Shown here: positions 1 to 64,000 of the stretch, piece by piece
Layout of the letters: every line of letters starts with the position of its first letter
How positions within the stretch are numbered: the first letter of the stretch is position 1
Assembly: GCF_900091415.1 (NCBI RefSeq)
Contig: NZ_FMHU01000002.1
Coordinates: 1,860,001-1,924,000 of the forward strand
Direction of reading: 5' to 3'
DNA length: 64,000 nt
DNA from: Micromonospora inyonensis
GTDB taxonomy: Bacteria > Actinomycetota > Actinomycetes > Mycobacteriales > Micromonosporaceae
Notes under the pieces: model-generated
What the model was told of the DNA's origin: nothing
Seen by the model: only the letters and a program-made list of their open reading frames with translations
Databases searched by the model: none
Made by a program: the position numbers and the translations under genes

Positions 1-303
1 CAGGTGCTCCCGCAGGCGCTCCACGTCGGCCACCAGGTGGCCGGTGGTGTTGGTGGACAGGTCCACCGTCGGATCACCGGCGTTGGGGGTGCTGCGCCCG
101 CAGCCCCGCTGGTCGAGGAACACGATCCGGTACCGGGCCGGGTCGAACACCCGCGCCCAGCCCGGCTCGCACCCCGACCCGGGACCGCCGTGCAGCACCA
201 CCGCCGGTTTGCCGTCCGGGTTCCCACCGACCTGCCAGAACACCCGGTGCCCGTCGCCGACGTCGAGCATCCCCTCGGCGTGTGCCTGCATCGTCGGGTA
301 CAT
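1..303 (-). CDS. pip: Proline iminopeptidase, alpha/beta hydrolase (3' end outside window)
   Basis: Cleaves N-terminal proline from peptides in the cytoplasm (peptidase family S33). Read from the ATG at 301-303, the visible 101 residues carry the oxyanion-hole motif HGGPGSG (residues 38-44) and the motif DQRGCGRS (64-71), which together are characteristic of proline iminopeptidases. The nucleophile elbow and the rest of the catalytic triad lie beyond base 1. Only 20 bp separate the start from the preceding remnant on the same strand. The family call is firm; substrate range is inferred. Confidence 0.85.
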   Translation of the reverse strand, partial: MYPTMQAHAEGMLDVGDGHRVFWQVGGNPDGKPAVVLHGGPGSGCEPGWARVFDPARYRIVFLDQRGCGRSTPNAGDPTVDLSTNTTGHLVADVERLREHL

Positions 304-323
304 GGGCGGCTCCTCCGGTCTCG

Positions 324-782
324 TCACAGCAACGGCAACCGACCATGCTCGCCGGACCGGCCGCCACCCGGCGACCGGTTTTTTCTCAGCCGCCACCGAG
401 TAGCGTCGGCCGGACCGTACGGCCCGATCCGCCACGTACGGTGACCGCCGGCGGTCACGGCGGGCCACACCAGACCCCGGGCGGCCAGGTGCAGGGCCTC
501 CCGGGCGGCGCCCGCCCAGAACACCGCCGCCGGATGCGCGCCGGCCGGCACCGCCAGCAGCGGCCCGACCGCCTCGGCGATCGGCACCGGCCGCACCGTC
601 ACCACCGTCACCGACCCGTCCGGCGGGACCGCCAGGTCCACCCGACGGTCGCCGTCGTCCACCCACACCAGCAGCGCCCCGGCGCGCGGCGGGTCAGCCG
701 GCGCGAACGTCACCGGATGCTGCCCGTCGAAGCCCACCTCCCCGCCCATCGCGGCCACCGTACGCCCTACGGTAAGCCGCAC
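324..782 (-). pseudogene. N-terminal remnant of a SNF2/DEAD-type helicase
   Basis: The 152-codon frame contains a stretch around residues 28-105 (DPPRAGALLVWVDDGD, then FWAGAAREALHLAARG) that resembles the N-terminal domain preceding the ATPase core in actinobacterial SNF2 helicases, which are normally about 900-1,000 residues. No Walker A or DEAD-like box follows; the frame ends shortly after in arginine-rich sequence just upstream of pip. It is therefore read as a 5' fragment left by a deletion. The GTG at 780-782 or an internal ATG could be the old start. It is divergent from the TetR gene with a very short spacer. The family assignment is from memory of the motif and is moderate at best. 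Confidence 0.45.
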
Positions 783-797
783 GGGTACAGTGTCGCC

Positions 798-1589
798 GTG
801 ACCACCGAGTACAGCGGCACCGGCGACCCCGCCCGCAGCCTCGCCCTGCTCTGGCGCACCCGGGAACGGCCCACCCGACGCGGCCGCCCCGACCTCACCG
901 TCGCCCGGATCGTCCGCGCCGCCATCGACCTCGCCGACACCGAAGGACTACCCGCCCTGTCCATGCGACGGGTCGCCGAACACCTCGGCGTCGGCACCAT
1001 GAGCCTCTACACCCACATCCCCGGCAAGGGCGAACTCCTCGACGTCATGGTCGACACCGTCTACGGCGAACCAGAAGACCCACCCACCCCGACCGCCCAC
1101 GACTGGCGCACCCGACTCACCCACATCGCCCACACCAACTGGAACCGCTACCTCCGCCACCCCTGGCTCCTCCAGGTCGCCACCACCCGCCCCCCACTCG
1201 GCCCCCACGTCATCGCCAAATACGAAAACGAACTCCGCGCCGTCGACGGCATCGGCCTCACCGACCTCGAAATGGACGCCGTCGTCACCCTCCTCAACAG
1301 CTACGTCCACGGCGCCGTCCGAGGCGCCGTCGACATCGCCCAAGCCGCCGGACACACCGGCATGACCGAGGAACAGTGGTGGCACGCCCACGCCCCCTAC
1401 CTCGAAAAAGCCCTCGACCCCCGCCGCTACCCGACCGCGGCGCGAGTCGGCACCACCGCCGGCGAAGAATACGGCGCCACCACCGACCCCACCCGCGCCT
1501 TCACCTTCGGCCTCGACCGCATCCTCGACGGCATCACCGTCCTCATCACCAACCGACCGGACACCACACCCCCCGCACCCGGCCGCTAA
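798..1589 (+). CDS. TetR/AcrR family transcriptional regulator
   Basis: One-component repressor, 263 residues from the GTG at 798. The N-terminal helix-turn-helix lies at about residues 33-80 (MRRVAEHLGVGTMSLYTHIP), with the G-x-x-x-x-LYTH signature of TetR DNA-binding domains. The long C-terminal ligand domain is of the tetracycline-repressor-like type. Position 798 is chosen because the HTH sits at the normal distance from it and because an upstream in-frame extension reads as low-complexity arginine sequence. It is divergent from the helicase remnant and followed nine bases later by peptide deformylase. No dedicated efflux target is adjacent, so its regulon is unknown. Confidence 0.85.
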   Translation: MTTEYSGTGDPARSLALLWRTRERPTRRGRPDLTVARIVRAAIDLADTEGLPALSMRRVAEHLGVGTMSLYTHIPGKGELLDVMVDTVYGEPEDPPTPTAHDWRTRLTHIAHTNWNRYLRHPWLLQVATTRPPLGPHVIAKYENELRAVDGIGLTDLEMDAVVTLLNSYVHGAVRGAVDIAQAAGHTGMTEEQWWHAHAPYLEKALDPRRYPTAARVGTTAGEEYGATTDPTRAFTFGLDRILDGITVLITNRPDTTPPAPGR

Positions 1590-1598
1590 CCTTCCGCC

Positions 1599-2105
1599 AT
1601 GACCATGCGCCCCATCCGCATCATCGGCGACCCCGTCCTGCGCACCCCCGCCGAACCCGTCACCACCTTCGACGCCGACCTACGCGCCCTGGTCACCGAC
1701 CTCATGGACACCCTCCTCGGCGCACCCGGCCGCGCCGGCGTCGCCGCCCCCCAGATCGGCGTCAGCGCCCAGGTATTCGTCTACGACGCCGACGGCCACC
1801 GCGGCCACCTCATCAACCCCACCCTCGAACTGTCCACCGAACTCCAGGACGACGACGAGGGCTGCCTCTCCATCCCCGGCCTGTACTTCCCGACGCCCCG
1901 CGCCCTGCACGCCACCGCGCACGGCTTCGACCAGCACGGCGAACCCCTCACCATCACCGGCAGCGGCTTCCTCGCCCGCGCCCTGCAACACGAAACCGAC
2001 CACCTCGCCGGCACCCTCTACGTCGACACCCTCCGGGGCGACACCCGCCGCCGGGCACTCCGCGAGATCCGCGCCGGCCGCTACGACTCACCCCGCCGCC
2101 GCTGA
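1599..2105 (+). CDS. def: Peptide deformylase
   Basis: Removes the formyl group from the initiator methionine of nascent proteins; a metal-dependent cytoplasmic enzyme. All three family motifs are present in the 168 residues: GVAAPQIG (47-54), EGCLSIPG (87-94, Cys89 as metal ligand) and QHETDHL (130-136, HExxH with His131, Glu132, His135). Length matches bacterial PDFs. The start at 1599 is followed by a second in-frame ATG at 1605, which could also be used. It lies nine bases after tetR and may be cotranscribed. Actinomycetes often carry several def copies; there is no fmt next to this one. Confidence 0.95.
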   Translation: MTMRPIRIIGDPVLRTPAEPVTTFDADLRALVTDLMDTLLGAPGRAGVAAPQIGVSAQVFVYDADGHRGHLINPTLELSTELQDDDEGCLSIPGLYFPTPRALHATAHGFDQHGEPLTITGSGFLARALQHETDHLAGTLYVDTLRGDTRRRALREIRAGRYDSPRRR

Positions 2106-2222
2106 CCCCACGCCGTCAACACCGCACCCGCCGGCCGCACCCCCGCCAACCGCCCCACGTCGGTCAACGCCAACCGGCGATGCGCCACCCCCGCATCCAC
2201 GTGCGACAACGGATCCGCAGGA

Positions 2223-3005
2223 TCAGCCCGCCCGCCACTGGTCGTAACCCAACTTCACCACCAACGCCAGCACCACCACCAGCAACACCACCCGCACGAA
2301 CCCGGCACCCCGCCGCAAGGCCATCCGAGCCCCCAGAGCCGCACCGGCGATGTTGCACACCGCCATGCCGAGCCCCAACAGCCACCACACATGCCCCGCC
2401 AGACCGAACACCACCAGCGCGCCGAGATTCGTACCCGCGTTCACGATCTTCGCCATGGCCGACCCGTGCACGAAGTCCGCCCCCACCAACACGGTGAACG
2501 CCACCACCAGGAACGTCCCCGTACCCGGACCGATCAACCCGTCATACAGGGCGATCCCACCACCGGCCACCGCCACCGCGGCCACCACCCGCACCCGGGT
2601 ACGCCGCTGCGGCACCGCCACCGTCCCCAACCGCGGCCGCACCGCCACGAACACCGCCACCGCCACCAGCACCACCAACACCACCGGCCGGTACGCCCCC
2701 GCCGGCACCGCCCCCGCCAACGCCGCACCCACCCCGGCCGTCACCACCGCCAACCCCGCAGCCGGCCCCGCCACCGCCCAGTCGACCTTCGTCCGCCGCG
2801 CATAGGTGACCGCCGCCGTCGACGTCCCCGCGATCGCCGCCAACTTGTTCGTCCCCAACGCCGTCGCCACCGGCACACCCGGTGCGGCCACCAACAACGC
2901 CGGCAACAACAGCAGACCACCCCCACCCACCACCGCATCCACCCACCCGGCAACAGCGGCAGCAGCGAACATGGTCGTCAACGACAGCGGATCCACGGGC
3001 CGCAT
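2223..3005 (-). CDS. TSUP family (TauE/SafE) membrane permease
   Basis: Probable exporter or importer of sulfite, sulfonates or related anions; an integral membrane protein of about 260 residues with roughly eight hydrophobic segments. Family-like features are the N-terminal GWVDAVVGGGG, then ALGTNKLAAIAGT (the first repeat signature) and the second-half signature around GSAMAKIVNAGTN. The ATG at 3003-3005 is preferred over a slightly longer start because GGTGGG precedes it. It is convergent with def across a 117-bp spacer in which I see nothing else. The family is clear; the substrate is not deducible. Confidence 0.85.
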   Translation of the reverse strand: MRPVDPLSLTTMFAAAAVAGWVDAVVGGGGLLLLPALLVAAPGVPVATALGTNKLAAIAGTSTAAVTYARRTKVDWAVAGPAAGLAVVTAGVGAALAGAVPAGAYRPVVLVVLVAVAVFVAVRPRLGTVAVPQRRTRVRVVAAVAVAGGGIALYDGLIGPGTGTFLVVAFTVLVGADFVHGSAMAKIVNAGTNLGALVVFGLAGHVWWLLGLGMAVCNIAGAALGARMALRRGAGFVRVVLLVVVLALVVKLGYDQWRAG

Positions 3006-3170
3006 TCTGCCCACCCACACCCACCCGCCGAAGGCCCTGTGGCCAGCCTCACCGGCCCCGACGACGACGCACCCACACCCCGACCGCCCCGACCGCCACG
3101 AACAACAGCACCGAACACAGCAACGCCCTGACCACCCGGCAACCCTCCCACGGCCACGTATCGTGCAAGG

Positions 3171-3950
3171 GTGCGCCTGGCCACCTTCAACCTGCTACAC
3201 GGCCGCTCCCCAGCCGACGGGCTCGTCGACCCCGACCGGCTCACCGCAGCCGTCACCGCACTCGACGCCGACATCCTCGCCCTCCAGGAAGTCGACCGCG
3301 ACCAGTCCCGCAGCGGCCACCTCGACCTCACCGCCATCGCCGCCCGCGCACTCCACGCCACCGAACACCGATTCGCCGCCGCCGTCGTCGGCACCCCCGG
3401 AGAACACTTCCGACCCCTCACCAACGACGACGACGGCCACGGCGAACCCTGCTACGGAGTCGGCCTCATCAGCCGCTACCCCGCACGCACCTGGCAGGTC
3501 ACCCGACTACGTCCCGCCCCCATCCGATCCCCGGTCTACCTACCCGGCCCCAACGGCGGCCTCGTCCTCCTCCACGACGAACCCCGAGTCCTACTCGCCG
3601 CCGTCCTCGACACCCCACACGGACCACTCACCGCCGCCGCCACCCACCTGTCATTCGTGCCCGGCTGGAATGCCCACCAACTCCGACAGGTCGTCCGCGC
3701 CCTACGCACCCTCCCCGCACCCCGGATACTCCTCGGCGACCTCAACCTCCCCGCAGGCGCCGCCCGCCTCATCTCCGGCTGGCAACCACTCGGACGACAA
3801 CCCACCTTCCCCGCCCCCCAACCCCGGGTACAACTCGACCACATCCTCATCGACCGACACGACGCCCACCGACTCCCACCGGTCACCGCCGTCACCACCC
3901 CGGTCTCCACCATCTCCGACCACCGCCCCCTCGTGGTCGACCTCACCTGA
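3171..3950 (+). CDS. Endonuclease/exonuclease/phosphatase-fold hydrolase
   Basis: Metal-dependent phosphoesterase of the EEP (DNase I-like) superfamily, 259 residues from a GTG. Landmarks in order are TFNLLHG at the N-terminus, LQEVD near residue 41 (the catalytic Glu), GDLN near 190, LDHILI near 223 and SDHRPL near the C-terminus (catalytic His). This order matches small EEP enzymes that hydrolyse phosphodiester or phospholipid head groups. No signal peptide or membrane segment is visible, so it is probably cytoplasmic. It stands alone between convergent and divergent neighbours. The substrate cannot be assigned. Confidence 0.85.
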   Translation: MRLATFNLLHGRSPADGLVDPDRLTAAVTALDADILALQEVDRDQSRSGHLDLTAIAARALHATEHRFAAAVVGTPGEHFRPLTNDDDGHGEPCYGVGLISRYPARTWQVTRLRPAPIRSPVYLPGPNGGLVLLHDEPRVLLAAVLDTPHGPLTAAATHLSFVPGWNAHQLRQVVRALRTLPAPRILLGDLNLPAGAARLISGWQPLGRQPTFPAPQPRVQLDHILIDRHDAHRLPPVTAVTTPVSTISDHRPLVVDLT

Positions 3951-3962
3951 CCGCAGACCCGA

Positions 3963-4898
3963 TCACGCCTCCACCGCCGGCACCCGACCACCCACCAACA
4001 CCCGCGCCCGCGCCAACGCCGCACCCACATCCGCGAACACCAGACCCTCACGCCGCAACCGATCCACCGCCCCCACCGCATCCAGCACCCGATCGTGGCC
4101 CGGCACGACACCCGACAACAACACCACCACCCCCCGCCGACCCAACGCAGCCACCACCTCACCAAGCACCTGCGCGCCCGTCACGTCCAGCGTCGACACC
4201 CGCGACATCCGCAGGATCACCACTCGCGCATGCGCCACCTCCACCAACGGCGGCAACACGTCATGAGCCCCCGCGAACACCAACGGCCCATCGACCCGAT
4301 ACACCACCTCCGCCGCCACCCGCTCGCCGTCCACACCACCACCAGACGCCATCAGCTCGCCGTCCACAGCGTCGTCAACCCCGGCGACCGCCGGCACCCG
4401 CTCCAACCGCGCCGCACCCGCCACCGCCCGCAACGCCACCACCACCGCCACACCCACACCCACAGCCACCGCCACCACCAGGTCGACCAGCACCGTCACC
4501 GCGAACGTCAACACCAGCACCACCGCGTCACCACGCGTCGCCCGCGCCAACGCCCACAACGTCCCGGCCTGCACCATGCGGACCGTCGTCGCCAGCAACA
4601 CCCCCGCCAGCGCAGCCAGCGGAATCCGCCCCACCAACGGCGCCGCAGCCAGCACGACCATCCCCAGCACCACCGCATGAGACAACGCGGCCAACTTCGA
4701 ACCCGCACCCGCCCGCACGTTCACCGCCGTCCGTGCGATCGCCGCCGTCGCCGGAATCCCCCCGAACACCGGCGCCGCCAGACCCTGCCCGAACAACTCC
4801 CGATCCGGATCATGACGACGCCCCGCGGTCATCCCGTCCGCCACCGTCGCCGACAACAGACTCTCCAAACCCGCCAGAGCCGCCACCGCCAGCGCCGA
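3963..4898 (-). pseudogene. 3' half of a SulP anion transporter gene, cut by the island
   Basis: Encodes the C-terminal half of a SulP-type anion transporter: the late membrane helices beginning around LAGLESLLSA and VADGMTAGRRHDP, then a STAS domain (residues about 200-300, containing RMSRVSTLDVTGAQVLGE). The 280-odd N-terminal residues expected before LAGLESLLSA are absent. Reading upstream, the frame hits a TAG within the Tn3-type repeat that starts at 4899. The missing N-terminus is found on the same strand at 17353-17630. About 170 codons of the middle of the protein occur in neither half. It could still be translated from an internal GTG near 4886, but not as a functional transporter. 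Confidence 0.85.
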
Positions 4899-4936
4899 GG
4901 CCCATGACTAACGATCTTGCGAAAACTGGCGCTAAG
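4899..4936 (+). repeat. Tn3-type terminal inverted repeat (left end of island)
   Basis: This 38-bp segment begins GG and ends GCGCTAAG, with GCGAAAACT in its inner half. That is the layout of Tn3-family ends (outer GGGG, inner ACGTTAAG, 38 bp). It starts exactly where SulP homology stops. A related sequence in the opposite orientation lies at 10185-10222, sharing GACTAACG and CGCTAAG. No alignment was computed; the match is by eye. Confidence 0.65.
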
Positions 4937-5008
4937 GGTCTGGGCTGAGGGGTCAGGGCCAGGCGACGGGTATTAGCTCCGGCGGGATGTCGCGTAGTTT
5001 GATCGTTC

Positions 5009-5125
5009 GTGTCTGAGGTGGACGAGCAGCAGGTCGGGGATGGGGACGATAGTCCACTCATGCGCAACCCAGCCCTCATCGCCGCCGCCCTGATCGTCCA
5101 CCTGCGGCATCGCCGGGGCGCGTAG
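5009..5125 (+). CDS. Small hypothetical protein (38 aa)
   Basis: GTG-initiated frame, acidic at the N-terminus (SEVDEQQVGDGDD) and hydrophobic in the middle (NPALIAAALIVHL). I do not recognise it. It ends six bases before a second small frame on the same strand, so the two could form a short operon just inside the left end of the island. No strong ribosome binding site precedes it. The case rests on its coherent composition and spacing only. Confidence 0.35.
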   Translation: MSEVDEQQVGDGDDSPLMRNPALIAAALIVHLRHRRGA

Positions 5126-5131
5126 CTCCAC

Positions 5132-5545
5132 GTGGTCACCGCCACACAGGACACCCACGCCCAGGCCGCGGTTGCCTCCTGCCGCTGCGGGTGGAGCCAC
5201 ACCGTCCTGTGGCTCTACTTCGCCCGCCCGTCAACCGCACTCACGCTGGCCTGGTGGTACGCCGAGCAACACGAAACGGCCCCGCAGCCCCGATGGAGCC
5301 GCAGGGCCGTCCCCCGCCGTTTACCTTGCGCTAGCCCTCGGCCTGCTCGGCGTAGACGCCCTCGACCACTTCCCGCACCCGTGGCGCGACCTGGGCCGGG
5401 CGTACATGGTCGGCCGGCAGATCCGCCACGCCCCTGTTCACCAAGGACTCGATCCCGGGGCCCGTGTGCCCGGCCGGCAGCTCGGCGAACCAACGCCACC
5501 CGCCAGGGCGTGCCGGCACGCCCGCATCGTGCAGGTAGTCGGTGA
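5132..5545 (+). CDS. Possible small Cys-containing protein; downstream part doubtful
   Basis: Only the first 50 or so codons look protein-like: after the GTG there is ASCRCGWSHTVLWLYFARPS, with a CRCGW knuckle resembling half of a zinc ribbon, then a Trp/Tyr-rich helix. After about base 5280 the frame turns into arginine/proline-rich sequence typical of unselected GC-rich DNA, and it overlaps the 3' end of the gene on the opposite strand. The real gene may be shorter and interrupted, or a relic. No function is proposed. Confidence 0.3.
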   Translation: MVTATQDTHAQAAVASCRCGWSHTVLWLYFARPSTALTLAWWYAEQHETAPQPRWSRRAVPRRLPCASPRPARRRRPRPLPAPVARPGPGVHGRPADPPRPCSPRTRSRGPCARPAARRTNATRQGVPARPHRAGSR

Positions 5546-5816
5546 TGCTGTCGTCGATGATCTGCTGATCCTCGGCGGTGCGCGGGGCGGTTGTGCGCCG
5601 CGTCCCGTTCCTGTCGGTGCACTCCTCGGTGACCATGTGGACGCGCCGCTCCGGGCACCGCACCATCCGGTCGACGCCGCTGTACCAGCCGATGATGGCG
5701 CCCCACGCGCTCTCGGCCAGCTCGTAGTAGCCGTCGCCCGGCGGCTCGTCGAGCACCGGCACGTCGTCCCAGGTCGGTCCGGCGGCTCCGGTGCCTGCCT
5801 GTTGGTCGGGGCTCAT
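5331..5816 (-). CDS. Hypothetical protein (161 aa), island cargo
   Basis: Unrecognised soluble protein. The start ATG at 5814-5816 is chosen because GAGGAG lies a few bases upstream; longer starts read through low-complexity sequence. It is acidic and Trp/Tyr-rich in the first half (DGYYELAESAWGAIIGWYSG), with a CxxRxxHMVTEEC segment near residue 50. No signal peptide or membrane segment is visible. It follows the secreted protein gene at 5891-6670 on the same strand by 74 bp, so the pair is probably an operon. Confidence 0.6.
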   Translation of the reverse strand: MSPDQQAGTGAAGPTWDDVPVLDEPPGDGYYELAESAWGAIIGWYSGVDRMVRCPERRVHMVTEECTDRNGTRRTTAPRTAEDQQIIDDSITDYLHDAGVPARPGGWRWFAELPAGHTGPGIESLVNRGVADLPADHVRPAQVAPRVREVVEGVYAEQAEG

Positions 5817-5890
5817 AGGGCTCCTCATGGAGGATGGAGCCGGCGACGCTCGCCGGCTCCATCCCATCGTCCCAGTTCAGCGGCTGCCGG

Positions 5891-6670
5891 TCACGGGAAG
5901 TAGCAGCTCGTGTCACTGCCGACGTCCGGCGGGCAGTACCACTTCTGCGTGCGCAGGGGCGCGGCCGTGTACATCGGGTACCCGGTCGGCCAGAACTCGG
6001 CGGTCACATCGGCGTAGTAGGGGTTCGAGTTGGCCAGCCGGTTGCCGTACGTCGTCCCCGCGTTCCACCTGAAGTAGGCCGGGCCGATCGTCGGGCCGCC
6101 GACGAAGTGGTCGCCGCAGTTGAGGTCCGGCAGGTTGTTCCGGTCCTCTCGGCACCGGATGTAGACGTCGTTGAAGTCGATCGAGGGGCCGGTGTCCCAG
6201 ATCAGGGAGAGGTCGTGCCGGGGCTGCCGGCCGCTGAAGTTGGTGCGGATGATCAGATCGTACGTGCCGATCACACCGGACCGGTTCCCGTATGCTGTGT
6301 TGCCCTTCGTCTCGTTGATCCACCGGCTGATCGGCCTCCGGCAGATGGAGCCCGTCTCGCACCAGGTGTCCCAGTCGTCCATCGTCCCGGCGTCCGACGG
6401 GCTGGGGCCCACCTGGACGACGGGTTGCGGGATGGGGGTGTAGACCGGCGGCTGCGGCTCGCCGGTCTGGTCATCGACCTCGACCTCCATGATGCCCTCG
6501 GCGTTGCAGGTCCAGAGGTCCGCGCCCCTGCTCAGCGCGAGGCTGACGCAGGGTTCAGGTTGCGGTTCGCTCGCTGGGGCCGGGCCGGCGCTGGCCGGCT
6601 GGGCGTGCAGGGTGGCGACGGTCAGTGCGGCCAACGCCAGCCCGAGTGTCTTGAGGCGGGGGATACGCAA
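5891..6670 (-). CDS. Secreted hypothetical protein (259 aa)
   Basis: The TTG start is preceded by a perfect AGGAGG at five bases. The first 30 residues are a clear signal peptide (RIPRLK, a hydrophobic core LGLALAALTVATL, then AQPASA as a likely cleavage site), so the product is exported. The mature part contains about eight cysteines, enough for several disulfides, with segments TWCETGSICRRPISRWINET and CREDRNN. I do not recognise a catalytic motif. It is the first gene of a likely two-gene unit with the downstream 161-residue protein. Confidence 0.65.
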   Translation of the reverse strand: MRIPRLKTLGLALAALTVATLHAQPASAGPAPASEPQPEPCVSLALSRGADLWTCNAEGIMEVEVDDQTGEPQPPVYTPIPQPVVQVGPSPSDAGTMDDWDTWCETGSICRRPISRWINETKGNTAYGNRSGVIGTYDLIIRTNFSGRQPRHDLSLIWDTGPSIDFNDVYIRCREDRNNLPDLNCGDHFVGGPTIGPAYFRWNAGTTYGNRLANSNPYYADVTAEFWPTGYPMYTAAPLRTQKWYCPPDVGSDTSCYFP

Positions 6671-6964
6671 GGCGTCCTCCTGTCCGAGGGGGATAAGACC
6701 CGAACAAGCTCCCACCGCTCCTCACTGTCACTCAACGTTCGCAGCGAGTAGTGGCAAATGATGCACCGTCGTTGAACATACGGCCAGCGGCATGTGCGGA
6801 GAGTGACGCTCCATCACCGGAGCCTCCCCCGACGCTGCTGCTGCTCAGCCTCCTGCCGGGCCATCACCGCGGCGATGACGTCGACGGCCGCGCGCTCGGT
6901 CTGCTCGACCTTCGTCCAGGTCCCCCGGACGTGGCCCTGCCGCACGGCGCTTCTACTGGCCTCG

Positions 6965-7089
6965 CCGTAGTTTCCAGCGAAAAAACAACGCCAACCCTGG
7001 TCGCGGCACGGTACGAACGCCCCGGGAACTTGGGTCCCCATCACGTCCTTGACCAGCGTTGGAGTTGTTTTTGGTCCGGAAACTACCGG
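6965..7089. repeat. Imperfect inverted repeat within a gene-poor stretch
   Basis: GTAGTTTCCAGCGAAAAAAC begins at about 6968, and its imperfect reverse complement (GTTGTTTTTGGTCCGGAAAC) lies at about 7065-7084, separated by roughly 70 bp. Read outwards, each arm can encode a WxCFxxGNY-like peptide on its own strand, suggesting an inverted duplication of a coding fragment. A third copy of the motif is at 14474-14498. The surrounding 6671-7040 holds no gene I can support. Confidence 0.5.
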
Positions 7090-7503
7090 CGGGCCGTCCT
7101 GTCGCGCACCGAGGTGCGTTGTTACGCCTCCCGCGAGGAGGAGAAGGCCGATCTGGCTTCTCGCGCCACGTCGATCGGCGTGTCCCGGGGTACTGCCGGG
7201 CCCATTGGCACACTCGACTGGAACGGGTGCGACGAGGGCTGGGTGTGCATCTACGAGCACCAGAACTTCGGAGGTCGCAAGCTCAGTTTCAACGACGAGT
7301 TCTGGCACGACCTCGCGACTTGGGCGTTCGTGGACATGGCGACGTCGTTCACGAACAACCAGGGTGGCGGGCTCTTCGGGTGTTCGGGCAGCGACAGCGG
7401 CATTCTCGGCGACGGCGCCGGTGACAACCTCACGATGACCGACTGCACGGCGTCGGCGAACCTGGGCACCTACAACGACCGGACCGAGGACATCCACGGC
7501 TGA
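7050..7503 (+). CDS. Peptidase inhibitor I36 / crystallin-like domain protein, 5' end unclear
   Basis: The C-terminal 100 residues read CDEGWVCIYEHQNFGGRKL followed by FVDMATSFTNNQ, the pattern of family I36 protease inhibitors (a beta/gamma-crystallin-like fold found in secreted actinobacterial proteins). Four or more cysteines are consistent with a secreted domain. The expected signal peptide is missing: upstream codons read DQRWSCFWSGNYRR and REEEKADLASRATS, which belong to the inverted-repeat fragment. The gene therefore looks rearranged at its 5' end, and no convincing ribosome binding site is visible. It may be a remnant. Confidence 0.5.
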
Positions 7504-7577
7504 TGCCCTGAGCGGTTCAGCAATCGCACCCTCGTCTGGGTGGGTGGCGTCTCCGGGACGCCACCCACCCAGACTCG

Positions 7578-8609
7578 TCAGCGGGGCATGGTGGCGTACT
7601 CGGCGACCAGGTACGACCGGTAGGTGATCACCGCGGGGATCGTCACGTTCAACATGCCCGCCGTCTCGGTCAGCACCGCCTCGTATCCAAGCAACGCGCC
7701 GGAGGTCGGGTCAACGATCACGGTGTACTGGGCGGGTAGACCATGGGCGTCAGAAGTGATCGAGAACGCCTCCCCGGACCGCCCGGCGCGGTCGGTGACA
7801 GTGCCGGTCACCGTGATACCTGGCAGGTCAGCGAGAAGCCTGAGTGCCGCCGCGCGCTGCGCCGGATTCAGCAGCCGCACGCCGGCGAGTTCGGCGATAG
7901 CCTCCAGGTACTGCACTGGGGCCTCCGGCGCGGGCGCGCCAGCGGTGAGCCAAGCGCGCAGCGTGGTGGCGTCCGTGGGCACCGGGCCCCGCCAGCGGTG
8001 GAACTCGCCGGCCGCGTAGTCGCGTGTCTTCTCCGACGAGTTGGTCCGGCCGCCGCGCTTCTTCCACTCCCGGCGGTCCTCGTCAGAACGGAACGTCGGG
8101 GGCAGTGCCTTCCAGATCTGCCGGCCGGCGTTGTCGTCGGTCCGCCAGGATCGCCACTGCTCCGGTACGACAGCGGACGTCGTCCGCCCGCCGGTGACAG
8201 AGGAATTCAGGAACCAGTTCGCCGACTCCAGGTACTCGACTGTACCGGCTGGCCGCTGCGGTGCCGGCTGTCCCGCCGCCACCTCCGCCAGGCGCCGCAG
8301 CCGGGCTCTGGCCGGTTCCGTGCTCGCCGGCGGGCCGTAGGTGAGGATCGCGGGGGTGGCCGCGTACGCCGGCTGCGGATCCCGAGTCGTCTCCAGCACT
8401 ACCGCACCAGCGGCCATCGCCAGGACCACCGCGCCAGCCGTCAGCACGAGACGGCGTCGTGGCATCGCCCGTCTGGCCGGACGATCCGCGCGGTCGGTGG
8501 CGAGGATTCGCGCCAGGTCGCGCGTACGACGCTCCTCGTCCTCGGGCCGGCTGTCCCGTGCGGGATCCAAGCCGCCCAACAGTTGACGTACCTCATCGGC
8601 AGAGTTCAT
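7578..8609 (-). CDS. CU044_5270 family membrane-anchored protein (sigma factor partner)
   Basis: 343 residues. The N-terminal cytoplasmic part (residues 1-50) has NSADEVRQLLGGLDPARD, then there is one transmembrane helix at about 53-70 (LVLTAGAVVLAMAAGAVVL) and a long extracytoplasmic region. This layout and N-terminal motif are those of CU044_5270 proteins, which in actinomycetes sit directly downstream of ECF-like sigma factors and are thought to act as anti-sigma or signal-sensing partners. The start ATG at 8607-8609 lies one base after the sigma factor stop, so the two are translationally coupled. The anti-sigma role is inferred from context. Confidence 0.75.
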   Translation of the reverse strand: MNSADEVRQLLGGLDPARDSRPEDEERRTRDLARILATDRADRPARRAMPRRRLVLTAGAVVLAMAAGAVVLETTRDPQPAYAATPAILTYGPPASTEPARARLRRLAEVAAGQPAPQRPAGTVEYLESANWFLNSSVTGGRTTSAVVPEQWRSWRTDDNAGRQIWKALPPTFRSDEDRREWKKRGGRTNSSEKTRDYAAGEFHRWRGPVPTDATTLRAWLTAGAPAPEAPVQYLEAIAELAGVRLLNPAQRAAALRLLADLPGITVTGTVTDRAGRSGEAFSITSDAHGLPAQYTVIVDPTSGALLGYEAVLTETAGMLNVTIPAVITYRSYLVAEYATMPR

Positions 8610-8610
8610 C

Positions 8611-9159
8611 TCATCGCCCCCCATTCGACATCGACGGCGCCGTCTGCGGCGCCTGCCCCGCCTCGACACCGACCACACCCAGTCGCGTCCGAAGCCGGCG
8701 GCGGGCGCGCATCAGCCGCATCGCGAACGTCGCCCGCGAGCACCCGAGAACGACCGCCGCCTCGGCGACGGTCAGACGCTCCCAGGCGACCAGCCGAAGG
8801 ACCTCCCGATCGGCCTCCGAAACCTGATCAAACGCCACCGCGACGTCACGCTGGCTGATCACCTCGTCCGCGTGATCCACCGCCACCGACTGATTCGGCT
8901 CCGCCGCGACGCGCAGCGTCAACTCCCGCCACCGTCGACGGCCTCTGGCCTCGTTGGCCAGCACCAGCCGCGCCACCCCGTACAACCACGGCAGGGCCGA
9001 CTCCGCCGGTACCTCATGCAGGCGGCGCCACGCGACGAGGAAGACCTCGGCAACCACATCGCCGACGTCAGACCCGCCGACCCGCCGAGCCGCATACCGC
9101 CACACATCACCGTGGTGGCGCTCGTACAACTCGGTGAAGCGGTCTTCGCTGCCGTCCAT
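8611..9159 (-). CDS. ECF-type RNA polymerase sigma factor (sigma-70 family)
   Basis: 182 residues from an ATG preceded by AGGAGGT. Region 2 covers about residues 7-75 (FTELYERHHGDVWRYAARRV, then DVVAEVFLVAWRRLHEVP), and region 4 covers about 110-165 (LRLVAWERLTVAEAAVVLGC with SRATFAMRLMRARRRL). It redirects core RNA polymerase to a small regulon, probably controlled by the coupled CU044_5270 protein. Like its partner it is island cargo, so its target promoters may be island genes. The 268-bp upstream stretch (9160-9427) holds the divergent control region for this operon and the serine recombinase, including a direct repeat CCTTCAAAAAC near 9355-9377. Confidence 0.85.
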   Translation of the reverse strand: MDGSEDRFTELYERHHGDVWRYAARRVGGSDVGDVVAEVFLVAWRRLHEVPAESALPWLYGVARLVLANEARGRRRWRELTLRVAAEPNQSVAVDHADEVISQRDVAVAFDQVSEADREVLRLVAWERLTVAEAAVVLGCSRATFAMRLMRARRRLRTRLGVVGVEAGQAPQTAPSMSNGGR

Positions 9160-9427
9160 GGCACCTCCTACTGTGCTTATGTCCGGCACCAGCTGCGACA
9201 TCACCACCAGCAACGAGAAAATCACCCAAAAGCGTCAAATGCTCCGACCGATGACCTGGTGGCCGCCGGCCGCCACCCGCCGCCACGTCTCGCATCGTCA
9301 ACAAACCATCGTTTCTTGAAGATCGACGAGCGAGTCTCGGAACACCCCGGTCTGCCTTCAAAAACTCCTTCAAAAACCGAGCTGTTCAACAACCGCCTGA
9401 AGGCCGTTTTCTGAAAAGATCACGGCC

Positions 9428-10105
9428 ATGACGGGCACGCTGGAACCCACCGAACTGCTCGCCGCCGAACCGGCGGTGCTCACCAACATCCGCATCGGCT
9501 ACGCCCGAGTCTCCACCGGCGGGCAGAAGCTCGAACGCCAGCTCGACGCGCTCACCACCGCCGGGTGCCGGCGAATCTTCGCCGAGAAACAGTCCGGCCG
9601 CGACACCGACCGGCCCGAGCTCGTCGCCTGTCTGAACTTCATGCACCCCGGCGACACCCTCGTCGTGCCATCCCTGGACCGGCTGTCCCGCTCCCTGCAA
9701 GACCTGATCGCCACGGTCGGGGACCTACGCCGCCGCGGCATCGGATTCACCTCGCTGCACGAAAACCTCGACACCACCACGCCCGGCGGCAGACTGGTCT
9801 TCCACGTCTTCGCCGCCCTCGCCGAGTTCATCCGCGAGCTGATCGTCGCCGGCACCCGCGAGGGCCTGGCCGCCGCCCGCGCCCGCGGACGCGTCGGCGG
9901 GCGCCCCAGCGTCATCACACCCGAGATCATCCGCGCCGCCCGAGACATGCTGCCCAACCCCGACGCAAGCGTCACCGCCATCGCCCGGCTACTCGGCGTC
10001 AGCCCCGGCACCCTCTACAACCACATCCCCGACCTGCGCGAGCTGCGCGCCGCCGGCCGAGCCCGTCACCAACTCCCGCCCGCGCCACCCCGTGAGCAGC
10101 ATTGA
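9428..10105 (+). CDS. Serine recombinase (resolvase/invertase family)
   Basis: 225 residues. The catalytic domain starts at about residue 24 with RIGYARVSTGGQKLERQLDA (nucleophilic Ser at ARVST), followed by DRLSRSLQDL with the conserved Arg pair and AEFIRELIVAGTREGLAAAR in the long E helix. It ends in a HTH (SVTAIARLLGVSPGTLYNHI). Size and order match TnpR resolvases rather than large serine integrases. It ends 80 bp before an inward-facing Tn3-like end at 10185-10222, the expected position for a Tn3-type module. No tnpA accompanies it in this segment. It may resolve cointegrates formed with transposase supplied elsewhere. Confidence 0.9.
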   Translation: MTGTLEPTELLAAEPAVLTNIRIGYARVSTGGQKLERQLDALTTAGCRRIFAEKQSGRDTDRPELVACLNFMHPGDTLVVPSLDRLSRSLQDLIATVGDLRRRGIGFTSLHENLDTTTPGGRLVFHVFAALAEFIRELIVAGTREGLAAARARGRVGGRPSVITPEIIRAARDMLPNPDASVTAIARLLGVSPGTLYNHIPDLRELRAAGRARHQLPPAPPREQH

Positions 10106-10184
10106 GATCACTCGCGCTTGCGGCTGGTGACACCTTTCTTACTGATACCCCGACATGCCGGCCCGCTACCCAAGCGCCGGGCCC

Positions 10185-10222
10185 CTTAGCGTGACTTTCC
10201 CGAACGTTAGTCCTTCCGCCGT
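10185..10222 (-). repeat. Tn3-like terminal repeat, inverted relative to 4899-4936
   Basis: On the minus strand this reads GGACTAACG, then GGGAAAGTCACGCTAAG as its inner end, matching the GACTAACG...CGCTAAG skeleton of the left repeat with a three-base length difference in the middle. Together with 4899-4936 it would delimit a segment of about 5.3 kb ending just after the serine recombinase. The outermost bases are not a clean GGGG, so the exact tip is uncertain. Confidence 0.5.
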
Positions 10223-10426
10223 GTATTCGATCTGATGCGAATACACGGCGGTCTGCCTGCGAGCCTGGTCCGGTCTTGGCGCTGGTGGTCGCGAAGGTAG
10301 CAGCACCGCCCGTCGTAGAGGCCGCCGGCATGCCGCCGCCTCCTGAGCTGCTCCCGGCACCCGTGCTGACCTGCTTGTTTGACAAGCGGCTCGCATCAGA
10401 TGCGAAGATCTCGCATCTGATGCGAG
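10219..10426. promoter_or_regulatory. Three palindromic sites upstream of the recombinase trio
   Basis: Site 1 (about 10220-10249) is CCGTGTATTCG and CGAATACACGG around an 8-base spacer. Sites 2 and 3 are TCGCATCAGATGCGA (10391-10405) and TCGCATCTGATGCGA (10411-10425), themselves arranged as a larger palindrome. All three contain ATCTGATGCGA or its complement. They lie 20-225 bp before the GTG of the tyrosine recombinase. They fit either operators for the Xre protein of the trio or recombinase core-binding sites of an attachment site. Nothing else is visible in the 340-bp gap. Confidence 0.6.
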
Positions 10427-10445
10427 GGGTGGGAGGTCACTGTCG

Positions 10446-11567
10446 GTGGACGTGAAACGCGCCGGGCCGGGGTCGGCGGCCCTGCACCTCGCCGACGGGG
10501 TGCGGCTGCTGCGGCCGGACGAGCAGGTGTTCACGGCGATGCTTGACGGCTGGCGTAACCAGCAGCTCGCGCGGAACCTGTCGTTCGGCACCGTGGAGAA
10601 CCGACAGCGGGCGGTGCGGGCGTTCGCCACGCACGCACAGGCGTTGCCCTGGCGGTGGACTCCGCAGTTGGTCGACGAGTGGTGCACCGACCTGCGGGCC
10701 GTGCGTCGGGTGCGCCGCTCGACGCTGCGCGGCTACCAAGAGGCGGTCCGCACGTTCTGCGCGTACCTCACTGACCCGGCCTACGGCTGGATCAGTGAGT
10801 GCGAGAAGCGGTTCGGCACGCATCCGGTGCAGGTGGTCCACGAGTGGAACGCCGCTGTTCACGTCGCGGCGGCCGAGGGTGATCCGGCCAAGCGGGCGTT
10901 CACGCTCGACGAGATGCAGGCGCTGCTGGACTACGCCGACGAGCAGGTCACCCGGATCCGGGCGGCGGGGCGTAAGGGCTGGCTGCCGGCCTTTCGCGAC
11001 GCCACCCTGTTCAAGGTCGCCTACGGGTACGGGCTGCGGCGCAACGAGACCCGGATGCTTGACGTCGCCGACTTCGGCCGCAACCCGCACGCCGACGAGT
11101 TCGGTGAGTACGGCGTGCTCTACGTGCGGCACGGCAAGGCGATGAAGGGCTCGCCGCCGAAGCGGCGCAGCGTGCTGACCGTCTGGGGCTGGGTGCCGGA
11201 GATCCTCGCCGAGTGGATCGACGAGATCCGGCCGCTGCTGGCGGTCGACGGCAACCCGGCGCTGTGGCCCTCGGAACGGGCCTCGCGGGTCGGGCTGGCG
11301 CAGATCAACGCACGGCTGTCGGCCTACCGCGACGCTCTCGGCCTGGGCGCCGGGCTGGACTTCCACTCGCTGCGCCGCTCCTACGTCACTCATTTGATCG
11401 AGGCCGGCTGGGACCCGCTGTTCGTGCAGCAGCAGGTCGGCCACGAACACGCCTCCACCACGGCGATCTACACCTGCGTGTCGTCGGACTTCCGCACCCG
11501 CACGCTGCGGCAGGCTCTCGACGCGACCATGGACGCGGCACTACGACCGTCCCGGAGGGCGCAATGA
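10446..11567 (+). CDS. Tyrosine-type site-specific recombinase (first gene of trio)
   Basis: 373 residues from GTG, with GGGAGG upstream. The N-terminal SAM-like core-binding domain covers about 30-125. The catalytic domain contains YGYGLRRNETRML (first Arg), HSLRRSYVTHLI (HxxR), GHEHASTTAIYT (second His and the catalytic Tyr). All catalytic residues appear intact. The stop overlaps the ATG of the Xre gene (ATGA), and that in turn overlaps the third gene, so all three are made together. It presumably integrates, excises or inverts DNA at the palindromic sites just upstream; the target is not known. Confidence 0.9.
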   Translation: MDVKRAGPGSAALHLADGVRLLRPDEQVFTAMLDGWRNQQLARNLSFGTVENRQRAVRAFATHAQALPWRWTPQLVDEWCTDLRAVRRVRRSTLRGYQEAVRTFCAYLTDPAYGWISECEKRFGTHPVQVVHEWNAAVHVAAAEGDPAKRAFTLDEMQALLDYADEQVTRIRAAGRKGWLPAFRDATLFKVAYGYGLRRNETRMLDVADFGRNPHADEFGEYGVLYVRHGKAMKGSPPKRRSVLTVWGWVPEILAEWIDEIRPLLAVDGNPALWPSERASRVGLAQINARLSAYRDALGLGAGLDFHSLRRSYVTHLIEAGWDPLFVQQQVGHEHASTTAIYTCVSSDFRTRTLRQALDATMDAALRPSRRAQ

Positions 11568-11905
11568 GCATGAAACGCCAGGTCAGCTACCGGTGGCGGC
11601 TGCGGGAGATGATGGCTGCCCGCGGCGTGTTCACCGCCACCGAGCTGGTCCCTCTGCTGCACGAACGTGGCATCGACCTGTCCGCCTCCCAGGTCCACCG
11701 CCTCGTGACCGGCACCCCGGAGCGGCTATCGCTGCCGGTGCTGGCCGCGTTGTGCGACATCCTGGAGGTCACCCCCGCCGATCTGGTCGTCACGTCGGCA
11801 GCCAACGTCGCGCCGCGCAAGGCCGTCGCCGGCGACGCACCGGCACCGGCACCGGTGGACCTGGCCACGGTCCGGCCCCGGCGGGCCCGCGTGCGACCGG
11901 ACTGA
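11564..11905 (+). CDS. Xre/Cro-type helix-turn-helix protein (second gene of trio)
   Basis: 113 residues. The first 75 form a Cro/CI-like HTH: WRLREMMAARGVFTATELVP, then LSASQVHRLVTGTPERLSLP and VLAALCDILEVTPADLV, which matches the small 'add-on' regulators found beside actinobacterial recombinases. The tail is Ala/Pro/Arg-rich and probably disordered. It overlaps the recombinase gene by four bases and the next gene by one (TGATG), showing tight coupling. It is a plausible autoregulator of the trio or a recombination directionality factor; both are inferences. Confidence 0.8.
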   Translation: MSMKRQVSYRWRLREMMAARGVFTATELVPLLHERGIDLSASQVHRLVTGTPERLSLPVLAALCDILEVTPADLVVTSAANVAPRKAVAGDAPAPAPVDLATVRPRRARVRPD

Positions 11906-13404
11906 TGGACCGTCCCTACGCCACCGCCGAGCAGTACGAACGCTGGTTCATCCGGGACTGCGCCCGGTGCGGCCGGCGCGGCAACTTCGCGGCGCGCTGG
12001 CCGGACGGACACGTCTGCCGCACCTGCCACGATCAGGCGCTACGCACCCATGGCAGCTGCCCCGGCTGCGGCCACGACCGGGTTCTGGCCGGGCTGCGCC
12101 CTGCAGACCGGGAGCCGATCTGCACCAGCTGCGCCGGGTTCTCCTCCTCACATGCCTGCGTCGAGTGCGGGCAGGAGGGCAAGCTGCACGCTGGCCTCCG
12201 GTGCACCCGTTGCACCCTCGCCCGCCGCATCGCCGAACTCCTCGACGACGGCACCGGCCGAATCCGGCCCGAGCTGGCGCCTCTGGCCGAGCTGTTGACC
12301 AGTATGGAAAACCCACTCTCCGGCCTGGCCTGGGTTTCGTCCCGGCGCGGCCGCTCCGTCGGGGTCGCCGACCTGCTGCGGGGCCTGGGCCGCGGCGACA
12401 TCGAGCTGAGCCACGATGCATTCCACCGCCTGCAGCCCTGGCGCGTCGCCGCCCACCTCCGCGAGCTGCTCATGGCCTGCGGCGTCCTACCCCGCATCGA
12501 CAAGCAGGTCGCGCTGTTCGAGAGGTGGCTGCTCGGACACCTGGACACCGTCACCGACCCCGAGCAGCGCCGGCTGCTGCGCCAATACACCACCTGGCAC
12601 ACCCTGCCCTGGCTACGGCGCCGCGCCGAACGCGGACCCATCAGCCGCCACACCCGCAACGACCTCGGCCAGCAAGTCCTACGCGCCGGCGACTTCCTCG
12701 CCTGGACCCAGGAGCGGAGCCTGATCCTCAGCATGCTGCGGCAGGCCGACCTCGACCGCTGGCTCGTCGACCACCGGCCGCACCAACGGCAACTTCTCAA
12801 GCCATTCCTGACCTGGGCCGCACGCGCCGGGCACATGCCCCGCCTGAAGATTCCTCCCTACCGCCCCGGCCAGCAGGCCCCAATCACCCAGCACCGCCGT
12901 CTCGCGCTGCTGCGCAAACTGATCACCGACGACACCGGGGGACTGCGCACCCGCGTGGCGGCGATCCTCGTCCTGCTCTACGCCCAACCCCTCAGCCGGA
13001 TCCTGCGCCTGAGCATCGACGACATCGACACCACCGGGCCCGACGTCCTGCTGCACCTCGGCGACCCGCCGACACCAGTCCCCGAACCTGTCGCCGCACT
13101 GCTGCTGGCCCTGCGCGACCAGCGGACCAACATGCGCACCGCCACCAACCACAACGCCCGCTGGTTGTTTCCCGGCCGCCGCGCCGGCCAGCCCCTCACA
13201 CTCGGCACGATCGCCCCGCTCATCCGGGACCTCGGCGTCCCGACCGTCCCCGGCCGCCTCGCCGCGCTGCGCCAGCTCGTGCTCCAAGCCCCGGCACCAG
13301 TCGTCGCCCAGGCCCTCGGCTTCCACCACCACACCACCCAACGGCACCACGCCGCGGCCGGCGGCACCTGGAACCGCTACAGCCCAACCCGCAACGCACC
13401 GTGA
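11905..13404 (+). CDS. Zn-ribbon protein with degenerate tyrosine-recombinase fold (third gene of trio)
   Basis: 499 residues. Residues about 17-105 hold five or six Cys pairs (CARCGRRG, CRTCHDQ, CPGCGHD, CTSCAG, CVECGQ, CTRC), indicating several zinc ribbons. The remaining 390 residues are helical and resemble an integrase: a core-binding-like region near 215-320, ILVLLYAQPLSRILRLSIDD in the position of the first catalytic segment, and a C-terminal LGFHHHTTQRHHAAAGGTWN where a GHxxxxxxxxY motif would be. The usual HxxR box is not evident, so it may be catalytically inactive and act as a DNA-binding partner. Such proteins are often annotated as XerD-like or hypothetical. Confidence 0.7.
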   Translation: MDRPYATAEQYERWFIRDCARCGRRGNFAARWPDGHVCRTCHDQALRTHGSCPGCGHDRVLAGLRPADREPICTSCAGFSSSHACVECGQEGKLHAGLRCTRCTLARRIAELLDDGTGRIRPELAPLAELLTSMENPLSGLAWVSSRRGRSVGVADLLRGLGRGDIELSHDAFHRLQPWRVAAHLRELLMACGVLPRIDKQVALFERWLLGHLDTVTDPEQRRLLRQYTTWHTLPWLRRRAERGPISRHTRNDLGQQVLRAGDFLAWTQERSLILSMLRQADLDRWLVDHRPHQRQLLKPFLTWAARAGHMPRLKIPPYRPGQQAPITQHRRLALLRKLITDDTGGLRTRVAAILVLLYAQPLSRILRLSIDDIDTTGPDVLLHLGDPPTPVPEPVAALLLALRDQRTNMRTATNHNARWLFPGRRAGQPLTLGTIAPLIRDLGVPTVPGRLAALRQLVLQAPAPVVAQALGFHHHTTQRHHAAAGGTWNRYSPTRNAP

Positions 13405-13564
13405 TCAGCGGGCGGGGAATACGAGACAGTCGGATTACCTCACCCTGCCAGTCTCAAGGGCCTGGCTGGTGGCCGCCGCGACATCCACCAGCTAGCGGCA
13501 GCTCGGCCGCGTGGCCACATCGTCCGGCGGGATCACCCTCGCCGCAGGCGTCAAGGAGGCATCA

Positions 13565-14461
13565 TTGTTTAGTGGCAGAACCATCACCGAGACCGCTGAG
13601 CGTGGAGCTGGCGTGCCACGGCCGGCGTTGACCCCGGTTACCACCGCCACCCCGGAACTGGTCGAGCTGATCAACGCCGACCGGATGCCCGGCCAGCCGG
13701 CCTGCACGCTGGCCATGGTGCAGGCCGCGATCGATGGCACCTCACCGGTGGACTCGGCGTGGTGGGCGGAGCTGGCCGACCTGCGCACCGAGGTGCTGCC
13801 CGGCGCCGACGGCACGCCGGCTGGTGCTATCGCCTACGCCCGCCGCCCGCGCGACGGCGCCGGGGTGATCCTGTGGCTGCACGCCCGGGAGGTCCCCGCC
13901 GTCGTGCGGGCGCTGCTCGACCACGCCCTGGTCGAGCTGGCCGGCTGCCCGACGGTGGAGGCGTTCACCTTCGCCACCGCGTTGGGCCTGGGCTTGGAGG
14001 CCCTGCCGGTGCGGCACCGCCCGGCCACCCACTCCGCTTTGACCGACCTCGGTTTCGCCGGCAGTGACCTATGGCGGTACATGTGCCGGGACCTGCCCGC
14101 CGCCGGGCTGCCGACGTGCGCGTACCGGACCCGCCGCGACGAGGACCGCCGCGTTCTGGAGGTCGAGCGCGACGGGAAAGTCATCGCGGAGGCCACCATC
14201 GGTGACCCGGTCGACGGGGTCGGCGTGCTGTGGTGGATCGGCGTCGAGCCAGTTGCTCGCGGCGACGGTCTCGGGTTGCGGATGCTCGGGGCCGCCTTGG
14301 CCGAGCTGGCCGCGTCCGGTGCCCAGCAGGTGATCCTCTATGTTGACGACGACGCGCCGGACGACGACCCGGAGCGGTCCCGGGCTGCCGCGAACGCCAT
14401 GTACGAGCGGGCCGGCTTCGCCGAGGTGGACCGGCTGTGGTCCTACCAGCTCACCCGCTGA
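13565..14461 (+). CDS. GNAT family N-acetyltransferase
   Basis: 298 residues if translation starts at the TTG at 13565, which has a perfect AAGGAGG five bases upstream; a GTG at 13613 would give a shorter protein. The C-terminal half is a GNAT domain: GVLWWIGVEPVARGDGLGLR contains the acetyl-CoA-binding R/Q-x-x-G-x-G/A loop in relaxed form, followed by VILYVDDDAPDD and NAMYERAGFAEVDRLW. The N-terminal half may be a second, degenerate GNAT fold. Its 3' end overlaps that of the convergent asparagine-synthetase-like gene by 11 bases. Because acetyltransferases occur with albusnodin-type lasso cyclases, it may modify the small peptide at 15797-15940. That link is inference. Confidence 0.8.
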   Translation: MFSGRTITETAERGAGVPRPALTPVTTATPELVELINADRMPGQPACTLAMVQAAIDGTSPVDSAWWAELADLRTEVLPGADGTPAGAIAYARRPRDGAGVILWLHAREVPAVVRALLDHALVELAGCPTVEAFTFATALGLGLEALPVRHRPATHSALTDLGFAGSDLWRYMCRDLPAAGLPTCAYRTRRDEDRRVLEVERDGKVIAEATIGDPVDGVGVLWWIGVEPVARGDGLGLRMLGAALAELAASGAQQVILYVDDDAPDDDPERSRAAANAMYERAGFAEVDRLWSYQLTR

Positions 14462-15800
14462 GCAGGCTCGCCCGTAGTTTCCGGACCGAAAACAACGCTA
14501 GAGCAGGTGCCCGCGAGCCGCCGCCCCGGCGAGCCAGGACTCCACCGCCGCCACCATCAGCTTGGTCGCAGGACGCGACCGCGGCGGCGTCCAAGAGCCC
14601 GGCCTCCACGCACACCGGGGCGGCCAGCGGGCCCGCGACCGCGCTGGACAGCGCGGTCGCGTAGTACCGCTTCCGGACCGGCAGACGGTCCTTTAGTCCG
14701 CCCGGGAACAGGCCGACGACCAGGGGCTTGATCCGGTGGTAGGCGTGCGCAGGGCGCGGGTCGTAGCGCAGGGCGACCGGCACTGCCAGACCGGCGGCGA
14801 CCAGATCCGGATGAAGGAACGGCGACCCCTCGGGTACGCCGCCTGCCGCCGGGCAGAACCCACGCGGCCAGAAGGTGTCGATCCTGTCGGCCTGCGCCCA
14901 CGACCGACGCGCCCGCGCATGATCGGCGACCTGGCCACGCACCCAGCCTGCCGCCCAACCCAGTGCAGCCTCAACGTGGCGGGACGCCAGCACCGGTGAC
15001 ACGGTCGGCCGGCACAACCCTGGCCAGTTCGCCGCCCAGTACGCCCGCGCTGACCAGCCGGCCGGCAGCATTCGGGCTGCGACCGCCGCCACCTCCCCGG
15101 GCCACCCGGCTGCGGTGTCGGCCAGGTCCGCCAGATACCGGCGGGCACCCCGCGCACCCCACCGGGCCGCCACTTCGGCCGCCGCGAACGACCCAGCAGC
15201 CAGCAGTTCGTCCGCGCCGTTGCCCGACAGCAGCACCCCACAGCCAGCCTCCACCGCAGCAGCGTTGACCCGGGCGTTGACGTGCGGTAGCGCGTCGAAT
15301 CGAGGGCCGAGCGGCGACCACGGCGGCACCGGTCCGGCCCCATCAGGCTCGACAACCACAAGGTCGACGGGCAGACCGAAACCGGCCACCAGCGCGCCGG
15401 CCGCCGCGGCGGTGCTGGCACCGTCGTCGGCCGCTAGGTCCACGGTGAACGCCACCACCCGCCGCGCCGGGACCAGCCTGCACACCGCCGCCAGCACCGC
15501 CAGGGAGTCCAGCCCGCCGGAGAAGTTCACCCCGACCACCTCGGCGTCCCCGCACATCTCCGCTACCACCCGGTCGAACACCTCGCCCAGGTGTCGGCCG
15601 GCGTGGCCGGCTGTCGGCGCGGGCCACACCAGGTCCACACCCTCCCACCAGCTGCCCGGCGGGAACTCCCCCGTCACGCCGACGCCGGTGAACAGCCGGG
15701 CCACCTGCTTCAACGACACAGACGGAGCGGGGCCCGCCACGGCCAGAGGATCATCCCCCCGACCGGACGGGCCCCGGAACTCAGGCCGCAGCTGCCTCAC
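14451..15800 (-). CDS. Asparagine-synthetase-like ATP-dependent amide/lactam-forming enzyme
   Basis: 449 residues. The ATP-pyrophosphatase loop VGVNFSGGLDSLAVLAAV (SGGLDS near residue 95) and the downstream LLSGNGADELLAAG define the asparagine synthetase C domain, which adenylates a carboxylate and forms an amide. Lasso-peptide macrolactam cyclases belong to this class but usually carry about 200 residues of glutaminase-like domain before it; here only about 90 residues precede the loop. The GTG start overlaps the stop of the 47-residue peptide gene (GTGA), so the two are translationally coupled. No RRE protein or leader peptidase gene is nearby. It is best read as a RiPP cyclase-like enzyme. 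Confidence 0.8.
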   Translation of the reverse strand: MRQLRPEFRGPSGRGDDPLAVAGPAPSVSLKQVARLFTGVGVTGEFPPGSWWEGVDLVWPAPTAGHAGRHLGEVFDRVVAEMCGDAEVVGVNFSGGLDSLAVLAAVCRLVPARRVVAFTVDLAADDGASTAAAAGALVAGFGLPVDLVVVEPDGAGPVPPWSPLGPRFDALPHVNARVNAAAVEAGCGVLLSGNGADELLAAGSFAAAEVAARWGARGARRYLADLADTAAGWPGEVAAVAARMLPAGWSARAYWAANWPGLCRPTVSPVLASRHVEAALGWAAGWVRGQVADHARARRSWAQADRIDTFWPRGFCPAAGGVPEGSPFLHPDLVAAGLAVPVALRYDPRPAHAYHRIKPLVVGLFPGGLKDRLPVRKRYYATALSSAVAGPLAAPVCVEAGLLDAAAVASCDQADGGGGGVLARRGGGSRAPALALFSVRKLRASLLSG

Positions 15801-15940
15801 CCGCGCAGCAGGTCCCGCAGCCCCCGGGCCAGGTCCACCACGAACCCCAGCGGACCCCGGGAACCCTCACCAGCGAGAGCCTTGCTGCCCTTCGTCCCCT
15901 TGCCGTGTGTGCCGTCACCTGGGTTGCTCTTCGCCGACAT
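15797..15940 (-). CDS. Small peptide (47 aa), candidate RiPP precursor
   Basis: ATG at 15938-15940 with GAGAGG upstream. The N-terminal half is Gly/Lys/Ser/Thr-rich (GDGTHGKGTKGSKALAGEGS) and the C-terminal half is an amphipathic hydrophobic helix (LGFVVDLARGLRDLLRG). The stop codon overlaps the start of the asparagine-synthetase-like gene, strong evidence that it is a real gene whose product is used with that enzyme. One reading fits lasso rules: Thr16 at -2, core starting at Gly18, Glu25 as eighth core residue; but leader and core lengths would be unusual. Lysines 14, 17 and 20 are possible acetylation sites. Confidence 0.65.
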   Translation of the reverse strand: MSAKSNPGDGTHGKGTKGSKALAGEGSRGPLGFVVDLARGLRDLLRG

Positions 15941-16056
15941 GACGCACCTCTCATCGAAGCCCATTGGCCAGCAGACGGTAGCGCGACGCTACGCATCGTG
16001 AAACCCCATGTGCAGCAACAGAAAAAAGCCCCGGTTGGCCACGATCGGCGCAGGTG

Positions 16057-16353
16057 CTAACGCCCCCGCACGCCGGCCGACCTGAACGCCTGAACAGCCC
16101 GAGCCACCGCGTTCGCCGCCTCCGCATGCTGGACCATGGCAGCGCGCAACTCGGCAGCCGCCTCATCCTGGTTCGCCCCGTCGGCAGCGTCGGCGAGTTC
16201 CTGGCAGCACCCGGCGAGCATGATGCCGGTGGCGCGCATCGCGGCGAGCAGCGGTCCCGGGTCTGCGATTCGGACATCGCCAGACAGCAGTTCAGCCAAG
16301 TTCGCTGCGGCCTGGTACGCCCGGCCCGCCAGCGTCAGGGGGTCACGCGGCAT
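16057..16353 (-). CDS. Hypothetical alpha-helical protein (98 aa)
   Basis: Ala-rich, predicted all-helical (LAGRAYQAAANLAELLSGD, then EAAAELRAAMVQHAEAANAV), with a CC pair near residue 49. The start ATG follows GGGTGG. Not recognised. It lies 116 bp upstream of the candidate precursor peptide on the same strand and could be the first gene of that operon. The 16354-16527 gap before it holds no gene I can support. Confidence 0.55.
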   Translation of the reverse strand: MPRDPLTLAGRAYQAAANLAELLSGDVRIADPGPLLAAMRATGIMLAGCCQELADAADGANQDEAAAELRAAMVQHAEAANAVARAVQAFRSAGVRGR

Positions 16354-16527
16354 CCACCCATCGTGCCAGCAGCATTCACCACCGCCAACCGGCGCTCCGA
16401 TCAGGGACGTTAATCCTGGACACGGCCGATGCTGCCCGCCGGCCGGGCGGTGAACGCGCGGTCGGCCAGGCTCAGGGGGTGGTCGCCATCACCCCATGGT
16501 GCCAGCGGGCGATCACCCGCTGCCGAA

Positions 16528-17352
16528 TCACCGGCCGACGGACCCCATGGAGAAATCCCCACCCGAACGCGCGGGCGGCTCGTATGGCTGCTCGGGTGGC
16601 GAGGGCTCTGGGTTCCTGGCCCTCTGAATTCGCGCGTCGGTCTCGTAAACCAGATCGATCACTCTTCGGCACAGCCGTCCCATTTCCTCGGCTTCAGCCT
16701 GAGTCGGCTCAGGCAGTTCATCGGGGTGTGCCCCACCGTTGCCGAGATCCTTGATCGTGGCGGCCCAGCTCGCCAAGCTCGGGTGAAGGGTTCCCTCCCT
16801 TGCCATCTGCTCCAGGCGTGCCTTCAAACCTCGCTTCTGCCTGGCCTGCTCGCTGCCCTTGTCGGCCACGATGAAGGCCAACATGGAGCGGAACATCACT
16901 GCCGCGGCTCGGGGAGCCTGGACAGCGAGACACCGGACGCCCTCGTCGTAGGCTCCAGCCACATTCTCGGGCACAGCAGGGTCGAGATGGGCAGCGCCCG
17001 GCACGGGCCACCAGTGCAAAGGCTTGTAGCGCACCGAGCGGCCGTCGGTGTAGGCCGCCTCGATCACCATGCAGCCCTTGCCGCAACCCTGGCACATTAG
17101 GGCTCGCAGAAAAATAACACGTCGGTTCCGAATCTGGCGGCCACGAATGTGATGTGTGGATCCCGCCACCTGCTGAGATCCGCGCACAGGCTCGGGTGCC
17201 AGGCTGACAGGAACCCCGGCATCGCTGCAGGCCATTGGCCTCTAGCAGATGGAAATCCGCGCGGGCGGAAATCTGCGCGTTATTCTTCTGCGAGCCCTTA
17301 GGTGCACGGCTTCCCTGCGGTCCCCGAGCGGCACTTGGTCGCCGACGATGAA
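16528..17352 (-). pseudogene. DUF4145 protein gene interrupted by a 198-bp element and cut at its 5' end
   Basis: The downstream part (16528-17096) encodes MCQGCGKGCMVIEA (zinc-knuckle-like), AAVMFRSMLAFIVADKGSE and ATIKDLGNGGAHPDE, the helical core and signature of DUF4145 proteins, which often accompany restriction or defence genes. Reading upstream, the frame enters the inverted-repeat element at 17100-17297. If that element and one TTA copy are removed, the frame continues without a shift into AVHL, then REAVHL and VGDQVPLGD at 17301-17352, and ends abruptly at the sulP junction. So the gene was split by a small insertion and separately lost its start. The remaining frame is probably not functional. 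Confidence 0.65.
17100..17297. mobile_element. 198-bp MITE-like element with 19-bp inverted repeats and TTA duplication
   Basis: The left end reads GGGCTCGCAGAAAAATAAC (17100-17118) and the right end is its inverse GTTATTCTTCTGCGAGCCC (17279-17297), with one mismatch in 19. TTA flanks both ends directly (17097-17099, 17298-17300). The inside has no coding capacity but has a tandem GGAAATCYGCGC near 17250-17276. Removing it restores the DUF4145 reading frame. The family is unknown. Confidence 0.7.
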
Positions 17353-17630
17353 GCGCCCACCATCAGCACACCCCGGGCCCCGTACCCCTGGGCGACCGGC
17401 ACCAACACCACCGTCATCGCCCCGGTCGGCCCGGACACCTGCACGTCCGACCCACCGAACACCGCCGCCACCGCACCAGCCACCACCGCCGTGACCAACC
17501 CCGCAGCCGCACCCAACCCCGAGGTCACCCCGAACGCCAACGCCAACGGCAACGCCACCACCGCCACCGTCACACCGGCCAGCACATCCCGCCCGGCAAC
17601 AACGACCCCATCCGACGACCCACCCGCCAC
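17353..17630 (-). pseudogene. 5' half of the SulP anion transporter gene
   Basis: From the GTG at 17628-17630 the frame gives GRDVLAGVTVAVVALPLALA, FGVTSGLGAAAGLVTAVVAG and VQVSGPTGAMTVVLVPV: the first membrane helices and the conserved SGPTGAMT signature of SulP transporters. Homology stops at VLMVGA near 17353. The C-terminal half, including STAS, is at 3963-4898 in the same orientation, 12.4 kb away. The start lies just downstream of arsR (13 bp), as in intact arsR-sulP operons. Confidence 0.85.
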
Positions 17631-17643
17631 ACCACGGACCCAC

Positions 17644-17982
17644 TCACCGATCGCGCCCGTCGCCGCGCAACTCCACCAGCAGACCGTCCCGGTCGGTGAG
17701 CACCGCCCCCAGGATCCGCCGACCAACCGCCAGCAGGTCCGCCACGTCCGGAGTGCTCAGCGCGTACACCACAAGAGCACCGTCGCGCTGCGACGTCACC
17801 ATCCCGGCCCGACGCAGCACCGCGAGCTGCTGCGACAGATTCGACGCCTCCACCTCGATGGCCGCCAGCAGATCCCGCACCGGCTTGGGACCGTCCTGCA
17901 GCAGCTCCAACACCCGGATCCGCACCGGATGCCCCAACGTCCGGAACAGCTCCGCCTTCGCCTGGTACAGCGGCACCGACAC
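17644..17982 (-). CDS. ArsR/SmtB family transcriptional regulator
   Basis: 112 residues from the GTG at 17980-17982, preceded by a G-rich GGGGTGGGGCG. The winged-helix domain covers about residues 8-85: AELFRTLGHPVRIRVLELLQ, then VEASNLSQQLAVLRRAGMV as the HTH. The metal-binding ELCVCDL motif in the alpha-3 helix is replaced by KPVRDLLAAIEV, so it is probably not a classical arsenic/zinc sensor. It is the first gene of the arsR-sulP operon and would control the (now broken) transporter, and itself, through the palindrome just upstream. Confidence 0.9.
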   Translation of the reverse strand: MSVPLYQAKAELFRTLGHPVRIRVLELLQDGPKPVRDLLAAIEVEASNLSQQLAVLRRAGMVTSQRDGALVVYALSTPDVADLLAVGRRILGAVLTDRDGLLVELRGDGRDR

Positions 17983-18019
17983 CGCCCCACCCCCCTTCGA
18001 CAATTGCACACTTCATCAC

Positions 18020-18035
18020 TTGAAGAAATATTCAA
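18020..18035. promoter_or_regulatory. Palindromic operator upstream of arsR
   Basis: TTGAA-GAAATA-TTCAA is a perfect 5-bp palindrome with a 6-bp spacer in an unusually AT-rich patch, 37 bp upstream of the arsR start. The TGAA...TTCA layout is typical of ArsR-family operators. Confidence 0.6.
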
Positions 18036-18060
18036 ACAACTCCCCGGCAAGCCCACGCCC

Positions 18061-19056
18061 TCACTCCACCGACACCAACCCCACCAACACCCGATGCGTA
18101 CGATTCGACCGCACCGCCGCCCGCTGCTGACCCGCCGTCACCTCGATGTACGTCTGCGACGACGCCAACGACGCATGCCCCAGCAACCGCATGATCTCCG
18201 CAGCACTCGCCCCGTCCTCGGCCAGCCGCGTCGCGAACGTGTGCCGCAACGCGTGCAACCGCGCACCCCGCGGCACCCGATCCGCGATCCCCGCCCGCCG
18301 ATAGCACGAATCCACCAGATACTGCAGACCACCTCGCCGCAACGGCTCACCCCGCCGATCCACCAGCAACGCCGAATCCGGCCGCACCGAACGCGCCCCG
18401 AACCGCCGCACCCGACTCTCCAGATACGCCACCAGCACCTCGTCCAACTCCGGCTCCACCGGCACCACCCTCGGACGACCGCCCTTGCCCGCCACATCCA
18501 CCCGACGCTCACCCGGACGACCCGCGACCGACCCGACCCGCAACGCCAGCAACTCCGACAACCGCAACCCCGTACACAGCGCCAGCGCCACCACCGCCAG
18601 ATCCCGCTCCGGCCACGGATCGTGCTGCCGGCCCGCAGCGCGGGCCACCGCGTCGAGCAACCGCTCCGGGGTGTCCTCGCCGCGCAACGGCTTCGGCTGG
18701 GGGAGCGGAGCCCGGGGCCGGTCCACCGCCGGCATCGGGTTGCCCGGCACCACACCCTCGGCGACCAGGAACGTGAAGAAGTTGTTCCAGGTGGACCACG
18801 CGCGATGCACCGACGCTGCCGCGCGGGGAGCGGCGAACGCGGCGAACGCCGCGCGCAGCAGCCGGGGGGAGAGGGCGGTGACCGGCAGGGCGTCCAGGGG
18901 TAGGGGAGGGGTGGCGCGTTCCGCGGCCAGTCGGCCGACCCCCACCAGATCCCGGCGGTACGCCTGGAGCGTGTGCGGCGACGGCTTCCGGGTCGCCCGG
19001 GCGATCAGGAACTCCTCGATCAGCACCGGAACCCGATAGTCCACTTTGTCATGCAT
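18061..19056 (-). CDS. Tyrosine recombinase (XerC/D-like)
   Basis: 331 residues. N-terminal SAM-like domain (about 10-110) with PSPHTLQAYRRDL; catalytic domain with CTGLRLSELLALRVG (first Arg), GKGGRPRVVPV, LHALRHTFATRLAEDG (HxxR) and LLGHASLASSQTYIEV (second His, catalytic Tyr). All six active-site residues appear present. Size and motifs are those of XerC/XerD, but there is no ftsK or dif context, so it may serve a mobile element or be a chromosomal paralogue. The annotated ATG lies inside a perfect palindrome (19049-19074), implying autoregulation. Confidence 0.85.
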   Translation of the reverse strand: MHDKVDYRVPVLIEEFLIARATRKPSPHTLQAYRRDLVGVGRLAAERATPPLPLDALPVTALSPRLLRAAFAAFAAPRAAASVHRAWSTWNNFFTFLVAEGVVPGNPMPAVDRPRAPLPQPKPLRGEDTPERLLDAVARAAGRQHDPWPERDLAVVALALCTGLRLSELLALRVGSVAGRPGERRVDVAGKGGRPRVVPVEPELDEVLVAYLESRVRRFGARSVRPDSALLVDRRGEPLRRGGLQYLVDSCYRRAGIADRVPRGARLHALRHTFATRLAEDGASAAEIMRLLGHASLASSQTYIEVTAGQQRAAVRSNRTHRVLVGLVSVE

Positions 19057-19074
19057 AAGGGTAATTATGCATGA
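19049..19074. promoter_or_regulatory. Perfect palindrome overlapping recombinase start codon
   Basis: TCATGCATAA and TTATGCATGA are perfect 10-bp inverted arms around GGGTAA. The start codon of the recombinase (19054-19056) lies in the left arm. It could be an operator or a recombination core; its AT content contrasts sharply with the surroundings. Confidence 0.6.
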
Positions 19075-19151
19075 TTTTCGGATTACTGCACGTCCCTGCG
19101 GGAGTGGGGCAGTGGCGGAGCGGCGGCGGTCACGGTGCCAGGTCGTTAGCG

Positions 19152-19184
19152 CGAACGGCCCCCAGCGGTGTCGGGGGCCGTTCG
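19152..19184. terminator. Strong hairpin downstream of the GNAT gene at 19206-19718
   Basis: GAACGGCCCCC and GGGGGCCGTTC form a perfect 11-bp stem with a 9-base loop, placed 22 bp after the GNAT stop codon. No U-tract follows, as is usual for actinomycete terminators. Confidence 0.75.
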
Positions 19185-19205
19185 ACGCATTCGACGAGCG
19201 GGAGG

Positions 19206-19718
19206 TCAGACGCCGAACGCCGCCGGGTAGCGGATGACGCCGCTCGGGACCGGCTGTTCAGGGTCGAGGCCGAGGGTCATCATGTACTTGTCCTCGATGT
19301 CGAACTGCGGGCGGATGCCGAATCCGGAGGCCGGGCTGAAGCCGAAGCGCGGGTAGTACTCGGCGTGGCCGAGCACGAGCACCAGATTCTCGCCCTGCCG
19401 ACGGGCGGCCTCCAGAGCGGCGCGGATGGCGGCGGAACCGGCGCCCCGCCGCTGATGTTCGGGCCGGACGGCGCAGGGGCCCAGGGCGAGGGCGGGTGAG
19501 TCGCCGACGTGGCAGCGGGCGAGCAGCGCGTATCCGGCGAGCTCGCCGCCGGGGGCCTCGGCCAGCCAGGACAGACCGGACAGCCACGCCTGCGGGTCGG
19601 ACCGCAGCGCCTCGACGAGGTCAGCCTCGTGCGGGCTGGGGAAGGCGGCAAGGTTGATGTCGCGGACGGCGGCGACGTCGCCGGCGCTCTCGGGACGGGT
19701 GGTCCAGGAAGGGGTCAT
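19206..19718 (-). CDS. GNAT family N-acetyltransferase (YhbS-like)
   Basis: 170 residues. N-terminal beta-alpha (RPESAGDVAAVRDINLAAF), then the acetyl-CoA-binding segment GPCAVRPEHQRRGAGSAAIR with the Q/R-x-x-G-x-G/A loop RRGAG, and the C-terminal VLGHAEYYPRFGFSPASGFG. This GHAEYYxRFGF pattern is typical of the YhbS/COG3153 subgroup of acetyltransferases. The ATG at 19716-19718 starts at the domain boundary; longer upstream reading is not domain-like. It probably acetylates a small amine or a protein N-terminus; the substrate is unknown. Confidence 0.85.
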   Translation of the reverse strand: MTPSWTTRPESAGDVAAVRDINLAAFPSPHEADLVEALRSDPQAWLSGLSWLAEAPGGELAGYALLARCHVGDSPALALGPCAVRPEHQRRGAGSAAIRAALEAARRQGENLVLVLGHAEYYPRFGFSPASGFGIRPQFDIEDKYMMTLGLDPEQPVPSGVIRYPAAFGV

Positions 19719-19882
19719 GGTCGGGTTCGTCTCCTTGTCCTTCTGCGGATGCGGGGCACAGCCGGTGTATTGGTGGTCCGCGCCGTGCTCGCGGCGCATG
19801 GTGATCTCTTGCAAAAGGGCGGTGTCGAAGCCGATGACGTGCGCGGATCCTTCGGCCGGGGAGGTCGGTGGGATACGGCCGG

Positions 19883-20958
19883 TCATGGCTGCTGGTCCCG
19901 GAACCTGTAGGTGGCGCGCAGGTGACTGGTGATGGCCTTCTGCCGGTTGACGTGCTCTTCGCGCAGCCGGGCATCGGTACGTGAGGCCGCCCACGCGTTC
20001 TCCCGTTGCAGCTTGTGGTAGCTGCGCAGGCGACGTTCGGGCAGTTCACCCGCCTCTATGGCGGCCTGCACCGCACATCCTGGCTCGGTGTCGTGGGAGC
20101 AGTCGCCGAAGCGGCAATACGCGGCGAGTTCCTCGATTTCGGCGAAGACCTGCTCCAGGCCGTCGGCGGCATCGGGCAGGCTGATCCCGCGCAGGCCGGG
20201 CGTGTCGATGAGGCCCCCGCCGCCAGGCAGGGGGAGGAGTTCGCGGCGGACGGTGATGTGGCGGCCCTTGCCATCCTGCTCTCGTACCGTGCCGGTGGCC
20301 AGTAGTTCCTCGCCGAGCAAGGTGTTGCCGAGGGTGGACTTGCCCGCGCCCAGGGGCCGAGCAGCACGGTGGTGCCGTGCATCGTCGCGGCCAGCACGTC
20401 GATGTTGTGGCCGGTGGCGGCGCTGGTGGCCAGGACGTCCACGCCGGGTGCCAGCGCTCGGGCCTCGGCGTGGACGGTCGTGGGATCGTGGGCCAGGTCC
20501 GCCTTGGTCAAGACGATCACCGGCTGTGCCCCCCTCTCCCAGGCCAGGGCGAGCAGCCGCTCCAGTTTGGCCGCGTCCAGGGGGGTGGCCAGGGACAGGG
20601 CGATGACGACTGTGTCGACGTTGGCGGCGAGCACCTGTGCGTGGGAGGACCTGGACGCCGACGAGCGCACGATCGCGCTGTGCCGTGGAAGCAGCGTCAC
20701 CAGGTGTGGTTCGGTGCCCGGGCGTAGCGCGGCCCAGTCGCCGGTGCAGGGGGTCAGGAGCGGGTCGGGCGGGTGTGGCGCGGCGAACGTGGCCCGCATC
20801 GGGCCCGACGGGGTGATCGCCGTGCACAGGCCGCGGTCGACCCGGGAGATCCGGGCGGGTACGAGGCCTGCTTCGTAGTGTCCGATGAAGGTTTGGTCGA
20901 GTGCGCTGGTCCATCCGTATCGGGACAGGTCGGATGGATCGGTGTGTGTGTATGGCAA
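19883..20958 (-). pseudogene. rsgA: Ribosome small-subunit-dependent GTPase A, frameshifted in the P-loop
   Basis: RsgA is a circularly permuted GTPase acting in 30S subunit maturation. The first part (from TTG at 20958) has the OB-fold region, then VIVLTKADL (G4) and an STSAATG-like G5. The second part, in another frame, has GAGKSTLGNTLLGEELLATG (G1), LIDTPGLRGI (G3) and the C-terminal zinc-binding CRFGDCSHDTEPGCAV. The frame changes between the codons for GP and GAGKST near 20350, where a single base appears to be missing from a C/G run. Full length would be about 357 residues. The gene is either a recent pseudogene or an assembly error; no second rsgA is in the window. Confidence 0.85.
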
Positions 20959-21143
20959 CGTGAGAGACCCTTGCGGAGAAGGGGCCCCGACGAGACGCGG
21001 ACATCACCCCGCCTGGCGAGCCTGGCTCGAGGCTGGGGGAAGAAGTGGGTCAGACCGGGGCCCGGGACGTGAGGTTGGTCCGGGCGCTGCGCGCGGGTGG
21101 GAGTCGCAGCTTCCGGTGCCATCGGGTGATCCGCTCCGATTCG

Positions 21144-21157
21144 ATAATGCACATTAT
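21144..21157. promoter_or_regulatory. ATAATG-CA-CATTAT palindrome between rsgA and SDR genes
   Basis: A 14-bp AT-rich palindrome in the 200-bp spacer upstream of rsgA (rsgA start at 20958). It is a candidate operator; nothing else is evident in the spacer. Confidence 0.35.
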
Positions 21158-21235
21158 GTCAAGTAGACCGGTCGGGGCCCTCCTCCGGCCCGAACAGGGC
21201 TAAAGCCCGAACCGACACCAACCCGGTAGCCCCCA

Positions 21236-21950
21236 TTAGAGGCCGCCGGCGACGCGCAGCACCGTACCGGTGGTGTAGGAGGCTTCCGGACTGAGCAGCC
21301 AGGCGATCGCGGCGGCGATCTCGTCGGGTTCGCCCGCCCGGCCGATGGGGTTCCGCCACGCGGTCGGGTCGGTCGGGCATGCCGGACAGGGCGTGGATGT
21401 CGGTGCGGACGATCCCGGGCGCGACGGCGTTGACCCGGATGCCGCGTGGGGCGAGTTCCTTGGCCAGGCCGACGGTGAAAGTGTCGGTGGCGGCCTTGCT
21501 GGCGGCGTAGTGGATGTACTCCCCCGGGCTGCCGAGGGTCGCGGCGACCGAGGAGACGTTGACGATGGCGGCTCCGGCGGTCATCCGGCGGGCGGCCTGT
21601 TGGGCGCAGAGGAGGTAGCCGACGACGCGGCGGAGGTCCTCGACGGCGAGGTCGACGAGGGGGCCGATCGGGCTAGTGATGCCGGCGTTGTTGACCAGGC
21701 CGGTGATCGGGCCGAGGGTGGCGGTGGCGGTGTCGAAGAGGCGGGTGACCTGGTCGGGTTCGCGGGTGTCGGTGGGTACGGCGATACCGCGGCGCCCGGT
21801 GGCGTGGATGTCGGCCAGGACGGCGGTGGCGGCGTCGGTGTCCCGGCGGTAGCAGAGGGCGATGTCGTGGCCGGCGTGGGCGAGGCGGCGGGCGGTGGCG
21901 GCGCCGATGCCGCGTCCGCCTCCGGTGATGACGGTGACCGGCGTCGTCAT
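21236..21950 (-). pseudogene. Short-chain dehydrogenase/reductase, frameshifted near the 3' end
   Basis: NAD(P)-dependent oxidoreductase of the classical SDR family, FabG-like, about 238 residues. It has TGGGRGIG (cofactor loop, residues 9-16), NNAG (near 86), a catalytic Ser in VNVSSVAA, YAASK (YxxxK) and PGIVRTD. Downstream of about 21361 the sense sequence (RNPIGRAGEPDEIAAAIAWL, then SYTTGTVLRVAGGL and TAA at 21236) continues in a different frame, indicating a one-base insertion. As sequenced, the last 45 residues are replaced by arginine-rich sequence up to 21159. The active site precedes the lesion, so partial function cannot be excluded. Confidence 0.8.
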
Positions 21951-22119
21951 GGTGCCTCTCCCCCGTGCTGGTGGTGTCGGCCGAGGCTACCGTGGCGCGC
22001 GCCGGGGGTCGGTCGGTTGTGGTCGGTGGTGGGTGGTGCCCCGGCGGGGTGGGTGTCGGGGGTGGCTGGTATCAAAGGCAGGAATTTCCGACAGTTGTCC
22101 GAAAAGAGGGTGGTTGGCG

Positions 22120-22836
22120 ATGGGGGCGGCGGGTCAGGGGTTGTCCACTGACGAGGTGCAGGGCATCCGGGAGGCGTTGGCGGCGGGGCGTAAGCCGAAG
22201 GTGGTGTTCACGGCTGCGGCGGGGCAGATCGCCGGGCAGGTGGGTCAGGTGGTGGAGCTGACCGATCCGGCGGTGTCGGACGAGTTCGTGGTGGTGCGGT
22301 TCGGGCGGGACGAGTTGCCCTTCTCCCCTGCCGACGTGGCGGTGGCGCCGCGTGGTGCGGGGCGGCGGGTGGTGGAGCCGAAGCCGGGGGCGGAGGCCGG
22401 GTCGGAGGCGGTGGTGGCGGAGCCGGAGTTCGTGTTGGAGCGGGTGTCGGTGCCGGAGCAGTCGCGTGGGGACGAGTCGCGGGGTGAGCGGCGGGAGGAG
22501 CCGAAGGTGGATGTGGTGGAGGCGAAGCCGGCGAAGCGGGCGGTGAAGGCGGCGAAGCCGAAGGTGCCGGCGGGGTTGACGGTGACGTTGCAGTACGCGG
22601 AGGGCGAGTGGACGGTGGCGGCGCAGCAGGGCAGCAAGTCGTTGGCGAAGCCGTATGTGGTGAAGCCGGCGGAGGCGTTGCGGATGGTGGCGTTGGTGGA
22701 TGTGCCGGGTGTGCAGGAGGCGGTGGAGCAGATTCTGGGGGCGGAGCGGGCTGAGGCGGAGCAGCAGGCGGAGCGGTTGCGGGCGGAGTTGGCGGAGATC
22801 GAGGCGCGGTTGGCGGAGTTGCGCGAGGCGGGGTGA
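22120..22836 (+). CDS. DUF6319 family protein
   Basis: 238 residues, start ATG at 22120 with AGAGGGTGG upstream. The N-terminal segment RKPKVVFTAAAGQIAGQVGQ followed by VVVRFGRDELPFSPADVAVA is the conserved block of this actinobacterial family of unknown function. The middle (about 85-155) is charged and low-complexity with KPAKRAVKAAKPKVPAG, and the C-terminus is a predicted coiled coil (RAEAEQQAERLRAELAEIEA). No catalytic motif is visible. It might bind nucleic acid given the Lys/Pro/Ala linker, but this is inference. It is convergent with cydB, separated by a strong hairpin. Confidence 0.75.
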   Translation: MGAAGQGLSTDEVQGIREALAAGRKPKVVFTAAAGQIAGQVGQVVELTDPAVSDEFVVVRFGRDELPFSPADVAVAPRGAGRRVVEPKPGAEAGSEAVVAEPEFVLERVSVPEQSRGDESRGERREEPKVDVVEAKPAKRAVKAAKPKVPAGLTVTLQYAEGEWTVAAQQGSKSLAKPYVVKPAEALRMVALVDVPGVQEAVEQILGAERAEAEQQAERLRAELAEIEARLAELREAG

Positions 22837-22930
22837 GGTGTGGTGGTCGGGGGCGCCGGTGGGTGTCGCTGATCGTGGTGGGTGTGGCGTGGGGTTTGCC
22901 GGAGGGTGGCTCCGCGCCGCGTGTTGTTTT

Positions 22931-22957
22931 CGGCCCCCGACAGAACGTCGGGGGCCG
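22931..22957. terminator. Bidirectional hairpin terminator between DUF6319 gene and cydB
   Basis: CGGCCCCCGAC and GTCGGGGGCCG form a perfect 11-bp stem with a 5-base loop, in the spacer of two convergent genes. Confidence 0.8.
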
Positions 22958-22970
22958 GTTGGTGTGTGGG

Positions 22971-23969
22971 TCAGTGGGTGGGGATGTGGGCGACGCCGAT
23001 GCGTTTGCGGAAGACCCAGTAGGTCCAGCCCTGGTAGGCGAGGACGACGGGGGTGAAGATGACGGCGACCCAGGTCATGATCTCGAGGGTGTAGGGGGTG
23101 CTGGCGGCGTTGGTGGCGGTGAGGGTGCCGGTGGGGTCGCCGGTGGAGGGCAGGACGTTGGGGAAGAGGGCGGTGAAGAGGGTGGCGACGGTGAGGGCGA
23201 TGGCGGTGGCGGTGCCGGTGAAGGCCCAGCCTTCGCGGCGGGCGTGGGCGGCGGTGAGGCCGGCGAGCAGGGCGGCGGTGGCGGCGGTGGCGAGGATGAC
23301 GGCGGCGGGGTTGCTGCGGATGGTGAGGGTCCAGGTCAGGAAGGTCACGGCGAGGGTGGCGGCGAGGATGCCGAGGCGGACGGCGAGGGTGCCGGCGCGG
23401 TGGCGGATGTCGCCGGTGGTCTTGAGGGCGGTGAAGATGGCGCCGTGGGTGAGGAAGAGGGCGGTGGTGGTGGCGCCGCCGAGGAGGGCGTAGGGGTTGA
23501 GGAGGTCGAGAAGGGTGCCGGCGTATTCGTGGTCGGCGTCGAGGGGTACGCCGCGGAGGATGTTGGCGAAGGCGACGCCCCAGAGGATGGCGGGGATGAG
23601 GCTGCCGAGGGTGATGGCGGTGTCCCAGCGGCGTTTCCAGGTGGCTTCGGGGCGCTTGTGGCGGTATTCGAAGGCGACGCCGCGGACGATGAGGGCGAGG
23701 AGGACGAGCAGGAGGGGGAGGTAGAAGCCGCTGAAGAGGGTGGCGTACCACTCGGGGAAGGCGGCGAACATGGCTCCGCCGGCGGTGATGAGCCAGACTT
23801 CGTTGCCGTCCCAGACGGGCCCGATGGTGTTGATCATGACGCGGCGTTCGCGGTCGTCGCGGGCGAGGACGGGTAGGAGCGCGCCGACGCCGAAGTCGAA
23901 GCCTTCGAGGATGAAGTAGCCGGTGAAGAGTATGGCGATGAGGACGAACCAGACGGTGGTGAGGTCCAC
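22971..23969 (-). CDS. cydB: Cytochrome bd ubiquinol/menaquinol oxidase subunit II
   Basis: Subunit II of the cytochrome bd oxidase, which reduces O2 using menaquinol in the plasma membrane at low oxygen. 332 residues with about eight or nine membrane helices. Family features: FVLIAILFTGYFILEGFDFG at the N-terminus, GPVWDGNEVWLITAGGAMFA near residue 50, and the C-terminal YQGWTYWVFRKRI. It follows cydA by 15 bp on the same strand. No cydDC genes for assembly are adjacent; they may lie elsewhere in the genome. Confidence 0.97.
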   Translation of the reverse strand: MDLTTVWFVLIAILFTGYFILEGFDFGVGALLPVLARDDRERRVMINTIGPVWDGNEVWLITAGGAMFAAFPEWYATLFSGFYLPLLLVLLALIVRGVAFEYRHKRPEATWKRRWDTAITLGSLIPAILWGVAFANILRGVPLDADHEYAGTLLDLLNPYALLGGATTTALFLTHGAIFTALKTTGDIRHRAGTLAVRLGILAATLAVTFLTWTLTIRSNPAAVILATAATAALLAGLTAAHARREGWAFTGTATAIALTVATLFTALFPNVLPSTGDPTGTLTATNAASTPYTLEIMTWVAVIFTPVVLAYQGWTYWVFRKRIGVAHIPTH

Positions 23970-23984
23970 GGTGGGGCTCCGGGG

Positions 23985-25397
23985 TCAGTAGGCGAAGGCG
24001 AGGGGGCGGTCGGTGTCGTCGGTGTCGTCGGGGGTGGGGTCGGGGGTGTCGTCGGGGAGGCCGGTCCTGGCGTAGCGGACGAGTAGGCGGACCTCGATGA
24101 CGGCGAGGGTGGCGTAGACGATGGTGAAGGCGGTGAAGCTGGTGAGGACTTCGGTGAGGCTGACGGTGCGGGAGACGCCGTCGCGGGTGAGCATTTCGCC
24201 GAAGACGATCCAGGGTTGCCGGCCCATCTCGGTGAAGATCCAGCCGAAGCTGTTGGCGGCGAGGGGCAGCAGGGGCATGACGAGGCCGGCGCGGAGGAGC
24301 CATTTTCCGCGGGGGGTGCGGCCTTTGCGGTGGGCCCAGAGGACCCAGAGGGCGATGGCTGCGGCGGCGAGGCCGAAGCCGATCATGAGGCGGAAGCTCC
24401 AGTAGGTGACCGGGATGATCGGGGTGTAGCTGCCGGGGCCGTACTGGGCGGTGTATTGGGCCTGGAGGTCGTCGATGCCCTGGACGGTGCCGTGGGGGTC
24501 GCCGGTGCCGAGGACGCTGAGCAGGTAGGGGATCTTGAGGGCGTAGATCTCGCGGCTGCCGTCGAGGGTGCCGATGGTGAGGACGCTGAAGGCGGCGGGG
24601 CTCTCGGTGGTGTAGAGACCTTCGGCGGCGGCCATCTTCATGGGCTGCACGTCGGTCATGATCTTGCCTTGGATGTCGCCGGTGATGAGGACGCCGGCGG
24701 TGGCGGCGAGGGTGACCCAGGCTCCGAAGCGTGCGGCGAAGCGGTAGGTGGGGGTGTCGCTGTGGTCGGGGTGGCGGATGAGGTGCCAGAGGGCGACGGC
24801 GACGATGAGGCTGCCGGCGACGAGGAAGCAGCCGGCGATGGTGTGGGGGAAGGTGATGAGGGCGACCTTGTTGGTGAGGACGGCGACGAAGTCGGTGAGT
24901 TCGGCGCGTCCGGTGTCGGGGTTGATGCGGTAGCCGACGGGGTTCTGCATCCAGGAGTTGGCGGCGAGGATGAAGTAGGCGCTGAAGGTGGAGCCGAGGG
25001 CGGCGGCCCAGATGGTGGCGAGGTGGATGTGTCTGGGGAGGCGGTCCCAGCCGAAGATCCAGAGTCCGAGGAAGGTGGATTCGAGGAAGAAGGCGACGAG
25101 GGCTTCGATGGCTAGGGGTGCGCCGAAGATGTCGCCGACGAATCGGGAGTAGTCGCTCCAGTTCATGCCGAACTGGAATTCCTGGACGATGCCGGTGACG
25201 ATGCCCATGGCGAAGTTGATGAGGAAGAGCTTGCCGTAGAACCTGGTGAGTTTGAGGTAGCGCTGGTCGCCGGTGCGGTGCCACATGGTTTGGAGGATGG
25301 CGACGAGGACGGACAGGCCGATGGTGAGTGGCACGAAGAGAAAGTGGTAGACGGTGGTGACACCGAACTGCCAGCGGGCGACGTCCAACGCGTCCAC
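23985..25397 (-). CDS. cydA: Cytochrome bd oxidase subunit I
   Basis: Heme-carrying subunit (b558, b595, d) of the quinol oxidase, 470 residues. RWQFGVTTVYHFLFVPLTIG carries His19-type heme ligand, followed by QEFQFGMNWSDYSRFVGDIF, FLESTFLGLWIFGWDRLP, GDIQGKIMTDVQPMKMAAAE (Q-loop start, Lys/Glu quinol site) and GWIFTEMGRQPWIV. The Q-loop is of the short type normal for actinobacteria. The GTG start at 25395-25397 has a G-rich SD. Transcription presumably starts in the AT-rich patch just upstream, which bears a triple TACTAC/GTAGTA repeat. Confidence 0.97.
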   Translation of the reverse strand: MDALDVARWQFGVTTVYHFLFVPLTIGLSVLVAILQTMWHRTGDQRYLKLTRFYGKLFLINFAMGIVTGIVQEFQFGMNWSDYSRFVGDIFGAPLAIEALVAFFLESTFLGLWIFGWDRLPRHIHLATIWAAALGSTFSAYFILAANSWMQNPVGYRINPDTGRAELTDFVAVLTNKVALITFPHTIAGCFLVAGSLIVAVALWHLIRHPDHSDTPTYRFAARFGAWVTLAATAGVLITGDIQGKIMTDVQPMKMAAAEGLYTTESPAAFSVLTIGTLDGSREIYALKIPYLLSVLGTGDPHGTVQGIDDLQAQYTAQYGPGSYTPIIPVTYWSFRLMIGFGLAAAAIALWVLWAHRKGRTPRGKWLLRAGLVMPLLPLAANSFGWIFTEMGRQPWIVFGEMLTRDGVSRTVSLTEVLTSFTAFTIVYATLAVIEVRLLVRYARTGLPDDTPDPTPDDTDDTDRPLAFAY

Positions 25398-25415
25398 CAG
25401 GAACCCCCCAGGTCG

Positions 25416-25440
25416 TACTACAAGACGTAGTAAATACTAC
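25416..25440. promoter_or_regulatory. Candidate operator upstream of cydA
   Basis: TACTAC-N5-GTAGTA-AA-TACTAC gives two overlapping palindromes 19-43 bp before the cydA start. The TACTA/TAGTA pattern resembles BlaI/MecI-type operators; it is not a Rex box (TTGTGAA...TTCACAA). The regulator is unknown. Confidence 0.5.
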
Positions 25441-25591
25441 CGGGTGTCGTAGGGGTGGGGGCAGGGCCGCCCGTCCCGAAGCGTCCCGGGGCAAAAGTCC
25501 CTGGTCACCGGGCCGGTCGGCCCTCACCGCTCCCCCGCCGGTCGCCCCGTTCCGCGCGCCGCTGGCGCGGGCGTGCGACCATCGACCGCTG

Positions 25592-26371
25592 ATGGAAACA
25601 CCGCACTCCCCCTGGCACGCGCCCTGGCTGTGGCGCGCCGCGCAACTGCTCGCCCGACTCGTGGTCGGTGCCCTGGCCCGCCTCCGGGTCAGCGGCGACG
25701 TGCCGGACCGGCTGCGCGCCGGGCCGCTCATCCTGGCGGCCAACCACATCAGCCCGTTCGACCCGATCGTGCTCGCCGCCGCCTGCCGGGCCCGGGGGGT
25801 GGCTCCCCGGATCATGGCCACCGGCGGGTTGTTCCGGGCCCCGGTGGTGGGTGCGGCGATGCGTCACGCCGGGCACATCCGGGTGGACCGGGGAACCGCC
25901 GCGGTGGGGCGGGCGCTGCACGACGCCGCTGACGCCGTCGCCGCCGGGTCGGTGATCCTGGTTTACCCGGAGGGACGCATCGGCCTGGACCCGGGGATGT
26001 GGCCGGAGCGCGGCAAGACCGGGACCGCCCGTCTGGCGTTCGCCAGCGGCGCGACGGTGGTGCCGGTCGCCCAGTGGGGTTCGCACGAGGTGCTGCCGTA
26101 CCGGGCGCCGAAGGGCCTGCTGGGCGCGGTGTGGCGGGCGGTGTGGCGGCGGCCGGTGATCCGGGTGCACTTCGGCGCGCCGGTGGACCTGGCCGATGTG
26201 GATCCGGCGGCGGTCGGCGCGGCCCGGCGGGCCACCGACCGGATCATCGACGCGGTCACCGACGCGCTGGTGCCGTTGCGTCCGGACGAACCCGACCGGC
26301 CCCGGCACGTCGACCCGGGGCGGCCGGCTGACACCAGCCGGCTGCACCGGCGGCGGCCGGCCCGCCCCTGA
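25592..26371 (+). CDS. 1-acyl-sn-glycerol-3-phosphate acyltransferase family protein
   Basis: Transfers an acyl chain to lysophosphatidate or a related acceptor at the membrane (PlsC family). 259 residues; the HX4D motif NHISPFD lies near 53-59 and the second conserved block YPEGRIG near 130-136, with hydrophobic residues 15-35 as a likely membrane anchor. The C-terminal 40 residues are Arg/Pro-rich and probably disordered. It is divergent from cydA across 194 bp. Acceptor specificity cannot be read; the family also includes lipid-A-like and menaquinone-unrelated acyltransferases. Confidence 0.88.
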   Translation: METPHSPWHAPWLWRAAQLLARLVVGALARLRVSGDVPDRLRAGPLILAANHISPFDPIVLAAACRARGVAPRIMATGGLFRAPVVGAAMRHAGHIRVDRGTAAVGRALHDAADAVAAGSVILVYPEGRIGLDPGMWPERGKTGTARLAFASGATVVPVAQWGSHEVLPYRAPKGLLGAVWRAVWRRPVIRVHFGAPVDLADVDPAAVGAARRATDRIIDAVTDALVPLRPDEPDRPRHVDPGRPADTSRLHRRRPARP

Positions 26372-26546
26372 ACCGGGGACTACGCCGCCGGTAGCCGGGT
26401 TGACCTGCTCTTCTCCGGTACGGTCAGGACCGGGCGGCCGCCCGCCGCCCGGGGTCGCGTCCCGCCGTCCGTCACGGTGCGGCGGTGGTGGCTGCCGGCC
26501 CCGTACCCGGCGGCGGAGCGGTCCGCGCCGAACCGTGGAGGCACCT

Positions 26547-27692
26547 ATGCGCGCACCGGACGGGGTGACCCGCTTTCCCGCCACGGCGCCGGCGACGGTG
26601 GTGCCGCTGCTGGCCGTGGTGGCTCTGGTCGCGGTCTGGGGCCGGGCCCTGCCGGCGGTGGTGGAGGTCGTCGTCGTGGTGCTGCTGGCGGGCGCGGTCC
26701 TGGCCGCGGTGCACCACGCCGAGGTGGTCGCGCACCGTGTCGGGGAGCCGTTCGGGTCGCTGATCCTCGCGGTCGCGGTGACCGTGATCGAGGTCGGGCT
26801 GATCATCACGCTGATGGTCTCCGGTGGCCCGGACACCGCCACGCTGGCGCGGGACACCGTGTTCGCCGCCGTGATGATCACCTGCAACGGGATCGTCGGG
26901 CTGTCGCTGCTGCTGACCGCCGTGCGTCGCCGGGTGGTGGTGTTCAACCCGGAGGGCACCGGCGCGGCGTTGGCGACGGTGCTGACCCTGGCGACGCTCA
27001 GCCTGGTCCTGCCGACGTTCACCACCGGCAGTCCCGGTTCGGCGTTCACCGGTCCGCAGTTGACCTTCGCCGCGGTGGCGTCCCTGTTCCTGTACGCGAC
27101 GTTCGTCTTCGTGCAGAACGTACGGCACCGGGACTACTTCCTGCCGCCGCCGCGCGAGGCCCCCGCAGCGCGTGGCCCGGTCGGCGGCGGGACGGTCACC
27201 GCCGGCGGGGACGACGAGCACGCCCCGGTGCCGTCGCCGGCGACCGCCCTGGTCAGCTTCGCGCTGCTGATCGTGGCGCTGGTCGCGGTGGTGGGGCTGG
27301 CGAAGGTCGAGTCGCCCACCATCGAGGGGGTGGTCGCCGACGCGGGGCTACCCCGGCCGGTCGTGGGCGTGGTCATCGCCCTGCTGGTACTGCTGCCGGA
27401 GACCCTGGCGGCGGCCCGCAACGCCCGCCGGGACCGCGCCCAGATCAGCCTCAACCTGGCCCTCGGGTCGGCCATGGCGAGCATCGGACTGACGATCCCG
27501 GCGATCGCGGTCGCCTCGCTGTGGCTCGACGGGCCGCTGGTGCTCGGTCTCGGGGCCACCCAGATCGTGCTGCTCGGTCTGACCGCCGCGGTGGGGATCC
27601 TCACCGTGATGCCCGGCCGGGCGACCCTGTTGCAGGCCTGGGTGCACCTGGCACTGTGTGCGGGCTACCTCTTCCTCGCCACCAACCCGTGA
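26547..27692 (+). CDS. Ca2+/H+ (cation/proton) antiporter, ChaA-like
   Basis: 381 residues with about eleven hydrophobic segments in two homologous halves. The first half has GEPFGSLILAVAVTVIEVGL and FAAVMITCNGIVGLSLL, the second has LLVLLPETLAAARNARRDRA and SLNLALGSAMASIGLTIPAI; the paired GxxxExxx and N/S-x-x-x-G-S motifs are the ion-binding repeats of CaCA-type exchangers. Start ATG at 26547 with GGAGG upstream. A hydrophilic acidic loop (GGDDEHAP) separates the halves. It extrudes Ca2+ or Na+ in exchange for protons; ion choice is not readable. Spacer 26372-26546 shows no other gene. Confidence 0.88.
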   Translation: MRAPDGVTRFPATAPATVVPLLAVVALVAVWGRALPAVVEVVVVVLLAGAVLAAVHHAEVVAHRVGEPFGSLILAVAVTVIEVGLIITLMVSGGPDTATLARDTVFAAVMITCNGIVGLSLLLTAVRRRVVVFNPEGTGAALATVLTLATLSLVLPTFTTGSPGSAFTGPQLTFAAVASLFLYATFVFVQNVRHRDYFLPPPREAPAARGPVGGGTVTAGGDDEHAPVPSPATALVSFALLIVALVAVVGLAKVESPTIEGVVADAGLPRPVVGVVIALLVLLPETLAAARNARRDRAQISLNLALGSAMASIGLTIPAIAVASLWLDGPLVLGLGATQIVLLGLTAAVGILTVMPGRATLLQAWVHLALCAGYLFLATNP

Positions 27693-27798
27693 CGGCGCGT
27701 CGACACCGTGGCGGTACGCGCTGTCCGGTGCCCGGCAGGGGTCGTGCCGGTCGCCGGCCGGTCACCCACCGGCCACCGGCGGCGGGCATACTGCCGGC

Positions 27799-28560
27799 GT
27801 GTCCCACCCCTACCTCGACGCGCCCGCCCCGCTGGCCTTCGCCCACCGGGGCGGCGCCGCGCAGGGCGACGAGAACACCGCCACGGCGTTCGCGCGGGCC
27901 GTCGCGCTCGGCTACCGGTACGTCGAGACCGACGTGCACGCCACGGCCGACGGCGTCGCGGTGGTCTTCCACGACGCCACCCTGGACCGGCTGACCGGTG
28001 AGCGTGGGCGCATCGCCGCGTTGCGCTGGGCCGACCTGGCCACCGTGCGGGTCGGCGGGGCGGCCGTGGTGCCGCGTCTGGAGGAGGTCCTCGCCGCCTG
28101 GCCGGAGATCCGGTTCAACGTCGACGTCAAGGCCGACGGCGGGATACGGCCGACGGTGGCGACGGTGGAACGCGCCGGGGCCGGCGACCGGGTGCTGCTG
28201 GCCTCGTTCAGCGACGCCCGGCTGGCCCGGATCCGGGTCCTCGCCGGTCCGAAGGTCGCCACCTCCCTGGGTATGCGCGGGGTGGTCCGGCTGCGGTGGG
28301 CGTCGCTGAGCGGGCAGCGGCTGCGGCTGCCGCCGTCGGTGGTCGCCGCGCAGGTCCCGGTCCGCTACGGGCGGGTACGGGTGGTCGACCGGCGGCTGGT
28401 GCGGCACGCCCACCGACTCGGCCTGCAGGTGCATGTCTGGACGATCGACGAACCTGTCGAGATGCACGAGTTACTGGACCTGGGTGTGGATGGCATCATG
28501 ACCGATCACGTCGGCGTGCTGCGCGACGTCTACCGCAGCCGCGGCCACTGGGCCGCCTGA
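27799..28560 (+). CDS. Glycerophosphodiester phosphodiesterase
   Basis: Hydrolyses glycerophosphodiesters to glycerol-3-phosphate and an alcohol (GlpQ/UgpQ family, TIM barrel). 253 residues from GTG. FAHRGGAAQGDENTATAFAR holds the catalytic His and the Glu metal ligand, ETDVHATADGVAVVFHDATL holds the second acid pair and second His, then FNVDVKADGG and VHVWTIDEP near the C-terminus. No signal peptide, so cytoplasmic, as UgpQ. It is followed 18 bp later by an MFS transporter and may be cotranscribed with it. Confidence 0.92.
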   Translation: MSHPYLDAPAPLAFAHRGGAAQGDENTATAFARAVALGYRYVETDVHATADGVAVVFHDATLDRLTGERGRIAALRWADLATVRVGGAAVVPRLEEVLAAWPEIRFNVDVKADGGIRPTVATVERAGAGDRVLLASFSDARLARIRVLAGPKVATSLGMRGVVRLRWASLSGQRLRLPPSVVAAQVPVRYGRVRVVDRRLVRHAHRLGLQVHVWTIDEPVEMHELLDLGVDGIMTDHVGVLRDVYRSRGHWAA

Positions 28561-28578
28561 TCCACCCCGAGGAACCCG

Positions 28579-29964
28579 ATGGCCGAGACCGTGACCACCC
28601 CGGCGGCGCACACCCCGCCGGCGAGCAGCCGCCGGGAGCGCACCGGCTGGTACTTCTACGACTGGGCGATGTCGGCGTTCTCCACCACCGTCATCACGGT
28701 CTTCCTGGGGCCGTTCCTGACCAGCGTCACCGAGCTGGCCGCCGGCTGCGAGCTGGGCGCGGACACCTGCTCCGGGTACGTGTACCCGCTGGGCGTGAAG
28801 GTGGCCGCCGGGTCGTACTTTCCGTACCTGGTGTCACTGTCGGTGTTCCTGACAGTGTTCGTACTGCCGGTCACCGGCGCGGTCGCCGACCGGTCCCGGC
28901 ACAAGAAGCCGCTGCTGGCCGGGTTCGCGTTCCTCGGCGCCGGGGCGACCACCGCGATGCTCTTCGTCACCGGGGACCGCTACCTGCTCGGCGGGGCGCT
29001 GTTCGTGGTCGCCAACATCGCCTTCGGCGCCGGCGTGGTGGTGTACAACTCGTTCCTGCCGCAGCTGGGCGGCCCGGACGAACGTGACGGCATCTCCAGC
29101 CGGGGCTGGGCGTTGGGTTACCTCGGTGGTGGGCTGCTGCTGGCGGTCAACCTGGTGGTGGTGAACTCGTTCGGCGACGGCACCGATCAGCGCACCCTGG
29201 ACCTGGCCCGTTGGTCGATCGTGTCGGCCGGGCTGTGGTGGGCGCTGTTCACCCTGGTGCCGCTGCGCTGGCTGCGGGAACACCCGTCGGCGGAGGCGAC
29301 CGTCGGCGGTGGCAACGTGCTCGTCGACGGGTTCCGGCAGCTCGGCCGGACCCTGCGGGAGGTCAGGGCGTACCCGTTGACGTTGTTCTTCCTGCTGGCG
29401 TTCCTGGTCTACAACGACGGCATCCAGACGGTGATCGCCCTGGCCAGCCAGTACGGCACCGAGGAACTACGGCTGGGCCAGACCACCCTGATCGTGACGA
29501 TCCTGCTGGTGCAGTTCCTCGCCTTCGGTGGGGCGCTGCTGCTCGGCGCGCTCGCCCGGCGTGTCGGCGCGTGGAAGACGGTGCTGCTGTCGCTGGTGCT
29601 GTGGACGGTGGTGGTCCTCGCCGCGTTCCGGCTGCCGGCCGAGGCGCCGGTGCCGTTCATGGTGCTCGGCGCCGGCATCGGCCTGGTGCTCGGCGGCAGT
29701 CAGGCGCTGAGCCGGTCGCTGTTCAGTCAGCTGATCCCCGCCGGACGGGAGGGCGAGTACTACGGTTTCTACGAGATCAGCGACAAGGGCACCAGCTGGC
29801 TCGGGCCCCTCGCGTTCGGGTTGGTGTTCCAGCTGACCAACTCCTACCGGGTCGGGCTGGTCTCCCTGCTGATCTTCTTCGTGGTCGGGTTCCTGCTGTT
29901 GGTGGCGGTACCGGTGCGCCGGGCCATCATCGCCGCCGGGAACACCCCGCCCCGCGTCCTCTGA
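28579..29964 (+). CDS. MFS transporter, UMF1 (Atg22-like) family
   Basis: 461 residues with about 12 membrane helices. The family signature at the N-terminus is GWYFYDWAMSAFSTTVITVF, followed by DRSRHKKPLLAGFAFLGAGA and YNSFLPQLGGPDERDGISSR; helix 7 onward has YNDGIQTVIALASQYG, and FYEISDKGTSWLGPLAFGLV appears near the end. These are typical of bacterial UMF1 proteins, thought to export amino acids or other small molecules. A short Cys-containing loop (GCELGADTCSG) lies outside the membrane. The substrate is unknown. Confidence 0.9.
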   Translation: MAETVTTPAAHTPPASSRRERTGWYFYDWAMSAFSTTVITVFLGPFLTSVTELAAGCELGADTCSGYVYPLGVKVAAGSYFPYLVSLSVFLTVFVLPVTGAVADRSRHKKPLLAGFAFLGAGATTAMLFVTGDRYLLGGALFVVANIAFGAGVVVYNSFLPQLGGPDERDGISSRGWALGYLGGGLLLAVNLVVVNSFGDGTDQRTLDLARWSIVSAGLWWALFTLVPLRWLREHPSAEATVGGGNVLVDGFRQLGRTLREVRAYPLTLFFLLAFLVYNDGIQTVIALASQYGTEELRLGQTTLIVTILLVQFLAFGGALLLGALARRVGAWKTVLLSLVLWTVVVLAAFRLPAEAPVPFMVLGAGIGLVLGGSQALSRSLFSQLIPAGREGEYYGFYEISDKGTSWLGPLAFGLVFQLTNSYRVGLVSLLIFFVVGFLLLVAVPVRRAIIAAGNTPPRVL

Positions 29965-30006
29965 CCAGATCCATTGGCGCATGTCGATGGGATAGGCTGC
30001 CCGACC

Positions 30007-30720
30007 GTGACCGACGCCGACCCCGCCGCCCCGACCTGCCTGGCCCGACCCCTGCCGGGTGAGCAGGACACCCTCATCTGCGCCGCCGCGCGCGGGGCCG
30101 ACGGGCGTCCGCTGCACGCCGCGGCGCTGAAGTTCTTCTGGGGGCCGATGGACTGCGGCAAGTCCACGATGGCCCTCCAGATGAACTACAACCACGCCCG
30201 GCAGGGCCGGCGGGGCCTGGTCACCACCCGCATCGACCGGTCCCTGGGCCCCCGGGTCACCACCCGCATCGGCCTGGCCCACGACGCCATCGAGGTCACC
30301 GACGACCTGGACCTGCGGGCCCTGGTACGCGACCGCTGGGCCGCCGGGGAACGCGTCGACTACCTTATCTGCGACGAGGCGTCCTTCTACAGCGTCGCCC
30401 ACGTCGAGCAGATGGCCGAACTGGTCGACCACGACGACGTCGACGTGTTCGCCTTCGGCCTGGCCACCGACTTCCGGTCGTGTTTCTTCCCCGCCGCGCA
30501 GCGGCTGTTCGAACTGGCCGACTCCGTCGCCCGCATCCAGGTCGAGGTGCTCTGCTGGTGCGGCCGGGAGGGGCTGCTCAACGCCCGGGTCGTCGGCGGA
30601 CGGGTGGTCCGCGAGGGCGAACAGGTCGTCATCGGTGACACCGTTCCTGACGCGCAGGTCCGCTACCAGGTGCTCTGCCGCCGCCACCACCGCACCGGGG
30701 ACCTCGGCCCCCGCGACTGA
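30007..30720 (+). CDS. tdk: Thymidine kinase
   Basis: Phosphorylates thymidine in pyrimidine salvage. 237 residues from the GTG at 30007; an in-frame codon at 29974 is less likely. P-loop GPMDCGKST near residues 47-55, ICDEASFYSVAHVEQMAEL (DExxF/Y, the catalytic Glu), FGLATDFRSCFFPAAQRLFE (lasso/flap region). The usual zinc site is partly altered: LCWCGREG keeps one CxC, and LCRRHH replaces the second CxxC/H pair with Cys-His. Type II TK overall. It is next to the MFS gene with a 42-bp gap. Confidence 0.88.
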   Translation: MTDADPAAPTCLARPLPGEQDTLICAAARGADGRPLHAAALKFFWGPMDCGKSTMALQMNYNHARQGRRGLVTTRIDRSLGPRVTTRIGLAHDAIEVTDDLDLRALVRDRWAAGERVDYLICDEASFYSVAHVEQMAELVDHDDVDVFAFGLATDFRSCFFPAAQRLFELADSVARIQVEVLCWCGREGLLNARVVGGRVVREGEQVVIGDTVPDAQVRYQVLCRRHHRTGDLGPRD

Positions 30721-30868
30721 GCCGCCCCGACGCCCGGCGGCCCCGTGACCAGACCGTGATCGAGACTTCCGGCCGCCGCGCCAACCTTTCGGCTCGTCTG
30801 GCCGCTCTCCACCGGCACGCGGGACGGCACCGGGCCACCCCGCCACGGCGACGCGGGGGACACGGCAC

Positions 30869-33800
30869 ATGCGGTTGGCGCTTCGACGGGCCCGTGGGGC
30901 GAAGGGTCTGCTCCTGGCGGCGGTGGGCGCCACCCTGGTGGCGACGGTCGCCCTCACCGGCCTGGCCGGCTACCACCGCGACGTCGTCAGCTCCGGGGTG
31001 CGCGGGGTCCTGGCCACCGCCACCGCCGAGGAGCGCTCCATCCTGGTACGCGGTGCGGCCGGCCGCACCGCCGACACCCTCGCCCAACGGGACACCGCGC
31101 TGCGCGCCGGCGCCGCCGACGTCCTCGACGGCTGGCCCGGCACCGTCGAGGTGGCCGGGTACGCCGCCGGCCGGCAGCTGCACGGCGACGTCGGTGACGC
31201 CGTCGCCGACGACGACGGCACCGTCTACGCCAGCGTGCTGTTCCTCGACGACCTCGCCGCGCACGCCGACCTGACCGCCGGCACCTGGCCGGCCGCCGGC
31301 GCGGGCCCCGTGCAGACCACCCTCGCCGAACCGGTCGCCACCACCCTCGGCGTCACCGTCGGCGGCCGCATCCCGGTCACCGACGGGTTCACCGGCCGCG
31401 TCACCGACCTCACCGTCGTCGGCCTGTGGCGGCCCCGGGCCGCCGACGACCCGTACTGGCGGCTGGCCCCCGAGACCACGACCGGCGTGCAACCCGGCAC
31501 GGCCACGTACGGTCCGCTGACCGTGGACCGCGCCGACTTCGTCCGCCACTTCCTCACCAACGCCTCCGCCGGCTGGCTGATCACCCCGACGTCGGCGCGG
31601 CCACCGGCACCGCGGACCTCGACCGGCTCGCCGACGCCGCCGACGCCGCCACCGGACTGGCCACCACCGCCGGACTCGGTGACTCCGGCACCGCCACCAC
31701 CGCCCTCGACGACCTGGTCGACCGGATCCAACGCGCCGCCCTGGTCGGCCGGTCCGCCCTGGTCACCCCGATGCTGCTGGTCGCCGTCCTCGGCGGGTAC
31801 ACGCTGCTGCTGGTGGCGGCGCTGCTCGGTGAGAAGCGCCGCGCCGAGACCGCGCTGCTGCGCGCCCGCGGCGCCGCCCGCTGGCAGCTCGCCGGCCTCG
31901 CCGGCCGGGAGGCCGCACTGGTCGTCGCCCCGGCGATCCTGCTCGCCCCACCGCTGGCCACGGAACTGCTGCGGCACGCAGGACGGATACCGGCGCTGGC
32001 CGAGGCGTCGCTGCGCCTGCAACCACGCCTGGACGTCCTCACCTGGACCGCCGCGCTCCTCGTGGCCGCCGGGTGCGCGCTGGCCATGCTCGGCCCGAAC
32101 CTGCGCCGGGGCGACAGCTACGTCGCCGACCTGGCCGCCCGGTCCCGGCCCGGCCGCCGGGGCGCGGTGCAACGCGCCGGTGCCGACGTCGTCCTCGTCG
32201 TGGTCGCCCTGCTCGGCTAGTACCAGCTGCGGTCGTACTCGTCGCCGCTGTCCGGTGTCGGCGGCGACCTGGCCGCCGACCCGCTGCTCGCCGCCGCCCC
32301 CACCATCGGCGTGCTCGCCGGTGCCGTGGCGGCCCTGCGGATCCTGCCGCCGCTGACCCGCCTCGCGCAGCGGTACGTCGACCGCACCCGCGCCACCGCC
32401 GCGATGCTCGGCAGGTGGCAGGCCGGACGCCGCCCCCACGCCGGCCCGGTGCTGCTCGTCGCCCTCGCCGTCGCGGTCAGCGCCCTCGCCTGGTCCCTGG
32501 CCGGCACGACCGGACGGTCCCTGACCGACCAGGCCGACCACCGGGTCGGCGCCGACCTGCGGCTGACCGAGACCGCCGGCACCCCACCCGCCGACCGGGC
32601 CGCGCAACTGGCCCGGCTGCCCGGCGTGACCGCCGCGCTGCCCGCCTGGCGGGCCACCCTCAGCCTCGGCGCGACCGCGCAGCCGGCGTCGCTGGTCGCC
32701 GTCGACGCCGGCACCGCCACCGGCGTCGTGCGGCTGCGCCCCGACCTTGCCGACGTGTTCACGCAGGTCACCCGGGCCCGCGTCGACGCACCCCACACCG
32801 CCCTGCCGGTCGGGGCGCGACGCCTGACCGGCCGGTTCACCGGCACCGTCACCGCCACCGACACCACCGCCCCGGTGCGTGCCTTCGCGGTGTTCGCCGA
32901 ACCCGCCGGCACACACCGCCGGGTGCCGTTGGGCGCCAGCCGGGACGGACGGGCGGTCGACTTCACCGTCGACCTGCCCCAGGACCCGGCCCGGCTGGCC
33001 GGGTTCACCGTCGAGACCACCGGCCCCGCCAAGCTGGTCGTCGACTGGCAGCTACGTGACCTGCGCGCCGACAGCAGGCCCGTCGACCTGGGCGGCGGGC
33101 CGTGGCACACCGTCGACCGCGGTGGCGTGACCCGCGACGGCACCACCGCCACCGCCGCCGGTGACACCCTCACCGCCCGCTGGGTACGCGACGACGACAC
33201 CCGCCGGGGTCGGGGCGGCTCCCCCGTGCGCCTGGCCGTCACCCGGCCGGCGGCCGGCCGGGTGCCGCTGCTGGTCACCCCGCAGGCCCTGGCCGCGCTC
33301 CGGTTGGCCGTCGGCGACGACACCCGGCTGTTCCTCGGCGCGGCCGAGGTCGACGTCCACGTCGTCGGCACCGTCGAGGCGTTCCCCGGCGACACCGCCG
33401 CCGCCACCGTCTTCGCCGACCTGCCGTCACTGCGCGACCGGATCTTCCACGACCGGGGACTCACCCGCGATGTGCAGGAATGGTGGCTGTCGGTGCCGAC
33501 CGACCGGCACGACGACGCGGTGACCGCCGCCGGCGCGCTGACCGGCGTGGACGTGCTCGACCGGCAGGCGGTCGCCCGGGACCTGGCCGGTGACCCGTTC
33601 GGCGCGGGCGCGCGCGGCGCGCTGTTCGCCGCCGCCCTCGGGGCGGTGCTGCTGGCCGCCGTCGGTATCGCCGTCGACGTCAGCGCCACCGCCCGCCGCC
33701 GGGCCACCGAACTGGCCGTGCTGCGCGCCCTCGGCGCGACCCACCGCACCGTCACCCGGTCCCTGGTGACCGAACAGGCGTTCCTCGCCGGCACCGGCGT

Positions 33801-36441
33801 GGCCGTCGGCCTGGTCGCGGCGGCGCTGGTCACCGGCGCGCCGAGACTGACCAACGGCCTCGCCGACCGGAGCCTGCACGCCGATCTGGCCCCCCTGCCC
33901 CACCAGGTACGCGACCTGACCATCGAGGTCCGTGCCGGCGCCGACGGGGCCACCCCGACCGGAGCGGCCGGTGCGCTCGAACGCTTCCACGCCGCCCTGC
34001 CGCAGCCGCTGTCCGCCCTGGTCGACCAGCGGTGGCAGGCGGCCGCCGTCGCCGCCGACACCGCGACCGCCTCCGGCGACGTCGGCCCGCTCGCCGAGGG
34101 CGGCACCGTCCGCCTCGGACTGCGCACCCAGACCGGCCTGCCCGAGGCGACCCGGCTGACCGCCGGAACGTGGCCCCGCACCGACCTCGGCCGGCCCGTG
34201 CAGGTCGCCGTGTCGCAGGCCGTCGCCGACACCCTCGCCCTGCGTCCCGGGGTGCGCCTCGGCGTCGCCGCACCCGGACAACCCCCCGCCGACCTGCTCG
34301 TGACCGGGGTGTTCCAACCGGCCCGCCCCGCCGACCCGCTCTGGGCGGCCATGCCCCAGGCGGTGGAACCGCTGCTGCCGATCAACGACGGCGATCCGTT
34401 CGTGGCCGTCGCGGTCACCGACCCCGCCGGCCTGGCCGCCGCCGGCCGGGCCGGGCTGCCCGTCACCCACTCCTGGCGGTAGCGGTTCGACCACGACCGG
34501 ATCAACTCCTCGACGATCGAACCGGTCGCCGCCGCCGTCGGCGCGGCCCGACGCACCCAGTGGCTGCCCGGCGCGACCGTGCAGACCTCCCTGGACACCC
34601 AACTGGTGCGCTTCGGCGCGCAACTCACCTCGGTCCGCAACCTGCTGGCCGTGGCGCAGGCCGAACTGCTGGCCAGCCTGCTCGGGCTGATCCTGCTCGC
34701 CGCCCGGGTGGCCGGGCAGACCCGCCTCGCCGAACTGACCCCGCTGCGGTCACGGGGCGCGTCGCTGGCCGCCATCGGCCGGCACACCCTCGCCGAGGCG
34801 GCCCTGCCGCAACCGGCCGCGGTGACCGCCGGGGCGCTGCTCGCGCTGGCGGCACCCGGACGCGACGGCGGAACCTGGTGGGCCCTGCCGCTGATCGCCG
34901 CCGTCACCACCGCCGCGGTGCCGGTGTTCGCGATGGCCGGGCAGCGGCACGTCGCCGTGGTCGACGGCCGGCAGGACCTGACCCGGACCCGCCCGTCGGC
35001 GCGCCGCGTCGCCGTCGAGGTCACCGTGCTGCTGGCGGCCGTCGGAGGGCTGGTCCTGCTGCGCCGCCGGGGCCTGGACCCCGGCGGCGACGTTGACGTC
35101 TACCTCGCGGCGGTGCCGGTGCTGCTGGCCGCCGCGGTGGCCCTGCTCACCCTGCGGGCCCTGCCCTGGCCGCTGCGGCTGCTCGACCGGGCCGCCGCCC
35201 GGGCCCGGGGCGCGCTGCTGTTCTTCGGCGTGGCCCGTGCCGGCCGGGGCACGCCGGTGACCACCGCCCCCCTCGCGGTGCTGGTCGTCGCGGTCAGCAC
35301 CGGCGTGTTCAGCGCGGTCGTCACCGACACCGTCGGCCGGGCCCGGGACACCGCCGCCGACCTGAGCGTGCCCGCCGACGCCTGGCTCACCGGGTACGCC
35401 TTCGCCTCGGACACCGCCGGACGGCTCGCCGACGTCGACGGGGTACGGGCGCTCACCCCGGTGCGCATCGACTCGAACCGGCCGCTGCGTTCCGGCACCG
35501 ACCTACAGGCCCGTACCATCGGCACCGCCCGGATCATGGTGGTCGACGCGCCCGCGTTCGCCCGGGTCGCCGCGGCCAGTGGCGTCGACGTGGACGTGCC
35601 GGCAGTGCTGCGCGCCGCCGCGCGGGGCGACGGTCCGGTGCCGGCGGTGGTGTCACCCGGCGTCGCCGCGGCCGTCGACGACACCGCCGCCGCGGACGTG
35701 CAGAGCCGCCTGTACCCGTTCCGGGTGGCCGGGGTGGCGGACACCTTCCCCGGCGTGGACCTGGGCACCGACCGGTTCGTGGTGCTGCCCTGGCAGGCGC
35801 TGGCCGAGTACGAGCACACCCCGATCGTCGCCAACCGGTACCTGCTCGCCACCGACCGGCACGACCCGGCGGTGCTGCTGCGCACCGCCGACGACGGGCA
35901 GCGGCGGTGGCAGTCGGCGGTGCTGGGCAGCGAGGTCGACGCACCCAAGGTGCCGGCACAGCTGCTCACCCGACGCGCGTACCGGGACGGGCTGGACCGT
36001 ACCGGCGGCAACGACGTGATCACCCTGGCGTTCACCGTCGGCGCGGTCGGCGGCGGCGCGCTGGCCGTCGTCGCCGTCGGGTTCGCGGTGCTCGCCGATG
36101 CCCGCGCCCGCGCCCGGCTGCTGTCCCGGCTGCGCACCCTCGGCTTCTCCGAGGGGCAGGGCCACCGGCTGCTGGTGTACGAACTCGTGCCGCTGGTGGC
36201 GGTCGCCGCGCTGGCCGGCGCCGCCGTCGGGGTTGCCCTGCCGGGGCTGATCGGCCCGGCGCTCGGGCTGTCCGCGTTCACCCCCGGCGTCACCGCCGGC
36301 TGGTACCTGGACCCGCTGGTCGTCGGCGCGGTGCTCGGGCTGGTCGCGGTGGGCTTGGCGGCCGGGCTGGGCATGGAGATTCTGGTGAACCGACGGACGC
36401 GTCCCAGCGAGGCGCTCCGGCTGGGAGAGGAGAACCCGTAA
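30869..36441 (+). pseudogene. Large FtsX/MacB-type ABC transporter permease, three lesions
   Basis: The sense reading spans about 1,857 codons. The first segment (30869-31590) has an N-terminal membrane helix and an extracytoplasmic domain. A one-base deletion near 31590 shifts the frame to DVGAATGTADLDRLADAADA and an FtsX domain (LLVAVLGGYTLLLVAALLGE). An in-frame TAG at 32218 follows LLG, where Trp is expected (LLGWYQLR). A second TAG at 34480 follows SWR in the same frame. The last part ends with another FtsX domain (GFAVLADARARARLLSRLRT) and SEALRLGEENP. It should export a lipid, peptide or lipoprotein with the adjacent ATPases. Not functional as sequenced. Confidence 0.85.
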
Positions 36442-36467
36442 CCGCCGTCCACACCGTCCCGGACCTG

Positions 36468-37409
36468 GTGTCGTTGCAGCAGCGCGCCGCCGACCGGGCC
36501 GCCGACCGCGCCGGAGGCGCCGACCGGCTGCGCGGCCACATCGTCTGCGACGGCCTGGTGCGCATATTCAAGACCGACGGGGTGGAGGTCGTCGCGTTGC
36601 AGGGCCTCGACCTGGTCGTCGACCGGGGGGAACTGCTGGCCGTCGTCGGTGCCTCCGGCTCCGGCAAGTCGACCGTGCTGAACATCCTCTCCGGACTGGA
36701 CGTACCCACCGCCGGGATCGCCCGGGTCGCCGGGTACGACCTGCTGACCATGTCGGCGCGCAAGCGCCTGGCCTACCGTCGGCGGACCGTCGGATTCGTG
36801 TGGCAGCAGACCGCCCGGAACCTGCTGCCCTACCTGAGCGCGGCGGAGAACGTCGAACTGCCCATGCGGCTGGCCGGCCGGCGGGGCCGCGTCGCCCGTC
36901 GGCGGGCCGCGGAACTGCTGGACATGGTCGGGGTGGGACACTGCGCGGACCGTCGGCCGGCCCGGATGAGCGGCGGGGAGCAGCAGCGTTGCGCGGTGGC
37001 GGTGGCGGTGGCCAACGACCCGGAGGTGCTCCTCGCCGACGAGCCGACCGGGGAGCTCGACGAGAACACCGCCGCGGAGGTGTTCGGGGCGCTGCGCACC
37101 ATCAACGCCGAACTGGGTGTCACCGTCGTGGTGGTCACCCACGACCACGCGGTCGCCACCCAGGTCCGCCGGACCGTCGCCATCCGCGACGGCCGCACCG
37201 CCAGCGAGGTACGCCGCCGTGCGCGCGTCGGCGCCGACGGCGTCGAGGAACTGGTCACCGAGGAGTACGCGGTGCTCGACCGCACCGGCCGGATGCCGCT
37301 GCCCGCCGCGTTCGTCGACGCCCTCGCACTGCGTGACCGGGTCCGGCTCACCCTGGAACCCGACCACGTGCAGGTGCACCCGGGCAGCGGACAGAAGGAG
37401 CAGCAGTGA
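36468..37409 (+). CDS. ABC transporter ATP-binding protein (LolD/MacB type)
   Basis: 313 residues from the GTG at 36468. Walker A GASGSGKST, Q-loop FVWQQTARNLLPYLSAAENV, signature MSGGEQQRCAVAVAVANDPE, Walker B VLLADEPTGELDE and the H-loop VVVTHDH are all present. A C-terminal extension (residues about 240-313) ends LEPDHVQVHPGSGQKEQQ. The original start was probably GTG overlapping the permease stop as GTGACC; the sequence now reads GTAACC, so coupling is lost. Powers the decayed permease at 30869-36441. The 3' end overlaps the next ATPase remnant by four bases. Confidence 0.85.
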   Translation: MSLQQRAADRAADRAGGADRLRGHIVCDGLVRIFKTDGVEVVALQGLDLVVDRGELLAVVGASGSGKSTVLNILSGLDVPTAGIARVAGYDLLTMSARKRLAYRRRTVGFVWQQTARNLLPYLSAAENVELPMRLAGRRGRVARRRAAELLDMVGVGHCADRRPARMSGGEQQRCAVAVAVANDPEVLLADEPTGELDENTAAEVFGALRTINAELGVTVVVVTHDHAVATQVRRTVAIRDGRTASEVRRRARVGADGVEELVTEEYAVLDRTGRMPLPAAFVDALALRDRVRLTLEPDHVQVHPGSGQKEQQ

Positions 37410-37725
37410 GCGAGAACCTGGTCTCGTCGAGGGCGTCGGCCGGGAGTTCCCCGGCGTCGGGCAGGTGGTGCACGCCCTGCGGGACGAGCAGGTCGCCCTG
37501 GCCCGGGCCCTGGCCAACGACCCGGCGCTGCTGATCGCCGACGAACCGACCGGGCAGTTGGACTCGGAGACCGGTCAGGCGGTGATGGACCTGCTGCGGG
37601 CGCTGGTCCGCACCCGGGGCATGACCGCGCTGGTGGCCACGCACGACCCGGCGCTGGTGGAGGCCGCCGACCAGGTGGTGACCCTGCGCGACGGCCGGCG
37701 GGTCGACGCCCCGGTGCCCGCCTGA
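37406..37725 (+). pseudogene. Second ABC ATPase, frameshifted and internally deleted
   Basis: GTG AGC GAG AAC CTG begins the gene (overlapping the previous stop), but a base is missing after CTGGTC near 37425. After the resulting shift the sense frame reads VEGVGREFPGVGQVVHALRD and jumps directly to EQVALARALANDPALLIADE, PTGQLDSETGQAV and ALVATHDPALVEAADQ. Walker A, the Q-loop and LSGG (about 100 residues) are missing, so ATP binding is impossible. Once the partner ATPase of the same transporter. Confidence 0.85.
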
Positions 37726-37735
37726 CGCGGGGCGG

Positions 37736-38191
37736 TCAGAACGGGTCGCCGCAGACCCGCCAGCCGTCGTCCTCCCGCACCACCGGCAGTTCCCGCTCCT
37801 CGCTGCGACCCCCGTCGCGGATGAGCCGTACGGTCACCGTGCCGGTGGGTTTCCCGTCGCGGGTGCTCACCGACACGTCGGTGACCTGGTGTCCGGTCAC
37901 CACCGGCGGGGTGCGCACCCAGGCCGCGAACCCGACCGGGCTCCACCGGGTGCGCGCCGACGCGCAGAGCCGCCGGTACGCCCGGTCGGCGTCCCCGGCT
38001 GCCACCTCCGTCAGGAACGCCTCGGCGGTCTCGCGGACCGGGGCGTCGGCCTGCCGCACCGCCTGCACGTTCCACACGCCCAGCCCGGTCACCCCGACGC
38101 AGCACAGGCCCAGCAGCGCGCCGGCCACCACCAGCCCGGCCCGCACCGGCCGGTGCGGGCGGTGCGGGCGGGACCAGTGCGCCGAGGACAT
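37736..38191 (-). CDS. Membrane-anchored protein with NTF2/lumazine-like domain
   Basis: 151 residues. A basic N-terminus (RPHRPHRPVR) precedes one membrane helix (about 19-40, LVVAGALLGLCCVGVTGLGV); then an extracytoplasmic domain of about 100 residues with AEAFLTEVAAGDADRAYRRL and ELPVVREDDGWRVCGDPF. This matches small Rv0361-like actinobacterial membrane proteins that share an NTF2-like fold and have no known enzymatic role. Convergent with the ABC ATPase remnant, with only 10 bp between the stops. Confidence 0.7.
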   Translation of the reverse strand: MSSAHWSRPHRPHRPVRAGLVVAGALLGLCCVGVTGLGVWNVQAVRQADAPVRETAEAFLTEVAAGDADRAYRRLCASARTRWSPVGFAAWVRTPPVVTGHQVTDVSVSTRDGKPTGTVTVRLIRDGGRSEERELPVVREDDGWRVCGDPF

Positions 38192-38306
38192 GATGACCAA
38201 CGGTAGATAATCCGACACCCGCCGCGCAGGAAGTCGCGCCTGTCGCCGCGCCCGGGGATCGTCTACCGTCGACGCGAGCCCCTGTCCCCCTCGCCAGGAG
38301 TGACGC

Positions 38307-40010
38307 ATGGTCCGCTTCGTGCAGCCGGTGTCGGCACCCGCCGACCCGTACGTCGGTGACCCGCTGCTGCGGTCGTGGCTGGAGCGGCAGCTCGGCCCGG
38401 CCGGACACGCCGCCGCCAGGGGCCGCCTGACGGAGCTGGCCGCCGACGTGACCGGCCCGCTGCGCGCCGCGCACGCCGGCGCCGAGGCCCACCCGCCCAC
38501 CCTGGTCCGCTACGACCCGTGGGGCGCCCGGATCGACCGGGTCGACACGTCCGCCGGGTGGCGGACGCAGCGGGCCGCCGCCGCCCGGCACGCCGTGGTC
38601 GCCCTGCCCTACCTGGAGTCCGCGCGCGGTGAGTGGGGCGCGGCGGCCCGGATCGTGCAGCACGCCCTGCTGCACCTGTACGGGGCGGAGTCGGCGACGT
38701 TCTCCTGCCCGGTGGCGATGGCCGACGGCGCGGCGGCGCTGCTGTCCCGTCCCGAGGTCGACGCCGCCGTGCGCGACGCGTGGCTGCCCCGGCTGACCGC
38801 CACCGACCCGGACGTGGCGATCACCAGCGGCCAGTGGATGACCGAGTCGCAGGGCGGCTCGGACCTGGCCCGCTCCAGCACCATCGCCCGCCCTGCCCGT
38901 GAGGGGTCGTGGCGGCTGACCGGCGAGAAGTGGTTCTGCTCGGCGGTCGACTCGGCGATGGCGGTGGCCCTGGCCCGGCCGGAGGGAGCCGGCAGGGGCA
39001 GCCGGGTCCTCGCCCCGTTCCTGGTGCCCCGCTACGCCGCCGACTCCCCCCTCGCCGACGGCCGGGCCCCGGACGCGTGCGCACCGGGGGTGCGGATCCA
39101 CCGGCTCAAGGACAAGCTCGGCACCCGGGCGTTGCCCACCGCCGAGGTCGGCCTGCGGGACGCGTACGCGCTGCCGCTGGGCGACCCGACGCAGCCCGGC
39201 CTGGTCCGGGCGATGACCCTGGTGGTGGTCACCCGGCTGCACAACGCGGCCGCCGCCGTGTCCGGGATGCGCCGGGGTCTCGCGTACGCGCGGGCCTACG
39301 CCGACGCCCGGCAGGTCGCCGGGGGCCGGTTGGTCGACTCGCCGCTGCACCGGGCCACCCTCGGCACCCTCGGGGTGGACACCGCTGGCGCGTTCGTCCT
39401 GGCCGGACACGCGTTCGCGCTGTTCGGCCGGGTCGAGGTGGGTGCCGACCCGGACGCCGCCGCCGAACTGCGGGTCGTCGCGCCGCTGGCGAAGCTGGCC
39501 ACCGGGCGGCTCGCCGTCGCCTGCGCCAGCGAGTACGTGGAGGCGTTCGGCGGGGCCGGCTACGTGGAGGACACCGGGGTGCCGCGGCTGCTGCGCGACG
39601 CGCAGGTCCTGCCGATCTGGGAGGGCACCACGAACGTGCTCGCCCTGGACGTGCTGCGCGCGGTCACCCGGGAGGACGCGGCCCGGCCGTTGCTGCGCCG
39701 CCTCGCCGCCGCCGCCGACACCGCCCGCAGCCTGTCCCCCGCCCTGGCGCACACCCTGACCGCGGTCACCGAGGAACTGCGGGACACCTTCGCCGCGGTC
39801 ACCGCCGACCCGGGCGGGGTGGAGGCGGTCGCCGGGGCCCGCGCGGTGGCGTTGCGCGCCGCGTACGCCCTGACGGCGGCGCTGCTGGTCGAGCACGCCG
39901 CCTGGGGCGACGGGGCGGCCGAGGTGGCGGCCCGGCTGTGGGCGCGGCGCTGGCTGCGGCACGAGGAGATCGCCGTGGACGCCCACCAGAACCTGGACCT
40001 GCTCTGCTGA
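38307..40010 (+). CDS. Acyl-CoA dehydrogenase, AidB-like
   Basis: FAD-dependent flavoprotein, 567 residues, of the length and layout of AidB rather than the 380-residue fatty-acid enzymes. Landmarks: ITSGQWMTESQGGSDLARSS (FAD-binding MTE/S-x-GGSD), WRLTGEKWFCSAVDSAMAVA, RIHRLKDKLGTRALPTAEV, EYVEAFGGAGYVEDTG and LPIWEGTTNVLALDVLRAVT (cofactor contact). AidB proteins bind DNA and are induced by alkylation in enterobacteria; the actinobacterial role is not established. Monocistronic; a spacer of 115 bp separates it from the divergent membrane protein gene. Confidence 0.9.
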   Translation: MVRFVQPVSAPADPYVGDPLLRSWLERQLGPAGHAAARGRLTELAADVTGPLRAAHAGAEAHPPTLVRYDPWGARIDRVDTSAGWRTQRAAAARHAVVALPYLESARGEWGAAARIVQHALLHLYGAESATFSCPVAMADGAAALLSRPEVDAAVRDAWLPRLTATDPDVAITSGQWMTESQGGSDLARSSTIARPAREGSWRLTGEKWFCSAVDSAMAVALARPEGAGRGSRVLAPFLVPRYAADSPLADGRAPDACAPGVRIHRLKDKLGTRALPTAEVGLRDAYALPLGDPTQPGLVRAMTLVVVTRLHNAAAAVSGMRRGLAYARAYADARQVAGGRLVDSPLHRATLGTLGVDTAGAFVLAGHAFALFGRVEVGADPDAAAELRVVAPLAKLATGRLAVACASEYVEAFGGAGYVEDTGVPRLLRDAQVLPIWEGTTNVLALDVLRAVTREDAARPLLRRLAAAADTARSLSPALAHTLTAVTEELRDTFAAVTADPGGVEAVAGARAVALRAAYALTAALLVEHAAWGDGAAEVAARLWARRWLRHEEIAVDAHQNLDLLC

Positions 40011-40042
40011 CGCTGCGTCCCGGAGCACCGGGCCGGGAAGCC

Positions 40043-41044
40043 TCAGCCGGGTGACCGCCGGGACCGGGCCGCCCAGATCACGTACGCCGGGTCCCGGTCG
40101 AGGTTGTGCCGGTCCCGGTCGTAGCGTCGGGTGGTGCGCGGGTCGGCGTGGCCCATCGCGTCCTGCACGTCCTCGAGGGGGACGCCCTCGGCGCGGGCGG
40201 TGGTGGCGAAGGCGTGCCGCAGCGAGTGCGGGGACAGTCTCGCCCAGGCGGGGATTCCGGCCTCCCGGGCCAGCCGGCGGACCAGCCGGAACACCGAGTG
40301 CCGGTCGAGTCGGCCTCCGGTGGCGGTGACCAGCAGCGGCCCGGTCAACTCGTGCACGGCCACGCCCTGCCCGTCCGCCCGCGCCGCCAGGTACGCGTCG
40401 AGCGCGTACGCGGTGCCCGGGGTCAGTGCCCGCCGCCGCGACCGGCCGCCCTTGCCGACGAACCGCACGCTACGGTGACCGCGCTCCACGCCGAGGTCGT
40501 CGAGGTTCAGCGACACCAGTTCCCCGACCCGCAGCCCGAGGTCGGCCAGGAGCGCCACCACGGCCCGGTTCCGTACGGCAGTCGGACCGGTGGCGGCCTG
40601 CGCCGCCGCGAGCAGCGCGTCGACCTCCTGCGGGGTGAGTCCGACGGTGGCCGAGTGATCCCGGTCGACGCGCGGCCGGTCGGCACCGGAGACCGGGTTG
40701 GCGTCGATGGCGCGCAGTTTGACCAGGAAGTCGTACCAGCTGGACAGCGCGGAGAGTTTACGGGCGACGGTTGCCGGGGTCAGCGGGCGGCCCGTCCGCG
40801 CGGCGAGGGTCGACTCCAGGTCCCGGCCGTAGGCGTTGACGTGCAGGAAGTTGGCCCGCAACGGGTCGATGTCCTGGGCCGCGCACCAGGTCAGCCAGCC
40901 GGCGACGTCGCGCCGGTAGGCGTCGCGGGTGTGCGTGGACAGCCGTCGGTTGGCGAGCCACGCCTCGGTGAAGTCGACCGGGCCGTCGGGCAGGGCGGGC
41001 GTCGGCGCGGTGCCCGACAGCACCGGAAGGTCGGAATACGACAT
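40043..41044 (-). CDS. Tyrosine recombinase (XerC/D-like)
   Basis: 333 residues. The SAM-like N-terminal domain is about 25-125 (STHTRDAYRRDVAGWLTWCA); the catalytic domain has LLADLGLRVGELVSLNLDDL (Arg), GKGGRSRRRALTP, SPHSLRHAFATTARAEGVPL (HxxR) and AMGHADPRTTRRYDRDRHNL (His and Tyr). All catalytic residues are in place. It lies alone between aidB-like and alaX-like genes with no excisionase or attL/attR visible nearby, so it is more likely chromosomal or an orphan integrase. Convergent with the AidB-like gene, 32 bp apart. Confidence 0.88.
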   Translation of the reverse strand: MSYSDLPVLSGTAPTPALPDGPVDFTEAWLANRRLSTHTRDAYRRDVAGWLTWCAAQDIDPLRANFLHVNAYGRDLESTLAARTGRPLTPATVARKLSALSSWYDFLVKLRAIDANPVSGADRPRVDRDHSATVGLTPQEVDALLAAAQAATGPTAVRNRAVVALLADLGLRVGELVSLNLDDLGVERGHRSVRFVGKGGRSRRRALTPGTAYALDAYLAARADGQGVAVHELTGPLLVTATGGRLDRHSVFRLVRRLAREAGIPAWARLSPHSLRHAFATTARAEGVPLEDVQDAMGHADPRTTRRYDRDRHNLDRDPAYVIWAARSRRSPG

Positions 41045-41151
41045 ACCGGAAAGGCTCTCAGGTCCGGGCCGGGTTGGCGACGAGGCGCGCCCGGCCGGTT
41101 CCTGCCGTCCCGGTTGGTCGGTACGCCTTTTCGCGCATGGGCTTCGCGTAT

Positions 41152-41180
41152 TTGTCAGGCACGTTCGCCGTCAACATAAT
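41152..41180 (+). promoter_or_regulatory. Sigma-70-type promoter for the AlaX-like gene
   Basis: TTGTCA (41152-41157) and CATAAT (41175-41180) are separated by exactly 17 bp, in an otherwise GC-rich region, and face the gene starting at 41300, leaving a leader of about 110 nt. Confidence 0.6.
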
Positions 41181-41299
41181 CGGGGTCCGGAAACCGCGTG
41201 ACCGCACGTGCCGTCGCGCTGCGCGGGCACGAGCGCACCCGAGATCAGGGAAAGGGGACGGAGCGACGAGCCGGCGGGACCGTTGCTCCACATCATCCT

Positions 41300-42043
41300 A
41301 TGGGAATTGATCACCACGGTCGTACGCACCGCCTGGACTGGGAGGACGCCACGCTACGAAAGTGGGACTGCACCGTCCTGTGGTCGGATCCCGCGGATCC
41401 CGACCAGGGCATCGTGCTGGACCGCTCCGCCTTCTACCCCGGCGGTGGCGGACAACCACCGGACCACGGGGTGCTCATCTGGCAGGGCGTGCAGACCAGG
41501 ATCGTCGGTACCCGCAAGGGCGACGACCTCTACCTGCTGCCCGCGCCCGGTGACCCGGTGCCGCCGCCCGGGACGACCGTCGTGGGGGCGATCGACGACG
41601 ACCGCCGCTCCGCCCTGATGCGGACCCACTCCGGGCTGCACGTGCTCTGCGGGGCCGTCTTCCGTGACTTCAACGCCCTGGTGACCGGCGGCAACATGGA
41701 GCCCGGCGAGGCCCGGATGGACTTCAACCTGCCGGAGGTGCCACCCGGGTTCAAGCAGAGCCTGGAGGACGCGGTGAACGCCGAGATCGCCGCCGACCGG
41801 AAGATCGTCGTCCGGTTGATCTCCGCGGAGGAGGCCAACGCGATCCCCGACCTGGTGCGCACCCAGTTCGTGGCTCCGCCGACCATGCCCCAGGTCCGCG
41901 TCGTCGACATCGTCGGTCTCGACGTGCAGGCCGACGGGGGCACCCACGTCGCCTCCACCGGGCAGATCGGCCGGGTGGTCGTCACCAAGGTCGAGAGCAA
42001 GGGCCGACAGAACCGGCGGGTCCGGATCAAGCTGGTGTCCTGA
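41300..42043 (+). CDS. Alanyl-tRNA editing protein (AlaX-like)
   Basis: Free-standing editing domain related to the AlaRS C-domain, removing Ser or Gly from mischarged tRNA-Ala. 247 residues. RTHSGLHVLCGAVF carries HxxxH (first zinc ligands); ADGGTHVASTGQIG carries the second ligand region, in which the usual Cys of CxxxH is Asp. Between them are FNLPEVPPGFKQSLEDAVNA and VRLISAEEANAIPDLVRTQF, typical of the family. The ATG at 41300 follows a long GC-poor leader with a good promoter. The Cys-to-Asp change means zinc binding may differ or be lost. Confidence 0.85.
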   Translation: MGIDHHGRTHRLDWEDATLRKWDCTVLWSDPADPDQGIVLDRSAFYPGGGGQPPDHGVLIWQGVQTRIVGTRKGDDLYLLPAPGDPVPPPGTTVVGAIDDDRRSALMRTHSGLHVLCGAVFRDFNALVTGGNMEPGEARMDFNLPEVPPGFKQSLEDAVNAEIAADRKIVVRLISAEEANAIPDLVRTQFVAPPTMPQVRVVDIVGLDVQADGGTHVASTGQIGRVVVTKVESKGRQNRRVRIKLVS

Positions 42044-42101
42044 GCCGACACCCCGCGTCCCGCGGGTACGGCACCCGCGGGACGCGTCACCGACGCCACG
42101 G

Positions 42102-42527
42102 TCAGGAGTTGATCTCCCTGCGGCCGTTGCCGTTGGTGAGGACGGCGACCCGGCGCGGCTTGGCCCGCTCGGCCACCGGGATCCGCAGGGTGAGGACCCC
42201 GTTGTCGTAGCCGGCCTCCAGCCGGTCGGTGTCGAGGGTGTCGCCGAGGAAGAGCCGTCGGGTGAAGGTCCCCATCGGTCGTTCGGCGGCGACGAGTTCC
42301 ACGTTGTCCCCGGTGGGTCGACGGCGTTCCGCCCTGACGGTCAGCACGTTGCGCTCCACGGTGCAGTCGATGCTGTCCGGGTCCACCCCGGGCAGGTCGA
42401 ACGCGGCGTAGAAGTGGTCACCGTCGCGGTAGGCGTCGAGGTGCATCACCGCCGGGCGGGCGGCGGTGCCGAAGACCTGGTCGGCGAGCCGGTCGATCTC
42501 CCGGAACGGGTCGGTACGCATCAGCAT
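42102..42527 (-). CDS. Hsp20/alpha-crystallin family small heat shock protein
   Basis: ATP-independent holdase, 141 residues. N-terminal [20 protein letters not shown], alpha-crystallin domain about 32-125 with [40 protein letters not shown] and [18 protein letters not shown] (the A-x-x-x-n-GVL motif). A perfect HAIR-type repeat lies 38 bp upstream of the start, indicating HspR control and heat induction. It is convergent with the AlaX-like gene. Confidence 0.93.
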
Positions 42528-42565
42528 GGTGTGCCTCCTCGGTTCTCCTGGGCCGAAGGATTCAA

Positions 42566-42586
42566 GTTGAGTCTGGTCGACTCAAG
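42566..42586. promoter_or_regulatory. HAIR operator (HspR-binding) upstream of hsp20
   Basis: GTTGAGT-N7-ACTCAAG matches the HspR-associated inverted repeat CTTGAGT-N7-ACTCAAG with one mismatch. It sits 39-59 bp before the hsp20 start codon. Confidence 0.85.
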
Positions 42587-42729
42587 CCCTTCTCCTTTGA
42601 TAGCGCGCCCCCGCGGCGTCGTCAAGTCGATCCGACCGCCGTCCCCGAGAGGCGTTGACCCTCCCCCCTCGGGCAGACCCCAGGCTGGTCCGTGCCGGTC
42701 ACCCGGACCGGCACGAGGAGGATGGCGAC

Positions 42730-43660
42730 GTGGGGCTGCTGACCATCGGGGCGTTCGCCCGGGCGGCACGGCTGACGCCGAAGGCGTTACGCCTGTACGA
42801 CGAACTGGGCCTGCTGCCACCGGCGGCGGTGCACGCCGAGTCCGGGTACCGGCTCTACGACCCGACACAACTCGACCGGGCACGGCTGATCGCCCGACTC
42901 CGCCGCATCGGCATGCCACTGACCGAGATCCGTGACGTGTGCGACCTCGACCACGCGGCGGCGGCTGAGGCCGTCACCGCGTACTGGCAGCAGGTCACCG
43001 CCGACACCGCGACCCGCGCCCGACTGGCCGCCCTCCTCGTCCAGGACCTCTCCGGAAGGGGCACCATGTCCGACCCGACCCCCACCATCGTCGTCCGCTC
43101 CGCCGCCAGTTGCGACCCCGGCGCCGTACGGGACAGCAACGAGGACGCCGTCTACGCCGGTGACCGGCTGCTGGCCGTCGCCGACGGCATGCGCGGACCC
43201 GGCGGCGCCGCGGCCAGCGTCGCCGCCATCGACGCCCTCAAACCGCTGGAACTGACCGACGCGCCGGCCGCCGACCTGCTGACCATGCTGGCCCGCGCGG
43301 TCGCCGACGCGCACCGGGTGGTCCGCGGCGCGGGAACCGGCGACCACCAGCCGGTCACCACCCTGACCGCGCTGCTGCGCCACGGCTCCCGGCTGGCCCT
43401 GGTGCACGTCGGCGACACCCGGGCGTACCTGCTGCGCGGCGGCGCCCTGTTCCGCCTCACCCAGGACCACACCTGGGTGCAGACCCAGGTCGACCAGGGC
43501 CGGCTCGACCCGCACCGGGCCGCCACCCACCCCCGGCGCGCGCTGCTGGTCCGTGCCCTCGGCGGCGGGCACGACGTCGAGGCGGACCTGGCACTGCGCA
43601 CCGCCCTGCCCGGCGACCGCTACCTGCTCTGCTCCGACGGGCTGCACGCCGTGGTGCCGG
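42730..43660 (+). pseudogene. MerR-PP2C fusion regulator/phosphatase, 3' truncated
   Basis: Start GTG at 42730 behind GAGGAGG. Residues about 1-115 are a MerR-type winged helix (LTIGAFARAARLTPKALRLY, then DPTQLDRARLIARLRRIGMP). From about residue 125 comes a PP2C Ser/Thr phosphatase domain: GAVRDSNEDAVYAGDRLLAV, VADGMRGPGG, VHVGDTRAYLLRGGALFRLT and ALPGDRYLLCSDGLHAVV. The final PP2C motifs (GGxDN) are absent because the sequence switches near 43660 to part of an unrelated secreted protein. MerR-PP2C fusions are known in actinomycetes; this copy is cut at the boundary of the second accessory region. The frame runs on to 43986 as nonsense. Confidence 0.8.
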
Positions 43661-44053
43661 GTCGACGCGAACGGTGTGGAGTTCGCCGTCAAGAAGGGGG
43701 GCGTGACCACGTACAACGAGGTTCCCGGCGAGTGCGGAAGCTCGTTCGTGTACTTCACCGCCGTGGACACGACGAAGCACTACTCCTCGATCTACACCGG
43801 CTACTCGATCCATGCCAGCTGGCCGGGTGCCATCTACACCAACTGGCGGGTTGGTGTCGTCGACAACTACGGGTCGAGCACCAAGCCCTGGAACGACCCG
43901 TCCACGCCGACGCACTTCTGGGCGAAGACCCATGGGTTCACTTCCAGCGGTCCTGGCTGGGCCTACGCCGATGTCCTCCTGGGTAGCGTCGCTACCCTGT
44001 CCAATGGGACGATCTGCTACTCCCACGGGCCCGAGGCCAGCGCATACCTGTAG
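43661..44053 (+). pseudogene. C-terminal fragment of a secreted hypothetical protein
   Basis: About 130 codons in a frame different from the PP2C gene read NGVEFAVKKGGVTTYNEVPG, SSFVYFTAVDTTKHYSSIYT, ASWPGAIYTNWRVGVVDNYG and WAYADVLLGSVATLSNGTIC, ending at a TAG. Aromatic, Ser/Thr/Gly-rich with two or three Cys, like secreted beta-rich actinobacterial proteins. There is no start codon, ribosome site or signal peptide; its 5' part is lost at the junction. I do not recognise the family. Confidence 0.6.
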
Positions 44054-44114
44054 CTTCCTCGCCTCTCTGCCGAGGCTGGAAGGCCGAGCACGTTAGATGA
44101 GGGGAGCCTCCCGC

Positions 44115-44720
44115 ATGCACGTCCTTCGACCAGGTCAGCACGGTGCGGATGTGAATCTGACGCAGCCGTCACCCGAGGAGATCCATCGCTGGCTCGGAGG
44201 CAGGTTCGCCATGCTGGAGGCTCCCCACTATCGCGCCCGCACCATCGGGCAGAGCTGGGAATCCGTCGGCGATCAGGGCGGTGTCCGAAACGCCGAGGTG
44301 AGGCTCGGTTACGAACTGGACGACGACACGACCATCGACCTCATCACGGCGCGGGACAACACCGACGGAACCTCCATCGGTAACCGCCTGCGGTCGTGCC
44401 TGAGCAACTACCACCTCGGGCTCCTAGGCCGACGGAGCGCCTTTCCCTGGGGAGCCGGACCGCCACCACCGGACTACTTCGAGCGCCTTGAGGCGGACCT
44501 TCCGGGAGAGCCCAGTGGAACCCGCGTCATCCCCATCGATGGCCGGGGTGCCAGCTGGATCTACCTCACCTTCCCGGACCTGATCAGCGGGACCCAGCTC
44601 GTCGCCTGCGGAACCCGCATCGACACGTCACTGATCATGATCACGGGGACGGAGAGCGCCGTAGCGGACGCCCGGGTGTACCTGTGGCCGCGGCCCGCGC
44701 CACTGGCGTCCGAGAAGTAG
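44115..44720 (+). CDS. Hypothetical protein (201 aa)
   Basis: Start ATG at 44115, with GAGGGGAG upstream at the right distance; an earlier ATG at 44097 lacks one. The sequence is globular: EEIHRWLGGRFAMLEAPHYR, AEVRLGYELDDDTTIDLITA, IPIDGRGASWIYLTFPDLIS, LVACGTRIDTSLIMITGTES. No signal peptide, membrane segment or known motif. It follows the secreted-protein fragment by 61 bp. Possibly an immunity-like or regulatory partner of the truncated secreted protein, but nothing in the sequence shows this. Confidence 0.6.
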   Translation: MHVLRPGQHGADVNLTQPSPEEIHRWLGGRFAMLEAPHYRARTIGQSWESVGDQGGVRNAEVRLGYELDDDTTIDLITARDNTDGTSIGNRLRSCLSNYHLGLLGRRSAFPWGAGPPPPDYFERLEADLPGEPSGTRVIPIDGRGASWIYLTFPDLISGTQLVACGTRIDTSLIMITGTESAVADARVYLWPRPAPLASEK

Positions 44721-44806
44721 CCCGTCCTCCTCCAGGATTCGGCAGCCTCACTACACACATCGGCGGGCCAGGAAGACGTCCGGGGCACCCAGCAAGCGCG
44801 GCCGGA

Positions 44807-46195
44807 TCAGCCTCTGTCGACCGTCCCGGACGCATCGATAGGTCGCCCGCTCGGACGCAGGGGCCGGTACCCGTCGGCGTCGAGCTGGGCGAGTTCGCCG
44901 TCGATGTCGACGGAGTGGGTGCCGTAGAAGTGCACGTTCTCGTGGTGGGTCGGCCAGATGTGCGCGAGGACCTCGTCGTCGACCTGGCGGCCGTCGCGGC
45001 GCAGTATACCGACGGCGAGGCCGTGGTACTCGGTCGACCAGCAGACGATGGCGTTGGTGGCCAGGGTGAGGCACCACATCTGCTCGGTCTGCTGCTCGTG
45101 GTGTCGGCGGCGCAGCGCTCCCTCGCCGGCGTACGCGAGGGAGCGGCGCAGGGCGTGCAGGTTCTCGCCCTTGTTGAGCTGCCGGGCGATGCGCCGCCGG
45201 TAGGTCTCGTCGGCCAGGTACCGGGCGGCGTAGACCGTGCGGCGCAGCGCCCCGTACTCCTTGATCCCGCTGGTCAGCGCGTTCTGCTGCCGTTTCGAGG
45301 AGCACAGCTTCCCGACGACCAGTGCTGCGGTCGCGTGTCCGCCCTGCACCGAGGCGGCGACGCGCAGCAGGTCGTCCCAGGTGCTCGTGATCAGGTCGGT
45401 GTTCAGGCGACGGGTCAGCAGGCCGCCCGCGCGCGGGTAGCGTGCGAGGAAGTCGGCGTTCGGGCCGGTCCGGTAGAGGGTGATCTTCCCGAGGTCGCGG
45501 ATGCGCGGCGAGAGTTGCTTGCCGACCAGGTCGAACAGGGCGAAGTTGGCCAGGGTGGCGCCGTGGGTGTCGGTAGCGTGCTCGAACACAGGTAGGTCGG
45601 TCTCGTTGCCCAGCAGTCCGTCGAGCACGTAGTGCGACTCCGGCGCGGTCGCCACGATGACCTTCGTGTCGAAGGTCGAGTGCTGGTCGGAGGCGTGGGT
45701 GTAGGTGGAGACGCCCTGTCCCCGGGCGAAGTACCGGGACAGGTGCCGGGCGGTGATGGACTTGCCCTTGACCGGGAACCGTTGCCCGTCCGAGGACGAC
45801 AGGGTGCCGGAGCCGAACGTCTGGGTAAGTGGGAGTCGGTGGTGGTAGTTGACCACTGCGGCGTTCGCGGCTTCCAAGGTCTCGGGGCGGAAGTACCACT
45901 CGGCGGTCCAGGCGAGCACGTCGTACGGCACGCCGCAGGACTCGGCCATCGCGGACAGGCCCATGTTCGTGGCTTCCGCGATGATCACGTACAGCAGGTT
46001 GCGCTTGAGCTCGGCCGGCCGGGCGACCTTCCCGCCGGCGTGCACCAGGTGATCGGTGAACCCGGTCCGGGCGTCGACCTCCACCAGCACCGAGGCGATC
46101 GGCACCCGCGGCAGCATCCCGGCCAGCTCCGCACGCAGCGCGTCGGCCTCGGCGGGCACGTCCTCGGCGGTCAGCGGCGGGATGATCAGGGAGCT
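44807..46195 (-). pseudogene. Tn3 family transposase, C-terminal part
   Basis: About 460 residues of TnpA are readable: SVLVEVDARTGFTDHLVHAG (first catalytic Asp), YVIIAEATNMGLSAMAESCG, DGQRFPVKGKSITARHLSRY, YTHASDQHSTFDTKVIVATA (second Asp region), HATDTHGATLANFALFDLVG, LNKGENLHALRRSLAYAGEG (catalytic Glu) and the final HENVHFYGTHSVDIDGELAQ. The N-terminal half, about 500 residues, is absent: the frame ends at 46195 against the IS3 element. No Tn3 inverted repeat is evident after the stop. It is a different subgroup from the fragment at 62854-63492. Confidence 0.85.
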
Positions 46196-47070
46196 TGACC
46201 CCTGATCCTGGACATGGGTTTATGCGGCCGGGGCCAGCGTATCTGGTGCTGGCCGGGGGTTCTTCTTCTCGTAGGTGATCGGGGATTGCTGTCCGAGCCG
46301 GGAGTGGCGTCGGACGGTGTTGTAGCGGTGTAGCCACCGGAACGTGGTCAGTCGTGCTTCGCGTTCGTCGGTGAAGGCGCGGCGACCTTGGAGGGTCTCG
46401 CGTTTGAGGGTGGCGTTGAACGACTCCGCGGCGGCGTTGTCGGCGGAGCTGCCGACCGCGCTCATCGACTGCCGCACCCCGGCCGTGGTGCAGGCCTCGG
46501 CGAAGGCCCGGGAGGTGTACTGGGCTCCGTGGTCCGTGTGCATGATCGCCCCTTTCAGGGTGCCCCGGGTGCGCTGCGCGGCGTGGAGGGGCATCGATGA
46601 CCAGGTCGGTGCGCATGTGATCGGCGATCGCCCAGCCCGCGAGGCGCCGGGAGTGCAGATCGATGACGGTGGCCAGGTAGAGGAAGCCACGGTCACCGAC
46701 TGGTAGGTAGGTGATGTCGCCGACGTAGCGCTGGTTCGGCGCGCAGGCGGTGAAGTCCCGGCCGATCAGGTCAGGGGCCTTCGTCGCGGCCGGGTCCGGC
46801 ATCGTCGTCCGCGTTCGTCGGCGCAGTCGTAGACCCTGCACGCCGAAGCGGCGCATCACCCGGGCGACCCGCTTCCGGTTGACCGCCAGGCCGGCATCCC
46901 GAAGTTCGGCGGTGATCCGTGGTGCTCCGTAGGTGCCGTCGTGAGCCGTGTGCACAGCCCGGATCCGACCCACGAGAGCCGCATCCGCGGCCTCCCGCGC
47001 GGCCCGCGTTTCTGCGGCCGCGCGCCGGACCATCACGATCCAAGGCTCAAGTGTCCAGGATCAGGGGGCA
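46196..47070 (-). mobile_element. Short IS3-family element (875 bp), both ends present, orfA missing
   Basis: Left end TGACCCCTGATCCTGGACA (46196-46214) and right end TGTCCAGGATCAGGGGGCA (47052-47070) are inverted repeats with one mismatch in 19. Inside is only an orfB-type integrase gene. IS3 elements are normally 1.2-1.5 kb with orfA plus orfB, so the element has lost orfA and the 5' part of orfB while keeping its tip. The two flanks belong to different transposons (Tn3 on one side, IS982 on the other) and show no matching target duplication. Confidence 0.75.
46220..47036 (-). pseudogene. IS3 family transposase OrfB, frameshifted
   Basis: DDE integrase. From the 5' side: VHTAHDGTYGAPRITAELRD (HTH_21 region), NQRYVGDITYLPVGDRGFLY (first Asp), VIDLHSRRLAGWAIADHMRT. 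An extra C in a run near 46592 shifts the frame; the rest reads KGAIMHTDHGAQYTSRAFAE (second Asp), SSADNAAAESFNATLKRETL (Glu) and HSRLGQQSPITYEKKNPRPA in another frame. About 60 N-terminal residues of OrfB are also missing. Inactive as sequenced. Confidence 0.8.
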
Positions 47071-47630
47071 ACTCCCCCTGCGGTATGTCCCGCCCCACCG
47101 TGCAACGCTCCGACCTGGCCGGCTGGGCCGGATACGGCTACTGCGCCTCACACTCCCGCTTCTTCTGGGGCCTGCGGCTCTACCTGGTGTGCACCCCGAC
47201 CGGCATGCCGATCCTGTGGGCCCTGGCCAACCCGAAGATCGGCGAACGCGAGGTCCTCGCCGCGATGCTGGACGTCGAGGCCGGCGTGGTCGCCGAGCAC
47301 GACGGGATCCTGCTGATCAGCGACAAGGGCTTCGCCTCCAAGCCGTTCGAGCGGCAGTTGGCCGAGCAGGGCATCGAACTGCTGCGCCCGTCGCGCAAGC
47401 GGGAGAAGGCCCGCTACGGCGAGCCGATGCTCAAGAAGGTCCGACAACTGATCGAGTCGGTCAACGACACCCTCAAGGGTCAGCTTGACCTGGAACAACA
47501 CGGCGGACGGACCTTCGCCGGTGTTGCTGTCCGTGTCGCCCAACGCCTGCTCGCCATGGCCGCCGCGATCTGGCACAACAACAAGACCGGCGCCCCCGTC
47601 ACCCGGTCACTGATCGCTTACGACCACTGA
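47071..47630 (+). pseudogene. IS982 family transposase, 5' truncated
   Basis: The open frame reads GWAGYGYCASHSRFFWGLRL, LVCTPTGMPILWALANPKIG, LLISDKGFASKPFERQLAEQ, KKVRQLIESVNDTLKGQLDL and RTFAGVAVRVAQRLLAMAAA. This is the second half of an IS982-type DDE transposase (ADKGY/SDKGF, then E-x-x-N-x-x-LK). Its N-terminal half and upstream end are missing where the IS3 element begins. The sequence just after the stop (CCGGGTTTCGGAAC) may be part of its terminal repeat. Confidence 0.75.
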
Positions 47631-47825
47631 CCGGGTTTCGGAACTACTCGTCTAGCGTCGACCTACCAAGGGCTCGCATTCGGCGGCACCCGGCGCACCT
47701 TCTCCGGTTGCAGCATCAGCGCCCCCACGGGTGTCACCGGACCCACGGGAGTGAGCGCCTGCATGATCACCGCGAGCGAGAACAACGCTCAGGGCCGGGT
47801 CGAGGGACTCCACCAGGTCCACGGC

Positions 47826-47854
47826 GGGATCACCCCCGCATGCGCGGGGAGCAG
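47826..47854 (+). CRISPR. Solitary type I-E CRISPR repeat (relic)
   Basis: The 29-nt sequence starts GGGATCACCCCCGC and ends GCGCGGGGAGCAG, with the CCCCGC/GCGGGG stem of actinobacterial type I-E repeats. No second copy occurs 55-65 bp to either side, and no cas genes are in the window. The 470-bp interval 47631-48102 around it holds no gene I can support. Confidence 0.6.
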
Positions 47855-48102
47855 CGTCCGTCATCGCGGCGACCCCGCACCACGATCCGCTCGCCCTCGT
47901 CGGCCACGTCCGCTACGACCAGCGGAGAAAGACCCGAAAACACCGTCCGCGCAAGCTCATCGACATCCTTCACGCCAGTGTCGACGACCCCCACGACTCT
48001 CCGTCACCACCGAATGTGAGACAGGGCCGAAATCCTACGCAGTCCCGGGTGGTGAACCCACTGCCAGGATTCAGTCGTGGGGTAACGGGGGGGGGTGGTG
48101 GG

Positions 48103-48198
48103 ATGAGCGCGTTGAGTGATGAGGAGCTGTTGGTCGAGGTGTGTGCGGCCCTGGATTTCAGGGCGAGGCGGTGGGCCTCTGTCGTTGTGTCTGGGTGA
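48103..48198 (+). CDS. Possible small ORF (31 aa) before the giant gene
   Basis: ATG after a G-rich run (GGGGTGGTGGG); SALSDEELLVEVCAALDFRA then a stop. The acidic helix looks protein-like. It may be a leader peptide or the start of a gene cut short by a frameshift. It lies about 160 bp before the giant open frame on the same strand; the intervening sequence is not coherent in any frame. Confidence 0.3.
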   Translation: MSALSDEELLVEVCAALDFRARRWASVVVSG

Positions 48199-48356
48199 AC
48201 ACGGAGGCCATCGGTTCCGAGCTGGTTGCGGACATGAGTGGCGGTGCGCGGGGCTGTTTCGCGTGGGAACGAGATGGCCGACGGCCGAGGCGTTGGTGCG
48301 CTGCTGGGTGATTGGCATTGAGTGCCCCTGGTGGGGGTGGGGAGGGGGCGTTGGCG

Positions 48357-51300
48357 GTGGCTGAGGCTGCTGTTCCTTCCGTGGGTCTCAGTGAGTCGTC
48401 GAAGCAGGCCCTGGAGGCGTTCACCGGGATGCGGTTGCACCGGTCGAATCTGCCGGTGTTGGCGTACGACCTGAACGCGTTGGAGGTGCTGGCGGAGCGG
48501 GTGCGGACCCTGTTGGTTCCGGAGCTGATCCAGGCGATCAAGGCGGTTCGGGCGGCGGGCGAGGGTGAGGTCTTCGACCGGTTCGTGGCGCAGACCGCTC
48601 CGTTCGTGGAACTGCTGGACCGGGTCGCCGATCTGAAGGTGAACGCGGCCCAGGCGATGCGGGACTTCCTGAACCAGATGGAGCTGACGGATCGTCAGGC
48701 GCTGGTCATGTTCATCTTCATGATGACGGAGCTGGCGGTCGCGTTCGCGATGGCGTTCTTCCTGCCGGTGGAGGCGGCGGCGCACATCGTGAAGACCCGG
48801 ACGATCATCCAGACGATCCTGCGGTCGTCGATGGTGCGGGCGGCGGCGAGCAGCACGGCGATCCAGATGTTGTTCATGCCGGGGTCGTCGTTGTTGGCGC
48901 AGATCAGCATGCTGGCTGATGGTCTGATGCCGGGGATCGACTGGGCGCAGGTCGGCAAGCAGGCGTTGTACGGGTTGGCGGTGGCGGGTGTCACCACGGC
49001 GGCCGCGCCGGCGTTGGCCCGTTTCGCCGGTGCCGTCGGTGGTGGTCTGGCGCACCTCGGGGTGTCGGGTTCCACGCGTGACCTGTTGACCAGTCTGTTG
49101 ATGGTGCCGGTGTCGGAAGTCGGCATGGAGGTGGTCGGCGACGCCGCCGCCAGCTACATCGTCGACGGGACCTACGACCCCAGTGGTCTCGCTCTGGCCG
49201 CGGCGTCCGGGGCGGCGTCGGCGGGAAATGAGCTGGCCGGGACCGCGGCCGGGGCCGCTGCGCGTCGTGTGGCTGTCGGTTTGGGGTTCAATCCGACCCG
49301 GCCCCGGTGGAACATGCCCGGTGGCACCGGTTTCACCGCCGACGGTAAGCCGGTCGCGCCGGTACCGCCGATACCCGCGCCGGTCACTGCGGACCCGTCC
49401 CTGTACCAGCCGGAGGTCGGGGATCCCGCGGGTGCGGGGTCGGGGGGGCAGGCCCCGGTGTCCGTCCCGCTGGTGCCGGCACCGGTCCTGTCCGCGCCGG
49501 CGTGGTCGGCACCGGACCTGCCGGTGCCGTCGTGGTCCGTGCCGAGCTTCTCGGTGCCGACGGTGCCGGTGGTGCCCGTGCCGGAGTGGGTAGCGGTCGC
49601 TGGTGCGTTGGTGGTGGAGCAGTGGCAGCGGTTCCAGCGGGAACTGGTGGACCACTATGGTGGACTGCTGGCCGGGATGGGGCAGGCGCGGCAGTTCCTG
49701 GCCGCGCTTCCCGTGTCGGTTGAGCGGGTGTTCGCCGGGTGGGTCGACGCCCGGCGGGGTGATCGGGCTGTTGCGGCTTTCCTGTCCGCGGTCGGTCTGC
49801 CCGCTGCCGCGTTGACCGAGGGGTATCTGACGGGTGTCCGGCAGCGGGCGGTGGCCCGGGTGGTCGAGGCGTTGGCGTTCTCCGGTGGGCGGATCCCGGC
49901 CGAGGTGCGGGCGCGGCAGGTGATCGCCGGGCTGCCGGCGGAGTTCGACCGGCAGGCGCTGCGCTCGCTCGCGCACCTGGCCGTTCAACACCACATCGAC
50001 CAGTACCTCGCCGCCGGCCTACCCACAGGCACCGGCACGCCGACAGGCCCCGGCACGCCGACAGACGCTGGCGTGTCGGGGGGCGCTGGGGCGGTGGTGC
50101 CGTCCGCTGGCGTGCTCAGGGCGGTCGAGGGCGGCGTGTGGAGCCAGGTGGACCGTGGGGTCGATGTGATCCTCGGTGCCCCTGCCGTGCTGCCGGGTGT
50201 GGTGGCCGGTCCCGACGCCGGGCAGGTCAGTGCCGTGGGGAGGGTGGTCCGGCAGGCGGTTACCGACCTGTCCGCCCGTTTCTCGGCCGTGACGGTCCCC
50301 GGCGTCACCGGAGCGGCCGCCGGTGTGGCTACGGTCGATGTCGAGGAAGGCGGGCGTGTCGGCGGGCCGGCGGTGCCGGTGATGTCTGAGCGGCACACCG
50401 CGGCGGCGGCTGGTCTGGCGCAGGCCCAGTTCACCGCGTTGGCCCGCCGGTACGGTGTCGATCCGGCCGGTCATGCGGCGTTGGTCACCTCGTTCCAGCG
50501 GGAGTGGGTGGACGGGTACCACAAGGTGCTCGTGTCGGCCGGCGGGAGCGTGACGCCCGGGACGGCGGATGTGGTCGGGGCCCTCGGTACGGTGCCGGGT
50601 GGTGCCGGCTCCCATGGCGGTGGCATGTCGATCGTCGACGTCGTCAGCGTCGGTGATACGGCGTCGGTCAGTGACGTGTCTATGGCAAGCGGTGGAGTGT
50701 TCAGCCCCGATCTCGGCTCCCGGGACACGGATTCGACCGGTTTCAGGGACTCGGGTTCGATCAGTGATGTGTCGTTGCTGGACGAGTCGATCAGTGCCGG
50801 CTCTGGCGGTCTCGGCGAGCGGGCCGTCGCGGCGACTGGGCCGGCCGTGGAACGAATCCACGATCTCGCCAGCGGCGGCTACGGCCGTGCCAGCGACGCT
50901 CAGCTGCGCCGGCTCGCTGCGGACCTCGGTATCCAGGCGGCGTCGCCGGACGGGGTCCTGCCCCAACTGTTCGAGGTGTCCAGGGATGTCGTCATGGCGG
51001 ACACGGTCAGCGGTGTGTACTTCGCCGACCCGGTGGTGGCGGATCTGGACGCGGCGGCGGATCGCACGGCGGCGCAGGCGCTGCCGTCGGTGGAGGGATG
51101 GTTCACCATCGCCGGGCACCGGAACCTGGCCGAGCGGCTGGCCGACGATCCGGTGCGTCAGGCCTTGTTCCTCCGGATGATCACCGCCTCGCCCGCCTGG
51201 CAACACGCCGTCGCGCAGGCGCGACAGCGCGGCGGCGGCATACCTGACATCTTGCTGGTCTGGTGTGACGCGGCATGGCGGGGACCGGGGCAGGCCACCT

Positions 51301-54300
51301 CCTTCGGTGAATGGTTGCGCACCCGGCTGCGTGCCCGGCGGCTGATGTCGTCCACGCACGAGGTGGACCAGATGCCCGGCGAGTTGCGGCCACACGGGGA
51401 CGAGCCGGTGCGGTCGGTGTTGTTCTCGGATGGTTCGGTGGAGTTGTTCGGGCCGGATCTGGTGGAGGCGGTACGGACCGCGGACATCGTCGAGAACGGG
51501 CAGGAACCCGGCGTGCGCTGGCCGGATCAGGAGGACTTCGCCGCCGCTGGCGGTCGGCACCGGTGGGCCGGCAACACCTCAGACGGGCAGTCGACCGATC
51601 CAGCGGAAGGCGGCGACCCGTCTGGTCCTGGCCCGGTGTCCGCCGCCCAGTGGGTGTGGGGCCCGTCGCGGGATCCAGGGGCGCAGTTGCCGGTGCCGGG
51701 CCCTGCCCTCGGACCGGACCGCCCGCAGGGTGAGGACCTGTCCTGGCTGGACCACGGGGCTACGGTGCCGATGTCCGGGCTGGTACCTGCCCCGCCGGCG
51801 GGCACGGGTCTGCCAGGGCTGTCAGGGCTGCCCGGGCCGTTGGACGACCCGGACGCCCCCACCGCATCGTCCTGGCCGGCAGGGCCGGCCGCGTCGTCCT
51901 GGCCGGCGGGGTGGGCGGAACCGGGGTGGCCGATACCCGGCATGGGCGTGACCGACGGGCACGGTGCGGCGATGTCCACCGACTTCGACCAGCCGAGCAT
52001 CGACAATCAGGCCAGCGACGGCGGGAACCTCGGCGACTGGGCCGGCGACGGCGGGAACCTCGGCGACTGGGCCACCTACCAGGGGCCGGACATGGACTGG
52101 CAGCCATACCTCGCACCCTCCCCGGCGGTGGCCCGCACCGACGCCGGCACTGTCCACGCCGGCGACACCCTCCATCACCCGGCCGACGAGCCACCCACCA
52201 CGCCCGCCTCGCCGCAACCCGACCAACCCCAACCCCAACCCGCTGCGGGCAGCCGGCGGGTGCGCGACCCGGGCGAGGCCCGGGCGCTGTTCGACCAGCA
52301 CGCCGACCACATCGCCACCACAACACGGCAGCGGGAACAGCTGCGGCAGTTGTGGAACGCCCTGATCGACCGGATGGACGACAACGGGATCATCACCGCC
52401 AGCGAGCCAGACCTCGCCGAGGCGACATCCGCACAGCAGCAGACGGTGCATGCCCGGATCGGGGCATTGCTGCGCGGCAGTGCTCTGCTGCATCTGGTGC
52501 AGGAAGGTCACGGTGGCGGGGCGGCGCGGTACGGGGTGAGCGATCCGGGTCAGCCCCGGCAAGCACCACTGCCGGCCCCTCCCGAAGGCAGCCAGTGGCT
52601 GCGCGACCCGGATGAGGCCCGGGCGCTGTTCGACCAGCACGCCGACCACATCGCCACCACAACACGGCAGCGGGAACAGCTGCGGCAGTTGTGGAACGCC
52701 CTGATCGACCGTATGGACGACAACGGGATCATCACCGCCAGCGAGCCAGACCTCGCCGAGGCGACATCCACACCGAAGCCGACGGTGCATCACCGGATCG
52801 GGGCATTGCGCGGCAGTGCTCTGCTGCAGCGGGTCCAGGAAAGTCACGGTCGCGGGGCGGCACGGTACGGGGTGAGCGATCCGGGTCAGCCCCAGCAAGC
52901 ACCACTGCCGGCCCCTCCCGAAGGCAGCCAGTGGCTGCGCGACCCGGATGAGGCCCGGGCGCTGTTCGACCAGCACGCCGACCACATCGCCACCACAACA
53001 CGGCAGCGGGAACAGCTGCGGCAGTTGTGGAACGCCCTGATCGACCGGATGGACGACAACGGGACCATCACCGCCAGCGAGTCAGACCTCGCCAAGGCGA
53101 CATCCACACCGCAGCAGACGGTGCATAACCGGATCGGGGCATTGCGCGGCAGTGCTCTGCTGCAGCTGGTCCAGGAAGGTCACGGTGGCGGGGCGGCGCG
53201 GTACGGGGTGAGCGATCCGGGTCAGCCCCAGCAAGCACCGTTACCGGCCCTTCCCGCAGACAGCCGATGGGTGCGCGACCCGGATAGGGCCCGGACGCTG
53301 TTCGACCAGCACGCCGACCACATCGCCACCACAACGCAGCAGCGGGAACAGCTGCGGCAGTTGTGGAACGCCCTGATCGACCATATGGACGACAACGGGA
53401 TCATCACCGCCAGCGAGCCAGCCCTCGCCGAGGCGACATCCACACCGAAGCAGACGGTGCATCACCGGATCGGGGCATTGCGCGGCAGTGCTCTGCTGCA
53501 GCTGGTCCGGGAAGGTCGCGGTGGCGGGGCGGCGCGGTACGGGGTGAGCGATCCGGGTCAGCCCCGGCAAGCACCGTTGCCGGGCCCTGCCCTCGGACCG
53601 GACCGCCCGCAGGGTGAGGACCTGTCCTGGCTGGACCACGGGGGTACGTTGCCGATGTCCGGGCCTGCACCTGCCCCGCCGGCGGGCACGGGTCTGCCAG
53701 GGCTGCCCGGGCCGTTGGACGACCCGGACGCCCCCACCGCGTCGTCCTGGCCGGCGGGGTGGGCGGAACCGGGGTGGCCGGTACCCGGCATGGGCGTGAC
53801 CGACGGGCACGGTGCGGCGATGTCCACCGACTTCGACCAGCCGGGCATCGACGATCAGGCCAGCGACGGCGGGAACCTCGGCGACTGGGCCGGCGAGGGC
53901 GGGAACCTCGGCGACTGGGCCACCTACCAGGAGCCGGACATGGACTGGCAGCCATACCTCGCGCCCTCCCCGGCGGTGGCCCGCACCGACGCCGGCACTG
54001 TTCACGCCGGCGACACCCTCCATCACCCGGCCGACGAGCCACCCACCACGCCCGCCTCGCCGCACCCCGACCAACCCCAACCCCAACCCCAACCCCAACC
54101 AGCTGCGGGCAGCCGGCGGGTGCGCGACCCGGGCGAGGCCCGGGCGCTGTTCGACCAGCACGCCGACCACATCGCCACCACAACACGGCAGCGGGAACAG
54201 CTGCGGCAGTTGTGGAACGCCCTGATCGACCGGATGGACGACAACGGGATCATCACCGCCAGCGAGTCAGCCCTCGCCGAGGCGACATCCGCGCAGCAGT

Positions 54301-57300
54301 CGACGGTGCATGACCGGATCGGGGCATTGCTGCGCGGCAGTGCTCTGCTGCAGCTGGTCCAGGAAGGCCACGGTGGCGGGGCGGCGCGGTACCGGGTGAG
54401 CGATCCGGGTCAGCCCCAGCAAGCACCGTTACCGGCCCTTCCCGCGGGCAGCCGATGGGTGCGCGACCCGGAGGGGGCCCGGACGCTGTTCGACCAGCAC
54501 GCCGACCACATCGCCACCACAACACGGCAGCGGGAACAGCTGCGGCAGTTGTGGAACACCCTGATCGACCGGATGGACGACGACGGGATCATCACCGCCA
54601 GCGTGTCAGCCCTCGCCGAGGCGACATCCACACCGCAGCAGACGGTGCATCACCGGATCGGGGCATTGCTGCGCGGCAGTGCTCTGCTGCAGCTGGTCCA
54701 GGAAAGTCACGGTGGCGGGGCGGCGCGGTACGGGGTGAGCGATCCGGGTCAGCCCCGGCAAGCGCCGTTGCCGGGCCCTGCCCTCGGACCGGACCACCCG
54801 CAGGGTGAGGACCTGTCCTGGCTGGACCACTGGGATACGCTGCCGATGTCCGGGCCGGTACCTGCCCCGCCGGCGGGCACGGGTCTGCCCGGGCTGTCAG
54901 GGCTGCCCGGGCTGTCAGGGCTGCCCGGGCCGTTGGACGACCCGTACGCCCCCACGGCATCGTCCTGGCCGACGGGGCCGGCCGCGTCGTCCTGGCCGGC
55001 GGGGTGGGCGGAACCAGCGGGGCCGGTTCCCGGCACTGGTGTGACCGACGGGCACCGTGCTGCGATGTCCACCGACTTCGACCAGCCGAGCACCGACAAT
55101 CAGGCCAGCGACGGCGGGAACCTCGGCGACTGGGCCGGCGAGGGCGGGAACCTCGGCGACTGGGCCACCTACCAGGGGCCGGACATGGACTGGCAGCCAT
55201 ACCTCGCACCCTCCCCGGCGGTGGCCCGCACCGACGCCGGCACTGTTCACGCCGGCGACACCCTCCATCACCCGGCCGACGAGCCACCCACCACCCTCGC
55301 CCCACTCCACCCCGACCAACCCCAACCCACTGCGGGCAGCCGGTGGGTGCGCGACCCGGATGAGGGCCGGGCGCTGTTCGACCAGCACGCCGACCACATC
55401 GCCACCACAACACGGCAGCGGGAACAGCTGCGGCAGTTGTGGAACGCCCTGATCGACCGGATGGACGACAACGGGATCATCACCGCCAGCGAGTCAGACC
55501 TCGCCAAGGCGACAACCACACCGCCGCGGACGGTGCATGACCGGATCGGGGCATTGCGCGGCAGTGCTCTGCTGCAGCTGGTCCAGGAAGGCCACGGTCG
55601 CGGGGCGGCGCGGTACCGGGTGAGCGATCCGGGTCAGCCCCAGCAAGCACCGTTACCGGCCCTTCCCGAAGGCAGCCGATGGGTGCGCGACCCGGATAGG
55701 GCCCGGACGCTGTTCGACCAGCACGCCGACCACATCGCCACCACAACACGGCAGCGGGAACAGCTGCGGCAGTTGTGGAACGCCCTGATCGACCGGATGG
55801 ACGACGACGGGACCATCACCGCCAGCGAGTCAGACCTCGCCAAGGCGACAACCACACCGCCGCGGACGGTGCATGACCGGATCGGGGCATTGCGCGGCAG
55901 TGCTCTGCTGCGGCTGGTCCAGGAAGGCCACGGTCGCGGGGCGGCGCGGTACCGGGTGAGCGATCCGGGTCAGCCCCAGCAAGCACCGTTACCGGCCCTT
56001 CCCGCAGGCAGCCGATGGGTGCGCGACCCGGATAGGGCCCGGACGCTGTTCGACCAGCACGCCGACCACATCGCCACCACAACACGGCAGCGGGAACAGC
56101 TGCGGCAGTTGTGGAACGCCCTGATCGACCATATGGACGACAACGGGATCATCACCGCCAGCGAGTCAGCCCTCGCCGAGGCGACAACCACACGGCAGTC
56201 GACGGTGCATAGCCGGATCGGGGCATTGCGCGGCAGTGGTCTGCTGCAGCTGGTCCGGGAAAGTCACGCTGGCGGGGCGGCGCGGTACCGGGTGAGCGAT
56301 CCGGGTCAGCCCCAGCAAGCACCGTTACCGGCCCTTCCCGCAGGCAGCCGATGGGTGCGCGACCCGGATGAGGCCCGGACGCTGTTCGACCAGCACGCCG
56401 ACCACATCGCCACCACAACACGGCAGCGGGAACAGCTGCGGCAGTTGTGGAACGCCCTGATCGACCATATGGACGACAACGGGATCATCACCGCCAGCGA
56501 GCCAGCCCTCGCCGAGGCGACATCCACACCGAAGCAGACGGTGCATCACCGGATCGGGGCATTGCGCGGCAGTGCTCTGCTGCAGCTGGTCCGGGAAGGC
56601 CACGGTGGCGGGGCGGCGCGGTACGGGGTGAGCGATCCGGGTCAGCCCCGGCAAGCACCGCTGCCGGGCCCTGCCCTCGGACCGGACCACCCGCAGGGTG
56701 AGGACCTGTCCTGGCTGGACCACGGGGCTACGGTGCCGATGTCCGGGCCTGCACCTGCCCCGCCGGCGGGCACGGGCCTGCCAGGGCTGCCCGGGCCGCT
56801 GGACGACCCGGACGCCCCCACCGCATCGGCCTGGCCGACGGGGCCGGCCGCGCCGTCCTGGCCGGCGGGGTGGGCGGAACCAGCGGGGCCGGTTCCCGGC
56901 ACTGGTGTGACCGACGGGCACGGTGCTGCGATGTCCACCGACTTCGGCCAGCCGAGCACCGACAATCAGGCCGGCGACGGCAGCGGGAACCCCGGCGACT
57001 GGGCCACCTACCCGGTGGACCCAGCCGATCTGCTCGGTGTGGACCCAGCCGACCTGCTCGTCCTGCTTGATCCGCTCCATCCGGCGTGGGTCGGCCCGCC
57101 CACGGCCGTGGACATGGAACCCGACCCCGGGCCGCAACCGATGGATCCGCCCCGGCCGCAGGCCCCACCCGGCCCGACATCGTGGTCGCAGCCCAGCGGC
57201 GACCAGCCCAGCCAGTTCCCAGGGACTCAGTCGTTCCCGCCCGGACCGGGCGTGCAGGATCCGGCACCTCAGTTGCCGATGCCCGGGCCCGCACCTGCCT

Positions 57301-60095
57301 CGTCGGCGGGCACGGGTCTGCCTGGGCTGCCCGGGCCGTTGGACGACCCGGACGCCCCCACAGCGTCGTCCTGGCCGGCGGGGCCGGCCGCGTCGTCCTG
57401 GCCGGCGGGGTGGGCGGAACCAGCGGGGCCGGTTCCCGGCACTGGTGTGACCGACGGGCACGGTGCTGCGATGTCCACCGACTTCGGCCAGCCGAGCACC
57501 GACAATCAGGCCGGCGACGGCAGCGGGAACCCCGGCGACTGGGCCACCTACCCGGTGGACCCAGCCGATCTGCTCGGTGTGGACCCAGCCGACCTGCTCG
57601 GTGTGGACCCAGCCGACCTGCTCGTCCTGCTTGATCCGCTCCATCCGGCGTGGGTCGGCCCGCCCACGGCCGTGGACATGGAACCCGACCCCGGGCCGCA
57701 ACCGATGGATCCGCCCCGGCCGCAGGCCCCACCCGGCCCGACATCGTGGTCGCAGCCCAGCGGCGACCAGCCCAGCCAGTTCCCAGGGACTCAGTCGTTC
57801 CCGCCCGGACCGGGCATGCAGGATCCGGCACCTCAGTCGCCGATGCCCGGGCCCGCACCTGCCCCGTCGGCGGGCACGGGTCTGCCTGGGCTGCCCGGGC
57901 CGCCAGACGACCCGGACGCCCCCACAGCGTCGTCCTGGCCGGCGGGGCCGGCCGCGTCGTCCTGGCCGGCGGGGTGGGCGGAACCAGCGGGGCCGGTTCC
58001 CGGCACTGGTGTGACCGACGGGCACGGTGCTGCGATGTCCACCGACTTCGACCAGCCGAGCACCGACAATCAGGCCGGCGACGGCAGCGGGAACCTCGGC
58101 GACTGGGCCACCTACCAGGAGCCGGACATGGACTGGCAGCCATCCCTCGCACCCTCCCCGGCGGTGACCCGCACCGACGCCGGCACTCTCCACACCGGCG
58201 ACACCCTCCATCACCCGGCCGACGAGCCACCCACCACCCCCGCCCCACTCCACCCCGACCAACCCCAACCCACTGCGGGCAGCCGATGGGTGCGCGACCC
58301 GGATAGGGCCCGGGCGCTGTTCGACCAGCACGCCAGCCACATCGCCACCACAACGCAGCAGCGGGAACAGCTGCGGCAGTTGTGGAACGCCCTGATCGAC
58401 CGGATGGACGACGACGGGATCATCACCGCCAGCGAGTCAGCCCTCGCCGAGGCGACATTCGCACCGCGGCCGACGGTGCATGACCGGATCGGGGCATTGC
58501 GCGGCAGTGCTCTGCTGCAGCTGGTCCAGGAAGGCCACGCTGGCGGGGCGGCGCGGTACCGGGTGAGCGATCCGGGTCAGCCCCAGCAAGCACCGTTACC
58601 GGCCCTTCCCGAAGGCAGCCGATGGGTGCGCGACCCGGATAGGGCCCGGACGCTGTTCGACCAGCACGCCAGCCACATCGCCACCACAACACGGCAGCCG
58701 GAACAGCTGCGGCAGTTGTGGAACACCCTGATCGACCATATGGACGACGACGGGATCATCACCGCCAGCGTGTCAGCCCTCGCCGAGGCGACATTCACAC
58801 CGCGGCCGACGGTGCATCGCCGGATCGGGGCATTGCGCGGCAGTGCTCTGCTGCAGCTGGTCCAGGAAGGCCACGCTGGCGGGGCGGCGCGGTACCGGGT
58901 GAGCGATCCGGGTCAGCCCCAGCAAGCACCGTTACCGGCCCTTCCCGAAGGCAGCCGATGGGTGCGCGACCCGGATAGGGCCCGGACGCTGTTCGACCAG
59001 CACGCCAGCCACATCGCCACCACAACACGGCAGCGGGAACCGCTGCGGCAGTTGTGGAACGCCCTGATCGACCGTATGAACGACGACGGGATCATCACCG
59101 CCAGCGAGTCAGACCTCGCCAAGGCGACAACCACACCGCGGCCGACGATGCATCGCCGGATCGGGGCATTGCGCGGCAGTGGTCTGCTGCGGCTGGTCCG
59201 GGAAGGTCACGGTGGCGGGGCGGCGCGGTACGGGGTGAGCGATCCGGGTCAGCCCCAGCAAGCACCGTTGCCGGGCCCTGCCCTCGGACCGGACCACCCG
59301 CAGGGTGAGGACCTGTCCTGGCTGGACCACGGGGCTACGGTGCCGATGTCCGGGCCGGCACCTGCCCCGCCGGCGGGCACGGGCCTGCCCGGGCTACCCG
59401 GGCCGCTGGACGACCCGGACGCCCCCACCGCGTCGTCCTGGCAGGCGGGGTGGACGGAACCGGGGTGGCCGGATCCCGACAGTGATGTGACCACCCACGG
59501 TGCTGCGATGTCCACCGACCCCGGCCAGCCGCGCAATCAGGCCGACGAGAGCAGCGGGAACCTCGACGACTGGGCCACCCACCAGGGGCCGGACATGGAC
59601 TGGCAACCATCCCCAGCGGTGACCCGCACCGACGCCGGCACTCTCCACGCCGGCGACACCCCCCATCACCCGGCCGACGAGCCACCCACCACCGCCCCAC
59701 TGCACCCCGACCAACCCCAACCCCAACCCACTGCGGACAGCCAGTGGGTGCGCGACCCGGATGATGCCCGGACGCTGTTCGACCAGCACGCCGGCCACAA
59801 CGCCCCCGCAACGCGGCAGCGGGATCAGCTGCGGAAGTTGTGGAACGCCCTGATCGACCATATGAACGGCGACGGGCTCATCACCGTCACCGAGTCAGAC
59901 CTCGCCGCGGCGACATCCACACCGCAGCGGACGGTGCATGACCGGATTGGGGTATTGCGCGACCGTGGTCTGCTGCAGCTGGTCCAGGAAGCAAACGGTG
60001 GCGGGGCGGCGCGGTACAGGGTGAGCGATCCGGGGTCAGCCCCGGCAAGCATCGGTGCCGGGCCCTGCCCCCGGACCGGACCGCCCGCAGGGTAG
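48357..60095 (+). CDS. Giant protein: membrane/helical N-terminus, His/Cys module, 14 winged-helix repeats
   Basis: About 3,912 residues from a GTG preceded by GGGAGGGGG; a TTG at 48312 would add 15. Residues about 12-320 are helical and include a strong membrane segment (VMFIFMMTELAVAFAMAFFL, near 115-140), like N-terminal WXG100/CpnT-like regions of actinobacterial toxins. Pro-rich linkers follow. At about 900-1060, WFTIAGHRN (His921) and ILLVWCDAAWRG (Cys970) suggest a 'lonely Cys'/caspase-like module. From 52251 on there are 14 copies of a 112-residue unit (LFDQHADHIATTTRQREQLR, then a HTH and GGAARYGVSD wing) in groups of 4, 2, 4, 3 and 1, separated by Pro/Gly-rich linkers. No known single-protein model fits; function unknown. 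Confidence 0.85.
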   Translation: MAEAAVPSVGLSESSKQALEAFTGMRLHRSNLPVLAYDLNALEVLAERVRTLLVPELIQAIKAVRAAGEGEVFDRFVAQTAPFVELLDRVADLKVNAAQAMRDFLNQMELTDRQALVMFIFMMTELAVAFAMAFFLPVEAAAHIVKTRTIIQTILRSSMVRAAASSTAIQMLFMPGSSLLAQISMLADGLMPGIDWAQVGKQALYGLAVAGVTTAAAPALARFAGAVGGGLAHLGVSGSTRDLLTSLLMVPVSEVGMEVVGDAAASYIVDGTYDPSGLALAAASGAASAGNELAGTAAGAAARRVAVGLGFNPTRPRWNMPGGTGFTADGKPVAPVPPIPAPVTADPSLYQPEVGDPAGAGSGGQAPVSVPLVPAPVLSAPAWSAPDLPVPSWSVPSFSVPTVPVVPVPEWVAVAGALVVEQWQRFQRELVDHYGGLLAGMGQARQFLAALPVSVERVFAGWVDARRGDRAVAAFLSAVGLPAAALTEGYLTGVRQRAVARVVEALAFSGGRIPAEVRARQVIAGLPAEFDRQALRSLAHLAVQHHIDQYLAAGLPTGTGTPTGPGTPTDAGVSGGAGAVVPSAGVLRAVEGGVWSQVDRGVDVILGAPAVLPGVVAGPDAGQVSAVGRVVRQAVTDLSARFSAVTVPGVTGAAAGVATVDVEEGGRVGGPAVPVMSERHTAAAAGLAQAQFTALARRYGVDPAGHAALVTSFQREWVDGYHKVLVSAGGSVTPGTADVVGALGTVPGGAGSHGGGMSIVDVVSVGDTASVSDVSMASGGVFSPDLGSRDTDSTGFRDSGSISDVSLLDESISAGSGGLGERAVAATGPAVERIHDLASGGYGRASDAQLRRLAADLGIQAASPDGVLPQLFEVSRDVVMADTVSGVYFADPVVADLDAAADRTAAQALPSVEGWFTIAGHRNLAERLADDPVRQALFLRMITASPAWQHAVAQARQRGGGIPDILLVWCDAAWRGPGQATSFGEWLRTRLRARRLMSSTHEVDQMPGELRPHGDEPVRSVLFSDGSVELFGPDLVEAVRTADIVENGQEPGVRWPDQEDFAAAGGRHRWAGNTSDGQSTDPAEGGDPSGPGPVSAAQWVWGPSRDPGAQLPVPGPALGPDRPQGEDLSWLDHGATVPMSGLVPAPPAGTGLPGLSGLPGPLDDPDAPTASSWPAGPAASSWPAGWAEPGWPIPGMGVTDGHGAAMSTDFDQPSIDNQASDGGNLGDWAGDGGNLGDWATYQGPDMDWQPYLAPSPAVARTDAGTVHAGDTLHHPADEPPTTPASPQPDQPQPQPAAGSRRVRDPGEARALFDQHADHIATTTRQREQLRQLWNALIDRMDDNGIITASEPDLAEATSAQQQTVHARIGALLRGSALLHLVQEGHGGGAARYGVSDPGQPRQAPLPAPPEGSQWLRDPDEARALFDQHADHIATTTRQREQLRQLWNALIDRMDDNGIITASEPDLAEATSTPKPTVHHRIGALRGSALLQRVQESHGRGAARYGVSDPGQPQQAPLPAPPEGSQWLRDPDEARALFDQHADHIATTTRQREQLRQLWNALIDRMDDNGTITASESDLAKATSTPQQTVHNRIGALRGSALLQLVQEGHGGGAARYGVSDPGQPQQAPLPALPADSRWVRDPDRARTLFDQHADHIATTTQQREQLRQLWNALIDHMDDNGIITASEPALAEATSTPKQTVHHRIGALRGSALLQLVREGRGGGAARYGVSDPGQPRQAPLPGPALGPDRPQGEDLSWLDHGGTLPMSGPAPAPPAGTGLPGLPGPLDDPDAPTASSWPAGWAEPGWPVPGMGVTDGHGAAMSTDFDQPGIDDQASDGGNLGDWAGEGGNLGDWATYQEPDMDWQPYLAPSPAVARTDAGTVHAGDTLHHPADEPPTTPASPHPDQPQPQPQPQPAAGSRRVRDPGEARALFDQHADHIATTTRQREQLRQLWNALIDRMDDNGIITASESALAEATSAQQSTVHDRIGALLRGSALLQLVQEGHGGGAARYRVSDPGQPQQAPLPALPAGSRWVRDPEGARTLFDQHADHIATTTRQREQLRQLWNTLIDRMDDDGIITASVSALAEATSTPQQTVHHRIGALLRGSALLQLVQESHGGGAARYGVSDPGQPRQAPLPGPALGPDHPQGEDLSWLDHWDTLPMSGPVPAPPAGTGLPGLSGLPGLSGLPGPLDDPYAPTASSWPTGPAASSWPAGWAEPAGPVPGTGVTDGHRAAMSTDFDQPSTDNQASDGGNLGDWAGEGGNLGDWATYQGPDMDWQPYLAPSPAVARTDAGTVHAGDTLHHPADEPPTTLAPLHPDQPQPTAGSRWVRDPDEGRALFDQHADHIATTTRQREQLRQLWNALIDRMDDNGIITASESDLAKATTTPPRTVHDRIGALRGSALLQLVQEGHGRGAARYRVSDPGQPQQAPLPALPEGSRWVRDPDRARTLFDQHADHIATTTRQREQLRQLWNALIDRMDDDGTITASESDLAKATTTPPRTVHDRIGALRGSALLRLVQEGHGRGAARYRVSDPGQPQQAPLPALPAGSRWVRDPDRARTLFDQHADHIATTTRQREQLRQLWNALIDHMDDNGIITASESALAEATTTRQSTVHSRIGALRGSGLLQLVRESHAGGAARYRVSDPGQPQQAPLPALPAGSRWVRDPDEARTLFDQHADHIATTTRQREQLRQLWNALIDHMDDNGIITASEPALAEATSTPKQTVHHRIGALRGSALLQLVREGHGGGAARYGVSDPGQPRQAPLPGPALGPDHPQGEDLSWLDHGATVPMSGPAPAPPAGTGLPGLPGPLDDPDAPTASAWPTGPAAPSWPAGWAEPAGPVPGTGVTDGHGAAMSTDFGQPSTDNQAGDGSGNPGDWATYPVDPADLLGVDPADLLVLLDPLHPAWVGPPTAVDMEPDPGPQPMDPPRPQAPPGPTSWSQPSGDQPSQFPGTQSFPPGPGVQDPAPQLPMPGPAPASSAGTGLPGLPGPLDDPDAPTASSWPAGPAASSWPAGWAEPAGPVPGTGVTDGHGAAMSTDFGQPSTDNQAGDGSGNPGDWATYPVDPADLLGVDPADLLGVDPADLLVLLDPLHPAWVGPPTAVDMEPDPGPQPMDPPRPQAPPGPTSWSQPSGDQPSQFPGTQSFPPGPGMQDPAPQSPMPGPAPAPSAGTGLPGLPGPPDDPDAPTASSWPAGPAASSWPAGWAEPAGPVPGTGVTDGHGAAMSTDFDQPSTDNQAGDGSGNLGDWATYQEPDMDWQPSLAPSPAVTRTDAGTLHTGDTLHHPADEPPTTPAPLHPDQPQPTAGSRWVRDPDRARALFDQHASHIATTTQQREQLRQLWNALIDRMDDDGIITASESALAEATFAPRPTVHDRIGALRGSALLQLVQEGHAGGAARYRVSDPGQPQQAPLPALPEGSRWVRDPDRARTLFDQHASHIATTTRQPEQLRQLWNTLIDHMDDDGIITASVSALAEATFTPRPTVHRRIGALRGSALLQLVQEGHAGGAARYRVSDPGQPQQAPLPALPEGSRWVRDPDRARTLFDQHASHIATTTRQREPLRQLWNALIDRMNDDGIITASESDLAKATTTPRPTMHRRIGALRGSGLLRLVREGHGGGAARYGVSDPGQPQQAPLPGPALGPDHPQGEDLSWLDHGATVPMSGPAPAPPAGTGLPGLPGPLDDPDAPTASSWQAGWTEPGWPDPDSDVTTHGAAMSTDPGQPRNQADESSGNLDDWATHQGPDMDWQPSPAVTRTDAGTLHAGDTPHHPADEPPTTAPLHPDQPQPQPTADSQWVRDPDDARTLFDQHAGHNAPATRQRDQLRKLWNALIDHMNGDGLITVTESDLAAATSTPQRTVHDRIGVLRDRGLLQLVQEANGGGAARYRVSDPGSAPASIGAGPCPRTGPPAG
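52251..60030 (+). repeat. Array of 14 winged-helix-coding repeats (336-339 bp each) with repeated linkers
   Basis: Unit starts at 52251, 52590, 52926, 53262, 54111, 54450, 55338, 55674, 56010, 56346, 58281, 58617, 58953 and 59739. Spacing within groups is 336 bp, or 339 where an extra Leu codon is present. The scaffold (REQLRQLWNALID, IGALRGSALLQLV, GGAARY) is nearly invariant, while the residues in LAEATSTPKPTVHHRI differ from copy to copy. Groups are separated by linkers of 510-1,600 bp, each containing EDLSWLDHG and SSWPAGWAEP. Confidence 0.9.
57000..57690 (+). repeat. Recent in-frame tandem duplication in linker region of giant gene
   Basis: A segment of about 540 bp (coding PVDPADLLGVDPADLLVLLD to GQPSTDNQAGDGSGNPGDWA) occurs twice in succession, starting near 57010 and 57550. 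Copy 2 has one extra GVDPADLL unit. The two are almost identical at the DNA level, including silent positions, pointing to recent duplication by recombination or slippage. Confidence 0.75.
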
Positions 60096-60560
60096 TGAGG
60101 ATCTGTCCTGGCTGAACCACGGGGATACGTCGCTGATGCCCGGGCCGGCACCTGCCCCGCCGGCGGGCACGGGTCTGCCTGGACTCTCAGGGCTGCCCCG
60201 GCCGCTGGACGCCCCGGACGCCCCCCACCGCGTCGTCCTGGCAGGCGGGGCCGGACGCGTCGGCCTGCACGGTGGGGTGGGCGGGACCGGCGGGGCCCGT
60301 TTCCGCCGGGTTACGGCCGGGGTGCGGCGGCCGCCGCCCCGTGCCGGGTGGGCCACCCGCACCAGCCGGGTCCGTGGCCACTTCTACTACCGAGTGGCGT
60401 GGTCGCCGCCCGCGTGCAGTCGCGGTGACGTCCCGACCTGCTCGCGTCGGTACGGCCGCCGCCGGGGTCGTCGGTCGGTGGGCGCGGTCGAGGTGTTCAG
60501 GCTGTTCGGAGATGGTGCGAGGTGGCGACACGACCAGGTCACGGGCTGGCGTCGACTGAG
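60031..60560 (+). pseudogene. Out-of-frame continuation of the giant gene
   Basis: An extra G in GATCCGGGGTCAG (against GATCCGGGTCAG in other repeats) near 60030 shifts the frame, ending the protein at 60095. The old sense continues in another frame with GSEDLSWLNHGDTSLMPGPA and GTGLPGLSGLPRPLDAPDAP; near 60222 an extra C shifts it again into TASSWQAG. Beyond about 60260 the sequence no longer resembles the linker. So the original protein had a further linker and possibly a C-terminal domain, now lost. Confidence 0.65.
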
Positions 60561-60674
60561 GGACTTCCCGCCGCGCTGGACGCCGCCGGCGATGAGCCGA
60601 TCACGGTACGCCCGGCCGACGTCGTGCGGGCGCTGGCCCAGGTTGCCCGGCGCACCGGCCCGGCGGCCGCGTAG
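60522..60674 (+). CDS. Possible small protein (50 aa) or C-terminal remnant
   Basis: GTG-initiated frame reading EGLPAALDAAGDEPITVRPA and DVVRALAQVARRTGPAAA before TAG. The composition is protein-like (alternating hydrophobic/charged helix), unlike surrounding frames. It may be a short gene or the surviving end of a longer one; a weak GGAG precedes it. Not recognised. Confidence 0.35.
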   Translation: MATRPGHGLASTEGLPAALDAAGDEPITVRPADVVRALAQVARRTGPAAA

Positions 60675-61294
60675 CCGCAAACTGCCTCGGCCTTACCCCG
60701 TTCAAGCACGGGGGCGATGTTCGTGCAGCGCCGGCGATCGACCCCCTGTGCCAGCGTCCTGTCCGGCTGGACTCAGGTCAAAGGCAGTCATCTGGAGGGG
60801 GAGGGGAGGCCGCCGGTCTCCAGGTGATCCCCCCAGGAGCCGACTCGCTGGCCGGTCCAGGTTCAGGTCAAGAGCGCCACTGTGGCGGTGTCCGTGCCGC
60901 TAGCGGCACGTGACACGCCAGCCGGGCACACGTCCTCTCAGCCGCAGCCCGGGGGCCGTGGCGGTCAGCGTGCGAGATGCTGCGTCGGCCAGTCGCACAG
61001 CCGGATGATCTGCTGGAGTCCCGGTGAGCTGGGTACCGAGAACGGGATGCACTGAGCCAGCCCATCGGCGTAGGGGTGCCAGTAACGAACGTGTCACCAG
61101 CCGCCAAACAGTTGATCTTGGCTGGCAGCGCGGCCGTGGCTGAGAGACGTTCATGCTGGTGTCCCGTTTGGGGAACCCTCAACGGACACCCGCCTGGCCG
61201 GTCGACGGCTGACCCTGACCAGCGTGGGAGACGTCTCACATAGGGTGTCCGGTGATCTGTACGGTGACCGGGGGCTATCCGTTACGATCCGGAC
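60675..61294. other. 620-bp non-coding spacer with a palindrome and a possible res site
   Basis: I see no supportable gene here. It contains a perfect 16-bp palindrome GTGCCGCTAGCGGCAC at 60894-60909. Just before tnpR (61245-61294) are GTGTCCGG and ATCCGGAC with CCGGGGGC between, inverted motifs of the kind found in resolution (res) sites for serine resolvases and the tnpR promoter. Confidence 0.4.
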
Positions 61295-61894
61295 GTGACG
61301 GCGATCTCGATCGGGTACGCCCGCTGCTCCACCGACAAGCAAGACCTCGAAGCGAACCGGCAGATCCTGCTCGACCTCGGGGTGCTCGCCGACCGGATCC
61401 ACCTCGACCGGGCGTACTCCGGCACCAGCCGGGCCCGGCCCGGCCTGGACCAGGCCCTCGCCGCGGTCCGGACCGGCGACACCCTCGTTGTACCGAAACT
61501 CGACCGGCTCGCCCGTTCCGTGCCCGACGCCCGGCAGATCGGTGACTCCCTCGCCGCCCGCAGCATCCGGCTGCAGCTCGGCGCGATGATCTACGACCCA
61601 ACGGATCCGATGGGCAAGATGTTCTTCAACATCCTGGCCACGTTCGCTGAGTTCGAGGTGGACCTGCTGCGGATGCGTACCCGCGAGGGCATGGCGATCG
61701 CCCGGGCCAAGGGCAAACTCAAAGGCCGGGCGCCGAAGCTGTCACCGACCCGGCAGGCGCACCTGCTTAAGCTGCACGCCGCCAAGGAACACACCATCGC
61801 CGAACTCGCCGAGCTGTTCGAGGTGTCCCGCCCGACGGTGTACCGAGTCCTCGAACGCGCCAGCGTCACGACAGCCACAGCGGATGCGGCATGA
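61295..61894 (+). CDS. tnpR: Serine resolvase (TnpR, Tn3 family)
   Basis: 199 residues from GTG. SIGYARCSTDKQDLEANRQI (catalytic Ser at ARCST), DTLVVPKLDRLARSVPDARQ (Arg pair), MFFNILATFAEFEVDLLRMR (dimer helix) and a C-terminal HTH EHTIAELAELFEVSRPTVYR. Complete Tn3-type resolvase. Its stop overlaps the ATG of the GAF gene (ATGA), so that gene is cotranslated as transposon cargo. Confidence 0.93.
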   Translation: MTAISIGYARCSTDKQDLEANRQILLDLGVLADRIHLDRAYSGTSRARPGLDQALAAVRTGDTLVVPKLDRLARSVPDARQIGDSLAARSIRLQLGAMIYDPTDPMGKMFFNILATFAEFEVDLLRMRTREGMAIARAKGKLKGRAPKLSPTRQAHLLKLHAAKEHTIAELAELFEVSRPTVYRVLERASVTTATADAA

Positions 61895-62763
61895 ACGCCG
61901 CAACCACGTATTCCACCCCCGGCCTGAACACCCCCATTGGAAGCGAGCACCACACCGTGTCGATCACCGCTGACAGAACCGCCCTCACCGACCCGGCCCG
62001 GCTGGCTGCGGTGCGCCGTTACGAGATCCTCGACGCTCCCACCGACGGCCAGTTCGACACCATCGCGGCGGCCGCCGCGGCGGTGTGCGGCACCCCGATC
62101 GCCACGGTCAGCATCGTCGACGCCGACCGGGTCTGGTTCGCCGCGGCCAAAGGACTGGATGGCGTAGCGCAGGTCGGCACCGAACCCGGGCTGTGCGCGT
62201 CGGCGTTCTGCGCCGACGGCCCGTACGTGGTCAACGACGCGGTGACGGATCCGCGCACTCTCGACCATCCGTTGGTCCGTGGCGAGCTGGGGCTACGGTT
62301 CTACGCCGCCGCCCCGATCGTCACCGCCGACGGGCACCACCTCGGCACGGTCACCGCGATCGACGCCATGCCTCGGGAGTTGACCGAGGCGCAGAGGACC
62401 GTGCTCGGCTATCTCGCCGACCAGGTCGCGCAGCACCTGGAGCTGCGCCTGGCCACCATCAAAGCGGTACGCGCCGAACGCCAGTTGCGCGACGATGCCG
62501 AGCAACGCGCCGCCGCCGCCGCCGAGCTCGCCGCCCAGATGCGAGCCGCGGCTGCCGTACAGGCCACCACGCCGCACCCCGCGCACTGCCAGCTCGGCGG
62601 AACCGCCGGCTGCACCGCACCGGCCGAGCTGAAGATCGCCGACTCGTGGGGTGACTCCGCGTGGGGCTGCGCCAACCACGTCGAGGAAGCCATCATCAAC
62701 GTGCGCTCGGTGTTCATCGCCAGCGAAGAACTCGGCGGCCTAGCCGCCTACCTCAACCGCTGA
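61891..62763 (+). CDS. GAF domain protein, transposon cargo
   Basis: 290 residues. GAF domain at about 30-180: RLAAVRRYEILDAPTDGQFD, VCGTPIATVSIVDADRVWFA, GLCASAFCADGPYVVNDAVT, FYAAAPIVTADGHHLGTVTA, YLADQVAQHLELRL. This subfamily opens many bacterial signalling proteins and has a Cys pair (LCASAFC) seen in redox- or ligand-sensing GAFs. It continues into an Ala/Glu coiled coil and a C-terminal Cys/His region (PAHCQLGGTAGC...WGCANHVEE) that could bind metal. No output domain (HisKA, GGDEF) is present. Coupled to tnpR; may sense a signal for transposition or be a passenger. Confidence 0.8.
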   Translation: MNAATTYSTPGLNTPIGSEHHTVSITADRTALTDPARLAAVRRYEILDAPTDGQFDTIAAAAAAVCGTPIATVSIVDADRVWFAAAKGLDGVAQVGTEPGLCASAFCADGPYVVNDAVTDPRTLDHPLVRGELGLRFYAAAPIVTADGHHLGTVTAIDAMPRELTEAQRTVLGYLADQVAQHLELRLATIKAVRAERQLRDDAEQRAAAAAELAAQMRAAAAVQATTPHPAHCQLGGTAGCTAPAELKIADSWGDSAWGCANHVEEAIINVRSVFIASEELGGLAAYLNR

Positions 62764-62853
62764 CAGCGAGCCGGATTCGGCTTCCGCCCGGGCCGGTCCA
62801 GCCGCGCAGCAGCCGGTCGGCGGTCACCGGTAGCACCCTCGCGGGCTTCTTCG

Positions 62854-63492
62854 TCATCCGGGCGTGGCCTCCTCGCCGACCGCGGTGCTTGCGGCGCCGC
62901 GGTCGTAGTCGATGCGTTTGTCTAGGTCCAGCTCGAACGTGCCGTGCAGCGCCACGTTGGACCAGAACAGCGGGGTCAGCCCGCGCAGGTCGTTGGCGGT
63001 GAGCCGGCCGGCGAAGTCCGCGTCGTCGAGGACCCGGTCGACCAGGCGGGTGTTGATGAGCACCAGCGCGGACTGCAGCAGGTGCAGGCAGAGCATGGAG
63101 ATTTTCTGGGCCTCGCGGTCGGCGCCGGGCAGCTCGGCCTCGCGGCCGTAGTGGATGGCCACGTTCGCCGAGTTCCACTGCTCGACGACCTGCAACCCCT
63201 CGTGGATCTCGCGGCGCAAGGCGGGGTCGGCGAGGTAGTCGGCGATGAACGCCGTCCTGACCGCACGGCCCAACTCTTCTATCGCGGCGAGGGTGGGGTG
63301 CTTTGGGCCGCGGTTGTGGAAGCGGCGCAGGATCTGCTCGGCCTCGGCGGTGCCGAGCTGCAACGCCCGCGCGTACTTGATCATCTGGTCGTACTGCTGG
63401 GTGATCAGGTCCCAGTTGATCGCCCGGGTCAGCACTGGCTCCAACCCCGGGTAGGACGGGGTGTTGGTAAGAACCGCGACACCCGGGGCCAA
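62854..63492 (-). pseudogene. Tn3 family transposase, C-terminal fragment
   Basis: About 190 residues of the end of Tnp[61 protein letters not shown] (catalytic Glu), [20 protein letters not shown] and [20 protein letters not shown]. The upstream 800 residues are missing. It faces the tnpR-GAF pair, the arrangement of a Tn3-type transposon now deleted. No terminal repeat is seen next to it. Confidence 0.85.
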
Positions 63493-63531
63493 TCCCGACG
63501 GTCCACGAAGATCAACTACTCGGCCCCTGGA

Positions 63532-63792
63532 TTACGACAACGATCGTGGTTCGTCGCGGGCGGTCACGGACATAGCAGGATGCCGGTGGGCGGCGTTCCC
63601 GCGACGGTGGTAGTGGTCTCGGATCAGCGCGACAGCGCAGGCCAGAGTGGTCAGGCCGATGCCGATTCCGAAGGCCGGGTGGATGTCCATGCTGGAGGTG
63701 ACGGCGTTGGCCGCCGCACTGGCAATCAATGCCAGCCACAGCAGCAGGCGGCGTGCGTCCCTACGGGTGTTGGTGTGTTCGGGGGCGTTCAT
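63532..63792 (-). CDS. Small membrane protein (86 aa)
   Basis: ATG at 63790-63792 with GAGAGG upstream. Two predicted membrane helices (about 15-32, LLLWLALIASAAANAVTS, and 40-58, FGIGIGLTTLACAVALI) joined by a short loop, with a basic C-terminal tail rich in His and Arg (HYHRRGNAAHRH). The family is unknown; proteins like this are common on actinobacterial integrative elements. It is divergent from the gene starting at 63965. Confidence 0.6.
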   Translation of the reverse strand: MNAPEHTNTRRDARRLLLWLALIASAAANAVTSSMDIHPAFGIGIGLTTLACAVALIRDHYHRRGNAAHRHPAMSVTARDEPRSLS

Positions 63793-63964
63793 GGCGTGCC
63801 TCTCACGTCGGTGACGGTGTCGGCGTGGACGCTATCGAGATCACCGGCGCCACACGATCCAGCTGACACCCACAAGGCAGGTACAGCCTGCTGTACCGCC
63901 TGGCCGCCGGTCGGTGATCTATCGTTCAAGCGATCGGTTCGGTTCCTGACCTGGAGGTGCAGTT

Positions 63965-64000
63965 GTGCGGCGGTACCTGCTGGTCCGGGTCCGGGAGGCG
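63965..64000 (+). CDS. Start of a gene cut by the window end
   Basis: GTG at 63965 with a good GGAGGTGCA upstream opens a frame of 12 codons (RRYLLVRVREA) that runs off the end. The sequence is too short to identify. Confidence 0.4.
   Translation, partial: MRRYLLVRVREA

Follow-up and report, generated by a model that had tools for sequence, protein, structure and literature searches.

The window analysed here, a stretch of 64,000 nucleotides from the genome of Micromonospora inyonensis (6.92 Mb, 4 contigs), contains a giant open reading frame (ORF) of 3927 aa under the first-start convention (Table 1). The real start of this ORF is likely the GTG at 48357, where several paralogs present an ATG behind a G-rich stretch. 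Downstream of the N-terminal domain lies a middle region, for which a separate scan of positions 50757-51806 against Pfam returned no match, followed by an array of near-identical units, designated here as type A. The 14 units reported in a preliminary description of this DNA are all present (52263-60035), but the 112-113 residues attributed to each of them correspond to the start-to-start spacing, with the unit itself encompassing 95-96 aa. Similarly, the array described as tandem is so only inside clusters and does not constitute a single run: the units fall into five clusters (4, 2, 4, 3 and 1), separated by Pro-rich spacers of 167-550 aa that are in part repeated.

Table 1. Layout of the giant array gene and its upstream region, in window coordinates.
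Feature	Position	Strand	Details
Upstream region and first codons	47826..48437	+	96-99% identical in nine type A paralogs over 368-612 bases
Giant ORF	48312..60095	+	3927 aa by first-start convention
N-terminal domain	48357..49310	+	Contains hydrophobic stretches
Linkers and middle region	49311..52262	+	
Array cluster 1	52263..53558	+	Four winged-HTH units: 52263-52550, 52602-52886, 52938-53222, 53274-53558
Pro-rich spacer	53559..54122	+	
Array cluster 2	54123..54749	+	Two units: 54123-54410, 54462-54749
Pro-rich spacer	54750..55349	+	
Array cluster 3	55350..56642	+	Four units: 55350-55634, 55686-55970, 56022-56306, 56358-56642
Long Pro-rich spacer	56643..58292	+	Internal repeats
Array cluster 4	58293..59249	+	Three units: 58293-58577, 58629-58913, 58965-59249
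Pro-rich spacer	59250..59750	+	
Unit 14	59751..60035	+	69% identity to reference unit, the lowest among window units
C-terminal tail	60036..60095	+	Short

By visual inspection, spacer-like coding sequence resumes in another frame from approximately 60055, past unit 14, and the 3' end of the ORF hence looks frameshifted or truncated. The region preceding the array gene (44807-47630) harbors Tn3-family transposase, rve-type and DDE transposase pieces, and a serine resolvase gene follows it (61295-61894). A tRNA-Arg call and a tyrosine recombinase gene lie about 1.4 kb apart (38518-41044); the tRNA call sits inside a 567-aa ORF on the opposite strand (38307-40010), and may be false.

The designation of the units as winged-helix domains in the preliminary description is supported by profile matches and by a predicted structure presenting the helices of an HTH. 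Pfam HTH families matched the type A unit over their cut-offs, and the VIA list for this unit was headed by winged-HTH chains. The AF2 model of the unit contains helices at 48-55 and 59-71, arranged as a helix, a tight turn and a recognition helix, with the predicted recognition helix beginning at column 59 of the 95-column unit. In the same model, residues 83-95, where the wing would be expected after the recognition helix, show pLDDT values below 50 and no strands. A PDB sequence search returned a single match (E 0.34), and in Foldseek searches neither the type A module nor the type B module described below had a match at E 0.001. Cysteine is absent from all 14 window units, which consequently lack Cys2His2 zinc ligands.

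A profile of the 14 window units yielded 161 matches in 14 genome stretches and the window; after dropping seven partial matches, 154 full units, 138 of them distinct as DNA, remained at 13 loci. Among the window units, columns 64, 60 and 59, which correspond to positions 6, 2 and 1 of the predicted recognition helix, rank first, second and third of 95 in entropy, and they rank first, second and fourth among the 138 distinct units. Only 1 of 200,000 random column triples scored as high as these columns in the window units, and 3 of 200,000 in the distinct units; in a scan of the frame x, x+1, x+5 over type A units, the recognition-helix frame came first of 88, and it did so in 19 of the 22 type A arrays with at least five units (the other three ranking it second of 88, second of 87 and third of 88), although none of these counts amounts to a formal P value, because shared descent and recombination connect the units. 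Positions 1, 2 and 6 of HTH recognition helices commonly contact bases, as illustrated by LacI (Y17, Q18, R22) and CRP (R180, E181, R185). The proposal that variation sits in the recognition helix is thus borne out for the top three window columns, but other columns vary too (4, 5, 15, 22, 48, 73, 78, 82, 83 and 85, for instance, exceed 1 bit of entropy), and the focus is strong without being exclusive. The 154 units contain 42 distinct residue triplets at columns 59, 60 and 64. The third base of these three codons is constant: codons 59 and 60 always end in G, and codon 64 is GAC, GCC, CGC, CAC, AAC, CTC or AGC.

A search for homologs identified at least 23 copies of the shared N-terminal domain in the M. 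inyonensis genome (35 of 40 candidates scored), dispersed in the genome; type A units are found at 13 loci, and other paralogs carry other arrays. The analysis also covered the ten paralogs that lack full type A units. Most of these copies keep open frames of 2,400 to more than 10,000 aa. Among 160 Micromonospora genomes, type A arrays were detected in M. inyonensis and in genome G124, which is probably Micromonospora olivasterospora; four more genomes presented one weak match each, restricted to part of the unit, and absence elsewhere is provisional, as 32 candidates were scored per genome. The N-terminal domain is matched 42 times in G124, with two of the matches perhaps representing fragments of a single gene, and at least 111 unit matches (109 full, 105 distinct) were obtained in 20 stretches of this genome. 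One of its array genes (L092) is carried by a 126 kb replicon (contig C2), perhaps a plasmid, which would provide a route for spread. Searches of plasmid and phage collections with a two-unit query returned no match, and a pattern search of genome contigs returned 127 matches but no relative; near genomes were possibly left out of both resources.

Two other paralogs, L072:546-19760 (-) and L021, contain WD40-type repeats. A papain-fold domain (PF15644) was detected in L021 and, by precomputed annotation, in P0004 (the L072 gene, judging by length and contig), P0007 and P0009. Visual inspection of L066:2059-11283 (+) revealed a third repeat type, and the last 400 aa of this protein match the Lentzea protein P0008 at two places (36% identity, E 2e-56 and 5e-57), and may constitute a true C-terminal effector domain. 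Pfam scans returned no match for part of L066 and part of L063, nor for the C-terminal portions of two giants, the one in G006 and the M. inyonensis ORF of 19,120 aa. Two inverted, near-identical copies of an array gene, L018 and L019, lie about 60 kb apart (C2 3.108-3.124 Mb and 3.168-3.188 Mb), and frame changes interrupt both.

Per-site analysis across the type A units of the 13 loci revealed an excess of amino-acid over silent change at columns 59, 60 and 64 (pN/pS 0.375/0.010), where silent sites are few and codons GC-rich, which makes the ratio itself less certain but leaves its contrast with other columns intact. The corresponding values were 0.182/0.026 for columns 56-67, 0.080/0.067 outside them and 0.017/0.056 for conserved columns; the scaffold therefore looks to be under purifying selection, and the reading positions under diversifying selection. 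These values bear on the possibility that the arrays are a non-functional expansion, in which HTH domains would have lost their targets, exposed helix positions would drift and recombination would spread the resulting variants. Such an expansion would fit the paralogs broken by frame changes or stops (L018/L019 and several in G124), the seemingly truncated 3' end of the window ORF and the transposase genes adjoining it, but drift would give a pN/pS near 1, rather than the value of approximately 36 seen at columns 59, 60 and 64. The pN at these columns is also about six times the unit-wide pS (0.061), and both the constraint on conserved columns and the long open frames of most M. inyonensis copies argue against loss of function, making this account improbable.

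Arrays of a second HTH-like repeat, type B, which has no detectable similarity to type A, fill six sister paralogs. The two most variable columns of type B map to helix positions 2 and 6, and the variation patterns of both types recur in G124. Using a set of residue kinds of our own choice, residues able to contact bases account for 76% and 90% of those at the focus columns of the two modules, and for 52% and 66% in their other variable columns. The Lentzea arrays, considered as a third replicate, are too diverged and showed no clear focus of variation. In both types, variants appear to assort almost freely: all four combinations were observed for 68-86% of biallelic site pairs in type A, in every distance bin, and for 74-94% in type B, counts to which recurrent mutation could add, and the mean r2 between biallelic sites does not exceed 0.15 in any distance bin. 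This pattern is consistent with gene conversion or unequal exchange occurring frequently between units. The order of modules within arrays showed no departure from shuffles.

The constant third base of the variable codons is reminiscent of diversity-generating retroelements (DGRs), in which codon sites also vary at bases 1 and 2. A DGR, or a similar form of targeted mutagenesis, could generate the variation irrespective of its function, and codon 64 is indeed NNC in 154 of 154 units, the outcome expected if an AAC template were mutagenized at its adenines. In type B, however, columns 80 and 84 retain A as the third base in 65 of 76 units, a base that mutagenesis directed at adenines would alter, and the type A units are found at 13 loci rather than one. 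Furthermore, motif 4 was legible in five of the eight reverse transcriptase loci (10 RVT_1 matches in total), and all five present PQG..SPLL, which we take to be the motif of group II intron type reverse transcriptases; we hence regard the involvement of a DGR as very remote.

The preliminary description had outlined two functions for the array, an antigenically varying surface and a modular sequence-specific DNA binder. A variable surface that helps to evade phages, predators or antibodies would account for the repeats, their mosaicism, the excess of amino-acid change and a possible export, but it does not predict a focus on DNA-facing positions in two different HTH-like modules. It is this shared focus, above all, that makes antigenic variation quite unlikely. 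DNA reading is favoured over it because variation centres on the usual base-contact positions, in type B as well. The second function, a modular DNA binder, is consistent with the predicted HTH fold, the focus on base-contact positions, the codon analysis and the replication of this focus in type B. The associated notion of a TALE-like logic, with one module per site, fares less well, since the module is a 95-aa winged-HTH and its evolution is closer to that of PRDM9 arrays.

The N-terminal domain links this family to type VII secretion (ESX). In eight of the nine genomes with a strong match (M. inyonensis, G006, G112, G071, G313, G011, G126 and G124), a copy of this domain lies 9.4-12.6 kb downstream of the EccC gene, with the same gene order; in the ninth, G048, the gene sits on an 18 kb contig that is too short to tell. 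This count leaves out eleven genomes of the taxonomic family with weak N-terminal matches, and absence elsewhere is provisional, with six candidates scored per genome. On a rough estimate, such linkage would arise by chance with a probability below 1% in each single-copy genome, and of 6 and 11% in two multi-copy genomes. The M. inyonensis copy (C1:235336-236298) belongs to the 19,120-aa frame (G000:C1 ~178,900-236,300, L068-L071); it is separated from the upstream EccC gene by 11.6 kb and shares its strand. At this locus, EccC, EccD and EccB exceed the NCBIfam cut-offs, and three other ORFs are WXG100-like but score below the cut-off. ESX-linked homologs in the same place reach 14,824 aa in G112 and 11,802 aa in G006. 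We take the ESX-linked copy to be the putative founder of the family. The window copy itself sits outside any ESX operon, and its N-terminus did not match the WXG100 or WXG100_2 models, but relatives in G016 and G020 (28-29% identity) match WXG100_2 (PF25547) over cut-off, and one Lentzea protein that contains type B-like units is WXG100-like by both name and score.

The ESX linkage and the papain-fold domains of L021, P0004, P0007 and P0009 are also compatible with a role in protein recognition, in which the variable faces would bind a matching immunity or chaperone protein per module, as in polymorphic toxins, and the HTH would serve only as a scaffold. A Tox-HTH toxin domain is tabulated in the survey by Zhang et al. 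2012 (PMC3482391). Against this interpretation, two dissimilar HTH-like modules vary most at the same helix positions, where residues are mostly of base-contacting kinds as defined above, and none of the nine window ORFs scanned beside the array gene is immunity-like. No toxin model was found by Pfam in the window protein, whose 3' end looks broken. On balance, protein recognition appears unlikely.

The explanation that we favour, DNA reading, is that of a family of giant proteins in which one copy per genome, at the end of an ESX operon, would represent the founder, and the dispersed copies carry arrays of HTH modules. Each module would offer its recognition helix to the DNA major groove, with helix residues 1, 2 and 6 held variable by diversifying selection on a conserved scaffold, and recombination would reshuffle variants among the approximately 150 modules. 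The array could thereby operate as a multi-site, sequence-reading DNA binder with fast turnover of specificity. We consider it fairly probable that these giant proteins are linked to the T7SS and that their modular arrays read DNA and are subject to diversifying selection, following a PRDM9-like evolution, even if the lack of a module-order signal, the lack of a focus in Lentzea and the location of array genes outside the ESX operon count against the proposed DNA reader. The likeliest purpose, and the least certain step, would be to recognize or hold particular DNA, whether foreign, extracellular or belonging to a rival, in a setting of conflict; DNA transfer and action in rival cells after ESX export were considered as well. 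At E 0.01, neither the window protein, searched as far as the array, nor paralog L066 matched any PADLOC anti-phage model. More tentatively, and with somewhat less than even confidence, we put forward that some Micromonospora possess a genome-wide repertoire of changeable DNA-reading proteins derived from a T7SS giant. It would comprise more than 200 HTH modules, of two kinds that share no detectable similarity, arranged in arrays and with recognition residues diversified by selection and module shuffling. Such a repertoire would constitute a bacterial counterpart of those of PRDM9 or TALEs; it may target DNA that is foreign or extracellular, or else act in rivals after export.

Among known systems, winged-HTH regulators such as Lrp/AsnC, TtgV and MarR resemble the single unit in its predicted fold, but they are single DNA-binding domains, as opposed to the 14 domains found here in one chain. 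TAL effectors are type III effectors containing 34-aa (33-35 aa) repeats, each of which reads one base through a repeat-variable di-residue. They share with the present family a bacterial array of near-identical modules, few variable residues for (here putative) DNA reading and a link to secretion, but the units described here are winged-HTH domains of 95-96 aa with a period of 112-113 and ESX linkage, and no TALE model was detected in the window protein in Pfam or NCBIfam scans. As reported in PMC2779102, the C2H2 array of metazoan PRDM9 consists of near-identical tandem zinc fingers that undergo concerted evolution, with positive selection at the specificity positions -1, 3 and 6. The arrays analysed here parallel it in these respects, but they are bacterial, made of HTH modules without zinc ligands and part of a giant ESX-linked family with 154 full modules at 13 loci, and their DNA target is putative. 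WXG100-like and polymorphic-toxin T7SS giants (Zhang et al. 2012, PMC3482391) share the giant length, the copy in the ESX operon, the papain-fold of some paralogs and the WXG100_2 domain of distant relatives, but the accessible part of that survey does not describe HTH arrays with hypervariable helices, and the window protein lacks a toxin model.

The assertion that such arrays are undescribed agrees with our literature search, in which no description of hypervariable HTH arrays was found and subscription papers and preprints were thinly covered. Winged-HTH domains and ESX giants are known; to the extent that we could check, an array whose recognition residues are under selection is new. Should the modules bind DNA in the way that their variation predicts, they would amount to a natural library of considerably more than 100 near-identical HTH domains differing most at specificity residues, a near-ideal resource from which to derive an HTH recognition code, and to a new architecture for modular DNA binding. 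They would also connect sequence-specific recognition of DNA with type VII secretion, and extend PRDM9-like evolution to bacteria.

Beyond Micromonospora, type B units were detected in a diverged form in G243, which belongs to another genus and was, with M. inyonensis and G124, one of three genomes with such units among the 354 of the family-wide search; absence elsewhere is provisional, with 14 candidates scored per genome. The diverged type B-like units of G243 (L113) are encoded by two giant ORFs on opposite strands, with their N-termini facing. Among the frames exceeding 4,000 aa in three genomes searched, LuxR-type GerE modules were identified only in two G124 ORFs, and M. olivasterospora protein P0003 (L122) combines diverged type A, type B and GerE modules in one chain.
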